A stretch of DNA of 37,706 nt from a virus, in IMG/VR virus record IMGVR_UViG_3300002835_009415, positions 1 to 37,706 of that record. One strand, given 5' to 3'. The first letter of the stretch is position 1, and each line of letters begins with the position of its first letter. This document shows, piece after piece, positions 1-37,706 of this stretch. The translations under genes were made by a program, and so were the position numbers. The notes beneath the pieces were generated by a model. It did not search any database, was not told where the DNA came from, and saw only the letters and a program-made list of their open reading frames with translations.

Positions 1-38
1 GCATACTCCATTAAAACGGCTTCTTTAGATAAACTCAT
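1..38 (-). CDS. 5' end of a gene cut by the window edge
   Basis: The minus strand starts with an ATG at 36-38 and reads MSLSKEAVLMEYA to the edge, with no stop. A TATTTAT element lies 5 nt before the ATG, exactly as for many genes here, which is the main reason to believe it. Only 12-13 codons are visible, so no product can be assigned. Confidence 0.6.
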   Translation of the reverse strand, partial: MSLSKEAVLMEY

Positions 39-43
39 ATACT

Positions 44-50
44 ATAAATA
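44..50 (-). promoter_or_regulatory. TATTTAT late-type promoter element
   Basis: In the minus-strand sense the sequence reads TATTTAT-AGTAT-ATG, the recurrent arrangement before probable virion genes in this window. Promoter function is inferred from recurrence. Confidence 0.5.
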
Positions 51-70
51 TAAAATTTATCATAAAATAG

Positions 71-96
71 AAAACCCTTCATCTCTGAAGGGTTTT
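71..96 (-). terminator. Rho-independent terminator of the 4135-104 operon
   Basis: A perfect 10-bp stem (AAAACCCTTC / GAAGGGTTTT) with a 6-nt loop lies 8 nt beyond the stop of the last gene of the operon. The A/T flanks give a T-rich tail on either strand. Confidence 0.8.
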
Positions 97-103
97 AAAG
101 TTT

Positions 104-1399
104 TTAGTTAATACCTAATCCTTTTAAAAAGTCATCAAAATCCTCATCATCATCGTCGTCATCATCCTCATATTTTTTCATAGTATCTTCATATTCTTCT
201 TCTTTAAGTTCGGCAATGATTTCATCAACCATATCTTTTACCATTTTCTTTCCTTTTGGTGAACTTGATAAAATTTCACGAGCCATTGCAAAGAATTCAT
301 TTGGGGTAAGTTCTGCAAACTTAACAAGGAAATATTGTTGTAAGTTTCTCTTATCATCATCAAATAATTCATCAGGATAAGCTTCACGGAACTTTTGCCA
401 AATAACAGGACCTAGTCTCATATCCCATATTTCACCAACAACAGTGTCTTGTGAATTGATTACAGCTTCTTGTCTTGTTTTATCTTTTGGTAATCCGTAT
501 GTTCCTGCAATTTCCATAACACCTTTAGCAAGTTCATGAATAAGGATTGGTAAGTTAACACCACGAGCCTTTACTGTTGGTGGGTCAGTCTTAGCATCTA
601 ACTCAGACATACCATATGTTGACTCTCCACCACCTGCCATACCTTGAACCATTGAGTCAGGCATTAACCAATAAAGAGAATCTGCAAATGACATAAAGAC
701 ACCATACATATTCAGTAATCTTGGGTTAATAGCATTTAACTCTCTGTTTAATAATTCAAACATATAAGAAGATTGTTTAGCAGCACCCTGAATAAGTGAA
801 TTGATAAACCTTCTTTTTGCCTTTTCCAAATCAAATTTTTCAAATGAATCTATAAAATCTTCAAGTTGTTCTTGTTCTTCTTCAGAACCAAACATATCTT
901 CAATTTCTTCATCACTTGGTTCTTCACCTTTAGCCGATAACTTACTTGAGTCAATATCATTTGGTTTAACCAATTTTACATCATATTGTAATGCTCCTTC
1001 AGGAATACCAAATTCTTTTTGAACAAGTTCAATAGCAAGTTCCTCCAAGTATTCTTTGTTTTCAGATTCAATCTGTGCAATTTCTTGCATAGCGTTCATT
1101 ACCATCATCTGAAGTCTCATCATTGAATTCTGTGATGTTACATCCTCAAGACCTGTATATCTTTTTAATCTACCGATAACATCTTTAAATCTTTGGGATG
1201 CAATAAGTTGTTCAAAGTTAGATGGTTTATCCGGACCTTCAGGTGTGATTTCAGGAAATGCCTTACTACCTGAATGAGGTGTTTCACCTTTTTCAAATTT
1301 AGATTGAATATCAGGAGCCATTTTTTCAGGTCCTTCATATCCGATAGGTGCCTCATTAATTCGGTTAACCAATCTTTTTACTAATTGTTCTTTTTTCAT
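104..1399 (-). CDS. Probable phage structural protein with leader-like N-terminus
   Basis: Unrecognised 431-aa protein. The ATG at 1399 is preferred over a GTG nine bases upstream, because it lies one base past the previous stop and has AAGG about 8 nt before it. The N-terminus MKKEQLVKRLVNRINEA is a basic helix ending in I-N-E, like the leaders of other proteins here. The middle (about 150-200) is strongly acidic, and the C-terminus carries a run of aspartates followed by DFDDFLKGLGIN. It is the last gene of a five-gene minus-strand operon closed by a terminator. A HELAKG stretch is present but is not a complete HExxH site. A virion or scaffold role is inferred from context only. Confidence 0.75.
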   Translation of the reverse strand: MKKEQLVKRLVNRINEAPIGYEGPEKMAPDIQSKFEKGETPHSGSKAFPEITPEGPDKPSNFEQLIASQRFKDVIGRLKRYTGLEDVTSQNSMMRLQMMVMNAMQEIAQIESENKEYLEELAIELVQKEFGIPEGALQYDVKLVKPNDIDSSKLSAKGEEPSDEEIEDMFGSEEEQEQLEDFIDSFEKFDLEKAKRRFINSLIQGAAKQSSYMFELLNRELNAINPRLLNMYGVFMSFADSLYWLMPDSMVQGMAGGGESTYGMSELDAKTDPPTVKARGVNLPILIHELAKGVMEIAGTYGLPKDKTRQEAVINSQDTVVGEIWDMRLGPVIWQKFREAYPDELFDDDKRNLQQYFLVKFAELTPNEFFAMAREILSSSPKGKKMVKDMVDEIIAELKEEEYEDTMKKYEDDDDDDDEDFDDFLKGLGIN

Positions 1400-1400
1400 C

Positions 1401-2294
1401 TTACTCACCTTTTAATTTAATATTCATTTTGCCAAAATTCAAATATGATGGTAATTCACCCTTTGGTCTTGGTTCAGCATCAGGCGCTGGTTTGAAAGGA
1501 TTTTTTCTCGTAGGAGTAGTTGTTTTTTCCTTTTCTTTAGTTCTTTCCTTTTCTTTAGTTCCTGAACCTTTTGGTCTTGGTTCAGTATCTGGAGATGGTT
1601 TGAAAGGATTTTTTCTTGTAGGAGTAGTTGTCTTTTCCTTCTCTTTTGTTTTTTCTTTCTCTTTAGTTCCTGAAGATTCTATCATTTCTGAATTTTCTTT
1701 AGTTACTTTTTTTCTCATTAAATTCATTAAATCTTTTTTAGTAATTGCTGGTCTTATATTTGCTTCAACAATCTCTCTCATTTTTTGTTCCAAAATTACT
1801 TCATATGGATTTTTACCTTCTTTTAATGACTTTTTGACACCAAGAACACATCTTTCAAATTTTTTATCTTCACCTTTAGTGTAATCATCTTTCTTTTTAC
1901 CTTCCAATCCTAATGATGATGTACAAATTGCAAAAGGATTTTTTTCAACTTTTTTCTTTGTTGTTTTTTTACCCTCAATCATTTCCCCTTCTTTGGTTGT
2001 TGCCATGATTTTTTTAGTTGTTGGGTCTTGAGTAATAGTTACCCCATTAACTGTTGCCCCTTTATCACCAATTTGATAAGTTTTTTGATTCGGGTTTACC
2101 GGAATTGCTTGTTCCTTAGATTCAGATTTTTTAACTGAAGTCATTCTACCAATAGGTTTATCCATTCCGACAAAACCTTGAGCATTTATCATACTCTCGT
2201 GTAAGTTTTTAATTTCTTTCAATGTCATTTTTGATAAAGTGTTTTTACTAACACCCATCTTAATGATTTCTTGGATTTGTTTTTCTGTTACCAT
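1401..2294 (-). CDS. Lysine-rich protein with an internal 36-aa duplication
   Basis: Unknown protein of 297 aa. The start is set at the ATG giving MVTEKQIQEIIKMGVS; earlier in-frame starts lie deeper inside the preceding gene, whose end it overlaps by about 35 nt. The first half holds a conserved-looking segment (NPFAICTSSLG followed by KKFERCVLGVKK) of a kind I associate with phage structural proteins. The C-terminal part is a low-complexity K/E/T/P region formed by two near-identical 36-residue units. Its place in the operon with acidic and leader-bearing proteins suggests a virion or assembly role, but no function can be assigned. Confidence 0.75.
   Translation of the reverse strand: MVTEKQIQEIIKMGVSKNTLSKMTLKEIKNLHESMINAQGFVGMDKPIGRMTSVKKSESKEQAIPVNPNQKTYQIGDKGATVNGVTITQDPTTKKIMATTKEGEMIEGKKTTKKKVEKNPFAICTSSLGLEGKKKDDYTKGEDKKFERCVLGVKKSLKEGKNPYEVILEQKMREIVEANIRPAITKKDLMNLMRKKVTKENSEMIESSGTKEKEKTKEKEKTTTPTRKNPFKPSPDTEPRPKGSGTKEKERTKEKEKTTTPTRKNPFKPAPDAEPRPKGELPSYLNFGKMNIKLKGE
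1462..1677 (-). repeat. Two tandem 108-nt repeats inside a gene
   Basis: Two head-to-tail copies with a 108-nt period (1462-1569 and 1570-1677) keep the reading frame and encode 36-residue units running from GTKEKE through NPFKP to EPRPKG. Differences are few (K/R, S/A, T/A), pointing to a recent in-frame duplication. Confidence 0.85.
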
Positions 2295-2679
2295 TTTCTT
2301 CAAATTCTTTATAATACTCAAGGATTATGTCCTTTTCGTATAGTTTATCTTTAACCTGTTGTTCACTCATTCCAAAGTGAAACACTAATCTATTATCTAT
2401 ATCACTATCTTTTTCCCATCCTAATGCTACGACATTATCAATAGCATCTTTCATACAAAAAAAATCGGAGTTTTGAATGAGCTCCATATCTATTCCGTCT
2501 CTATTCAATACTCCTACTTTTTTAATTTCTTTGGTATCAGGTGGTGTTGGGTTCCCATTCGCAGGATTTGTATCCCAATCATCACCAAATACTTCAGTCG
2601 TTTCTGAGAAAATAAACTCGTAAGTTTTATTTCCTCTATAATTCGCCCCTAGTCCGTTAATAAAAACTAAATAACTCAT
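2260..2679 (-). CDS. Conserved-looking phage protein, unknown function
   Basis: A 139-aa protein starting MSYLVFINGLGANYRG. Its start overlaps the stop of the upstream gene by 4 nt (ATGA type), and its end overlaps the downstream gene by about 35 nt, so it is translationally coupled on both sides. It contains the segment GDDWDTNPANG and a late LVFHFGMSEQQVKDKLYE. No signal peptide, membrane segment or catalytic motif is visible. The tight coupling to scaffold-like genes suggests a head or neck component or assembly partner; this is inference. Confidence 0.75.
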   Translation of the reverse strand: MSYLVFINGLGANYRGNKTYEFIFSETTEVFGDDWDTNPANGNPTPPDTKEIKKVGVLNRDGIDMELIQNSDFFCMKDAIDNVVALGWEKDSDIDNRLVFHFGMSEQQVKDKLYEKDIILEYYKEFEENGNRKTNPRNH

Positions 2680-3944
2680 AGGATATTACCTTGTGGAGAT
2701 ACCTTAAGTTGTTTGTTTTTATTTTCAAACACTAAATTACCTTTATTAGTTTTACCTACAAAAGTAATAAATGGGAAATTGCTAACAATCTTTTTTGATA
2801 TTTCAGATTGAGCCTCAGTTAATGATAACCTTTCAATTTCTTTTGAGTATCTTACTTTTCTTGATTCTGAAATAACTTTTTGTTCTTGTTTTTTTTCTTT
2901 AATGAACTTTTTTTCGTTTTCATTAACTACAACATATTTTTTCAAAATTTTATCTACTTGAGACTCTCCGAAAACTTTAGAAAACATTCCGTCTAAATAA
3001 TCCGCTTCTCCCATCTCTTCAAGTTTTGGTTCTTTCTCTGTTGAAGTTTCCTCTTCTGAATCAACATCAAATTCATCACTTTCTTCATCTTCTGAACCCA
3101 TATCATCCATTTCATAGTCGGACTCTTCCTCACCTTCAAATCTTGTTAAGATTTCTTCTTTATCGTCTTCGTCTAATAAATTTAAGTCTAATGCCGACAA
3201 TATTGAATTAATAATATACTTAACATCTTTACTTGATAATTCTTCTTCATTACCTGAATAATCTCTAATCTTTTGAGCTAACTTTCCAGTTAACTTTTGG
3301 ATAGATTTAAATGTAACAGGTTCTCCCTCACCACCTTCTAATGGTTCTTCATCGTCCTCAGGCATATCATCCATTCCACCCATATCATCCATTCCACCCA
3401 TATCATCTGAAGGTAACGAACCATCTGGAGATATTGCCAAATCATCATCTGATGGAGGAGTAGGTGACGATTCAGGTGATGGTGCAGGTGCTGGTGATGG
3501 TGCAGGTGCTGGTGCTGGTGGAGGTAAATCTGAAGGTGCTTCAGTTGGAGCTTCAACCTTTGGTTGAGGGGTCTTCAACATATATTTTTTATCTTCAGTA
3601 AATAAAGATATACCTTCACTAATACCATTAACTCTATTAATTTCACCAGCCATTAAATTTAATTTTCTCATTGCTGCTGAATATGAAGAAAAATGTTTTC
3701 TATTTTTAATAGGGTCGATATATTCTGAAGTCGATTCATTTATATCTTTTTTAATAATATATCCTAATTTTTCTTTAACAATTGAATATCTGTTACCATC
3801 AGCCAATGTGATTCTGTAATCAATTGATGATGTTTCATTTATAGAATTTGGAATTGTTTCTTTATATCTAGCAATCTCCATAATTCTTTGTAATTTTTCA
3901 ATTCCTTGTAGTTTTTCACTACCGATTGGTTTTAGTTTACTCAT
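2676..3944 (-). CDS. Acidic scaffold-like protein with Pro/Ala and Asp/Met-Gly repeats
   Basis: A 422-aa unknown protein. Its N-terminus carries a helix (GIEKLQRIMEIARY) resembling the leaders elsewhere in the window. Residues about 130-170 form a Pro/Ala/Ser linker, followed by DDMGGMDDMGGMDDM repeats and several long Asp/Glu-rich stretches. The C-terminus (from about residue 345) is a charged coiled-coil-like segment and then a small beta-rich end (FVGKTNKGNLVFENKNKQL). High acidity plus helical ends is typical of phage core or scaffolding proteins, but no sequence match is claimed. Second gene of the operon that starts at 4135. Confidence 0.78.
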   Translation of the reverse strand: MSKLKPIGSEKLQGIEKLQRIMEIARYKETIPNSINETSSIDYRITLADGNRYSIVKEKLGYIIKKDINESTSEYIDPIKNRKHFSSYSAAMRKLNLMAGEINRVNGISEGISLFTEDKKYMLKTPQPKVEAPTEAPSDLPPPAPAPAPSPAPAPSPESSPTPPSDDDLAISPDGSLPSDDMGGMDDMGGMDDMPEDDEEPLEGGEGEPVTFKSIQKLTGKLAQKIRDYSGNEEELSSKDVKYIINSILSALDLNLLDEDDKEEILTRFEGEEESDYEMDDMGSEDEESDEFDVDSEEETSTEKEPKLEEMGEADYLDGMFSKVFGESQVDKILKKYVVVNENEKKFIKEKKQEQKVISESRKVRYSKEIERLSLTEAQSEISKKIVSNFPFITFVGKTNKGNLVFENKNKQLKVSPQGNIL

Positions 3945-3949
3945 TTTTT

Positions 3950-4135
3950 TTAATTATTTAATCCATTAAATCCACCAAGGGTTATTGCAGTTAATTGAAC
4001 AATAGTATCTGCAGAATTTGACATACTACTATATATTGGGTGTGGTTGTATTGATGAAGTACATGCTTCACAATTAGTCACACCTGTATAATTAATTAAC
4101 TTATAAGTATAAGTTCCCGACGAAAGTACTGCCAT
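3950..4135 (-). CDS. Small Ser/Thr-rich protein, first gene of the operon
   Basis: A 61-aa protein, MAVLSSGTYTYKLINY then GVTNCEACTSS, with a CxxC pair and an aliphatic/Gly C-terminus. A TATTTAT element precedes it by 14 nt, and the next gene follows after 5 nt. Composition is like a small structural or decoration protein, but nothing specific is recognised. The promoter element and tight spacing support it as real. Confidence 0.6.
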   Translation of the reverse strand: MAVLSSGTYTYKLINYTGVTNCEACTSSIQPHPIYSSMSNSADTIVQLTAITLGGFNGLNN

Positions 4136-4149
4136 ATTATTTTTTCTTT

Positions 4150-4156
4150 ATAAATA
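4150..4156 (-). promoter_or_regulatory. TATTTAT late-type promoter element
   Basis: Sense-strand TATATTTATAAAG, 14 nt before the ATG at 4135. It would drive the five-gene operon running to 104. Confidence 0.45.
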
Positions 4157-4165
4157 TACAGAAAA

Positions 4166-4927
4166 TTAAGATTTTTTTAGATTAAGTAAAAAATCTATCT
4201 TTTGTTCCATTAGAGAAAGTTCTTTGTCTAAAAGATTATTTTCCAAATTAAATAATTTTTCTAAATAATCACTTCTTCTTAAGTATTTAAACACCAAATT
4301 CTCATAAGAATATTCACCTTCTTTTTTAAGACCTGAACTCCTATATTTTTTAAGTTTTTCTTTAAACTTTTTAATATATTCTCTTGCCTCATCAATATCT
4401 TTTTCAGTTGCGTTATCCACAACAGTGTCAATTTGACTTTTCCAGTGATTAATTTTTGATTTAAGAATTTTAGTATCAATATTTGAATCTTCTTTTTCAG
4501 GTTTTACATCCCATTCATCATATAGGACTGAATAAACCCCTGAACTAAAATGTGCTTCAGTAGCGTTTTGAACATAAAGTTCTACTTCATACCCAAAAAT
4601 TTTAATATCATGATTTGTATTAAAAATAGTTTTTTTAACTTTAAATAACTCTTCGTAAAGAGATAGTTCAGTATCTGAAAATTGAATAAAATCACAAACA
4701 ACATGTAAATCAATATCTGAATACTCCGACCAATTATAATTGGCTAAAGAACCTGTGAAAATAACATCCTCAATTAATAAAGGGACCCCAATAAAATCAA
4801 TAAATTCATTAGCAGTTTGAAGTAATTTTTCTCTCACTTCCGTTCTCAATTGCATATTCTCATCCCAAATTTTTGAGTTGAGGTTATCTTTAGAGAAAAA
4901 ACTTTTGATTATATTATTATCTTTCAC
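4166..4927 (-). CDS. Nucleotidyltransferase-domain protein
   Basis: A 253-aa protein with the pol-beta-superfamily nucleotidyltransferase signature: G59-S60 followed by D71-I-D73 in GSLANYNWSEYSDIDLHV. This is the hG[GS]...DxD arrangement that binds nucleotide and metal. A third acidic residue probably lies in the strand around YEVELYVQN. The C-terminal half is a helical, charged region with several Lys/Glu heptads. Substrate is unknown; family members transfer nucleotides to RNA, protein or small molecules. It has its own TATTTAT element, and the next gene toward the left edge starts 30 nt beyond its stop. Confidence 0.8.
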   Translation of the reverse strand: MKDNNIIKSFFSKDNLNSKIWDENMQLRTEVREKLLQTANEFIDFIGVPLLIEDVIFTGSLANYNWSEYSDIDLHVVCDFIQFSDTELSLYEELFKVKKTIFNTNHDIKIFGYEVELYVQNATEAHFSSGVYSVLYDEWDVKPEKEDSNIDTKILKSKINHWKSQIDTVVDNATEKDIDEAREYIKKFKEKLKKYRSSGLKKEGEYSYENLVFKYLRRSDYLEKLFNLENNLLDKELSLMEQKIDFLLNLKKS

Positions 4928-4932
4928 AAATA

Positions 4933-4939
4933 ATAAATA
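4933..4939 (-). promoter_or_regulatory. TATTTAT late-type promoter element
   Basis: Sense-strand GATATTTATTATT, 5 nt before the start at 4927. Confidence 0.45.
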
Positions 4940-4947
4940 TCAACTAA

Positions 4948-5190
4948 TTACAATCTTTTATACTTATAAACTTTTGCAATATTTTTATTAAAAAAACTTC
5001 CTTGTGATTCCGCCATTCTAAATTTTGTATACACATCATGTGGTACACCTTCATATTCATATTGAACACCTGTTTTAAAATCAACAATTAGTTTTTTACT
5101 TTCGGTGTTAAAATCAGTTTTACTGATATTAGACGATTCAATTTCACAGATAATGTTAGTTCCTTTGATTGTTTCTTTTGTAATTGCCAT
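4948..5190 (-). CDS. KTSC domain protein
   Basis: An 80-aa protein that matches the small KTSC family from memory: a beta-rich core (KKLIVDFKTGVQYEYEGVP) followed by the family hallmark around ESQGSFFNKNIAKVYKYKRL. The family's namesake KTSC residues are not obvious, but the G-S-F-F-N-K-N-I end is characteristic. KTSC domains occur in phages and bacteria, alone or fused to RNA- or nucleic-acid-linked proteins; their function is unsettled. Preceded by a TATTTAT element and divergent from the ClpC-like gene. Confidence 0.75.
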   Translation of the reverse strand: MAITKETIKGTNIICEIESSNISKTDFNTESKKLIVDFKTGVQYEYEGVPHDVYTKFRMAESQGSFFNKNIAKVYKYKRL

Positions 5191-5198
5191 AACTTTTT

Positions 5199-5230
5199 TT
5201 TTAATGATAAATAATTTTGAATTACATTTG
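5199..5230 (+). promoter_or_regulatory. Bacteroidota-type promoter for the ClpC-like gene
   Basis: A perfect TACATTTG -7 box (5223-5230, TAnnTTTG) has TTTT at the -33 position 20 nt upstream. A TTG at 5234 lies where a leaderless start would fall; the ATG at 5279 would have a leader of about 45 nt. Confidence 0.55.
5207..5213 (-). promoter_or_regulatory. TATTTAT late-type promoter element
   Basis: Sense-strand ATTATTTATCATT before the KTSC gene, 16 nt from its ATG. It overlaps the spacer of the divergent promoter of the ClpC-like gene. Confidence 0.4.
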
Positions 5231-5278
5231 TAGTTGAATTTAAGAACAAATTCATTTAATTTTAATAAAAACTATTTT

Positions 5279-7342
5279 ATGACAGATTCAGTTGAAGAGG
5301 GTGGGAAACTACCAAAAAAAACAGAGGTAAATTCAAATACACCTGTGTTAGACAATTTTAGTCGTGACCTTATTAAACTTGCCGAAGAAGGTAAGTTAGA
5401 CCCCGTTGTCGGTAGGGAAGACGAAATATTACGTATCGCCCAAATTCTTTCAAGAAGAAAGAAAAACAACCCAATTATCATCGGTGAACCTGGTTGTGGT
5501 AAGACGGCAATTGTTGAGGGATTGGCAATGAAGATTTTTGAAGGTGATTGTCCAAGAAACTTGGTTGATAAACGTATTTTATCATTAGAGATGAATTCGG
5601 TTGTTGCAGGAACAAAGTATCGTGGTCAATTTGAAGAACGATTAAAGGTTATCCTGGAAGAAATTCAAGCAAACCCAAATGTTATTTTATTCATCGATGA
5701 AATCCATACGATTGTAGGTGCAGGTAACGCCTCAGGTTCAATGGACGCTTCTAACATTTTAAAACCTGCATTATCAAGAGGTGAAATACAATGTATTGGA
5801 GCAACGACATTGGATGAGTATAAAAAACAAATTGAGAAGGACGGAGCGTTAGATAGACGTTTCCAAAAAGTGGTGGTTAGTTCTTCAACAAAAGAAGAAA
5901 CATTACAAATCCTTAAGAATGTTAAAGACAAATACGAAAATTATCACAAAGTAAATTATACCGATAATATTCTACAAATCTGTGTTGATTTAGCCGAGCG
6001 ATATATCACCGACAGAGAGTTTCCCGATAAGGCATTTGATATTTTGGATGAAGTCGGAGCAAGAGCTCAAGTAGATGTAAAAAATCCTGAAATAATTGAC
6101 GAATTAAAACGTCAGGCATTAGAGATTAAACAACAAAAATTACTTGTTGTTAAAAAACAGAATTACGAAGAAGCTGCGAACTTAAGAGATAAAGAAAAGA
6201 AAGTTTTATCACAACTTGATATTGAAAAGAAGAAGTTTGAACAAACTCTTTTGGATAATAGAAAAACAATTTCAGAAGAATTGGTTTACGAGGTGGTGTC
6301 AACAATGACAAAAATACCTCTAACAAAACTTAATTTAGACGATAAGATTGCTCTTATTAATTTAGAAGAAGAATTAAATAAATCAGTAATTGGACAAAAA
6401 GAAGCGGTTACAAAGATTGCAAAATCTATTCGTAGAAATAGATTAGGTATTAAAGACCCAAATAAACCAATTGGTTCATTTATATTTTTAGGTTCAACAG
6501 GTGTTGGTAAGACTTTATTGGCAAAAGAATTGGCAAAACAAATCTTTGGGAGTGATGAAAATCTTATCCGAGTTGATATGTCTGAATATCAAGATAAACA
6601 TACCGTATCTCGTTTGATTGGTTCACCTCCAGGTTATGTAGGATATGATGAAGGTGGACAACTTACAGAACAGGTAAAGACCAAACCATACTCTGTGGTA
6701 TTATTTGACGAGGTTGAGAAAGCACACAAAGACATATTCTCAGCATTACTTCAACTATTGGATGAAGGGTATATGACAGATAGTTTTGGAAGAAAAATCA
6801 ATTTCAAGAACTGTTTAATCATTATGACTTCAAATCTTGGGGTAAAAAAGATGCAAGAGTTTGGAGCGGGGGTTGGATTTAGTAAGACAGGTAATGTTTA
6901 TACCAACGAAGAACTTAAGAAAACAATGTTAAACAAAGAATTGAAGAACCACTTCGCACCTGAGTTTATCAATCGTTTGGATGAGGTAATTGTATTCAAC
7001 ACACTTCAAAATGACGATATTCAAAAAATTGTTTTGGTTGAGGTCAACAAATTAAAGTCTCGTTTATCAAAATTGGGATACAACATTAACTTCGGTCAGT
7101 CAGTAATTGACTTTGTTTCAAAAGTTGGATTTGATGATGTTTACGGAGCACGTCCTTTGAAGAGAGCAATCCAAGAAAAGATTGAAGACTATATTTCAGA
7201 TGAAGTATTACGTGAAAAAATTGTAATGGATAAGTCCTACAATATTGAAATCAATGAGGAGGAAGTGTCAATATCAGAAATTGAAGTACAACCTGATGAA
7301 ACACCGAAAGTGAAAAGACCAAGAAAGAAAAAGGGGGAATAA
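5279..7342 (+). CDS. clpC-like: ClpC-like AAA+ unfoldase lacking the N-terminal domain
   Basis: A 687-aa HSP100 ATPase with two AAA+ modules. D1 has Walker A GEPGCGKT (69-76) and Walker B LFIDE (about 137-141). A UVR-like linker (NYEEAANLRDKEK, 295-307) takes the place of the long ClpB middle domain. D2 has Walker A GSTGVGKT (405-412) and Walker B VVLFDEVE (473-480). The VGF at 532-534 sits where ClpC/ClpA/ClpX carry the ClpP-docking loop, so it may use host ClpP; no clpP is in the window. The usual Clp N-domain repeats are absent, replaced by about 25 residues, and the tail is basic (KRPRKKKGE). The ATG at 5279 was chosen over a TTG at 5234, which remains possible. Likely role: unfolding of host or phage proteins, perhaps tmRNA-tagged ones. 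Confidence 0.93.
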   Translation: MTDSVEEGGKLPKKTEVNSNTPVLDNFSRDLIKLAEEGKLDPVVGREDEILRIAQILSRRKKNNPIIIGEPGCGKTAIVEGLAMKIFEGDCPRNLVDKRILSLEMNSVVAGTKYRGQFEERLKVILEEIQANPNVILFIDEIHTIVGAGNASGSMDASNILKPALSRGEIQCIGATTLDEYKKQIEKDGALDRRFQKVVVSSSTKEETLQILKNVKDKYENYHKVNYTDNILQICVDLAERYITDREFPDKAFDILDEVGARAQVDVKNPEIIDELKRQALEIKQQKLLVVKKQNYEEAANLRDKEKKVLSQLDIEKKKFEQTLLDNRKTISEELVYEVVSTMTKIPLTKLNLDDKIALINLEEELNKSVIGQKEAVTKIAKSIRRNRLGIKDPNKPIGSFIFLGSTGVGKTLLAKELAKQIFGSDENLIRVDMSEYQDKHTVSRLIGSPPGYVGYDEGGQLTEQVKTKPYSVVLFDEVEKAHKDIFSALLQLLDEGYMTDSFGRKINFKNCLIIMTSNLGVKKMQEFGAGVGFSKTGNVYTNEELKKTMLNKELKNHFAPEFINRLDEVIVFNTLQNDDIQKIVLVEVNKLKSRLSKLGYNINFGQSVIDFVSKVGFDDVYGARPLKRAIQEKIEDYISDEVLREKIVMDKSYNIEINEEEVSISEIEVQPDETPKVKRPRKKKGE

Positions 7343-7353
7343 ACCCCCTTTTT
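7328..7353. terminator. Bidirectional terminator between convergent genes
   Basis: A perfect 10-bp stem (AAAAAGGGGG / CCCCCTTTTT) has a 6-nt loop that contains the TAA stop of the ClpC-like gene. T-runs on both strands allow it to serve both convergent genes. Confidence 0.85.
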
Positions 7354-7358
7354 TATTT

Positions 7359-8177
7359 TTAGAAATTATATAATTGTGACCTATGGATAAATTCGTATTT
7401 CTGATTACCAAGTTCTTCAATCAGTTTTTTACCTGTATTCATACCAGCAAAAACTTCATGGACAACAACATATTCATTTGGTGTGTGATAGTTGTGATAA
7501 CCAATTGAGAAGTTGATACAAGAGAAATCAAACTTTTTACGTAGTTGCCAAACATCAGTGTAAGGATGTTGCATATATTGAGGTTCAGACAACATACCTT
7601 CAGAAAGAACTTTTTTAGCTTTTGACTCAAATTCAGAATCCGTTTCAAAAACTTTAACACCGTAACAATATTCTGTTACCATGTAATCGTGAGGGGCGTC
7701 AAACTGAATAGCATAACCTACATTACTAAAAAATTCAGGGTCTGCTTCTTTTGAACCCAAACAACCAACTTCTTCTGTTACAAACAAAGCAACTTTAATT
7801 ACATCAAAGACTTCTAATAACTGAAGACAGGCAAACACCCCACACTTATCATCACCACCAATACCTGTAGGGCCACCCAAGTCGTTATACGCTTTAAGTG
7901 ATAAACTTAAATTACCTTTTGAATCTTTAAGTTGTTCTTCATGGATGTTGATTGTGTCAATTTTATGTACCGTATCGGTATGTGCAACAATACAAGGATA
8001 AAATTCACCCTCATTTATTTCACCTTTTGTGACATAAACATTTCCAAAGTCATCAACTTTAAAATTGTGTTTTTTTTCGGTTAAATATTCAACCAAAAAT
8101 TCAATCATTAAATCTTCTTTAAATGATTTTGTAGGTATTGACAATACCTTTTTTAAGAAATCAACATTTTCTATCAT
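7359..8177 (-). CDS. Zinc metallopeptidase of the M20/M28 (peptidase T-like) clan
   Basis: A 272-aa protein with a complete-looking dinuclear zinc peptidase site: HTD (H66, D68), GGDDKCG (D109/D110 bridging), the EE pair 135-136 (general base plus ligand), D160 in QFDAP, and H231 in YHTPNE. It is shorter than full M20 dimers, so the dimerisation domain is probably missing, closer to M28/M42-type single-domain enzymes. Expected activity is aminopeptidase or tripeptidase in the cytoplasm, perhaps recycling peptides released by proteolysis. It has a host-like promoter and shares a terminator with the ClpC-like gene, facing it tail to tail. Confidence 0.88.
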   Translation of the reverse strand: MIENVDFLKKVLSIPTKSFKEDLMIEFLVEYLTEKKHNFKVDDFGNVYVTKGEINEGEFYPCIVAHTDTVHKIDTINIHEEQLKDSKGNLSLSLKAYNDLGGPTGIGGDDKCGVFACLQLLEVFDVIKVALFVTEEVGCLGSKEADPEFFSNVGYAIQFDAPHDYMVTEYCYGVKVFETDSEFESKAKKVLSEGMLSEPQYMQHPYTDVWQLRKKFDFSCINFSIGYHNYHTPNEYVVVHEVFAGMNTGKKLIEELGNQKYEFIHRSQLYNF

Positions 8178-8183
8178 AGCTCA

Positions 8184-8214
8184 TAAAGATAAGCTATTTT
8201 TCTATTAAAACAAT
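8184..8214 (-). promoter_or_regulatory. Bacteroidota-type promoter for the peptidase gene
   Basis: Sense-strand ATTG-N19-TATCTTTA (box at 8184-8191), 6 nt before the ATG at 8177, so the transcript should be leaderless. It overlaps the end of the upstream gene. TATCTTTA differs from TAnnTTTG only in the last base. Confidence 0.55.
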
Positions 8215-9284
8215 TCAGGATGATATAAAAAATTTAAGAAAGTATCATAATCAATTTTAACGGTTTGGTTAAATTTATCTTTACTATGATTACTATATGT
8301 AATAAGTATTTTTCCGTCATCAACATCTTGAATTATGAATTTGTCAGGTGTCTTTTCACCAAATGTTTTTTGTGGAGGAAATTCATACCATTTATTAAAT
8401 TCACCATACTTTAACTTTGATAATTTTTCAAGTATTTCAGAGTTTTTACGATAAGAATCAATATTATCACTATCTTCAATTTTTTCCATGATTTTATCAA
8501 GATTCCAAGTTACACTTCTGTTAAAACCTTCATCATCATAATTTTGACTATCAAAATAAGCATAATAATCTTCATATAAATCTTCATCAAACTGTATTCC
8601 CAATTGGTCAATACTTGTTTTTAACATATCTGAAAGTTTAGCGTCTTTGTCTTCACCAGACTTATCCCAAGTATTTAAAAGAATTGCTACAGTTGTCATG
8701 TAGAGATTAGTACATTTTTTCTCAAAGATATTTAAAGGAAGTAAAGCGTTACATAATTTAGATGTAACATATTGTCTTAATCCTTTAACCAAGGCTTCAT
8801 CATATTCACTTGAATAATCGTAAATAATACTATCTATCTCATTTGAAAATTCATTTTTTAACCACTTACAAATTTCAATAACTTTATCGTTATGATTTCT
8901 TAAATCCTCAACGGAAAGACTAGGTCTTAATATTTTTACTATTTGTTTGACCCTATCTAAATTCTCATCATTGAAATAATGTAGTAAATAACCCTCATCC
9001 CAATCATAATCCATGGAATAATCATCAACAAAAACATTACCTCCATAATACCCCCCTTGGAAAGCAACTCTAATTAAATAACCGTTATTAGTTTCATCAT
9101 TATTTCTAGTGAAAAGGTCAACATAATCATCACTATCAAACGTTAAATAAACCAAAGACTTACCAAGATTTTTTTCATTTATTCTCGTAATACGTAAAAT
9201 ATCCTCATCGTCTTCGTACCTAACAAAATTTGCAGTAACTAAATCTTCCGTAAAATCTTTTAATGCCTGATAAAGTTGACTCAT
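8205..9284 (-). CDS. Acidic protein of unknown function, 359 aa
   Basis: Unrecognised protein rich in Asp, Tyr and Asn (for example VFVDDYSMDYDWDEGYLLHYF). It begins MSQLYQALKDFTEDLV, with a mixed alpha/beta N-terminal part and a helical middle, and ends with a short beta segment (GKILITYSNHSKD). No signal peptide, membrane helix or catalytic motif is visible. A TATTTAT element lies 14 nt upstream, directly beside the tmRNA promoter that fires the other way. Length and codon use match the neighbours; the acidic character would suit a nucleic-acid mimic or virion protein, but neither is supported by a motif. Confidence 0.8.
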   Translation of the reverse strand: MSQLYQALKDFTEDLVTANFVRYEDDEDILRITRINEKNLGKSLVYLTFDSDDYVDLFTRNNDETNNGYLIRVAFQGGYYGGNVFVDDYSMDYDWDEGYLLHYFNDENLDRVKQIVKILRPSLSVEDLRNHNDKVIEICKWLKNEFSNEIDSIIYDYSSEYDEALVKGLRQYVTSKLCNALLPLNIFEKKCTNLYMTTVAILLNTWDKSGEDKDAKLSDMLKTSIDQLGIQFDEDLYEDYYAYFDSQNYDDEGFNRSVTWNLDKIMEKIEDSDNIDSYRKNSEILEKLSKLKYGEFNKWYEFPPQKTFGEKTPDKFIIQDVDDGKILITYSNHSKDKFNQTVKIDYDTFLNFLYHPELF

Positions 9285-9298
9285 TAAACTTTTTTTAA

Positions 9299-9305
9299 AT
9301 AAATA
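9299..9305 (-). promoter_or_regulatory. TATTTAT late-type promoter element
   Basis: Sense-strand GTATTTATTT, 14 nt before the start at 9284 and immediately beside the -33 element of the tmRNA promoter. Confidence 0.4.
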
Positions 9306-9337
9306 CTTGGTTAAAGAAGAATATATTTATATCTTTA
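9306..9337 (+). promoter_or_regulatory. Bacteroidota-type promoter for the tmRNA
   Basis: CTTG-N20-TATCTTTA (box at 9330-9337) lies 21 nt before the tmRNA 5' end. The spacing matches the other host-like promoters in the window, and the start would give a short 5' leader for RNase P to remove. Confidence 0.6.
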
Positions 9338-9358
9338 CAACATAGTTCTTTGATTTAT

Positions 9359-9741
9359 GGGGGTGTTTCTGGATTTGACAGGAATGAATTTATTATAAAA
9401 CGCACGTCGGGGCTAAACTAACCCTGTAAAACTGGTTTAAAACACAAACGGCAACACAATTGCAAAACTTTCTACACTCGGTTTAATCCGTACTGAAGAA
9501 GTAACTGTAGCCTAATCTAAGATTAGTATACAACGGGGTCGGTGAGCATATAACCTTGCAACAGAAGCTTGTACCGTGGTGTGGTTTCTATCCGAAAAGG
9601 AACAAAAACCTTGTTTGTCTGTTACGGAAGGTTAATCTAAACAGAATATTTTGGAATGTTAAGAACTAACATTATCCTAAACGTGTAGTGTTTTATCGTA
9701 AACATTTTTGGACCTGGGTTCGAAACCCAGCACCTCCACCA
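9359..9741 (+). ncRNA. ssrA: tmRNA (transfer-messenger RNA)
   Basis: One-piece tmRNA of 383 nt. The 5' end GGGGGUG pairs over 7 bp with CACCUCC before an encoded ACCA at 9738-9741. The 5' segment UCUGGAUUUGACAGG matches the conserved tmRNA start, and the T-arm CUGGG-UUCGAAA-CCCAG (with GGUUCGA) is intact. The 5' and 3' ends form the alanyl tRNA-like domain, and the interior holds a tag reading frame. It would rescue stalled ribosomes and tag nascent proteins for proteolysis. It has its own host-type promoter and a strong terminator. tmRNA genes are known in some large phages; its presence beside a Clp ATPase gene is notable. Confidence 0.95.
9450..9515 (+). other. Candidate tmRNA tag reading frame
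   Basis: With a GGC resume codon in the context AAACGGC (as in Bacteroidota tmRNAs, whose tags start with Gly), the frame gives 21 codons beginning GNTIAKL and ending RTEEVTVA, then UAA. The stop falls in a hairpin (CUAAUC-UAA-GAUUAG), as expected for helix 5. An alternative frame from GCA at 9451 gives 11 codons (ATQLQNFLHSV) with its stop in a CGG/CCG mini-hairpin. The first is preferred; neither ends in the usual ALAA. Confidence 0.55.
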
Positions 9742-9744
9742 ATT

Positions 9745-9770
9745 AAAAAGGGACTTTTCAGTCCCTTTTT
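9745..9770 (+). terminator. Terminator of the tmRNA gene
   Basis: A perfect 10-bp stem (AAAAAGGGAC / GTCCCTTTTT) with a 6-nt loop and a trailing T-run starts 3 nt after the CCA. It may also end the convergent minus-strand gene at 9771. Confidence 0.9.
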
Positions 9771-10742
9771 TTATTTTATAAATCTTTTAAAGTTTTTCAG
9801 TTCTTCAGTTAAACTTGATTCTTCTTCTTTTTTCTTAGATTCCTCTTCTTTTTTCTTAGATTCCTCTTCTTTTTTCTTAGTTTCCTCTTCTTTTTTCTTT
9901 TCTTCTTCTTTCACTTTTTCAGTTTCTTTAGCCGCCTCAACAAACTCTTTAATTGGTAATCCTAAAAGTAATGAGTTACAAAAGTTATCTTTTTTGATAA
10001 TATGACCTTCACCAAATAATTCAATAACTTCTTTAACATATTTTTCACAATCAGATTCACTTGTTATTACGGATATTTTTTTAGTTCCAAATTTATCAAT
10101 TATTTTTTCAAATTCAGTATCTACTTTAGATTGTGACCAATCTAACCATTCCGGTACAGGTTCAGGAAATTCAAAATTAGCTAAATTTGATTCCGGTATC
10201 GAACTACAAAAATTATAAGTACTATTTGATTCATCTTTTCCATTTTCAGACCAAGATAGATGGTAATGGGGCCCTGTTGAACGTGGACTTGGGTGTCTAT
10301 ATTCATCAATAAACGTAAATCCGTCAATAGATTGTCTAGCAGCACACAAAAGAGTTGATATTTTATCTAATGTTTCATCGTCAGACACTCTGAGGTCACC
10401 TACAGCTGTTTTCCCAAACACTATGTCATTAGCGTTTCCTTGGGTATGTCGGCTTCTTGTTGACTTATGATATCTATCACGTCCAGCACCAAATCTTATC
10501 TTTAACTCAGGCATTTCTTTTTTAAACGCTGAAGATACTTTTTTTATAACATTTGCTAATTCTGGAGTAATATCACCAAGTTCATCTATTGTTGATTTAT
10601 GTGCATATCCTAAACTATTTAAATGTGTTCTAACACCATTTGCATTAACGTGAGTTGATTTATCAACTTTTTCTTCAAGTAAAACATTTCTTAATTTTTT
10701 AATTTCAGAAATAACTTCTTTGTGACTATTAATCTTATTCAT
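9771..10742 (-). CDS. M15-like peptidoglycan peptidase with leader peptide and K/E-rich tail
   Basis: A 323-aa protein. The ATG at 10742 is chosen because longer reading would run through the divergent gene at 10771, and a promoter palindrome lies in between. The N-terminus HKEVISEIKKLRNVLLEE resembles the leader peptides found here, with an L-L-E end. The catalytic part has the LD/DD-peptidase (M15-like) pattern SRHTQGNANDI (H99, D106) and PHYH (158-161), expected to hold zinc and cleave peptidoglycan peptides. Residues about 275-308 are KKKEEES-type repeats forming a charged helix, ending in LTEELKNFKRFIK. The leader suggests a virion-associated lytic enzyme rather than a late endolysin; that is inference. 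Confidence 0.82.
   Translation of the reverse strand: MNKINSHKEVISEIKKLRNVLLEEKVDKSTHVNANGVRTHLNSLGYAHKSTIDELGDITPELANVIKKVSSAFKKEMPELKIRFGAGRDRYHKSTRSRHTQGNANDIVFGKTAVGDLRVSDDETLDKISTLLCAARQSIDGFTFIDEYRHPSPRSTGPHYHLSWSENGKDESNSTYNFCSSIPESNLANFEFPEPVPEWLDWSQSKVDTEFEKIIDKFGTKKISVITSESDCEKYVKEVIELFGEGHIIKKDNFCNSLLLGLPIKEFVEAAKETEKVKEEEKKKEEETKKKEEESKKKEEESKKKEEESSLTEELKNFKRFIK
9819..9902 (-). repeat. Four 21-nt tandem repeats coding a K/E helix
   Basis: Four consecutive 21-nt units (9819, 9840, 9861 and 9882), TTCCTCTTCTTTTTTCTTAG plus one base, encode heptads of the KKKEEES type. The 7-residue period fits an extended charged helix or coiled coil. Confidence 0.85.
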
Positions 10743-10755
10743 ATATTTTTTTTGT

Positions 10756-10769
10756 ATATTTATAAATAT
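10756..10769. promoter_or_regulatory. Palindromic bidirectional TATTTAT/ATAAATA element
   Basis: The perfect palindrome ATATTTATAAATAT sits between divergent start codons at 10742 (-) and 10771 (+). On the plus strand TATTTAT (10757-10763) ends 7 nt before the ATG. On the minus strand the same element (10762-10768) ends 19 nt before its ATG. Confidence 0.5.
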
Positions 10770-10770
10770 T

Positions 10771-11538
10771 ATGGAAAACAATAAATTAATTAAAATTGCA
10801 CAAAAGTTATCTTTATCGATTAAAGATACAAATGTTGCACAAATATCAAGAAAATTAAATAGCAGTAAAGGCCCGTATAAACAAATGATGTCCGTGTTAG
10901 AAGGATGGGATTTTGTTAAATTGGTATTTTTAATTAATGCCATTAATAATGGTGAAAAAGAATTTGAATCAATATTATGGAAATTAGATAATGAAGGATT
11001 TACCTACGCAATTGCTAATGTATTTGATACTGAAGTTCAGGAAAGCTGTGATTACTGTGGTGGTGATGGTGAGATTAGTTGCAGTGAATGTGATGGTTCA
11101 GGTGAAGTAGAATGTTCTGATTGTGGTGGTGAAGGTGAAAACGAAGAAGGTGAAACATGTGGAAATTGTGATGGTGGTGGTAAAAGTGATTGTGATACCT
11201 GTGGGGGTAGCGGTCATGAAGATTGTTATGACTGTAGTGGTACAGGTGAACAACAAAAAAGCGACGCTTACGAATTAAAATTAGACTTTTATTTTAGTAT
11301 TAATGAAGAATTAAAATCAGAAATTAGTAAACTTAACAGATATGACAAAATTGACTCTGACACAATCACAGATTATGAAGATACAAATGAAACTATATTA
11401 GTATACGCATCACCGATGGCAATAGAAGTTGAGACAAATGAAGAATTAGAATATAATACCGAATATTTTTATGAAATAGATACTGCTGGATGGGTTGGTA
11501 ATACGGCTAGTAGCCCAAACTTTGATTTAGATTATTAA
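10771..11538 (+). CDS. DnaJ-type zinc-finger protein without a J domain
   Basis: A 255-aa protein. Residues 93-159 hold six CxxCxGxG-like repeats (CDYCGGDG, CSECDGSG, CSDCGGEG, CGNCDGGG, CDTCGGSG, CYDCSGTG); DnaJ has four, binding two zincs, so three zinc sites are possible here. There is no J domain (no HPD motif). The N-terminal 90 residues look helical, and the C-terminal 95 residues are acidic. Likely role: a protein-binding or disulfide-active zinc module, possibly a chaperone adaptor. It ends tail to tail with the next gene with a 4-nt stop-codon overlap. Confidence 0.85.
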   Translation: MENNKLIKIAQKLSLSIKDTNVAQISRKLNSSKGPYKQMMSVLEGWDFVKLVFLINAINNGEKEFESILWKLDNEGFTYAIANVFDTEVQESCDYCGGDGEISCSECDGSGEVECSDCGGEGENEEGETCGNCDGGGKSDCDTCGGSGHEDCYDCSGTGEQQKSDAYELKLDFYFSINEELKSEISKLNRYDKIDSDTITDYEDTNETILVYASPMAIEVETNEELEYNTEYFYEIDTAGWVGNTASSPNFDLDY

Positions 11539-12152
11539 ATTAAAAAGTTTCTAACCGATTGAGTGTCTTTTTTGAAATCTTCTCTGAAATTCTTTGTAAA
11601 CTCCTCATTTTCACAATATACCTCAACATGTTCACTGAATACCCAATCCATACAAAGAAGTGCAATTAAATGGTTTTCTCTGTCCATAATTGGTAATGAA
11701 ACCATAGATTGTGTTCCAAACTTTTTAATTAAAGCTCTTGTTGCAATATCAGGGATAAGTTCACAATCGTGAATAAATAATCCGTCCTCCATAGTTTGTT
11801 TAATTAACCAATTATAGTGACTTACAAACACATTTTGTATTTTTTCAGTTATTCTTTCAAGTCCGTCAGAACATCTTTCATATGTCACAGACGCTTTCTG
11901 CATTGCTGATGATGTGTAGAAATTACCACCATTGTGAAATTGGATAACATATATTCTATCTGCGTTATATTTTCTTCTTATTTCTCTTAAAGTAGAGTGA
12001 ACAATTTCGTCTGTTTCTATTTGTTGTGAAAGTTTGTTTCTTGAGTTTTGTTTTGCTCTTTTTTCTTTCATCATGTTAAAAAACCCCGCAGTTATTAATG
12101 CAATAACAATTGATGTAACTGAGGTAATGATTGTTGGTATAATTTCGTTCAC
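11535..12152 (-). CDS. Membrane-anchored GAF-like sensor protein
   Basis: A 205-aa protein read from a GTG start (12150-12152), needed to include the N-terminal membrane helix IIPTIITSVTSIVIALITAG (about 4-23). A basic linker (KEKRAKQNSRNK) follows, then a soluble domain with a GAF-like layout: helix, RIYVIQFHNGGNF, a long helix, and MVSLPIMDRENHLIALLCMDW. GAF domains bind small ligands or nucleotides; the ligand here is unknown. N-in/C-out orientation is less likely given the positive stretch after the helix. Could signal host-cell state or act with lysis genes. Confidence 0.72.
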   Translation of the reverse strand: MNEIIPTIITSVTSIVIALITAGFFNMMKEKRAKQNSRNKLSQQIETDEIVHSTLREIRRKYNADRIYVIQFHNGGNFYTSSAMQKASVTYERCSDGLERITEKIQNVFVSHYNWLIKQTMEDGLFIHDCELIPDIATRALIKKFGTQSMVSLPIMDRENHLIALLCMDWVFSEHVEVYCENEEFTKNFREDFKKDTQSVRNFLI

Positions 12153-12204
12153 CTTTCTTTCTTTAAATTTTTATATCACTGATTAATAAATATTAATAAA
12201 AATA

Positions 12205-12230
12205 AAAAAGGGTTAAAAATAACCCTTTTT
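12205..12230 (-). terminator. Terminator downstream of tRNA-Arg
   Basis: A 10-bp stem (AAAAAGGGTT / AACCCTTTTT) with a 6-nt loop lies 9 nt past the 3' end of the minus-strand tRNA. A/T runs on both sides make it usable on either strand. Confidence 0.8.
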
Positions 12231-12239
12231 TTAAAATAG

Positions 12240-12313
12240 TACCCCCGAAGGGATTCGAACCCCTGGCCCACAGATTAGAAATCTGTTGCTCTATCCTACT
12301 GAGCTACGAAGGC
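12240..12313 (-). tRNA. tRNA-Arg (anticodon UCU)
   Basis: A 74-nt cloverleaf with a 7-bp acceptor (GCCUUCG / CGGGGGU, with wobble pairs), D-arm sequence GUAGCUCAGUAGGAUAGAGC, anticodon stem ACAGA/UCUGU around loop UUUCUAA giving UCU, and T-arm AGGGG-UUCGAAU-CCCUU. The discriminator is A and CCA is not encoded, unlike the tmRNA. It reads AGA, the arginine codon expected to be favoured in such an AT-rich genome. Confidence 0.95.
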
Positions 12314-12320
12314 ATTTATC

Positions 12321-12349
12321 TGTCACAAATATAGATTAAATTTGTGACA
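12321..12349. promoter_or_regulatory. Inverted repeat between tRNA and small gene
   Basis: TGTCACAAAT and ATTTGTGACA form a perfect 10-bp inverted repeat around a 9-nt spacer, just upstream of the tRNA (minus direction) and 3 nt past the stop of the small gene at 12353. It could be a terminator without a T-tract, a processing signal or an operator. Confidence 0.5.
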
Positions 12350-12352
12350 ATA

Positions 12353-12529
12353 TTAAAGTTGTTTGACAATATATTTATGACCTGAATCAGAATTTTTCTC
12401 AAACAATTCTTTTGTTATTTCAGCTTCTTCATAGGTATTAAACTCCAAGATTTCATCATGGATGTTTAGAAGGATGACTGGCATCTCAACTCCTTTTTTG
12501 TTTTTTATAAATTTAACGATTACAAACAT
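12353..12529 (-). CDS. Small protein, 58 aa
   Basis: A minus-strand reading frame from ATG 12527-12529 begins MFVIVKFIKNKKGVEMPVIL and ends KYIVKQL. It starts 2 nt past the stop of the upstream 83-aa gene, which argues for an operon. The sequence has a beta-rich start (VIVKFIKNKKG ... MPVILLNIHDEILEF) followed by a helix with charged residues, consistent with a small folded alpha/beta protein. An internal ATG with AAGGAG-like upstream sequence could give a 43-aa form. Function unknown. Confidence 0.6.
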   Translation of the reverse strand: MFVIVKFIKNKKGVEMPVILLNIHDEILEFNTYEEAEITKELFEKNSDSGHKYIVKQL

Positions 12530-12531
12530 AA

Positions 12532-12783
12532 TTAATATCCAAAATGTGTTCCACTATAATTATCCCATTCGTCATCAAACGAAAATTTCACTTTATCATA
12601 TTTTTTAATGATTGGAGATGATTGTTCTTCTATAAAGTTTGGATTTGAAACAAATTCTTTCCATGTATAAAAATCATATAAACTTTCTAATACCTCCAAA
12701 GGAACTAATATAAGTTTATCATGAGTCAATCCCTTAACATCATCTCTGTATTTTTCTGATATTTGTATTTTGTTTTCTGACAT
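12532..12783 (-). CDS. Hypothetical protein, 83 aa
   Basis: An acidic small protein, MSENKIQISEKYRDDVKGLT, with a helix LVPLEVLESLYDFYTWKEFV and an acidic aromatic end (FSFDDEWDNYSGTHFGY). No recognised domain. It is transcribed divergently from the HNH gene, with a short inverted repeat in the shared upstream region, and leads into a 58-aa gene 2 nt downstream. The pair may form a small accessory operon whose role cannot be deduced. Confidence 0.65.
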   Translation of the reverse strand: MSENKIQISEKYRDDVKGLTHDKLILVPLEVLESLYDFYTWKEFVSNPNFIEEQSSPIIKKYDKVKFSFDDEWDNYSGTHFGY

Positions 12784-12790
12784 AACAATT

Positions 12791-12808
12791 TAAGTATAAT
12801 AATACTTA
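12791..12808. promoter_or_regulatory. Short inverted repeat in divergent region
   Basis: TAAGTAT-N4-ATACTTA lies between the minus-strand gene at 12783 and the promoter of the HNH gene. It has the size and position of a dimeric repressor site, but at 7 bp per arm in AT-rich DNA it may be chance. Confidence 0.3.
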
Positions 12809-12821
12809 TTGGTAAATTCAA

Positions 12822-12853
12822 TTTGTCCTAATAAATTTTTATTAATATCTTTA
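12822..12853 (+). promoter_or_regulatory. Bacteroidota-type promoter for the HNH gene
   Basis: TTTG-N20-TATCTTTA (box at 12846-12853). The box overlaps a first ATG (12853) and lies 5 nt before a second ATG (12859), so a leaderless start at the second ATG is favoured. Confidence 0.65.
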
Positions 12854-12858
12854 TGAAT

Positions 12859-13347
12859 ATGAATGGAGTATTAGTTCTTAATTCAGATTATAGTCCCTTA
12901 AATGTAACATCGTTTAATCGTGGGTTTAATTTAGTCTATAAAGGAAAGGCAGAGGTTGTTAAATCATCTGACGAGCCTGTCGTATGTGGTATTATAAAAC
13001 TTGTTAGACCCGTTATTATTAGACTTTTAAACTACGTTTCAATCACTCGTAGACGTATTCGTGTTAATCGTCATAGAATCATGAGACGTGACCATAATGC
13101 TTGTGTTTATTGTGGAAACAAAAAAGACCTTACAATAGACCATATCGTCCCTAAATCGAAAGGTGGGGGTAATACATGGGATAACCTAGTTACGTGTTGT
13201 ATAACGTGTAATTCGAAGAAAGGGGATAAGTTATTGGGTGAGACTAATATGAAGTTAATGAAAAAACCCACAGAACCTACTATATTTTCGGATTCTGTGG
13301 GTCAATCTTTACAAAAAGTTTGGACTGAATATCAAAAGTCTTTTTAA
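12859..13347 (+). CDS. HNH endonuclease
   Basis: A 162-aa protein with a classical HNH/zinc core near the C-terminus: CVYCG (C82, C85), the catalytic DH of LTIDHIVPKSKGG (94-95), N109 of WDNLV, and CxxC closure CCITCN (113-118). The N-terminal 75 residues (VLVLNSDYSPLNVTSFNRGF...) match the bacterial and phage family in which this domain precedes HNH. Such enzymes nick or cut DNA; they may be free-standing homing nucleases or act in packaging or host DNA degradation. The second ATG is chosen because the promoter box overlaps the first. It ends with a 4-nt stop overlap against the next gene. Confidence 0.9.
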   Translation: MNGVLVLNSDYSPLNVTSFNRGFNLVYKGKAEVVKSSDEPVVCGIIKLVRPVIIRLLNYVSITRRRIRVNRHRIMRRDHNACVYCGNKKDLTIDHIVPKSKGGGNTWDNLVTCCITCNSKKGDKLLGETNMKLMKKPTEPTIFSDSVGQSLQKVWTEYQKSF

Positions 13348-14852
13348 AGACCTTGTGTAATTGAACTTTTTAATTTGTCAATATAACTTTTTTTCATATC
13401 TGAGGAAGTCTCAATTGTTGTGTTTTTCAAATCTTCCAACGATTGTTTAACCTTTTGGGATATCTGATGTGTTAAATCATCTAAAGTTGTTCGTGATGCG
13501 GCAAGTTTTGCAATAGTGTTTCTAACAATAGTTTCCAAACCATCACCTGATGGGTCACTAATTTCAATAAAACTTTCAGGTAAAATTGAAACAATTGTGT
13601 CTGAAACATATTGAGGGTCAATCATTTTTTTTGCTTCTTCTTTTGGTAAACTTTTAAATGTATCTGTAATCTTTTTCCCAATTTGGGTATTAGAGTTAAT
13701 CTGTAATTTATTTAAAATATATTGAGTTGCTTTATCTATAAAAGTTTCTTCATGTCCTCCAAACACTGAATTAAACGCAATATCAAAGTCACCTAATTCT
13801 GATTCATTTAATGTCTTTAAAAGACCACTATTAAAGTAGTTATCAAAAAATTTTCTATATGATTGGTTAAAGAAATATTTTGAATTTTCTTTTAAACTTA
13901 TTTTTTTATCTAATTTAGATATTTTTAATTTTTCTTTAACATTCTCAGAAATTGTTTTATTTGTTTTCATTTCTTTTAATTTTTTCTTAATTTTTAATTT
14001 TCTTTCTATTAGATGTGTTGTTACAGACTCTTTTTTAATTAAAGATTGTTTCCATTCGTCATAATATTTAACACCTTTTTTTAATTCTGAATTAGCAATC
14101 CATTTAACAATCGGATTTTTATGTAGGTCTTTTTTATTATTTTTTCGAGCCCAATATAAATCGTTATCAATTTTTTTATCACTATCACATAGGTCAAGCA
14201 TTCTTGCATCTAAAAGACTAGTAAATTTATCATTAAAACTAACTAACATTTTAAAAGATTCTTTATCTCTCTCAACATCTGTTTTATAATCGTTAATAAA
14301 ATAATTATTAGTTTCCCATGGTTTGCAATCTATTTTAAAGGCTTGAGGTATTAAATGGTTTTGAAATATATTACCAATTGTTTCACCTTTTAAACCCGGA
14401 TAATCGTCACCATTATACACATGTTCCCAAACTTTTTTCATTGTACTATTACAATAACCTAAAGTTTCAGTACCTTTTTTATCTAAATTGTGTGTTTTTG
14501 CAATTTCAGAAAATTCTCTGTTAACATATTCTCTAAAAATATCACCAGCTTCAGTGTCGCATTCATTTGAATCGTTACATCTAAAATACATTCCTTCACT
14601 TGGTTTCCATTCACAGTCTGTGATGTCATTCTTTTTAGGTTTTGGTGGAGATGGTGTCGGTGTTGGTGTTGGAGGTGTCGGTGATGGTTTTGGTGGTGTA
14701 GGTTTTGTTTTACAAGATGATTTATTAACAAAACATGAACCGGCGACTTCTTTTGTTAGGCATCCTTTTTTCTTCCAATTCTCCATTCTAGAACAAGAAA
14801 TTTTGTCCCAACCGCCTTCTTCCAGTAATAAATGTTTATCTAATAAATTCAT
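13344..14852 (-). CDS. Large leader-bearing protein with proline-rich linker, 502 aa
   Basis: Unknown protein. The N-terminus MNLLDKHLLLEEGGW contains an LLE-type leader end. A small cysteine-containing segment (CSRMENWKKKGC...CFVNKSSCK) follows, then a Pro/Thr/Ser linker (about 51-73), a cysteine-bearing middle domain (about 78-280), a very basic coiled segment (about 285-325) and a C-terminal helical module (FIDKATQYILNKLQI ... DPQYVSDTIVSILPESF). A TATTTAT element precedes the ATG by 5 nt. Size, leader and modular linker suggest an internal or surface virion protein. Genes at 13344, 14870 and 17363 form a consecutive block of such proteins. Confidence 0.8.
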   Translation of the reverse strand: MNLLDKHLLLEEGGWDKISCSRMENWKKKGCLTKEVAGSCFVNKSSCKTKPTPPKPSPTPPTPTPTPSPPKPKKNDITDCEWKPSEGMYFRCNDSNECDTEAGDIFREYVNREFSEIAKTHNLDKKGTETLGYCNSTMKKVWEHVYNGDDYPGLKGETIGNIFQNHLIPQAFKIDCKPWETNNYFINDYKTDVERDKESFKMLVSFNDKFTSLLDARMLDLCDSDKKIDNDLYWARKNNKKDLHKNPIVKWIANSELKKGVKYYDEWKQSLIKKESVTTHLIERKLKIKKKLKEMKTNKTISENVKEKLKISKLDKKISLKENSKYFFNQSYRKFFDNYFNSGLLKTLNESELGDFDIAFNSVFGGHEETFIDKATQYILNKLQINSNTQIGKKITDTFKSLPKEEAKKMIDPQYVSDTIVSILPESFIEISDPSGDGLETIVRNTIAKLAASRTTLDDLTHQISQKVKQSLEDLKNTTIETSSDMKKSYIDKLKSSITQGL

Positions 14853-14857
14853 ATATT

Positions 14858-14864
14858 ATAAATA
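14858..14864 (-). promoter_or_regulatory. TATTTAT late-type promoter element
   Basis: Sense-strand GTATTTAT-AATAT-ATG before the gene starting at 14852, in the short gap after the upstream stop. Confidence 0.55.
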
Positions 14865-14869
14865 CTTAA

Positions 14870-17350
14870 TTAAGGTTTAAATGTTTGTTTTCCATCATCC
14901 CAAACATATGTAACTTGAGTTCCGTCAGGTTTTGTAATAATACCTGTACCCTCCTCTGTATTATATTCACCAACTTTATAACCTTTATCAATAGTAAATT
15001 CACTATCTAACGCAAATTTTGCCCATCCAAGGTCGTCGTCACTGTATTTTCCTTTTAGACTTCTTTCACCTTGTCTTTGTTTTCTTTTATTTTTTAAACA
15101 TTCAAACATATTAGCTGCAGGGTCCTTACCATTATCACTATTATAACAGTATTCAGTTCTTAATACATTATCATACTTATCTTTTGTATTAATAATTTCT
15201 TGTTCTAAGTTTTCAATAAAATTTTGTCGAATAGCCTCACTACCCCCACCAAACAATCCCTCATTATATATTCTTTTTAAATATACTTGAAGTTCATCTA
15301 TATAAGTACCTGTTATAACTCCACCCATTTCTAAAATTCCTTCAATCGGAGTTGGTCGAAATGAATCCCTTATTTGTTCATCACTTAAAGGTGTTTTAAC
15401 TTCTGAGATTACTTTACTTAATTCCGCACATTCTTCATCAGTTCCAATTTTTTCATATGTAACACCTTCATTAACAATTGGTTCACATAATAATTTTTGA
15501 ATTTTTTCAAATTCTATAACCATTTGTATCTTTGCATCATTCCTTCTTGTACCCTCAATAAAACTCATAACCCATGGAAAAACAGTCAATTTCCAAAAAA
15601 GTAATTTAACTCCCCTATCAAACCAAACTCCCTTAGTTCCCGCTAAACCTATAATACTTCTGTAGGTTTGAATACTGCTAGGGTCCATTGTTAAAGCAAA
15701 TCTTGTCCAACTTTTACCCAAATCGGCAAAAAGTAAAGCGGCATTTAGTGCCTTAGCTTCAGCACCTTCAGCTTTTATTATGTCCCTCCATCTTTTTACA
15801 TTTAAAATTAGTGACATTTCCCCGTAACCTCGAAACATTTGTGAGACTAATTTATCGAAGTTTTCTTGGAAATCGTTACCTAAATTTTCATATAATTCTT
15901 TAAACTCTTTACTTTCTAAGAATTTATTAAGTCTGGCATCGTCAATACCCGAATTTTTAAGTTCAGTTTCAAGCCAGTCTTTAGCACCTTTTTTACCTAA
16001 ATCACTTTCTTGTAAGAGTACTACTAAATTTTTAATTGTATCTAAATTACCACCTATACCTTTATGATTAAGAATATTTTTTGCCATAATTTGTAGTTCC
16101 TTATTCAACAGGTTTTCAATGTCCTGAAGTGAACGTATTCTAAATGTCTTTAACATTCTATTTCCAAAATTCTCAATAAAATATTTCACATACGCCGTAC
16201 CTCTTGCACTACCAATTATTTTTAACTTAGGTAAAAGTACTTCATATAATATTTTCTTAACTTTTTGAGCGACAGTTTTATCAGGGTAAACCTCAACCTG
16301 ACTTGCCAATCTTATTATACTAGAAATTGATGTAAATTCTTTATTTAATCTATCACCTAATATTTTTAAATCAATCTCAGAAACTTCTTCGTCAAGTATT
16401 TCTCTCCAAGTTCGGTTTTTTGAGGTTTGTGACATAATTTCTCTCGAATATTTACCTAAATCAGGTAGTCCCTTTGTATTTATAGAACCTACTTTACTTA
16501 AGAAATTATCTAAATATTCTTTCATAAATTCTTCATTTCTTTTAAGAACTGGTAGTATTTTATTAAATAAAGATTCAGATAAGTCTTCTATATTATTTAT
16601 TCTTCCAGAGACATAGTTTTTTAACTCTTCAAATTCTGATGATGTTACAGTAATTCCACCAGTATCAATATTTGTAGAGCCTCTCTTTGTGTCATACTTT
16701 GTTAAAAATAGTTCACTAATTTTTTCTTTTAAAATATTTTTATTTAATATAATATTCTTAGCAGTATCAGCGTTTAATGGTAACTCATTTAATTTATATG
16801 CGTCAATTAATAACTTTTTATACTCTTTATCAATATTTAATTCTTCAAGTCTTTTTTTAAGACTTCTTAATTGAGTTAAAACATCATTATATAAATCATC
16901 GTCTTGAGTAGCAATGGTTGGTGTCAATTTTTTCAAAATCGATTCAGACTTAGTCGCCAATTCATCAAGCTCAGGGTAAATCTCTTTTAAACTTTGTCTT
17001 ATTGACGCTTTCATTTCTTGTTTTACCTGAGCATTAGAAGTTTTAAGTAACTCTTTAAACAATGTACTAAAAGGAATATCATCTAAAACACTGTTACTCC
17101 AATCAGCAGCTCTAATTGCTGTTAATATATCTTGAAGTGTACGAGTTGTTACCTCACCACCAACCTTTGAAATACTTCGAGTAACTACATCACTTAGTGT
17201 TCTTGGGTCTATATTTTTTATAGCATCCACATCAAATAATCTTTTTAACAATTTTTGAGTTAAACTTGATGGTAAACTGTCTTCACTAATTATTTGAAGA
17301 CCCATTATTTCTCTTACTCTGTTAATTTCACTTAAAATTTCTTTTTTCAT
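14870..17350 (-). CDS. Giant leader-bearing protein, 826 aa
   Basis: Unknown protein. The leader MKKEILSEINRVREIMGLQI continues to ISE (residue 23), a candidate prohead-protease site, followed by DSLPSS. The next 500 residues are helical and charged with no catalytic motif seen. Around residues 560-620 there is a less polar stretch (ALLFADLGKSWTRFALTMD, KLLFWKLTVFPWVMSFIEG) that could touch membrane. The C-terminus is a compact beta segment (GTGIITKPDGTQVTYVWDDG). A TATTTAT element lies 4 nt before the ATG in the 12-nt gap after the previous gene. It could be an ejected internal protein; no homologue is recognised. Confidence 0.8.
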   Translation of the reverse strand: MKKEILSEINRVREIMGLQIISEDSLPSSLTQKLLKRLFDVDAIKNIDPRTLSDVVTRSISKVGGEVTTRTLQDILTAIRAADWSNSVLDDIPFSTLFKELLKTSNAQVKQEMKASIRQSLKEIYPELDELATKSESILKKLTPTIATQDDDLYNDVLTQLRSLKKRLEELNIDKEYKKLLIDAYKLNELPLNADTAKNIILNKNILKEKISELFLTKYDTKRGSTNIDTGGITVTSSEFEELKNYVSGRINNIEDLSESLFNKILPVLKRNEEFMKEYLDNFLSKVGSINTKGLPDLGKYSREIMSQTSKNRTWREILDEEVSEIDLKILGDRLNKEFTSISSIIRLASQVEVYPDKTVAQKVKKILYEVLLPKLKIIGSARGTAYVKYFIENFGNRMLKTFRIRSLQDIENLLNKELQIMAKNILNHKGIGGNLDTIKNLVVLLQESDLGKKGAKDWLETELKNSGIDDARLNKFLESKEFKELYENLGNDFQENFDKLVSQMFRGYGEMSLILNVKRWRDIIKAEGAEAKALNAALLFADLGKSWTRFALTMDPSSIQTYRSIIGLAGTKGVWFDRGVKLLFWKLTVFPWVMSFIEGTRRNDAKIQMVIEFEKIQKLLCEPIVNEGVTYEKIGTDEECAELSKVISEVKTPLSDEQIRDSFRPTPIEGILEMGGVITGTYIDELQVYLKRIYNEGLFGGGSEAIRQNFIENLEQEIINTKDKYDNVLRTEYCYNSDNGKDPAANMFECLKNKRKQRQGERSLKGKYSDDDLGWAKFALDSEFTIDKGYKVGEYNTEEGTGIITKPDGTQVTYVWDDGKQTFKP

Positions 17351-17354
17351 GTTA

Positions 17355-17361
17355 ATAAATA
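17355..17361 (-). promoter_or_regulatory. TATTTAT late-type promoter element
   Basis: Sense-strand ATATTTAT-TAAC-ATG, squeezed into the 12-nt gap between two giant genes. Its retention in so small a gap argues that it is functional. Confidence 0.6.
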
Positions 17362-17362
17362 T

Positions 17363-20350
17363 TTATTCATCAGCTTTAATCGCTTCATTTTTAGCCGCTT
17401 CATCAAGCCTTCTTATTAAATCATCAGTTTTTTTAATTTCTTCTTTTACCTGTTGTACTGAAATTTGGTTTTTAATTTTTTCGAATTCTTCACCAAATAT
17501 TTTTTTACCAACCGCATTTATAAAATCCTTACTCTCGTTGGGGTTATTTTTAAGTCTTTCATAAAGTGAATCGGCCTCTTCAGGAGTATCAACACCCCTA
17601 TTTTTCATTTCCCATTCAAAGGCTTTCCATTTAGTTTCATCTAAAGGTACTTTAAATATATTTTGAGAAATCTGATTCGCATAAATAAACATTTTATACC
17701 CCATATTCAACATGACTGGTGAAAAAATAATAGGTAGTTTTACACCAATCTCCCTAAATATTTTAACCGCAATATTTTTCCATTGGGAGCCAAATTGATT
17801 TTTTAACCATTTATCTAAAATATCTTTTCCATAAACCTGAACTTGTCTCATAAATCTTGGGGTATTTATGATATCATATAAATGTCTTCTTTCAGTCTTT
17901 GATAACGATGTCACAAAATTTCTCATTTTTGCGCCAGTATTCGGATTAGCATCTTTAAGCTTATTAAATACTGACAATTCAGCCCAATCACCAAATCCTG
18001 ACAAGAATTTTTTCTCAAATCCCGGTGTGTCAACTATAAATGATAACATTGCAGATGCTAAATCAATTTTAGCCATCTCTTCATTTCCAGCTAATTTATT
18101 TCGATACGCTGAGTAAACATTTAATCCAATATCAACAGACATTCTCGACAAAATTGCCAATTCCAATGGAATACCTAAAGCTGAAAATGCTGGAGGAAAC
18201 ACCAACGATGCTAAAAGAACACCTCCCATAGTAATTTTCCATCCGTGTTCATCCCACCATTCATCAGGACAAGGAATGGTATAATTAACATAACCTGATG
18301 GTAATGAAGAATAATATTGACCAACAATATAACCTTTAAACTCTCTTTGTCCTGAGGCAATTGTTTTTAACTCCTTATTCATACCAGGACAATCCTTAAG
18401 TAATTTTTTTATTGTTGATTCAACCACTGAATCTGTTATGTCGTCAATCGGGTAATCTCCAGTGTCAGTTGTTCCAGCATATAATGAACTCATAATACCC
18501 AACTGTGAACCAGGATTTTTAGAAATATGCATTTTAACAGCATTTTTAACCAAAGGACTATTCAAATAAAAATCTTTCGAACCAGGTGCCCCTGGTAAAT
18601 AAGTTTGAATTAAATCGTAATCTTCAGGATAAAATTGAAGGAGTAAATCTATTTGGTCTTCAGGTAATTTTAAAAACTTAATCATCCATTTACCAACATC
18701 ACCATTAGTTTCTTTGTTAGCAAAATCTACAACACAATTAGGATATAGTGATTCGTTTTCCAACGTATGTTTCATAAAATCAGGAAAACTAGAAAACAAA
18801 TCATTATCAAAATTAAGACCTCTTCCTCCTTCAGTTACAATTTTTCTTCCGTATTTAACTCCATTTACCTCAACAGGTTCTGTACACCATTCTGATAACC
18901 AATCAACTAAAGTTTTAACTTGTTCATCGGTTAAAATACTAAATACAGGACCTAAATTAATTGTTTGTGGAGGAAGTTCAAACCCCTCACTTTCTAAAGA
19001 ATATGTCGGTAAATCAGAGTCATCACCTCTACTGTAAATAGGTATTACTTTACCATTAACATCATAAATACTTATTTTCAAAAACTTGGAGTCTTTAACA
19101 CTTTTTTCAAACTTTTCTTTTTTATCTTTTTGGGTGTCACCTTTTTCAGATAAAACATCATCAGGTGGAATGTTCGAATACGCATTGGCTCTCAACCAAC
19201 TTAACATTAAATCGGAAATTTGATTATAACCGGAAATATCTTCCGAACCAACACTCCAAGTTCCTGAACTTGACTTATTAACCAATGACTTTATAATATT
19301 ATTAATATCATTTTCTTTATTTGGATTAGTTTCATCAAAACCCATCTCATATCCAAATTTGTAATTTCCGTCATTAATATAATCAGACAAAACTTTATGC
19401 CATTTATAAGTTTTACCCCAAGTATATGGAGGTTTAACAACATCCTTATCTGACATAAGGCCTAATTGTACTAATGCGTATTGAATATCTAAAATCTTAT
19501 TCCCATATTCTGGATATCCTTTTTCAGTGTATCCTTTTAATCCTTGTTGTTCTTGTTTTTCTTTAGTTACAAATTGTGATGGAGAGTACTGATATTGTAT
19601 TAGACTAGATAATTTAAATTTATCAATTAAATCTTTCCAATTTGGTTGTATTGGTGGTTGGTAATTAAAACTTTTTGGATTTTTATTATATTGTTTTAAT
19701 TTTTTTTCCCAAACTTCGTAATCAACTAATAAAATTAATGGACCATACTTATCCACATTATATTTAAAATCTTTTACTTCTGTTGGAGTTGATATTGTGT
19801 TATCTTTAAAGCTTAAACTAGATTTAAATACTTTTGGATTTTTATTAATTAAGTTTTTTAACTCTTCTAAAGATAACTGTGAAACTTTTTCAGCAAAAAC
19901 AGTTATGATATTGTCTTTACTTGTACCCGCACTAACTCGAGCCTCACCTTTACCAGTGTTAGATTCATATAATTTAATTAATTGCTCAATTGAGTATTTT
20001 CTAAGGGTTTCTTTGGTTAAAACTTGTGGTTTTGATGTTGTTTGTGGATTTGGATTGTTAATTGATGGAGTTTTAGAATAAAATGATGGGTAGTTTGATT
20101 GTAAACTATTACAAAATTTATCAACACTTTCCTTATTTTTTGGTGCAAATCCTGACCATGTGTAATTTCTTGGTTGCATTTTACAATTTGTAATTGCGTC
20201 CTTATAAACGGGATTTTTTGGGACTCTATTTGGGTCCGGTTGTTCCGATAATATTTTAACCTTAGAAATATTTTCAGACAAGGTTTCTTTATTATCGTAT
20301 TTCATCAATAACAAAACCCTCTCTAATAATTCTTTTTGATTCTTTTCCAT
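17363..20350 (-). CDS. Giant leader-bearing protein, 995 aa
   Basis: Largest protein of the window, unrecognised. The N-terminus MEKNQKELLERVLLLMKYDN leads to TLSENISKVKILSEQ, so two L-S-E triplets lie near residues 25-36. Long hydrophilic regions with many Asn/Lys/Pro follow. Around residues 690-790 an apolar segment (GGVLLASLVFPPAFSALGIP) precedes a helical stretch, so a membrane-interacting part is possible, as in ejected phage proteins. The C-terminus is charged coiled-coil (DDLIRRLDEAAKNEAIKADE). It follows a small Gly-rich gene after 3 nt and probably shares that gene's promoter. Confidence 0.8.
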   Translation of the reverse strand: MEKNQKELLERVLLLMKYDNKETLSENISKVKILSEQPDPNRVPKNPVYKDAITNCKMQPRNYTWSGFAPKNKESVDKFCNSLQSNYPSFYSKTPSINNPNPQTTSKPQVLTKETLRKYSIEQLIKLYESNTGKGEARVSAGTSKDNIITVFAEKVSQLSLEELKNLINKNPKVFKSSLSFKDNTISTPTEVKDFKYNVDKYGPLILLVDYEVWEKKLKQYNKNPKSFNYQPPIQPNWKDLIDKFKLSSLIQYQYSPSQFVTKEKQEQQGLKGYTEKGYPEYGNKILDIQYALVQLGLMSDKDVVKPPYTWGKTYKWHKVLSDYINDGNYKFGYEMGFDETNPNKENDINNIIKSLVNKSSSGTWSVGSEDISGYNQISDLMLSWLRANAYSNIPPDDVLSEKGDTQKDKKEKFEKSVKDSKFLKISIYDVNGKVIPIYSRGDDSDLPTYSLESEGFELPPQTINLGPVFSILTDEQVKTLVDWLSEWCTEPVEVNGVKYGRKIVTEGGRGLNFDNDLFSSFPDFMKHTLENESLYPNCVVDFANKETNGDVGKWMIKFLKLPEDQIDLLLQFYPEDYDLIQTYLPGAPGSKDFYLNSPLVKNAVKMHISKNPGSQLGIMSSLYAGTTDTGDYPIDDITDSVVESTIKKLLKDCPGMNKELKTIASGQREFKGYIVGQYYSSLPSGYVNYTIPCPDEWWDEHGWKITMGGVLLASLVFPPAFSALGIPLELAILSRMSVDIGLNVYSAYRNKLAGNEEMAKIDLASAMLSFIVDTPGFEKKFLSGFGDWAELSVFNKLKDANPNTGAKMRNFVTSLSKTERRHLYDIINTPRFMRQVQVYGKDILDKWLKNQFGSQWKNIAVKIFREIGVKLPIIFSPVMLNMGYKMFIYANQISQNIFKVPLDETKWKAFEWEMKNRGVDTPEEADSLYERLKNNPNESKDFINAVGKKIFGEEFEKIKNQISVQQVKEEIKKTDDLIRRLDEAAKNEAIKADE

Positions 20351-20353
20351 TTT

Positions 20354-20605
20354 TTACCAAACTTGATTTGCGGGACCTCTTTTAATACCTGTTTCCCATT
20401 TTTCACCTGCTTTACCTAACATATTAGCTTTACCTCTTACGGTTGCGTAAAGTTCATTCCAATTAGAACCTCTTTTATTTGTGTTTCCACCACCACCTCC
20501 ACCAGCAGCTGCGTCCTGTTCGCCTAATTCATCTTTCTTACCTTTTTTACTATCGGTAGTCAGATTTTTAAGCAAATCAATTATATAGTCAACGTCCTGT
20601 ATCAT
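20354..20605 (-). CDS. Small Gly-rich protein, 83 aa
   Basis: MIQDVDYIIDLLKNLTTDSK, then a charged KKGKKDELGEQ stretch, AAAGGGGGG, and a Trp/Lys-rich end (NWNELYATVRGKANMLGKAG). No known domain. It heads the operon of the 995-aa protein (3-nt spacing) and is preceded 6 nt upstream by a TATTTAT element, so it is probably a virion or assembly protein expressed late. The helix - Gly linker - basic tail layout resembles small head accessory proteins, but this is only analogy. Confidence 0.65.
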   Translation of the reverse strand: MIQDVDYIIDLLKNLTTDSKKGKKDELGEQDAAAGGGGGGNTNKRGSNWNELYATVRGKANMLGKAGEKWETGIKRGPANQVW

Positions 20606-20611
20606 TTTTTT

Positions 20612-20618
20612 ATAAATA
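20612..20618 (-). promoter_or_regulatory. TATTTAT late-type promoter element
   Basis: Sense-strand GATATTTAT-AAAAAA-ATG, back to back with the host-like promoter of the plus-strand lipoprotein gene that begins at 20621. Confidence 0.5.
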
Positions 20619-20620
20619 TC

Positions 20621-20652
20621 TTTGGTTAGATAAAAAAGTGTAGTTATATTTG
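20621..20652 (+). promoter_or_regulatory. Bacteroidota-type promoter for the lipoprotein gene
   Basis: Exact consensus TTTG-N20-TATATTTG (-33 at 20621-20624, -7 at 20645-20652), 5 nt before the ATG at 20658. One of the two perfect matches in the window; the mRNA should be leaderless. Confidence 0.8.
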
Positions 20653-20657
20653 TATAT

Positions 20658-21143
20658 ATGAAACAATTACTTTATTTACTATTATTATCAGTGACATTCT
20701 TATCTTGTGAAAGATATGAACAACCTACTTACCCATCATTATCAGGTAACTATGTAATTGATGTTATTACAGTTTCAACCAATTCTTACACCGATGTATT
20801 ATACCCTGGTGATACACTATTCCTAAATGATACTAATTTTCCAATGGATACAATCGCTGTTGGTTTTACAAAATTAAGTTTTAATAATACACATATGGGA
20901 TTTAATATTGTCGAAAACCAATGGGGTGACTATTACTTCCAAGATAAATTTCCATACACCTGTACTAATTTTGAATATCAAGGGAATGGATTTTTTTGGG
21001 TTATGATTAATGGTATACAATATTCATTTGATATTGTTGAAGATGGTCTTGAAAATTTAATTATTCGTTCTAAAACAGGTAGATTTAGAGATTCCAACAA
21101 TAATGAAATGGAATTAACATTTACTATGACTATGGTATATTAG
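20658..21143 (+). CDS. Secreted lipoprotein, 161 aa
   Basis: The N-terminus MKQLLYLLLLSVTFLSCERY is a lipoprotein signal peptide with lipobox LSC and acylated Cys17. The mature part is beta-rich and acidic (GNYVIDVITVSTN..., GFNIVENQWGDYYFQDKF), like small Bacteroidota lipocalin-like lipoproteins, though no family is assigned. It would sit in the host envelope. A perfect host-type promoter directly ahead suggests expression early in infection, or independent of phage late factors; superinfection exclusion or envelope change are plausible roles. It is not part of an operon. Confidence 0.82.
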   Translation: MKQLLYLLLLSVTFLSCERYEQPTYPSLSGNYVIDVITVSTNSYTDVLYPGDTLFLNDTNFPMDTIAVGFTKLSFNNTHMGFNIVENQWGDYYFQDKFPYTCTNFEYQGNGFFWVMINGIQYSFDIVEDGLENLIIRSKTGRFRDSNNNEMELTFTMTMVY

Positions 21144-21475
21144 AATAAAAACGAAGGTGGGATTTTTTTTGGATTTAATTTATAATACTCATCCATAAAG
21201 TCCTTTAATTCACTTTTGTCTACCTCGTACTCTTTTTCGTCTGACGCTTCTTCATCAATAATTAATTCGTCAGTATCTTCTTCATATATAATTGGGAAAT
21301 CACTTGATTCGTAATCATAGTTTTCCAAAATGAAAAAACCGGACTTTTCAACAAAGTCCAGTTCAAATTCATGTTCTCTTATTTCGTCCTCACCATCCTC
21401 GTTTAATCTGAAACTAACTTGTATAATTTCAGATTTTGGATTGTAATAGTAATCAACGATTTCCTTAATTTTCAT
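21140..21475 (-). CDS. Acidic small protein, 111 aa
   Basis: The start is set at MKIKEIVDYYYNPKSEIIQV, 4 nt after the upstream stop; a longer reading would overlap that gene. The protein is beta-rich at first (SEIIQVSFRLNEDGEDEIREHEF), then very acidic (EEDTDELIIDEEASDEKEYE), with a C-terminal helix. No domain is recognised. It follows the CEQC-repeat gene in the same operon and ends with a 4-nt stop overlap against the lipoprotein gene. Confidence 0.65.
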   Translation of the reverse strand: MKIKEIVDYYYNPKSEIIQVSFRLNEDGEDEIREHEFELDFVEKSGFFILENYDYESSDFPIIYEEDTDELIIDEEASDEKEYEVDKSELKDFMDEYYKLNPKKIPPSFLF

Positions 21476-21479
21476 TTCC

Positions 21480-21947
21480 TTAAATGATTTTCTTGAACCA
21501 CTTAAGTGATTCATTGATTTGTTCTTGTACTAACGAAGCTTTTGATTTTACTTTAATACCTTCTTCAATTTCTTCCATAGTATATTTTTTACTTGAGCAT
21601 TGTTCGCATTGTTCTCCCTCTTTCATTTCACCACCACACTGTTCACATTGTTCTCCTTCACTCATAGATGAACACTGTTCACACATTTCACCTTCATATA
21701 AACCACTACATTGTTCACAAACTTTTTTAAGTTTTCTATTAACTTCTGTATTAGTATATTCCTTAACTTCACCCATATTAGATACTGTAATTCCTTTTTT
21801 ATCTCGATTTAAATCCTCGACATTTAAAGGAGTTTCATTTGGGACATTATTTCCTCTAGTAACATATCCATCATATTGACTTCTATGTTTACTCTGTATT
21901 GATTCTTTTTCTTCTTTAGTAATATTCAAAAAAAATGCGTTTTTCAT
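21480..21947 (-). CDS. Protein with tandem CEQC zinc-ribbon-like repeats
   Basis: A 155-aa protein. Its N-terminus has NITKEEKESIQSKH, a helix of the kind starting other phage proteins here. Residues about 83-125 hold four CEQC knuckles spaced 10-15 residues apart (VCEQCSG, MCEQCSS, QCEQCGG, QCEQCSS) separated by EGE/KEGE spacers. Eight cysteines could bind two zinc ions. The C-terminus KASLVQEQINESLKWFKKII is an amphipathic helix. No family is recognised; it may be a structural or nucleic-acid-associated protein. A TATTTAT element lies 16 nt upstream. Confidence 0.75.
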   Translation of the reverse strand: MKNAFFLNITKEEKESIQSKHRSQYDGYVTRGNNVPNETPLNVEDLNRDKKGITVSNMGEVKEYTNTEVNRKLKKVCEQCSGLYEGEMCEQCSSMSEGEQCEQCGGEMKEGEQCEQCSSKKYTMEEIEEGIKVKSKASLVQEQINESLKWFKKII

Positions 21948-21963
21948 ATATATTGTTTTCTAA

Positions 21964-21970
21964 ATAAATA
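21964..21970 (-). promoter_or_regulatory. TATTTAT late-type promoter element
   Basis: Sense-strand ATATATTTATTTAG, 16 nt before the start at 21947, facing away from the host-like promoter at 21975. Confidence 0.4.
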
Positions 21971-21974
21971 TATG

Positions 21975-22006
21975 GTTGATTGAATAATATTAATTTATTA
22001 TACTTT
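21975..22006 (+). promoter_or_regulatory. Host-like promoter for the RmlC-like gene
   Basis: GTTG-N20-TATACTTT (box at 21999-22006), 4 nt before the ATG at 22011. The -7 box departs from consensus at two positions, but spacing and placement match the other promoters. Confidence 0.5.
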
Positions 22007-22010
22007 ACAC

Positions 22011-22520
22011 ATGGAAAAACCTTATCAACTATTACAACCAGTTTTTAAAGACCATCGTGGGTCTTTTACCCCAATTAAACTTTCTGACAAGTGGGTTCAA
22101 TCAAATATTAGCATAAACGACGATATATTTGTCTTCCGTGGATTACATTATCAAGATGACCCGATGGCTCAAACCAAGTTGGTTTCAGTTATTCAGGGAA
22201 AACTAATTGATTTTGTTATTAACTTGGATAAAGACAGTGAAGACTTTGGTAAACTTGAGACATTTGTTTTAACTTCAGGTGAATCAGTATATGTACCAAA
22301 AGGTTATGCTCACGGATTTTTAACACTTCAAAGTGGGACAATTGTTAACTACTTAGTAGATAATGATTATTCTAAAGAACATGAAGGATGTATTCAATGG
22401 GATACCGTAGAAGAAGTAAAAGATATTATCACCAAATACATGAGAGGATTTAACTTTAAAGTTAGAATTAGTGATAAAGACACTGAAGGAATCACATTAG
22501 AAGAATATAAAAACAAATGA
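22011..22520 (+). CDS. dTDP-4-dehydrorhamnose 3,5-epimerase-like protein (RmlC family cupin)
   Basis: A 169-aa cupin with the RmlC signatures: VFKDHRGSF (12-20), FRGLHYQ with catalytic-type H46, KLVSVIQGKLIDFVINLDKDS (56-76), the VPKGYAHGFLTL strand (95-106) and an NDYSKEHEGCIQWDT end resembling the Y/E/W motif of the family. RmlC epimerises a dTDP-keto-sugar in rhamnose synthesis. No other nucleotide-sugar gene is in the window, so it may use a host intermediate to alter surface sugars, or act on another sugar nucleotide. It overlaps the next gene by 4 nt (ATGA). Confidence 0.88.
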   Translation: MEKPYQLLQPVFKDHRGSFTPIKLSDKWVQSNISINDDIFVFRGLHYQDDPMAQTKLVSVIQGKLIDFVINLDKDSEDFGKLETFVLTSGESVYVPKGYAHGFLTLQSGTIVNYLVDNDYSKEHEGCIQWDTVEEVKDIITKYMRGFNFKVRISDKDTEGITLEEYKNK

Positions 22521-22753
22521 CAAAAGAAGAAGTTGAAGAATTGGCGGAAGGTGCAATTCTATTAGACGGATTTGACGACTGTATTACAGGAGTTGTTGAA
22601 GAGTTTGGTAATGGTATAAGAATACTTTATTCACGTGATAAAATACTTGAGTCATTACAAAAAGATATGTCTTATGAAGATGCTTTAGAATATTATTACT
22701 ACAATATTGTTGGTGGACACTTCGGTGAAAGAAATCCTTTGTTTTTACTTTAG
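22517..22753 (+). CDS. Conserved small phage/bacterial protein, 78 aa
   Basis: MTKEEVEELAEGAILLDGFD followed by DCITGVVEEFGNG, YSRDKILESL, DMSYEDALEYYYYNIVGGHFGERNPLFLL. This matches a widespread small family I recall, with the DGFDD and 'MSYEEA.EYFEFN' pattern, of unknown function. It is coupled to the epimerase gene by an ATGA overlap and ends with a 4-nt stop overlap against the gene on the other strand. Confidence 0.8.
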   Translation: MTKEEVEELAEGAILLDGFDDCITGVVEEFGNGIRILYSRDKILESLQKDMSYEDALEYYYYNIVGGHFGERNPLFLL

Positions 22754-23352
22754 AAGTAATTTGCGTAAAACGAAATAATTTTTGGTGCGTATCTTCTTAA
22801 AGCAGAATTAATGTTTTCCACTGTCACTTCTTTATTTTCATCTTCAAGTATACTGATTACTCCGTTTACCATTTCACCTTGGGTCTTATCAGCCATATCA
22901 ACTAATTCATCAAACGCTTCGTTAGTATCATTATACTTGTGTTCGTGAGCCAATCTTTCTTTACCCATATAAAGATATGGTGCTGCCGCAAACATATTAA
23001 CAACACCAGCTTCTCTTAATTTATTTAAATATTTTTTTATAAACAACATGTTGAAATGTTTTACTAACATCGCATGTTGTGTTAAATCTGTTGATTTATT
23101 TTCTTTAATATTTTTTTTCATTTTTCTTTCTCTCATTTCATCAAACTCAGATTCATACATCCATTTATCTTCATCCAATAAATAAAGACTTGACCCATTG
23201 TCCCATTTAACAACATACTGAACAAATCCAGGTCCTTTTTGTATTCCTTTAACAGTTCCTCTATCACCAAAAGATAATTGAGGTTCACCTAAAAGTTCAA
23301 TGATAACAATTCTATCATCAGGTTTAAGTTCAGGATTTAATTTCTTACTCAT
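22750..23352 (-). CDS. SH3-like (DUF4314-type) domain protein, 200 aa
   Basis: The N-terminal part (about 9-60) reads as a small beta barrel like DUF4314: PDDRIVIIELLGEPQLSFGD, RGTVKGIQ, YVVKWDNGSSLYLLDEDKW. After a basic linker (RERKMKKNIKENK), residues about 95-150 form a conserved-looking helical domain (MLFIKKYLNKLREAGVVNMF, AAPYLYMGKERL). I recall this second domain from marine phage proteins without an assigned function. It shares a palindromic promoter with the divergent membrane protein gene at 23368. Confidence 0.75.
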   Translation of the reverse strand: MSKKLNPELKPDDRIVIIELLGEPQLSFGDRGTVKGIQKGPGFVQYVVKWDNGSSLYLLDEDKWMYESEFDEMRERKMKKNIKENKSTDLTQHAMLVKHFNMLFIKKYLNKLREAGVVNMFAAAPYLYMGKERLAHEHKYNDTNEAFDELVDMADKTQGEMVNGVISILEDENKEVTVENINSALRRYAPKIISFYANYF

Positions 23353-23366
23353 ATATTTATAAATAT
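23353..23366. promoter_or_regulatory. Palindromic bidirectional TATTTAT/ATAAATA element
   Basis: The perfect palindrome ATATTTATAAATAT fills nearly the whole 15-nt gap between divergent ATGs at 23352 (-) and 23368 (+). TATTTAT ends 6-7 nt before each ATG, the same spacing as at single genes. Confidence 0.6.
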
Positions 23367-23367
23367 A

Positions 23368-23991
23368 ATGAAATATCTAATTAAAGAATCTCAAAAGCAA
23401 ATTATCCTTGAAGCAATAAATGATAGGATTAAAGAAGTTCAAGAAGATGGTGTTGAACTAACTAAAAAGATTGTTGAAGACACTAAATCACATGCTTCAA
23501 TAAACTTAAAGATGATGCTTACATGGGGTGCTGCAATTGGAGGGTTTATGGGTCCAATTATGCAATGGTTAAATGGACAAGTACCAGAGTTAACAGAAAA
23601 AGATTCATCATTGATTGCTGCCGGTATTGCGTCAGTAATATTCTTTCAAGAAAGAAGTTTTATCAACAAATCAATTATTAAAAAGATTAAAGAAGATGGA
23701 CTTGAAGAACCATTTAAATTGGGAGCAATTAAAGCCAATCAACTTAAAACTGTTTTGGCAGGTTTTTTAAAGAGTTTGAATTTATCAGCATTTACTGTAA
23801 CAAATATGTTAAGTTACGCATTCTTGGTTCCAGTCATACCAATGATATATGATGCCGTTTCTGAAGGTGTGTGGGATATGAGAGATACTGAAATGTTAGT
23901 TAAATCATTATCGGCGTTTGGATTGATAACAATTTCAGGTAATTTCTTAAAACGACTTATGGATTTAATCGTTGATAGGATTACTAAATAA
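23368..23991 (+). CDS. Leader-bearing membrane protein, 207 aa
   Basis: The N-terminus MKYLIKESQKQIILEAINDR carries the I-L-E leader end. Several apolar segments follow: MMLTWGAAIGGFMGPIMQWL (about 49-68), SSLIAAGIASVIFF (about 80-93), SAFTVTNMLSYAFLVPVIPM (about 145-164) and SAFGLITISGNFL. It could be an inner-membrane or head-inserted protein, or holin-like, though it is longer than most holins. One of the few leader-bearing proteins on the plus strand, and it too uses a TATTTAT element. It overlaps the cupin gene's end by 8 nt. Confidence 0.75.
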   Translation: MKYLIKESQKQIILEAINDRIKEVQEDGVELTKKIVEDTKSHASINLKMMLTWGAAIGGFMGPIMQWLNGQVPELTEKDSSLIAAGIASVIFFQERSFINKSIIKKIKEDGLEEPFKLGAIKANQLKTVLAGFLKSLNLSAFTVTNMLSYAFLVPVIPMIYDAVSEGVWDMRDTEMLVKSLSAFGLITISGNFLKRLMDLIVDRITK

Positions 23992-24250
23992 AATCAATTT
24001 TTAATTCTAAATCAGACGTTCCTCTGAATATTCTGTGATAAGTCCCTTCAGGGATTAATAATACTTGTCCTTCAGTTAACTCTATTGGTAATTGATTATC
24101 CATTTGGAATTTCCATCCTTTACCCTGTACTACTTCAATCAATCTATCTTCTCTATCACGATGCCATTGTAGTTCACCACTATCAACATCTGATTTAAAA
24201 ACTCTAATCTTTGAAGTTTCTGTTAGTTTTCTATCTTTATACGGTTTCAT
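23984..24250 (-). CDS. Small cupin-domain protein, 88 aa
   Basis: The start is set at MKPYKDRKLTETSKIRVFKS, one nt past the upstream stop. The cupin pattern is clear: LQWHRDREDRLIEVVQGKGW (first motif, with His and Glu), then GQVLLIPEGTYHRIF (second motif, with His). Metal ligands H, E and H are visible; the fold is a single small beta barrel. Small cupins bind metals or sugars; the substrate is unknown. Encoded in an operon with the leader-bearing gene at 24252. Confidence 0.8.
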   Translation of the reverse strand: MKPYKDRKLTETSKIRVFKSDVDSGELQWHRDREDRLIEVVQGKGWKFQMDNQLPIELTEGQVLLIPEGTYHRIFRGTSDLELKIDFI

Positions 24251-24251
24251 A

Positions 24252-24851
24252 TTACCAAAATCCTGGATAAGTTTTACCACCCCACAAATAACCAAAACGG
24301 TTTAAACGACATGCCCAATAACCAGCACTCAATCTATCTTTCTTTTTAGAACACTGATGTCTTGCGGCAAATGATTTACGAGCTTTAGGATTTGACACCT
24401 TAGCAGTTAAACCACCTTTAACATCGCCAAATGAAATTTTCTTAACTCTACCTGTTGATGGGTTTTTAACATAGACAACATATTTCTTACCACCACCACT
24501 ATTTCTTCTTGGTTTACCAAGTTCAACTTTCTTTCCGTTATACTCAGCTTCAGAAATAAATGATTCTTCCATCGGAGTATCCAAGTAAACAACTCTACCA
24601 CTTGATAATCTAACTTGTGTTCCAAAATCAGATTCAACAAGTTCAACATCATCCTCATTTAATTCAACCATTCCTTCATAATATAACTCACGAGCTTCGT
24701 TAATAACATTAAAGAATTCCTCAGAACCAAATCTAAAGATATTATCATTCAATGGAATTTCATTTGTTATATGATAATTAAGGTGTTCCGAAATAAGTGG
24801 TTTTTCTACTGATTCTGTAAGAACTTTTTTGATTAGTTTTTTGATATTCAT
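24252..24851 (-). CDS. Conserved phage protein with RHQC...YWACR motif, 199 aa
   Basis: The N-terminus MNIKKLIKKVLTESVEKPLI then SE gives two possible leader ends (LTE and ISE). The C-terminal 85 residues contain KYVVYVKNPSTGRVKKISFG, NPKARKSFAARHQCS and SAGYWACRLNRFG. This is a module I recall from many marine phage proteins (NP...RRKSF.ARH.C....KT..YWSCR), function unknown, possibly a head-associated or processed structural protein. It overlaps the next gene's stop region by 4 nt and lies one nt from the cupin gene. Confidence 0.82.
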   Translation of the reverse strand: MNIKKLIKKVLTESVEKPLISEHLNYHITNEIPLNDNIFRFGSEEFFNVINEARELYYEGMVELNEDDVELVESDFGTQVRLSSGRVVYLDTPMEESFISEAEYNGKKVELGKPRRNSGGGKKYVVYVKNPSTGRVKKISFGDVKGGLTAKVSNPKARKSFAARHQCSKKKDRLSAGYWACRLNRFGYLWGGKTYPGFW

Positions 24852-25042
24852 TTTTTAGTTCGTAATGAGAAATACAACCCAAAGAATAATGCTGAAATAC
24901 AATAGAAAATTCCTGTGGTAATCCAATAAGAACTTGTGTAGTCTAAAATTACTTTGAACATTATGTCGAATCCTAGTGGATTGAAAAACATTGCGAGCAT
25001 AAGGCAATAAGTGGCAACATTTTCCTTTAGAATTCGTTTCAT
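24848..25042 (-). CDS. Small two-helix membrane protein, 64 aa
   Basis: Read from MKRILKENVATYCLMLAMFF; an ATG three codons upstream is also possible. Two apolar segments follow: about 10-35 (YCLMLAMFFNPLGFDIMFKV) and about 42-58 (ITTGIFYCISALFFGLYFSL), then a basic RTKK end. ILKE near the N-terminus is leader-like. Size and topology fit a small inner-membrane phage protein, such as a holin or head-membrane anchor; no family match. It overlaps the downstream gene by 4 nt. A shorter overlapping frame in the same stretch looks spurious. Confidence 0.6.
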   Translation of the reverse strand: MKRILKENVATYCLMLAMFFNPLGFDIMFKVILDYTSSYWITTGIFYCISALFFGLYFSLRTKK

Positions 25043-25154
25043 TTTCGTCATTATCCATTAACGTGGGTTTAAAGTTTATGAACAAAGTTCATTTTATTTA
25101 TAAATATTAATTTTTTTAAAAAACTTATATACTTATTGCTAAATAAATGAAATA

Positions 25155-25286
25155 ATGGCAGCTAAATCAACAGGTTCAACGAAGTTATCATTCGGAGTTA
25201 AAAAATCAGGTAAATCATCAAAGAAATTTACATCCAATAAAAGGAGTAAGAATTACAAAAAACCTTACAAAGGACAAGGGAGATAA
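25155..25286 (+). CDS. Very small basic protein, 43 aa
   Basis: MAAKSTGSTKLSFGVKKSGK, then SSKKFTSNKRSKNYKKPYKG and QGR. Extremely basic (about 15 Lys/Arg) and Ser/Gly-rich, with no hydrophobic core. It lies one nt upstream of a small membrane protein gene, with GGGAG before that start, so the two are probably translated together. The composition suits a nucleic-acid-binding or head-internal peptide, but this is inference. Upstream sequence is AT-rich without a clear promoter. Confidence 0.55.
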   Translation: MAAKSTGSTKLSFGVKKSGKSSKKFTSNKRSKNYKKPYKGQGR

Positions 25287-25287
25287 A

Positions 25288-25605
25288 ATGAAAGAATACA
25301 TTAAAAAACAAATTGGGAACATTAAACAGTTTTCATTCGCCGAGATGACTTCCAATAGTTCAGGAAAAACATCAGGAAGTGGAACTGCGGGTCTTTATAT
25401 TGTTTTTATCGGAGGTTTGACATTCCTTATGGGTTGTATTGATAAAATGTTTTTAAACAAGGATATTGACGTTATAACACAATCAATAATTCTTGTTGGA
25501 ATCGGAGCAACTCTTTTAGGATATAGAAAATCAAAAGATAATTCTGAAGAACCTAAGGTAGAAGAAGTAACAGAAACTACTGAAGAAAGTGAAACTATAA
25601 ACTAG
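25288..25605 (+). CDS. Small membrane protein with acidic tail, 105 aa
   Basis: MKEYIKKQIGNIKQFSFAEM, then a Ser/Gly stretch, two apolar segments (GLYIVFIGGLTFLMGCI about 35-51 and SIILVGIGATLLGY about 66-79) and an acidic tail (EEPKVEEVTETTEESETIN). Probable cytoplasmic-membrane protein with both ends inside. The neighbour 43-aa basic peptide gene is coupled 1 nt upstream. It ends with a 4-nt CTAG stop overlap against the minus-strand gene. Holin-like topology is possible but unsupported by motif. Confidence 0.7.
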   Translation: MKEYIKKQIGNIKQFSFAEMTSNSSGKTSGSGTAGLYIVFIGGLTFLMGCIDKMFLNKDIDVITQSIILVGIGATLLGYRKSKDNSEEPKVEEVTETTEESETIN

Positions 25606-26198
25606 TTCCACCAACTTTCAATATTTTCACTCAAGATTTTGAAAAGTAATTTCCTTGCTCTTTCGTGATTGTATCTTCCAATATTCAAGGCAATTCTTGA
25701 TTTAACTTCGTATGAAGTTAAGTCCTCGTTGTCGATTTTAAAAATATGATATTTTTTATCAGTAACAATTTTCTTGTAAACCAATGGATATTTTTTGAAA
25801 AAATCATTTAAGTTTTCTTTTTTCAAAAGTGTCTCCATATAATAACCACCCAATACATCTTCAATATCATCACCTGTTGGAACAAAGAAAAAATCTTTAT
25901 CCTCGTAGTCCATATATTCCATTATATAAAACTCTTCCTGAACTTTTTCCATCAGTTTAACACACAACATCATCCTTTTAGCGTCAAGTTCTGAATTGAC
26001 GTGAAATCCTTTTTCTTTAATGTACTTAGACTGTTTTTCTAACTTAAATTTGAATACCTCAAAAATATAATGGTCGTCCCAATCACGGTCTTTCCAAATC
26101 ACAGGAAACCACTTAATTAAATTACCGACAGATGTAGAAAAGTTTCTAACGGGATTTTTAAAATATTTCCAAATAAAATCACTTAGTTTTTCTTTCAT
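25602..26198 (-). CDS. Conserved phage protein ending ARKLLFKILSENIESWW, 198 aa
   Basis: Begins MKEKLSDFIWKYFKNPVRNF, with a Trp-rich stretch (IKWFPVIWKDRDWDDHYIFE), a central helical region (KRMMLCVKLMEKVQEEFYIM) and a C-terminal helix NHERARKLLFKILSENIESW. The last motif belongs to a recurrent phage family as I remember it, without known function. It overlaps the upstream gene's stop by 4 nt and is thus in an operon with the 68-aa protein gene, driven by a host-like promoter. Confidence 0.78.
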   Translation of the reverse strand: MKEKLSDFIWKYFKNPVRNFSTSVGNLIKWFPVIWKDRDWDDHYIFEVFKFKLEKQSKYIKEKGFHVNSELDAKRMMLCVKLMEKVQEEFYIMEYMDYEDKDFFFVPTGDDIEDVLGGYYMETLLKKENLNDFFKKYPLVYKKIVTDKKYHIFKIDNEDLTSYEVKSRIALNIGRYNHERARKLLFKILSENIESWWN

Positions 26199-26401
26199 AA
26201 TTCAAGAATTGTTTTCTTACTGATTAAACTTTTATTTAAAAAGACAATACTACAATCAAAGTCCAAAGAATATTTTATTAATTCTTCAGAATCTTGATAC
26301 TTTTTAACATAAAAATCAATCAGATTTTCGGCAGATTGAATTTGTCCAAAGTGGGTAATCGAACCAATTACCTTACGTATCCATTGAAAGTCCCTATCCA
26401 T
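26195..26401 (-). CDS. Small conserved phage protein, 68 aa
   Basis: MDRDFQWIRKVIGSITHFGQ, then SAENLIDFYVKKYQDSEEL and FLNKSLISKKTILEL. This resembles a short family found in many phages, starting MDRDFxWI and predicted as a helix-turn arrangement, function unknown. The start is fixed by a consensus promoter box 4 nt upstream (TATATTTG-TCCT-ATG), so the mRNA should be leaderless; a longer reading through the box is unlikely. Confidence 0.75.
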   Translation of the reverse strand: MDRDFQWIRKVIGSITHFGQIQSAENLIDFYVKKYQDSEELIKYSLDFDCSIVFLNKSLISKKTILEL

Positions 26402-26405
26402 AGGA

Positions 26406-26437
26406 CAAATATACATAATCTTTTTTAATTATACAAC
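26406..26437 (-). promoter_or_regulatory. Bacteroidota-type promoter on the minus strand
   Basis: Sense-strand GTTG-N20-TATATTTG (-7 box at 26406-26413), 4 nt before the ATG at 26401. The box-to-start sequence TATATTTGTCCTATG is identical to that of the CAP-like gene at 34648. Confidence 0.75.
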
Positions 26438-26808
26438 AACTCAGTTAATTGCGGATTACTTTTTTCGTACATACGTATCATAATTCCAGCTTCAGAGTTT
26501 GAGAAGTTTTCTTGAGATGTGGTATTATACCCTCTCAACTTGATATTTCTTTGACGAGCAAACTCGTGAACCCATTCGTGAGCAACAGTTCTTAAAATGT
26601 CAATTAACATTCTTCCACCAGCAAGAACTTTAATTTTACCAGGAATTTCACCACCTGTAGTCATTCCTCCAAAACGTTCGCCAAGAAGATGAATGTCAAT
26701 GTCTGTCTTAAGTGGAGAGTTTTTTTGACAAAATCTCAAGAAGTCCTGAATAACATTTATTTGTTCAGAACCAAGTCCACTAGATTTATCATATAAATTT
26801 ACTTTCAT
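26425..26808 (-). CDS. Small HExxH metallopeptidase-like protein, 127 aa
   Basis: The motif AHEWVHEFARQ gives H77-E78-x-x-H81, a zincin core. A downstream E (SNSEAGIMI, about 109) could be the third ligand, as in gluzincin-like HExxH...E enzymes. The N-terminal part (NVIQDFLRFCQKN, IDIHLLGERFGG) resembles small phage zinc peptidases of the type annotated as 'metallopeptidase' without a known target. Expected activity is proteolysis; possible targets are host factors or head proteins. A TATTTAT element lies 7 nt before the ATG. Confidence 0.75.
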   Translation of the reverse strand: MKVNLYDKSSGLGSEQINVIQDFLRFCQKNSPLKTDIDIHLLGERFGGMTTGGEIPGKIKVLAGGRMLIDILRTVAHEWVHEFARQRNIKLRGYNTTSQENFSNSEAGIMIRMYEKSNPQLTELLYN

Positions 26809-26815
26809 CTTAACA

Positions 26816-26822
26816 ATAAATA
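26816..26822 (-). promoter_or_regulatory. TATTTAT late-type promoter element
   Basis: Sense-strand GATATTTAT-TGTTAAG-ATG before the HExxH protein gene. Confidence 0.5.
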
Positions 26823-26849
26823 TCTTATATTTCTTTTGTATATATAATT

Positions 26850-27119
26850 ATGAAAAAGAGTTTTTTTGAAAAAGTCTTAAATAAAACAAATAAACAAGAC
26901 ATCGACCAATGGTTTGGTGAAAATTCCGAAATCAAAGTTACGGAATTTTCTCATTCAATTAGTCAGAAAAAAAATATTTTATCAGTTAAATTATACCCAT
27001 CAAATTATGAATATGCTATCGAACTTTTTCCGGAAGGCCTGGAAATTCTTGTCTTACATACTATCAAAAGTCTTTCACTTCCTGAGGATTATATATTAAC
27101 AACATCTATAGAACACTAA
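26850..27119 (+). CDS. Hypothetical protein, 89 aa
   Basis: MKKSFFEKVLNKTNKQDIDQ then WFGENSEIKVTEFSHSISQK and a beta-rich centre (ILSVKLYPSNYEYAIELFPE) with a C-terminal helix/strand. No known domain. It is followed after 3 nt by a DUF6915-like gene, so an operon is likely. Its upstream region is AT-rich; a TATTTAT element there faces the other way, and no consensus promoter for the plus strand is clear. Confidence 0.65.
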   Translation: MKKSFFEKVLNKTNKQDIDQWFGENSEIKVTEFSHSISQKKNILSVKLYPSNYEYAIELFPEGLEILVLHTIKSLSLPEDYILTTSIEH

Positions 27120-27122
27120 ATT

Positions 27123-27476
27123 ATGGCGCATCCAATAATCCATGCAAAATCATCCGTTAAAAAATTCGGAGGGAAATGGGAAGATTATATCCATTTACAC
27201 GAATGGTTAGATGAAACAAAAGGTTGGTACGGACATTCATCACACAGAATGTTTCGACACCACTCTGAGGGTATATTTGAAATGGAACAACGTTTTGGTG
27301 CTGAATTTAAAAATAGTGATGGGAAAACTGTATACACCCGTTATGTTGGTGAACAACATGTAATGGAAGATTGTAACGGATATATCCCATCGGCAAAAGA
27401 ATGGGTGTTAGCATTAGAAAATAAACAAAGACCTTTATGGATGATTAAAACCATGAAGTTAGAAATTGATGATTGA
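27123..27476 (+). CDS. DUF6915-like protein, 117 aa
   Basis: MAHPIIHAKSSVKKFGGKWE, then DYIHLHEWLDETKGWYGHSS, HRMFRHHSEGIFEMEQRFGA and a C-terminal VGEQHVMEDCNGYIPSAKEW segment. This fits the small DUF6915 family (HPxxHAxSSVxKFGG...HRxxRHHxxGIFxxE) known from phages and bacteria. Several conserved His (H3, H7, H24, H26, H38, H41, H45, H46) suggest metal binding, but no activity is known. Confidence 0.82.
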   Translation: MAHPIIHAKSSVKKFGGKWEDYIHLHEWLDETKGWYGHSSHRMFRHHSEGIFEMEQRFGAEFKNSDGKTVYTRYVGEQHVMEDCNGYIPSAKEWVLALENKQRPLWMIKTMKLEIDD

Positions 27477-27483
27477 TATTTAT
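27477..27483 (+). promoter_or_regulatory. TATTTAT late-type promoter element
   Basis: GATATTTAT-TATT-ATG on the plus strand before the gene at 27488; one of the few plus-strand examples. It overlaps the upstream stop region. Confidence 0.5.
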
Positions 27484-27487
27484 TATT

Positions 27488-28186
27488 ATGAAAGAATTAT
27501 TAAATAACCCTGAAACTATAAAAAATTTTAAACTTTTACATTATATCCTATTAAGTAATGGTCTTACTCGTGTCAGTAATGACTTTTATGTTGATTACGA
27601 CGGGAATGTTGATTATCACTTCTCACCTTGGACTAATAAAGGTGGAGCTTATGATATTATACCTAATAAATTATTTGATTTTTTAGATAATTTTTTTGAC
27701 ACTATTAAAGATGAAGTTTTAGATTCATTAGAAGGTGATGGTGATTCTAGAGCAACGGTGTCATGTGAGTATTCAACAACAGACAAAACTTTAATAATTG
27801 AAGAAAATATTCAAACTATGGGTTATGAATCATATTACCAAGAGTTTGAAATTGACGAAAAGGAATTACTTGAAGATATGGTTCAGTGGAAAGAAGATGG
27901 TAAACTTAAAATTAGTGTTAATTTTAGCGGTGATGGTGATTCAGGTTATATTGATGACGTTGGTCTAATCAATGATAGTGATGACAAACATTATGAATTT
28001 ACAGCGGTTTGGGAAAATAAGTTATACAACATTTTGGAACAAAATCATGGTGGATGGGAAATAAATGAAGGCTCTGAGGGAACATTTATAATTAACAATG
28101 AAAACCAAACTATAGAACTAGATTTTCGTATGAATGTTGAAGAATCCTCAACAGGTTACGAATTTAAACACCAATTTGAGTTTTAA
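27488..28186 (+). CDS. Acidic phage protein, DUF6878-like, 232 aa
   Basis: The ATG at 27488 is preferred over an in-frame TTG at 27473 because the TATTTAT element ends 4 nt before it. The protein has an N-terminal helix (LLHYILLSNGLTRVSNDF), a central acidic part and a conserved-looking C-terminal half with ISVNFSGDGDSGYIDDV, LYNILEQNHGGWEINEGSEG and TFIINNENQTIEL. The GDGDSGYI...GWEINEGSEG pair recalls the DUF6878 family of unknown function. It ends in a 4-nt stop overlap. Confidence 0.75.
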   Translation: MKELLNNPETIKNFKLLHYILLSNGLTRVSNDFYVDYDGNVDYHFSPWTNKGGAYDIIPNKLFDFLDNFFDTIKDEVLDSLEGDGDSRATVSCEYSTTDKTLIIEENIQTMGYESYYQEFEIDEKELLEDMVQWKEDGKLKISVNFSGDGDSGYIDDVGLINDSDDKHYEFTAVWENKLYNILEQNHGGWEINEGSEGTFIINNENQTIELDFRMNVEESSTGYEFKHQFEF

Positions 28187-28500
28187 TAAACCTGAATAGT
28201 TCTTTGTGGTCTGTCGTCACCAAAGTCAGGACAGAAATAGGTATTATTACCATCGTGGTAAATTGTTCCACCAACTCCATTAGGAATTTTGTGTTTTTCA
28301 TGGAATTTTTCATCCAAATCTATTTGGTAATTCCCATCATGAATTAAAAAACATAAATTTTCATAACCACACTTATATTGTTGGTCTTTGTTTTTATGTC
28401 TCATAAATTCGTCAAAAGACATTACATATCTCGCATCTTCGTTAATGTGTCTTTTAACGATGTATTCTAATTGACTTTCTGTAATAATAAACTTTTTCAT
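28183..28500 (-). CDS. Small leader-bearing protein, 105 aa
   Basis: MKKFIITESQLEYIVKRHIN then EDARYVMSFDEF: the first 21 residues form a basic helix ending I-N-E, the leader type of this window. The remainder (CGYENLCFLIHDGNYQIDLD, VGGTIYHDGNNTYFCPDFGD) is a compact beta-rich region with three cysteines and no known domain. A TATTTAT element lies 5 nt before the ATG. Likely packaged virion protein, by analogy. Confidence 0.7.
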   Translation of the reverse strand: MKKFIITESQLEYIVKRHINEDARYVMSFDEFMRHKNKDQQYKCGYENLCFLIHDGNYQIDLDEKFHEKHKIPNGVGGTIYHDGNNTYFCPDFGDDRPQRTIQVY

Positions 28501-28505
28501 ATCTT

Positions 28506-28512
28506 ATAAATA
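28506..28512 (-). promoter_or_regulatory. TATTTAT late-type promoter element
   Basis: Sense-strand ATATATTTAT-AAGAT-ATG before the gene at 28500, in the short gap after the PPK2-SleB gene stop. Confidence 0.55.
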
Positions 28513-28514
28513 TA

Positions 28515-30176
28515 TCAAACAATTGGTTTATAAAATTTATGATTTCCGATTGTTGTAGTGTATTTTAATTTGGAATAATCCCAACTTGGTTTAATTGACG
28601 TTGTATGGTAAAATTCAGCACCTTTTGTATTATCAGTACCTTTCTTTTTAATATAATTTTTAACAAGGTTTTGAGCGGTTTCCCAAGCGGAACCATCCTT
28701 AGGGTTTTTTAAAATAGATTTATTTATCTTATTTAAAAAATTATCAGTAGTTGTATCATTCCAAATTGAAAATTGTTTTTTTTGTAAAACAACATCTTTT
28801 GGCGATTTTTTTAGACTATCTGCTCTATTTCTAATAACATTTGCAACTGCTTTCATTCCTTCAGAACCTTCTCCTCTAGCCTCCCCCCATATGGTTGCGG
28901 CAACAATTAAATCATCTTTAGTTAAATTGTCTTTTTCTATTGGTTTTATTGTTTTTACCATTTTCTTAGCGCCGTCAATAACACCTTCTTTTGATTTATC
29001 ACTAGCACCCGTCAACTTGTTAACGTCATCCCAAAAAGTATCTGAGTTTTGATTTTGTTTTATACCCATAATTTTATTCACATCATCAAAAACTGATTGT
29101 TCGTTAACATTTGGTTTTAAAACCGTCATTGCTTCAGGAAAATCTTTATTTAAAACATCTTCGTCTTTATTATCGTAAGGAATATTTTGTAAAACGTATC
29201 TAATTGAATTTAAACCTGAAATTTTCTTATCATTAGAATCTAAAACAACCCAAGGGTGGTTAACTGTTGATGTCTTATCAAAAAGTTTTTGTTTATACTC
29301 TGTGAACTTTTCCCATACATCTTGCATCTTTTCATCATTCTCAGAATACTTCCAATATTTCAATGGTGACTTTTGTCTGAAATCAAATCTTTTAGCCTGA
29401 GTTTCTTTATCTATTGAGAACCAAAGTTTAAATAGATAATCACCATCAACAACCAATGATTCTTCAAAGTCCTGAACATTATCCATAAAGTCCTCATACT
29501 CTTCTGAAGAACCGTAACCCATTACAGGTTCAACTAAACCTCTATTATACCAACTTCTATCAAAGAAGTTTATCTTACCTTTCTCAATTTGATTTCTGTA
29601 TCTATCCCACCAGTTTTTTCTTTCGTCAGGTGTCGGAATGCCAAGAGCAATAACTTTATAATATCTTGGATTTAAGTTTTCAGTAAACTTTTTAATTGTT
29701 GAACCTTTACCTGCTGAATCTCTCCCTTCAAAAACAATAATAACAGTTTTACCTGTTTGTTTTAACCATTCTTGTAATTTTAAAAGTTCAACCTGTAAGA
29801 AAAATATTTCTTTCTTGTAAATGTCTTTATCTAAAATTGACGGTTCCTCTTCGGGACTAACAACTTCTTTTTTAGTTTTTCTTTTTTCTAATGACTTAGT
29901 TAGTTGTTTAAAAAATTCAAAAACATTAATATCCTTATTACCTTTTAATTTCAAAGTTTTTAAAATACCTCTTGTAAGTAATCCAAAATCAACTAACCCT
30001 TCTTTTGAATATTCTTCAATCTTATTAATAAATTTTTGAATTTGAGCACTATATACTTTGTTGTCTTTTAAAATTGCAACGAGAGATTTAACCTCAGGGC
30101 TATACTTTGGTTTGTCAGCTTCTGTCAAACCCATATTATTTTTTATCTTACTAACTTCAGTTAATAAATTCCTCAT
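28515..30176 (-). CDS. PPK2 polyphosphate kinase fused to SleB-like cell-wall hydrolase, with leader
   Basis: A 553-aa fusion. The leader MRNLLTEVSKIKNNMGLTEA has an L-T-E end at residue 19. The PPK2 domain (about 116-340) has Walker A GRDSAGKG (151-158), the family box NFFDRSWYNRG (203-213), the lid arginines (AKRFDFRQKSPLKYWKYSEN) and PWVVLDSNDK near the end, so it should move phosphate between polyphosphate and nucleotides. A linker has two copies of a FDDVNKIMG / WDDVNKLTG motif. The C-terminal domain (about 419-553) is a SleB/Hydrolase_2-type peptidoglycan hydrolase (ATIWGEARGEGSEGMKAVAN, catalytic-type E432) ending FYH...NHKFY. A TATTTAT element precedes the ATG by 4 nt. The combination is very unusual; the leader argues for packaging in the virion. 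Confidence 0.9.
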   Translation of the reverse strand: MRNLLTEVSKIKNNMGLTEADKPKYSPEVKSLVAILKDNKVYSAQIQKFINKIEEYSKEGLVDFGLLTRGILKTLKLKGNKDINVFEFFKQLTKSLEKRKTKKEVVSPEEEPSILDKDIYKKEIFFLQVELLKLQEWLKQTGKTVIIVFEGRDSAGKGSTIKKFTENLNPRYYKVIALGIPTPDERKNWWDRYRNQIEKGKINFFDRSWYNRGLVEPVMGYGSSEEYEDFMDNVQDFEESLVVDGDYLFKLWFSIDKETQAKRFDFRQKSPLKYWKYSENDEKMQDVWEKFTEYKQKLFDKTSTVNHPWVVLDSNDKKISGLNSIRYVLQNIPYDNKDEDVLNKDFPEAMTVLKPNVNEQSVFDDVNKIMGIKQNQNSDTFWDDVNKLTGASDKSKEGVIDGAKKMVKTIKPIEKDNLTKDDLIVAATIWGEARGEGSEGMKAVANVIRNRADSLKKSPKDVVLQKKQFSIWNDTTTDNFLNKINKSILKNPKDGSAWETAQNLVKNYIKKKGTDNTKGAEFYHTTSIKPSWDYSKLKYTTTIGNHKFYKPIV

Positions 30177-30180
30177 ACTG

Positions 30181-30187
30181 ATAAATA
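30181..30187 (-). promoter_or_regulatory. TATTTAT late-type promoter element
   Basis: Sense-strand GTATTTAT-CAGT-ATG, 4 nt before the PPK2-SleB start. Confidence 0.55.
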
Positions 30188-30225
30188 CTTTTTAATAAGT
30201 ATTTTGTAAATTAATATAAACCACA

Positions 30226-30247
30226 AATCCCCTCATTAGAGGGGATT
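30226..30247. terminator. Terminator-like hairpin after the small membrane protein gene
   Basis: An 8-bp GC-rich stem (AATCCCCT / AGGGGATT) with a 6-nt loop sits 3 nt past the stop of the minus-strand gene at 30251. Both flanks are A/T-rich. Confidence 0.75.
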
Positions 30248-30250
30248 TTT

Positions 30251-30415
30251 TTATTCTTTAATCTCTTTCATCAACTTACCCCACAAGACTGTCTGTAATA
30301 GGATAAGACCAACACTTAAAACAAATACAGGTAATGATGGTGAGTTAATCATTAATACAACTGATAATACAAGAGCGAACATTGCTGAAGTCAATTTTAG
30401 TTTTAAGTTTTTCAT
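30251..30415 (-). CDS. Small membrane protein, 54 aa
   Basis: MKNLKLKLTSAMFALVLSVV, then LMINSPSLPVFVLSVGLILL and QTVLWGKLMKEIKE: two apolar helices with short basic ends. A longer in-frame reading would extend back through a terminator hairpin and the preceding gene, so the short start is chosen. A TATATTTG box lies 25 nt upstream and a terminator lies on each side, making it a single-gene unit. Size and topology fit a holin-like or small envelope protein; no motif proves it. Confidence 0.65.
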   Translation of the reverse strand: MKNLKLKLTSAMFALVLSVVLMINSPSLPVFVLSVGLILLQTVLWGKLMKEIKE

Positions 30416-30440
30416 AGTGATGTTGGTGTTAATTGTTCTA

Positions 30441-30448
30441 CAAATATA
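30441..30448 (-). promoter_or_regulatory. TATATTTG -7 box
   Basis: A perfect TAnnTTTG box on the minus strand, directly after the terminator of the previous gene and 25 nt before the ATG at 30415. No clear -33 TTG at the usual distance, so the call is tentative. Confidence 0.45.
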
Positions 30449-30453
30449 AACAA

Positions 30454-30477
30454 AAAAACTCCCGATTGGGAGTTTTT
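30454..30477 (-). terminator. Terminator of the gene at 30495
   Basis: A perfect 10-bp stem (AAAAACTCCC / GGGAGTTTTT) with a GATT loop, followed in the minus direction by a T-run. Confidence 0.85.
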
Positions 30478-30494
30478 CATTATTTTTTTTAAAA

Positions 30495-30929
30495 TTAACG
30501 TCTTCTAATGTGTCTTCTGATACTCTCAGCCATTGGGTCTCTTGGTTCTTCATCTTGCATGTCACCCATAGGAGTTTCCATACCTGTAAAATTTTCATCA
30601 GAATCATAAGAATTATATTCTTCTTCATCTGAATTCATTTGATTACTTTCGTAATCTTGGATGATAGACTTAAGTTCCATTGCCTCTTGTTCTTTTCCTT
30701 CAGTATTTCTTAATTGACTATAAAAATCTTTAATATAGTCCCATCCTGCAATACCTAAAAGTGCAATAGTTGTTCCAACCATTGTTGCAATTGCTCCACC
30801 AGTACTCATGGCTTCAGGATTAAAGAAGTTTTCAACATCTTCATTAACTCTATTTCTTTTAGTTTCTTTAACTACTGTTTTAATTAATCTAGTTAATTCT
30901 GATTCTGATAATCTTACAACTTTTTTCAT
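30495..30929 (-). CDS. Leader-bearing protein with one membrane segment, 144 aa
   Basis: MKKVVRLSESELTRLIKTVV, then KETKRNRVNEDVENF: a typical leader of this window. An apolar Gly/Ala-rich segment (GGAIATMVGTTIALLGIAGW, about 44-63) follows, then an acidic region (SDEEEYNSYDSDENF) and an arginine-rich end (SIRRHIRRR). Probably a small virion or membrane-associated protein. It is the last gene of a minus-strand group ended by a clear terminator. Function unknown. Confidence 0.75.
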   Translation of the reverse strand: MKKVVRLSESELTRLIKTVVKETKRNRVNEDVENFFNPEAMSTGGAIATMVGTTIALLGIAGWDYIKDFYSQLRNTEGKEQEAMELKSIIQDYESNQMNSDEEEYNSYDSDENFTGMETPMGDMQDEEPRDPMAESIRRHIRRR

Positions 30930-30945
30930 TTTTTTTTGTTTTATT

Positions 30946-30952
30946 ATAAATA
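30946..30952 (-). promoter_or_regulatory. TATTTAT late-type promoter element
   Basis: Sense-strand GTATATTTATAATAAAAC, 16 nt before the start at 30929. Confidence 0.4.
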
Positions 30953-30963
30953 TACATTAATTT

Positions 30964-32013
30964 TTATTTTTCCCAATATTTTGTACCACAAAGTCCTAAC
31001 CATCTTTGCATCACATCATATAATTCTTCAGATTCATATACCATCCCTAATTTTATACCCTTAGGTAGTTTTGCGGTTTCCACTGGTTCAGGTTCTTTAG
31101 TTAATGTAACAACAACAGGACCTGTAGGCTTTGATATTAATGGAACACTACTTTTTAAATATCCATTTAACTTAACTATTAATTTTGTAGAATCAGAAAT
31201 ATATAACGGATTAAAATCTAAAAGGATTTCATAACCACCTATTTCAGTTAAATTTTTATTTATATCAACTTTACTATTAATTGCTGTGTCATCATCAACA
31301 ATAATCCTTATATTATCTAAAACATCGTCAGTAATTTCTATTAGTTCTTTAGTTTGGGAATCTTTTAATTGTAACTTAACTTGAATATAATTTTCAAATT
31401 TAATAGTTTTAAAAATTTTATCTATTTCTATTGTTTCCCCTTCTTTTTTTTCTAAATTAAAAACTTTTCGTGAAATTTCATTACCAACATTAACTAATGT
31501 TTTATACGTATCATAATCAAATTTAAAAATTCCATTATCATCAGTATAAACTTCTTTTGAGCTATCATCTTTTTTGTTTGTAAGAATAACTTTTAAATTA
31601 CCTATTGGTTTTTTTGATTTTGAATCAATAACCTGTATTTTTGCCATTTTTGTGGCGGTAATTGCAACAGTGTTCAATTCACTACCTTGTTTTAAAATAA
31701 CTTCAACAGATGTTTTTGAATTATCAATAGTAACTGTTTGTGTTTCGAAACCTACAAAGGCAATTGTTATTTTATCTCCACTAAAATTTTTTAATACAAC
31801 ATTACCATTTGTATCAGTTGCTCCGTTTACTTTATTAGCGTTATCAGGGTCGTAAACCGTTGCACCAACAATTAATTCTCCTTTATTATCCTTTACAGTT
31901 ACAGTTAAATTTCTAGGAGTCGACTCGTTTAAAAAAATCCTTTTATTAATTTTTGAATTTAATTCTAAAATCCTATTAGTTTCTTCAGATAGTAATTCAA
32001 ATTTTGTCTTCAT
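30964..32013 (-). CDS. Leader-bearing protein with SusC-like carboxypeptidase-regulatory domain(s)
   Basis: A 349-aa protein. The leader MKTKFELLSEETNRILELNS continues to IFLNE (residue 30), a candidate cleavage site. Residues about 35-109 match the CarboxypepD_reg-like beta-sandwich (LTVTVKDNKGELIVGATVYD ... GATDTNGNVVLKNF) that opens Bacteroidota TonB-dependent transporters. It is followed by SELNTVAITATK (111-122), which echoes the 'LxEVVVTA' end of that transporter module. A second similar repeat (IQVIDSKSKKPIGNLKVIL ... TDDNGIFKFD) follows. No barrel follows, so this is a free module, perhaps host-surface-binding or virion Ig-like. It overlaps the next gene by 4 nt. Confidence 0.82.
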   Translation of the reverse strand: MKTKFELLSEETNRILELNSKINKRIFLNESTPRNLTVTVKDNKGELIVGATVYDPDNANKVNGATDTNGNVVLKNFSGDKITIAFVGFETQTVTIDNSKTSVEVILKQGSELNTVAITATKMAKIQVIDSKSKKPIGNLKVILTNKKDDSSKEVYTDDNGIFKFDYDTYKTLVNVGNEISRKVFNLEKKEGETIEIDKIFKTIKFENYIQVKLQLKDSQTKELIEITDDVLDNIRIIVDDDTAINSKVDINKNLTEIGGYEILLDFNPLYISDSTKLIVKLNGYLKSSVPLISKPTGPVVVTLTKEPEPVETAKLPKGIKLGMVYESEELYDVMQRWLGLCGTKYWEK

Positions 32014-32591
32014 TTTGTCATCCCCCTTTTAAAGTTTTGAATTCCCTGTCTAACATTTTGAATTCCTTGTTTAGCGTTTTGAACTTTTTCTTTAGTGTTT
32101 TGTGTAACGTCTTGAAATTTATTTTTAACGTTTCCAATACCTTGTTTAACATTATTTTTAAAACTTCCGTCTGAATCACTTTTTACTTTTGGGGTTTTTT
32201 GTTTTTTAACATCATTCTCGTCAAGTCCCTCATATTCCTTAAGTACAAAATCACCATAACTATTACAAATATATTCTAAAATTGTTTGTTGTGACGGGTC
32301 ACTTGTCTGACCCTTTACATATCCCTTTATAAGGGCGCTTGACCCTTTACTTGTCGCAATAAATTCTACATCCTGTACAATAAATTGGAACGATTCTTTA
32401 GTTAAACCTCTTTTTTCAACAATTGTAAAAGTTCTGTTTTTCATACCAGGTATCTTTGGTCTGATTGAATTATCACCATATAAAAACCTCTTAATTAATT
32501 CTTCAGGAGTTTTAGTTAATTTAGATTCTTCAGCAATAACCTTATTAACAATGTTAAAAATATCATTTTCGGTTAAATTAATTCTTTTCAT
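32010..32591 (-). CDS. Leader-bearing protein with amphipathic repeat tail, 193 aa
   Basis: MKRINLTENDIFNIVNKVIA then EESK: the leader ends I-A-E, the same triplet as in the T4 major capsid protein. The middle (about 24-120) is a mixed domain without known motif (FQFIVQDVEFIATSKGSSAL). From about residue 145 there are repeated amphipathic helices (NNVKQGIGNVKNKFQDVTQN, AKQGIQNVRQGIQNFKRG), reminiscent of apolipoprotein or LEA-like repeats. It starts the operon with the SusC-like-domain gene; a TATTTAT element lies 8 nt upstream. Confidence 0.75.
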   Translation of the reverse strand: MKRINLTENDIFNIVNKVIAEESKLTKTPEELIKRFLYGDNSIRPKIPGMKNRTFTIVEKRGLTKESFQFIVQDVEFIATSKGSSALIKGYVKGQTSDPSQQTILEYICNSYGDFVLKEYEGLDENDVKKQKTPKVKSDSDGSFKNNVKQGIGNVKNKFQDVTQNTKEKVQNAKQGIQNVRQGIQNFKRGMTK

Positions 32592-32599
32592 ACTAATAT

Positions 32600-32606
32600 A
32601 TAAATA
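32600..32606 (-). promoter_or_regulatory. TATTTAT late-type promoter element
   Basis: Sense-strand GTATTTAT-ATATTAGT-ATG before the gene at 32591. Confidence 0.5.
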
Positions 32607-32624
32607 CTAAAAAAAATAAAAAAA

Positions 32625-32656
32625 GTTGTTTTTATTAAAAAGGTTAATTATACTTG
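32625..32656 (+). promoter_or_regulatory. Bacteroidota-type promoter for the FKBP gene
   Basis: GTTG-N20-TATACTTG (box at 32649-32656), 3 nt before the ATG at 32660. One mismatch to TAnnTTTG. A TTG at 32654 lies inside the box, so the ATG is the better start. Confidence 0.6.
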
Positions 32657-32659
32657 AAT

Positions 32660-33085
32660 ATGGAAAAAATTAAAAACGGTGATAATGTATCTGTTCATTA
32701 CACAGGTAAATTAGAAGATGGTTCAGTATTCGACACATCTTTAGCTGAGGGTAGAGAACCTCTTACAGTAACTTTAGGTCAAGGACAATTAATCCCAGGA
32801 TTTGAAAACGGATTAATTGATATGACCGCCGGCGAAATCAAAACAATTGAAATTGAACCAGAAAATGCTTACGGAGATGTTAATCCTCAATTAATGAGTG
32901 AAATACCACTATCACAAGTCCCTGAAGGTGTTAAAACTGGGGATATGTTACAGGGCCAAAACCAACTTGGACCAGTTAATGTTGTAGTTAGAGAAATTAA
33001 AGAAGAAACTGTTGTGTTGGACATGAACCATCCACTAGCAGGTAAGAAACTTATCTTTGATTTAGAAGTTGTATCGGTAAACTAA
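32660..33085 (+). CDS. FKBP-type peptidyl-prolyl isomerase, SlyD-like
   Basis: A 141-aa protein matching bacterial two-domain FKBPs: VSVHYTGKLEDGSVFDTS, LTVTLGQGQLIPGFENGLI and IEIEPENAYGDVNP give the FKBP part. The IF-like insert IPLSQVPEGVKTGDM follows, then the SlyD-type closure DMNHPLAGKKLIFDLEVVSV. The His-rich metal-binding tail of E. coli SlyD is absent. It should catalyse proline isomerisation and act as a folding chaperone in the cytoplasm. FKBPs are uncommon in phages. Its own host-like promoter and terminator mark a single-gene unit. Confidence 0.93.
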   Translation: MEKIKNGDNVSVHYTGKLEDGSVFDTSLAEGREPLTVTLGQGQLIPGFENGLIDMTAGEIKTIEIEPENAYGDVNPQLMSEIPLSQVPEGVKTGDMLQGQNQLGPVNVVVREIKEETVVLDMNHPLAGKKLIFDLEVVSVN

Positions 33086-33111
33086 TACAATTTCATTTAT
33101 TTTTCAAAATG

Positions 33112-33128
33112 TCCCACGTCTTGTGGGA
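33112..33128 (+). terminator. Terminator of the FKBP gene
   Basis: A 6-bp GC-rich stem (TCCCAC / GTGGGA) with a 5-nt loop followed by TTTTTT, 27 nt past the FKBP stop. Confidence 0.8.
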
Positions 33129-33149
33129 TTTTTTGTTTACATTAGCATT

Positions 33150-33683
33150 ATGAATATTTTCTTTTTGGATTGGGATACAAAAAAATGTGCAGAATACCAT
33201 TGTGATAAACACGTGGTTAAGATGATACTTGAGACTGCACAACTATTATGTGGAGCCCACCATGTAACCCACCAAGCACCCACCAAGTACCGCCCAAGTA
33301 CCGACCAAGTACCGTACAAGTTATCACACAAAAACCACCCTTGTTCAATATGGGTTAGAGAGTCATTATCAAACTATCTTTATCTTTGTGACTTAGGACT
33401 TGAATTATGCAAGGAATACACTTATAGATACGGAAAACGTCATAAATCACAGGATGTAATTGAGTGGTGTATTACAAATAAATTAAATATTTGTGACAAA
33501 GGATTTACTGAACCACCCAAAGCAATGCCCGATGAATATAAAGTTACAGACGTTATAGAATCATATAGAAACTATTATAACGGTGCTAAGAAAGATTTTG
33601 CTAAATGGAAAAATAGAGATATCCCTAAATGGTTTAACCCTGCATCAATTGTTGCATCTGAGCAACCAATTGTCCTTGTTTAG
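33150..33683 (+). CDS. Conserved phage protein (MNIFFLDWDxxxCAEYHCDKHVVKM family)
   Basis: A 177-aa protein. The ATG at 33150 is chosen because the family starts MNIFYL/MNIFFLD; longer forms would run into the FKBP terminator. Conserved pieces are CAEYHCDKHVVKMILETAQL, SHKNHPCSIWVRESLSNYLY, ELCKEYTYRYGK and FTEPPKAMPDEY. They belong to a recurrent phage family of unknown function, rich in His/Cys/Trp. Residues about 41-55 come from an 11-nt tandem repeat and look inserted. Its 3' end overlaps a small minus-strand gene by 50 nt. Confidence 0.82.
   Translation: MNIFFLDWDTKKCAEYHCDKHVVKMILETAQLLCGAHHVTHQAPTKYRPSTDQVPYKLSHKNHPCSIWVRESLSNYLYLCDLGLELCKEYTYRYGKRHKSQDVIEWCITNKLNICDKGFTEPPKAMPDEYKVTDVIESYRNYYNGAKKDFAKWKNRDIPKWFNPASIVASEQPIVLV
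33271..33314 (+). repeat. Four tandem 11-nt repeats in a coding region
   Basis: ACCAAGCACCC, ACCAAGTACCG, CCCAAGTACCG and ACCAAGTACCG lie head to tail. Because 11 is not a multiple of 3, the peptide is not repetitive, and gain or loss of a unit would shift the frame unless compensated. Confidence 0.85.
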
Positions 33684-33822
33684 ATTGTAAAACACGGATT
33701 CTTCCCATTTGCTCATCATTCATTTCAAAATGTTCTGACTTAATTTCGTTAATTTGATTATCTAAACGGGTATGTTGCATTAGAAGATTACTATACAATT
33801 GTGATTTTTGTTCTTGTGTCAT
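33634..33822 (-). CDS. Small coiled-coil protein, 62 aa, antisense overlap
   Basis: MTQEQKSQLYSNLLMQHTRL then DNQINEIKSEHFEMNDEQMG and a final RVLQSKQGQLVAQMQQLMQG: two helices with heptads, resembling a short family seen in phages (M-T/N-E-E-Q...L...TRL.NQI.EIK). Its last 50 nt lie opposite the end of the plus-strand gene at 33150-33683, an unusually long antisense overlap. Probably a real gene by family resemblance; function unknown, possibly a small structural dimer. Confidence 0.65.
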   Translation of the reverse strand: MTQEQKSQLYSNLLMQHTRLDNQINEIKSEHFEMNDEQMGRIRVLQSKQGQLVAQMQQLMQG

Positions 33823-33853
33823 AAAATAAAAATAAAAACAAATTTAAAAAAAT

Positions 33854-33875
33854 AAACCCCTTTTATAAGGGGTTT
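33854..33875. terminator. Terminator hairpin between small genes
   Basis: A 9-bp stem (AAACCCCTT / AAGGGGTTT) with a 4-nt loop, 4 nt past the stop of the minus-strand gene at 33880. Confidence 0.8.
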
Positions 33876-33879
33876 AAAA

Positions 33880-34035
33880 TTACTTGTTTGACCAATTAAA
33901 GTTCAATACAGTAAAAGAAACTTTTTTTGCAGACCAATCCAATTCAATTGAAAGAATTATAAATGCTAAGACTTTAACAGTGATATTGATTTCATCAATT
34001 TCCTGTAATTTTAACCAAAGGTTGTTAAATTTCAT
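33880..34035 (-). CDS. Small protein, 51 aa
   Basis: MKFNNLWLKLQEIDEINITV then KVLAFIILSIELDWSAKKVS and FTVLNFNWSNK. One moderately apolar segment (INITVKVLAFIILSIEL) could be a membrane helix or a beta hairpin. It has a TATTTAT element 21 nt upstream and a good terminator 4 nt downstream, so it behaves as a complete transcription unit, the main reason to call it real. No known family. Confidence 0.55.
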   Translation of the reverse strand: MKFNNLWLKLQEIDEINITVKVLAFIILSIELDWSAKKVSFTVLNFNWSNK

Positions 34036-34056
34036 AATAATAAGTTTTTATACTAT

Positions 34057-34063
34057 ATAAATA
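34057..34063 (-). promoter_or_regulatory. TATTTAT late-type promoter element
   Basis: Sense-strand CTATATTTATATAG, 21 nt before the ATG at 34035, overlapping the region just past the stop of the gene at 34067. Confidence 0.4.
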
Positions 34064-34066
34064 TAG

Positions 34067-34165
34067 TTAACTTCCACAATAATCATCACATTCATCTAAC
34101 AATTCACCATCGTCATAAACTTCTTGGTTGTAATAGTCTTCGTCAGGGAAATTGTTTAGTGTCAT
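34067..34165 (-). CDS. Very small acidic protein, 32 aa
   Basis: MTLNNFPDEDYYNQEVYDDG then ELLDECDDYCGS. Highly acidic (12 Asp/Glu), with two cysteines near the end. A TATATTTG box lies 20 nt upstream. Too short for family assignment. Acidic micro-proteins in phages often inhibit host nucleic-acid-binding proteins, but that is analogy only; it could also be a chance frame. Confidence 0.4.
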   Translation of the reverse strand: MTLNNFPDEDYYNQEVYDDGELLDECDDYCGS

Positions 34166-34185
34166 ATTGTTTTTATTTTAGATTA

Positions 34186-34193
34186 CAAATATA
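34186..34193 (-). promoter_or_regulatory. TATATTTG -7 box
   Basis: A perfect TAnnTTTG on the minus strand, 20 nt before the 32-aa gene. No TTG is present at the -33 distance, so support is partial. Confidence 0.4.
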
Positions 34194-34219
34194 GTGAAAA
34201 AATTTAATTATTAGGTTTT

Positions 34220-34567
34220 TTACCAATCAATTCCAGGACCAAATTTCCTTTCATCAATAATATCGTTTATATATAATTCAATATTGGGTAACAAATCTTC
34301 TATTCTATATTGAATTTCCGCCCTGATATTATCAAAATCATCTCTTAACTGAGTTCTGTAAATATTAATGAGAACTTTTATCTTACCTGACATTACAACA
34401 TCAACAACCTCAATCTTATCAACAGATTCTAATTCGTGCAATTCATCCATTTCACCCATTCCCCATTCTTCAGATTCTTCCCTTAAACTATCTAATTTAG
34501 AATTTATTAATCCTTGAATTAAATTTTTTGTTTTTTCTAATTGTTTTTGGTCTATAATGTACTTCAT
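34220..34567 (-). CDS. Hypothetical protein, 115 aa
   Basis: MKYIIDQKQLEKTKNLIQGL then INSKLDSLREESEEWGMGEM. The N-terminus is a basic helix reminiscent of the leader proteins but without a clear L/I-x-E end. The rest is an alternating helix/strand protein (VDKIEVVDVVMSGKIKVLIN, RIEDLLPNIELYINDIIDER) ending KFGPGIDW. No known domain. A TATTTAT element lies 5 nt before the ATG, and the divergent CAP-like gene lies upstream. Confidence 0.7.
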   Translation of the reverse strand: MKYIIDQKQLEKTKNLIQGLINSKLDSLREESEEWGMGEMDELHELESVDKIEVVDVVMSGKIKVLINIYRTQLRDDFDNIRAEIQYRIEDLLPNIELYINDIIDERKFGPGIDW

Positions 34568-34572
34568 ATATT

Positions 34573-34579
34573 ATAAATA
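34573..34579 (-). promoter_or_regulatory. TATTTAT late-type promoter element
   Basis: Sense-strand CTATTTAT-AATAT-ATG before the gene at 34567. Confidence 0.55.
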
Positions 34580-34612
34580 GTAAAAAACATATAAAAAATA
34601 TTTTATAATAAT

Positions 34613-34643
34613 TTTGTGTGGTAAATAAAATGTATTATATTTG
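34613..34643 (+). promoter_or_regulatory. Bacteroidota-type promoter for the CAP-like gene
   Basis: Exact consensus TTTG-N19-TATATTTG (-33 at 34613-34616, -7 at 34636-34643), 4 nt before the ATG at 34648. Transcription would start at or next to the ATG. Confidence 0.8.
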
Positions 34644-34647
34644 TCCT

Positions 34648-35235
34648 ATGAAACAACTAATAATCATCATCACTTCTTTACTTACATTCTCTGTAACTGC
34701 TCAAGATATTGACTACAACAATTTTGATAACAAACGTCTTGAGCGTTTAGTATTTGAAGAATTAAACAAATACCGTGATTCTTTGGGTGTTGTTGATTTA
34801 TTGTGGTCAGATGTAATGTATAAAAGTATTACCTGTAAGCAGACTTCAATCCTACAAAAAGGTTCAAGTTTATATCATCCCGATTTAAAAGTTTTATTTA
34901 CCGATGAGTTCAGAACTTCATTATCAAAAGAATCTGAAAAACTTACAGGTATTAAGAGTCATAACAATTGTGCACCTAACTCGGTTACTATTTTAACTGA
35001 AAATATTATGTCGTGGACTTTGGAGGAAGTTACCTATGAAGAAATGGCTAAAATTGCCATTATGTGCTGGGATAGGTCATACATGCATAAATGTGCTCAA
35101 CGATACGATTATATTGAGGAGGGAGGTGGTAAAGGGTTTGTATCAATTTCCGCAAAAATTAATGACTCTAAAACAACAATTTTTATATCTTGTAATTTTG
35201 CAACCGTTAAAAAAAATTTACCTACTATTAATTAG
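34648..35235 (+). CDS. Secreted CAP/SCP-like domain protein, 195 aa
   Basis: The ATG at 34648 is chosen because the promoter box ends 4 nt upstream; it gives a clean signal peptide MKQLIIIITSLLTFSVTAQD with cleavage after TAQ or nearby. The mature part opens like a CAP domain (RLVFEELNKYRDSLGVVDLL, WSDVMYKSITCKQ), has a His-containing segment (SSLYHPDLK), TENIMSWTLEEVTYEEMAKI and a final GFVSISAKINDSKTTIFISC strand. The fit to CAP/SCP is moderate. It should be exported by the infected cell. No operon; convergent with the OmpA-like gene. Confidence 0.72.
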   Translation: MKQLIIIITSLLTFSVTAQDIDYNNFDNKRLERLVFEELNKYRDSLGVVDLLWSDVMYKSITCKQTSILQKGSSLYHPDLKVLFTDEFRTSLSKESEKLTGIKSHNNCAPNSVTILTENIMSWTLEEVTYEEMAKIAIMCWDRSYMHKCAQRYDYIEEGGGKGFVSISAKINDSKTTIFISCNFATVKKNLPTIN

Positions 35236-35246
35236 TAGGTAAATTT
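35214..35246. terminator. Bidirectional hairpin holding both stop codons of convergent genes
   Basis: A perfect 14-bp inverted repeat (AAATTTACCTACTA / TAGTAGGTAAATTT) with a 5-nt loop. The stops of the plus gene (35233-35235) and minus gene (35228-35230) both lie in or beside the loop, so both proteins end with residues coded by the stem (NLPTIN and NLPTN). Confidence 0.75.
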
Positions 35247-36628
35247 GTATTGTATTCAGGAAGAGTAATTATTAAACGTCTATTTATCGCAGTTTGAGCC
35301 TTTTTTTGTTCGTCAGTTCCTGTTACTTTTGGCCATTTTGCATTTTTATCATACATGTCAGTTTCACCAATCGGGTTAGGAACAAAATTTGTAATTTCAG
35401 GTAAGTCAGAGTTTAATTTTTGTAAAATAACTTGAGCTCTTGCTTCAGATAAACAAAAATTGTAAGAGTTTCTAGTTCTTCCTCCTGGAACTTCACAACC
35501 TGGAAATGTTGACCCATCTGCATTAGAATCCGCAGTTGGTAACTTAGGGTCTCTATCAATAGACGCTGAAGTAGTTACTAAAATACCCTTTCGACCTGTT
35601 TTTTCATCTTTATAGTTATTCAAAAAATTAATATAGTCATTATAAACATCTTCACCATACATTCTTTTTTGTTTTTTTACGTCGTTTATGAAATTTTCTA
35701 AGTCTTGGGGGCCAGTTCCTTCTAAATTTGTTGTATCAAATGTAAAAGGATTTTTTATATCTAAAGAAATTTTAATACTAACAGGCTTAGGTGGTGGAAT
35801 AGGAGTAGGGTCTACTGTTTTTCCATGTGACGAATTGGGCCACCAATCACTTAAAAAAATTGCCATATTTTTTCTTTTAAATTTTCTAAATGACCAGTCA
35901 CTAAAGTCTATTTGTGTGTAAGTGTTTTTCGAATCAAGGTTGTTTCTCATAACATACCACTCTTCTTTACTTTTTGGTACATAATATTGTAATAAATTTA
36001 TTGTTGATGAATTACTAGGTACTCGTTTATTTACCCCGTCTCGACTTAGGATTTCAATATTCTTAGCGTCCAATACAACAGAACATAAATAAGGGTCAAA
36101 TTTATCTATCTGAGGAGGTGCGTTATTTTCAGGATAGTTTATCATGATTGTTTGAAAACCTTTGGGAAATTTTGGAAGTACCTGATATATTCCTGGTTTA
36201 ACTTGTTTGTCTAAAACTGAACTAAAACCTCCAAATGTTTCTACTATCGACATATTAGTAATAAATTGATTATTTGTCACTGTTTTTGTGTTTAAATCAA
36301 CAGTAAAATCTTCAGGTTTTCCACTAATATCTACAGCACCTTTAGTTGTATAACCACCTTTATTTCTATCATATTTGATGTAATATAAATTTCCACTTGA
36401 GATTACAACACCAATACGCCCGGCGAATGATTCGTCTGGAACAGTATTACTATTAAATGGACCAAATTCAAAAGGTTTATTTTCATTTTCACCAGTGTTT
36501 ACCACCTCTGTTTTAAGGGCATCTTTTCTAGGAGGTTCCTTTTTTTGTTCAAGGATTATCCCTTTTTTTGTATATAATGATAATATACTGTTTCTTTCGT
36601 TTTCGGTGATTAAAAATCTTTTGCTCAT
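35228..36628 (-). CDS. Leader-bearing protein with OmpA-like C-terminal domain, 466 aa
   Basis: The leader MSKRFLITENERNSILSLYT continues KKGIILEQ, ending I-L-E at about residue 27. The N-terminal two-thirds is a beta-rich unknown region (GRIGVVISSGNLYYIKYDRN). The C-terminal part from about 287 resembles an OmpA-like peptidoglycan-binding domain: KISLDIKNPFTFDTTNLEG, NNYKDEKTGRKGILVTTSAS, FCLSEARAQVILQKL (391-405) and a final AINRRLIITLPEY (447-459), the NRRV/I hallmark. Some motif positions deviate and there are insertions, so peptidoglycan binding is probable but not certain. A TATTTAT element lies 15 nt upstream. Confidence 0.82.
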   Translation of the reverse strand: MSKRFLITENERNSILSLYTKKGIILEQKKEPPRKDALKTEVVNTGENENKPFEFGPFNSNTVPDESFAGRIGVVISSGNLYYIKYDRNKGGYTTKGAVDISGKPEDFTVDLNTKTVTNNQFITNMSIVETFGGFSSVLDKQVKPGIYQVLPKFPKGFQTIMINYPENNAPPQIDKFDPYLCSVVLDAKNIEILSRDGVNKRVPSNSSTINLLQYYVPKSKEEWYVMRNNLDSKNTYTQIDFSDWSFRKFKRKNMAIFLSDWWPNSSHGKTVDPTPIPPPKPVSIKISLDIKNPFTFDTTNLEGTGPQDLENFINDVKKQKRMYGEDVYNDYINFLNNYKDEKTGRKGILVTTSASIDRDPKLPTADSNADGSTFPGCEVPGGRTRNSYNFCLSEARAQVILQKLNSDLPEITNFVPNPIGETDMYDKNAKWPKVTGTDEQKKAQTAINRRLIITLPEYNTNLPTN

Positions 36629-36643
36629 AAAAATGTTTTATTA

Positions 36644-36650
36644 ATAAATA
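36644..36650 (-). promoter_or_regulatory. TATTTAT late-type promoter element
   Basis: Sense-strand ATATTTATTAATAAAAC, 15 nt before the start at 36628. Confidence 0.4.
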
Positions 36651-36679
36651 TAGTCTTAAAAGAAAAAAAATGAAATAAA

Positions 36680-36702
36680 AAACCCATCTGATAGATGGGT
36701 TT
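36680..36702 (-). terminator. Terminator of the gene at 36725
   Basis: A 10-bp stem (AAACCCATCT / AGATGGGTTT) with a GAT loop, 22 nt past the minus-strand stop. Confidence 0.85.
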
Positions 36703-36724
36703 AAATTATTTTTTATAAAATTTT

Positions 36725-37180
36725 TTATTCATAAATAGTTTCATCACTAATTACAACTTCATTTTTTGAATTTAACTCTGCGTAACGAGAATCAACTGGT
36801 TTTTCATTACAATATCTCTCAACAGTTATTGGGTCTGATGGTTTTTTTTCAATAAGATATTGTTTTAATTCTTCCTTTGTCTTAAGGACTTTTGTTCCTG
36901 TAACCGTGTATTTTTCGTTAGGACATGGTTTATAATCCTCAGACAATAATGGTTTAACATTTCCAATCGATGACTCCATTAATCCGTAAAATCTACGTTT
37001 ATAATGTTCAACAGTTGTAACACCCGTTGTTACTGTTTGAGTATTACCAGTAGTCCCTGTAGTACTTGATTGAGTATTACCAGATGTAATTGTAGAATCT
37101 TCTTGTTCAGATATTATTCTATTTTCTAAAAGTTGATTTAACTTTTGTATGTGTCTTATTTTACTATAACTTTTGTTCAT
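36725..37180 (-). CDS. Leader-bearing Thr/Gly-rich protein, 151 aa
   Basis: The start is MNKSYSKIRHIQKLNQLLEN; the promoter element ends 4 nt upstream of this ATG and overlaps longer forms. The leader continues RIISEQ, ending I-S-E at about residue 25. A Thr/Ser/Gly/Gln linker (TTGTTGNTQTVTTGVTTVEH) and a small C-terminal domain (KYTVTGTKVLKTKEELKQYL ... ERYCNEKPVDSRYAEL) follow. A second possible cleavage site is PLLSE before DYKP. Likely packaged or decoration protein, function unknown. Confidence 0.75.
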   Translation of the reverse strand: MNKSYSKIRHIQKLNQLLENRIISEQEDSTITSGNTQSSTTGTTGNTQTVTTGVTTVEHYKRRFYGLMESSIGNVKPLLSEDYKPCPNEKYTVTGTKVLKTKEELKQYLIEKKPSDPITVERYCNEKPVDSRYAELNSKNEVVISDETIYE

Positions 37181-37184
37181 ACTA

Positions 37185-37191
37185 ATAAATA
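37185..37191 (-). promoter_or_regulatory. TATTTAT late-type promoter element
   Basis: Sense-strand ATATTTAT-TAGT-ATG, 4 nt before the start at 37180, inside the short gap after the upstream gene's stop. Confidence 0.55.
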
Positions 37192-37193
37192 TA

Positions 37194-37706
37194 TTAAGAT
37201 ACAATAATGTTCACATCAACATATTGCCAGTCTCTGTTTATCATTGTTTTATATTGACCCAAATTTTCTATAATACAATCCCATACAGGGTTTTCAAACA
37301 ATTCATCATTATCATACTTTATGTCATAAACCAAGTGAACCATATCATCATAATTTTCCATAAAATGATGAACCTTTCTAACAAGGTCATCAACAAATAT
37401 TTTTTCAATTTCAAAAGTGATGTCTATTCTAAAAGATTCACTACTTTCCCAATACATTTCAAAGTTATCATCAACAATATATTTTCCATATATTGTATAT
37501 ATTATGCTGTTATTATCTCTGTATTTTATCTCAACGGTATCTGTATTTAAACATTTCCTTAATTTTTTTTCATTTTCTTTAGGAATATAAAACTCTCCTT
37601 TATTGAAATCATTTAATACTATAAGTGATGGACGTTGATATGATTTAATTGATACATTGGCAAAATTTCCAACAGTATCTAATTCATCATCAAGTAAAGA
37701 GCTGAG
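37194..37706 (-). CDS. Partial gene running off the right edge, at least 170 aa
   Basis: The minus-strand frame is open from the window edge to a stop at 37194. Visible sequence includes VSIKSYQRPSLIVLNDFNKG, IKYRDNNSIIYTIYGKYIVD, MYWESSESFRIDITFEIEKI and a C-terminal WQYVDVNIIVS. An internal ATG at 37455-37457 would give 87 aa, but coding clearly continues upstream of it. Composition is hydrophilic, alternating strands and helices; no domain is recognised. The true start lies outside the window. Confidence 0.75.
   Translation of the reverse strand, partial: LSSLLDDELDTVGNFANVSIKSYQRPSLIVLNDFNKGEFYIPKENEKKLRKCLNTDTVEIKYRDNNSIIYTIYGKYIVDDNFEMYWESSESFRIDITFEIEKIFVDDLVRKVHHFMENYDDMVHLVYDIKYDNDELFENPVWDCIIENLGQYKTMINRDWQYVDVNIIVS

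Follow-up and report, generated by a model that had tools for sequence, protein, structure and literature searches.

A leader-bearing putative zinc peptidase of uncultured T4-type phages as candidate head cargo

Virion-borne cell-wall enzymes are usually parts of the tail, and the head cargo of T4-type phages is best known for anti-restriction proteins. In the available account of phage P1, the muralytic domain sits in the tape measure protein. For T4, the accessible portion of PMC9026906 describes propeptides that direct proteins into the head, a head protease (gp21) that cuts after L/I-X-E, a cargo protein (Alt) that is cut at both ends, and head-packaged cargo that ends in the cytoplasm. 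T4 cargo with a stated role acts on restriction enzymes in the part of PMC3012670 that was available, and the excerpted text of PMC5694885 reports that the giant phage SPN3US uses A-X-E. No paper describing a cell-wall enzyme that is directed into a T4-type head by capsid targeting was found in the open literature, outside which most subscription papers lie.

The window, that is, the whole stretch of DNA analysed here, is a 37.7-kb record of an uncultured virus. An open reading frame of 323 aa on its minus strand (9771-10742, ATG at 10740-10742) was confirmed as a real coding sequence and is predicted to encode a leader-bearing LAS-type (M15-like) zinc peptidase. A mechanical ORF finder gave a longer alternative of 390 aa that begins at 10943. 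In 14 of the 15 other distinct relatives the frame is shut no more than 16 codons ahead of the corresponding ATG, which makes 10742, not 10943, the likely start. Relatives were collected in two viral scans (8 and 22 overlapping loci), and 16 distinct proteins were aligned after identical copies had been set aside. One scan of genome contigs returned no bacterial or prophage relative, and tblastn searches against isolates gave no match for a two-enzyme relative or for a 23-aa leader. The protein divides into four zones, with a leader in front, then a zinc-peptidase-like domain and a spacer, and a C-terminal motif at the end. The convergent neighbour is a tmRNA gene (9359-9741, plus strand) that lies 29 bp from the stop codon of the peptidase gene, so an earlier model-made annotation from the letters alone (the sequence-only reading) was correct in placing the peptidase beside the tmRNA. 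A tmRNA adjoins the peptidase gene in 15 of the 17 related loci scanned (absent in L004 and L009). The phage tmRNA of the window encodes the tag AKLSTLGLIRTEEVTVA. The divergent neighbour (10771-11538) has CxxC-rich repeats which, judged by eye from the translation, have the look of a DnaJ zinc finger.

The origin of the window is indicated by a 66-kb contig (G001), which encodes an identical 323-aa protein and has the window ORFs in the same order. G001 runs on into T4-type head genes, namely terminase, portal, S77 head protease and Gp23 major capsid, and its peptidase gene lies upstream of this head cluster on the same strand; S77, portal and Gp23 fall outside the 37.7-kb window itself. The nearest isolate by capsid protein is Flavobacterium phage immuto (38% over 68% of the query), and the next-nearest are a huge phage, Microcystis phage Mel-JY01 and Rhodothermus phage RM378. 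The S77 (T4 gp21-type) head protease scored over the cut-off in 10 of the 10 larger contigs that carry the peptidase gene. Judged from these head genes, the source is a T4-type phage, belonging to a clade whose contigs reach 294 kb. The gp23 of G001 has HLINE-ASS ahead of its conserved part.

The predicted LAS-type peptidase domain covers approximately residues 29-181 (10200-10658, minus strand). According to the available text of PMC6027127, H-X(6)-D and H-X-H define the LAS-type peptidase group. Both occur in the phage protein, as H99-X6-D106 within SRHTQGNAND (10425-10448, minus strand) and H159-Y-H161 within PHYH (10260-10268, minus strand), and H99, D106, H159 and H161 are invariant in 16/16 aligned relatives. 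The catalytic pattern picked out by the sequence-only reading is present, and its description of the protein as M15-like stands with respect to the zinc motifs but not with respect to family membership, as the protein is outside every Pfam M15 family at the cut-off. No Pfam, PHROG or NCBIfam model exceeded its cut-off for the 323-aa protein, and a PDB sequence search found no fitting family. When the 16 members were compared with the Pfam M15 families, VanY matched four (best E-value 0.073) and Peptidase_M15_4 matched one (E-value 0.12), in all cases below the gathering cut-off. In a structure predicted for the 323-aa protein (pLDDT 76.9), the fold of the domain appears to resemble those of hedgehog/MepA/M15 (LAS-type) enzymes. 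The top seven rows of a Foldseek search with this model were all hedgehog proteins (best probability 0.97 but with an E-value of 0.05), and VIA gave a Z of 7.4 to Shh (hedgehog N-domain) over 121 residues, which is under the Z 8 mark, with lower matches to MepA (1u10, Z 5.5) and a zinc DD-peptidase (1lbu, Z 4.6). Because an ATP-binding fold with no relation to these enzymes reaches 5.9 against the same model, fold alone is no proof, and the putative LAS-type assignment is carried by the H-X6-D and H-X-H motifs instead. The zinc domain might not be a cell-wall enzyme but a packaged LAS-fold protein that, hedgehog-like, acts on a host protein or binds a ligand, as could be argued from the hedgehog domains among the best fold matches and the lack of any M15 model at cut-off. 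We consider this highly improbable, given that 16/16 proteins retain all four H/D/H/H positions and that relatives bear cell-wall enzymes (M23 and Amidase_2) on the same chain.

The nearest relatives of the domain outside the clade are found in tail proteins. The tail hub DAL_82 of Psychrobacter phage D'Alembert, which is annotated as a contractile injection system protein, is 32% identical over 82 residues (E-value 1e-9), and the tail-hub domains of Vibrio phage VH-8 and DAL_82 together reach an hhalign probability of 96.3. L105, an 819-aa leaderless relative of the enzyme domain with no family match, is read as a tape-measure-like protein. This suggests that the domain elsewhere is a virion tail part.

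The N-terminal leader occupies residues 1-24 (10671-10742, minus strand) and contains two to three L/I-X-E sites, at residues 13, 23 and 24. We built a profile from nine leaders that these phages carry on proteins outside the peptidase family, and on it the leader ISEIKKLRNVLLE scores 9.27, with 0.015% of internal windows as high. It thus matches the leader class of many proteins in these phages beyond chance, in line with the cargo-type leader proposed in the sequence-only reading. The leader of the homolog in contig G008 (L029) scores 24.6, higher than every internal window, and the leader of L020 is weaker (0.23% of internal windows as high). Another leader class, borne by other proteins (class B, ITES..L..IVKRVI.E), is N-terminal in 17/328, 22/243 and 11/85 ORFs, compared with 1.2, 0.75 and 0.22 expected, and a stricter class-B pattern was found in 12/328, 22/243 and 10/85 ORFs versus 1/179 in Flavobacterium phage immuto. 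A first leader regex matched 2 of 44 window ORFs; it was too narrow and gave way to looser classes and profiles.

At least two L/I-X-E sites lie within the first 24 residues in 16/16 relatives. Across the 16 proteins, there are 42 sites per 512 residues in the leaders, 17 per 320 in the last 20 residues, 23 per 2344 in the catalytic part and 23 per 2883 in other parts, so that their density in leaders is approximately eight times that in the enzyme domain; the excess in leaders was matched by none of 2000 shuffles. L/I-X-E is a weak motif, short and common across all ORFs: 52/85, 123/243 and 150/328 ORFs have it within their first 30 residues, and 37, 89 and 111 have it in the middle 30. The 323-aa protein has further L/I-X-E sites inside the chain, at residues 54, 147, 184 and 266. 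An alternative is that the leader is a signal for some other destination, such as a phage-made compartment or the tail, and that its L/I-X-E sites are incidental. Leaders are indeed numerous (30, 38 and 20 ORFs under a loose pattern) and fall into at least three classes, they are longer than the 10-residue T4 CTS, and some tail proteins contain domains related to the enzyme domain. However, the clade encodes a T4-type head protease and the L/I-X-E sites cluster in leaders and module joints, not in enzyme domains, which leaves this alternative quite unlikely in our estimation.

The enzyme domain is followed by a spacer domain (approximately residues 197-275; 9918-10154, minus strand), which recurs after each enzyme module in multi-enzyme relatives, and by four 21-nt units (9817-9899, minus strand) that encode KKKEEES/T, a charged spacer predicted to be helical. 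TRF recovered the repeat at 9817-9899 with a period of 21, 4.0 copies, 96% matches and a score of 152. The four-unit repeat tail described in the sequence-only reading is therefore real, and the KKKEEES stretch is predicted to be helical in the structure model, as had been claimed. Its role as a functional constant did not survive comparison, as there are 4, 4, 4, 3 and 1 KKKEEE copies in the five nearest proteins and none in the four distant ones checked, indicating that the tail is a variable charged spacer. Two features had been missed in that reading, the multi-enzyme relatives and a conserved C-terminal motif, SLTE-ELKNFKRFIK (residues 310-323; 9774-9815, minus strand), which includes an L-X-E. 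Variants of the motif across the relatives include LTEELKNFKRFIK, ILEDIEKIKSKMIK, LNEEINKMKKPLK and LAEDIKNKKKIIK, and an L/I-X-E is found ahead of it in 16/16 relatives. The C-terminal L-X-E excess is weak, being reached by 100 of 2000 shuffles. As a genome-wide tag the motif was unsupported, showing no enrichment together with the leader profile (7, 6 and 1 observed versus 5.05, 3.2 and 1.5 expected). A C-terminal regex gave 2, 8 and 11 matches, compared with 0.8, 2.0 and 2.8 in internal segments and 0.9, 3.1 and 5.2 in shuffles; it was devised after seeing the family, and these matches are thus suggestive only. Similar acidic-then-basic ends (INESLKWFKKII, LLNEEMENMKKLIG) were seen in other proteins (window 21480-21947, G006:C1:206147-207592 and G008:C1:195629-196819), where they are a possible second C-terminal tag.

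In some relatives the chain extends into a second enzyme module, which is Amidase_2 in L018 and L026 (likewise in L025, by close sequence identity) and M23 in L024 and L029. L102 (798 aa) combines M15-like, M23 and Amidase_2 modules in one chain with a spacer copy after each. Of its ten L/I-X-E sites, eight (residues 8, 13, 22, 278, 283, 292, 524 and 787) fall near the two ends of the chain or at its two joints, zones that were picked after the sites were seen. A structure model of a two-enzyme relative was discarded for its low quality (pLDDT 55). Such chains might perhaps be head-packed polyproteins of up to three cell-wall enzymes (LAS, M23 and amidase), matured by the head protease at leader-like joints and co-delivered at infection, although we put this forward tentatively and with some doubt.

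A second protein of the window, in which PPK2 is joined to a Hydrolase_2 (SleB-type) domain (28515-30176, minus strand), has a leader that belongs to the peptidase's leader class. The partner of PPK2 varies: where the window has the SleB-type domain, contig G006 has a GH24 lysozyme domain fused to PPK2, and in G008, where PPK2 has no such fusion, the next gene encodes a separate GH24 protein that starts with a leader-like stretch of its own. Whether as PPK2-SleB, PPK2-GH24 or PPK2 with a GH24 neighbour, these phages seem to pair one glycan-cutting and one peptide-cutting leader protein. The different bond specificity that the sequence-only reading assigned to the two enzymes is plausible on their domain types (LAS-type peptidase versus SleB-type glycan enzyme). 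In two other phages of 635 and 642 kb (L091 and L092; LR745206 and LR756502), PPK2 has a near-N-terminal segment ending in FINE-E which resembles a T4-style capsid targeting sequence. PPK2 may widely be head cargo.

A promoter-like element, TATTTATA, is located upstream of the peptidase start (10761-10768, minus strand) in the window and in 15/15 relatives. TATTTAT is a strongly enriched upstream word for the ORFs of G001, G006 and G008 (window copy at 10757-10768), and ATATTTAT precedes 26/85 ORFs in G001 versus 0.1 expected. TATTTAT is probably a late promoter element of the clade. A TATTTAT-type element was found before 16/20, 23/38 and 20/30 leader ORFs and before 21/65, 50/205 and 69/298 others. 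For these counts leaders were typed with a loose pattern, the ORF sets comprised the longest non-overlapping ORFs of at least 80 aa (spurious ORFs included), and the G001 peptidase gene was taken from its longer start and hence is outside the leader count. In G001 the element precedes the terminase, portal, protease and scaffold-like genes, and there is none before gp23. TATAAATA in the T4 sense was rejected, having no tie to leaders in 80-nt upstream stretches, and TATTTAT on the opposite strand was tied to them. The lysozyme gene of G008 is also preceded by a TATTTAT-type element, which suggests that the element marks late genes and not cargo as such.

This late-type element, shared by the peptidase gene and the G008 lysozyme, would also suit a phage endolysin with a leader that regulates or inhibits the enzyme and is taken off at lysis, and LAS-type peptidases are common as endolysins. 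Other cell-wall enzymes were sought with PF01510, PF01551, PF07486 and PF00959 in G000, G001, G003, G005, G006 and G008 (six of 11 records). There was no other endolysin candidate in the window or G001 (three families searched), the window's own contigs (G000 and G001) being fragments. The endolysin explanation is weakened by G008, which has a separate leaderless T4-type lysozyme of 152 aa (E-value 8.2e-42) in the same contig as the peptidase gene. Furthermore, G005, G006 and G008 have a stand-alone Amidase_2 protein of approximately 200 aa far from the leader gene (leaderless in G006 and G008, where the start was read), and the leader class is common to PPK2 and to large proteins near the head cluster, but not to known lysis proteins. 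On this evidence we regard an endolysin as unlikely. The leaderless Amidase_2 genes of G008 (G008:C1:193331-193927) and G006 (G006:C1:203459-204061) are located behind two membrane-type proteins, and the usual first zinc histidine of their products is seemingly a cysteine, as judged by eye.

The best reading is that the protein is capsid cargo, a cell-wall peptidase packed into the phage head, and we consider this fairly probable; the central proposal of the sequence-only reading, a second virion-borne cell-wall enzyme besides PPK2-SleB, is upheld to that degree. It draws on features read directly from the sequences (the leader class with its L/I-X-E sites, the S77 protease gene, the zinc motif and the modular relatives) and on the leaderless lysozyme in G008. 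For packaging, trimming, ejection and the site and bond of action, we infer the following course. The peptidase would be made late and taken into the prohead core by its N-terminal leader, probably with the C-terminal motif as well, and the gp21-type protease would trim it after L/I-X-E at head maturation, as happens to Alt and the internal proteins in T4. Once freed, the enzyme would exit with the DNA at infection and cut peptide bonds of the host peptidoglycan, while the leader-bearing PPK2-SleB protein would attack the glycan side alongside. As T4 cargo goes to the cytoplasm, access to the peptidoglycan would need an extra step. If true, a leader-tagged, protease-trimmed cell-wall enzyme or enzyme chain joins the themes of tail enzymes and head cargo, and raises the question of how head-stored enzymes get to peptidoglycan. 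The leader class could also be used to list, straight from sequence, the head cargo of large phages that have not been cultured. The predicted head packaging and the enzyme chains of the relatives suggest a new mode by which phages may carry enzymes that cut the cell wall.

Compared with described systems, the phage protein shares H-X6-D and H-X-H with the LAS zinc peptidases (M15A, MepA/M74 and the hedgehog N-domain), but it is below every Pfam cut-off and adds a leader and a C-terminal motif. It resembles the tail-hub LAS domains of VH-8 and DAL_82 in domain sequence, whereas theirs are embedded in the hub and have no leader. The T7 gp16-type transglycosylase is a head-internal cell-wall enzyme ejected at infection, as is proposed for the peptidase; it differs in belonging to the ejection-protein core, in having no gp21-trimmed leader and in its fold. 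With T4 Alt and the internal proteins the likeness lies in an N-terminal propeptide with L/I-X-E and in the T4-type protease, portal and capsid, Alt having propeptides at both ends in the available text of PMC9026906. Unlike in T4, the leader of these phages is approximately 24 residues long and of other sequence, and the putative cargo looks like a cell-wall enzyme.
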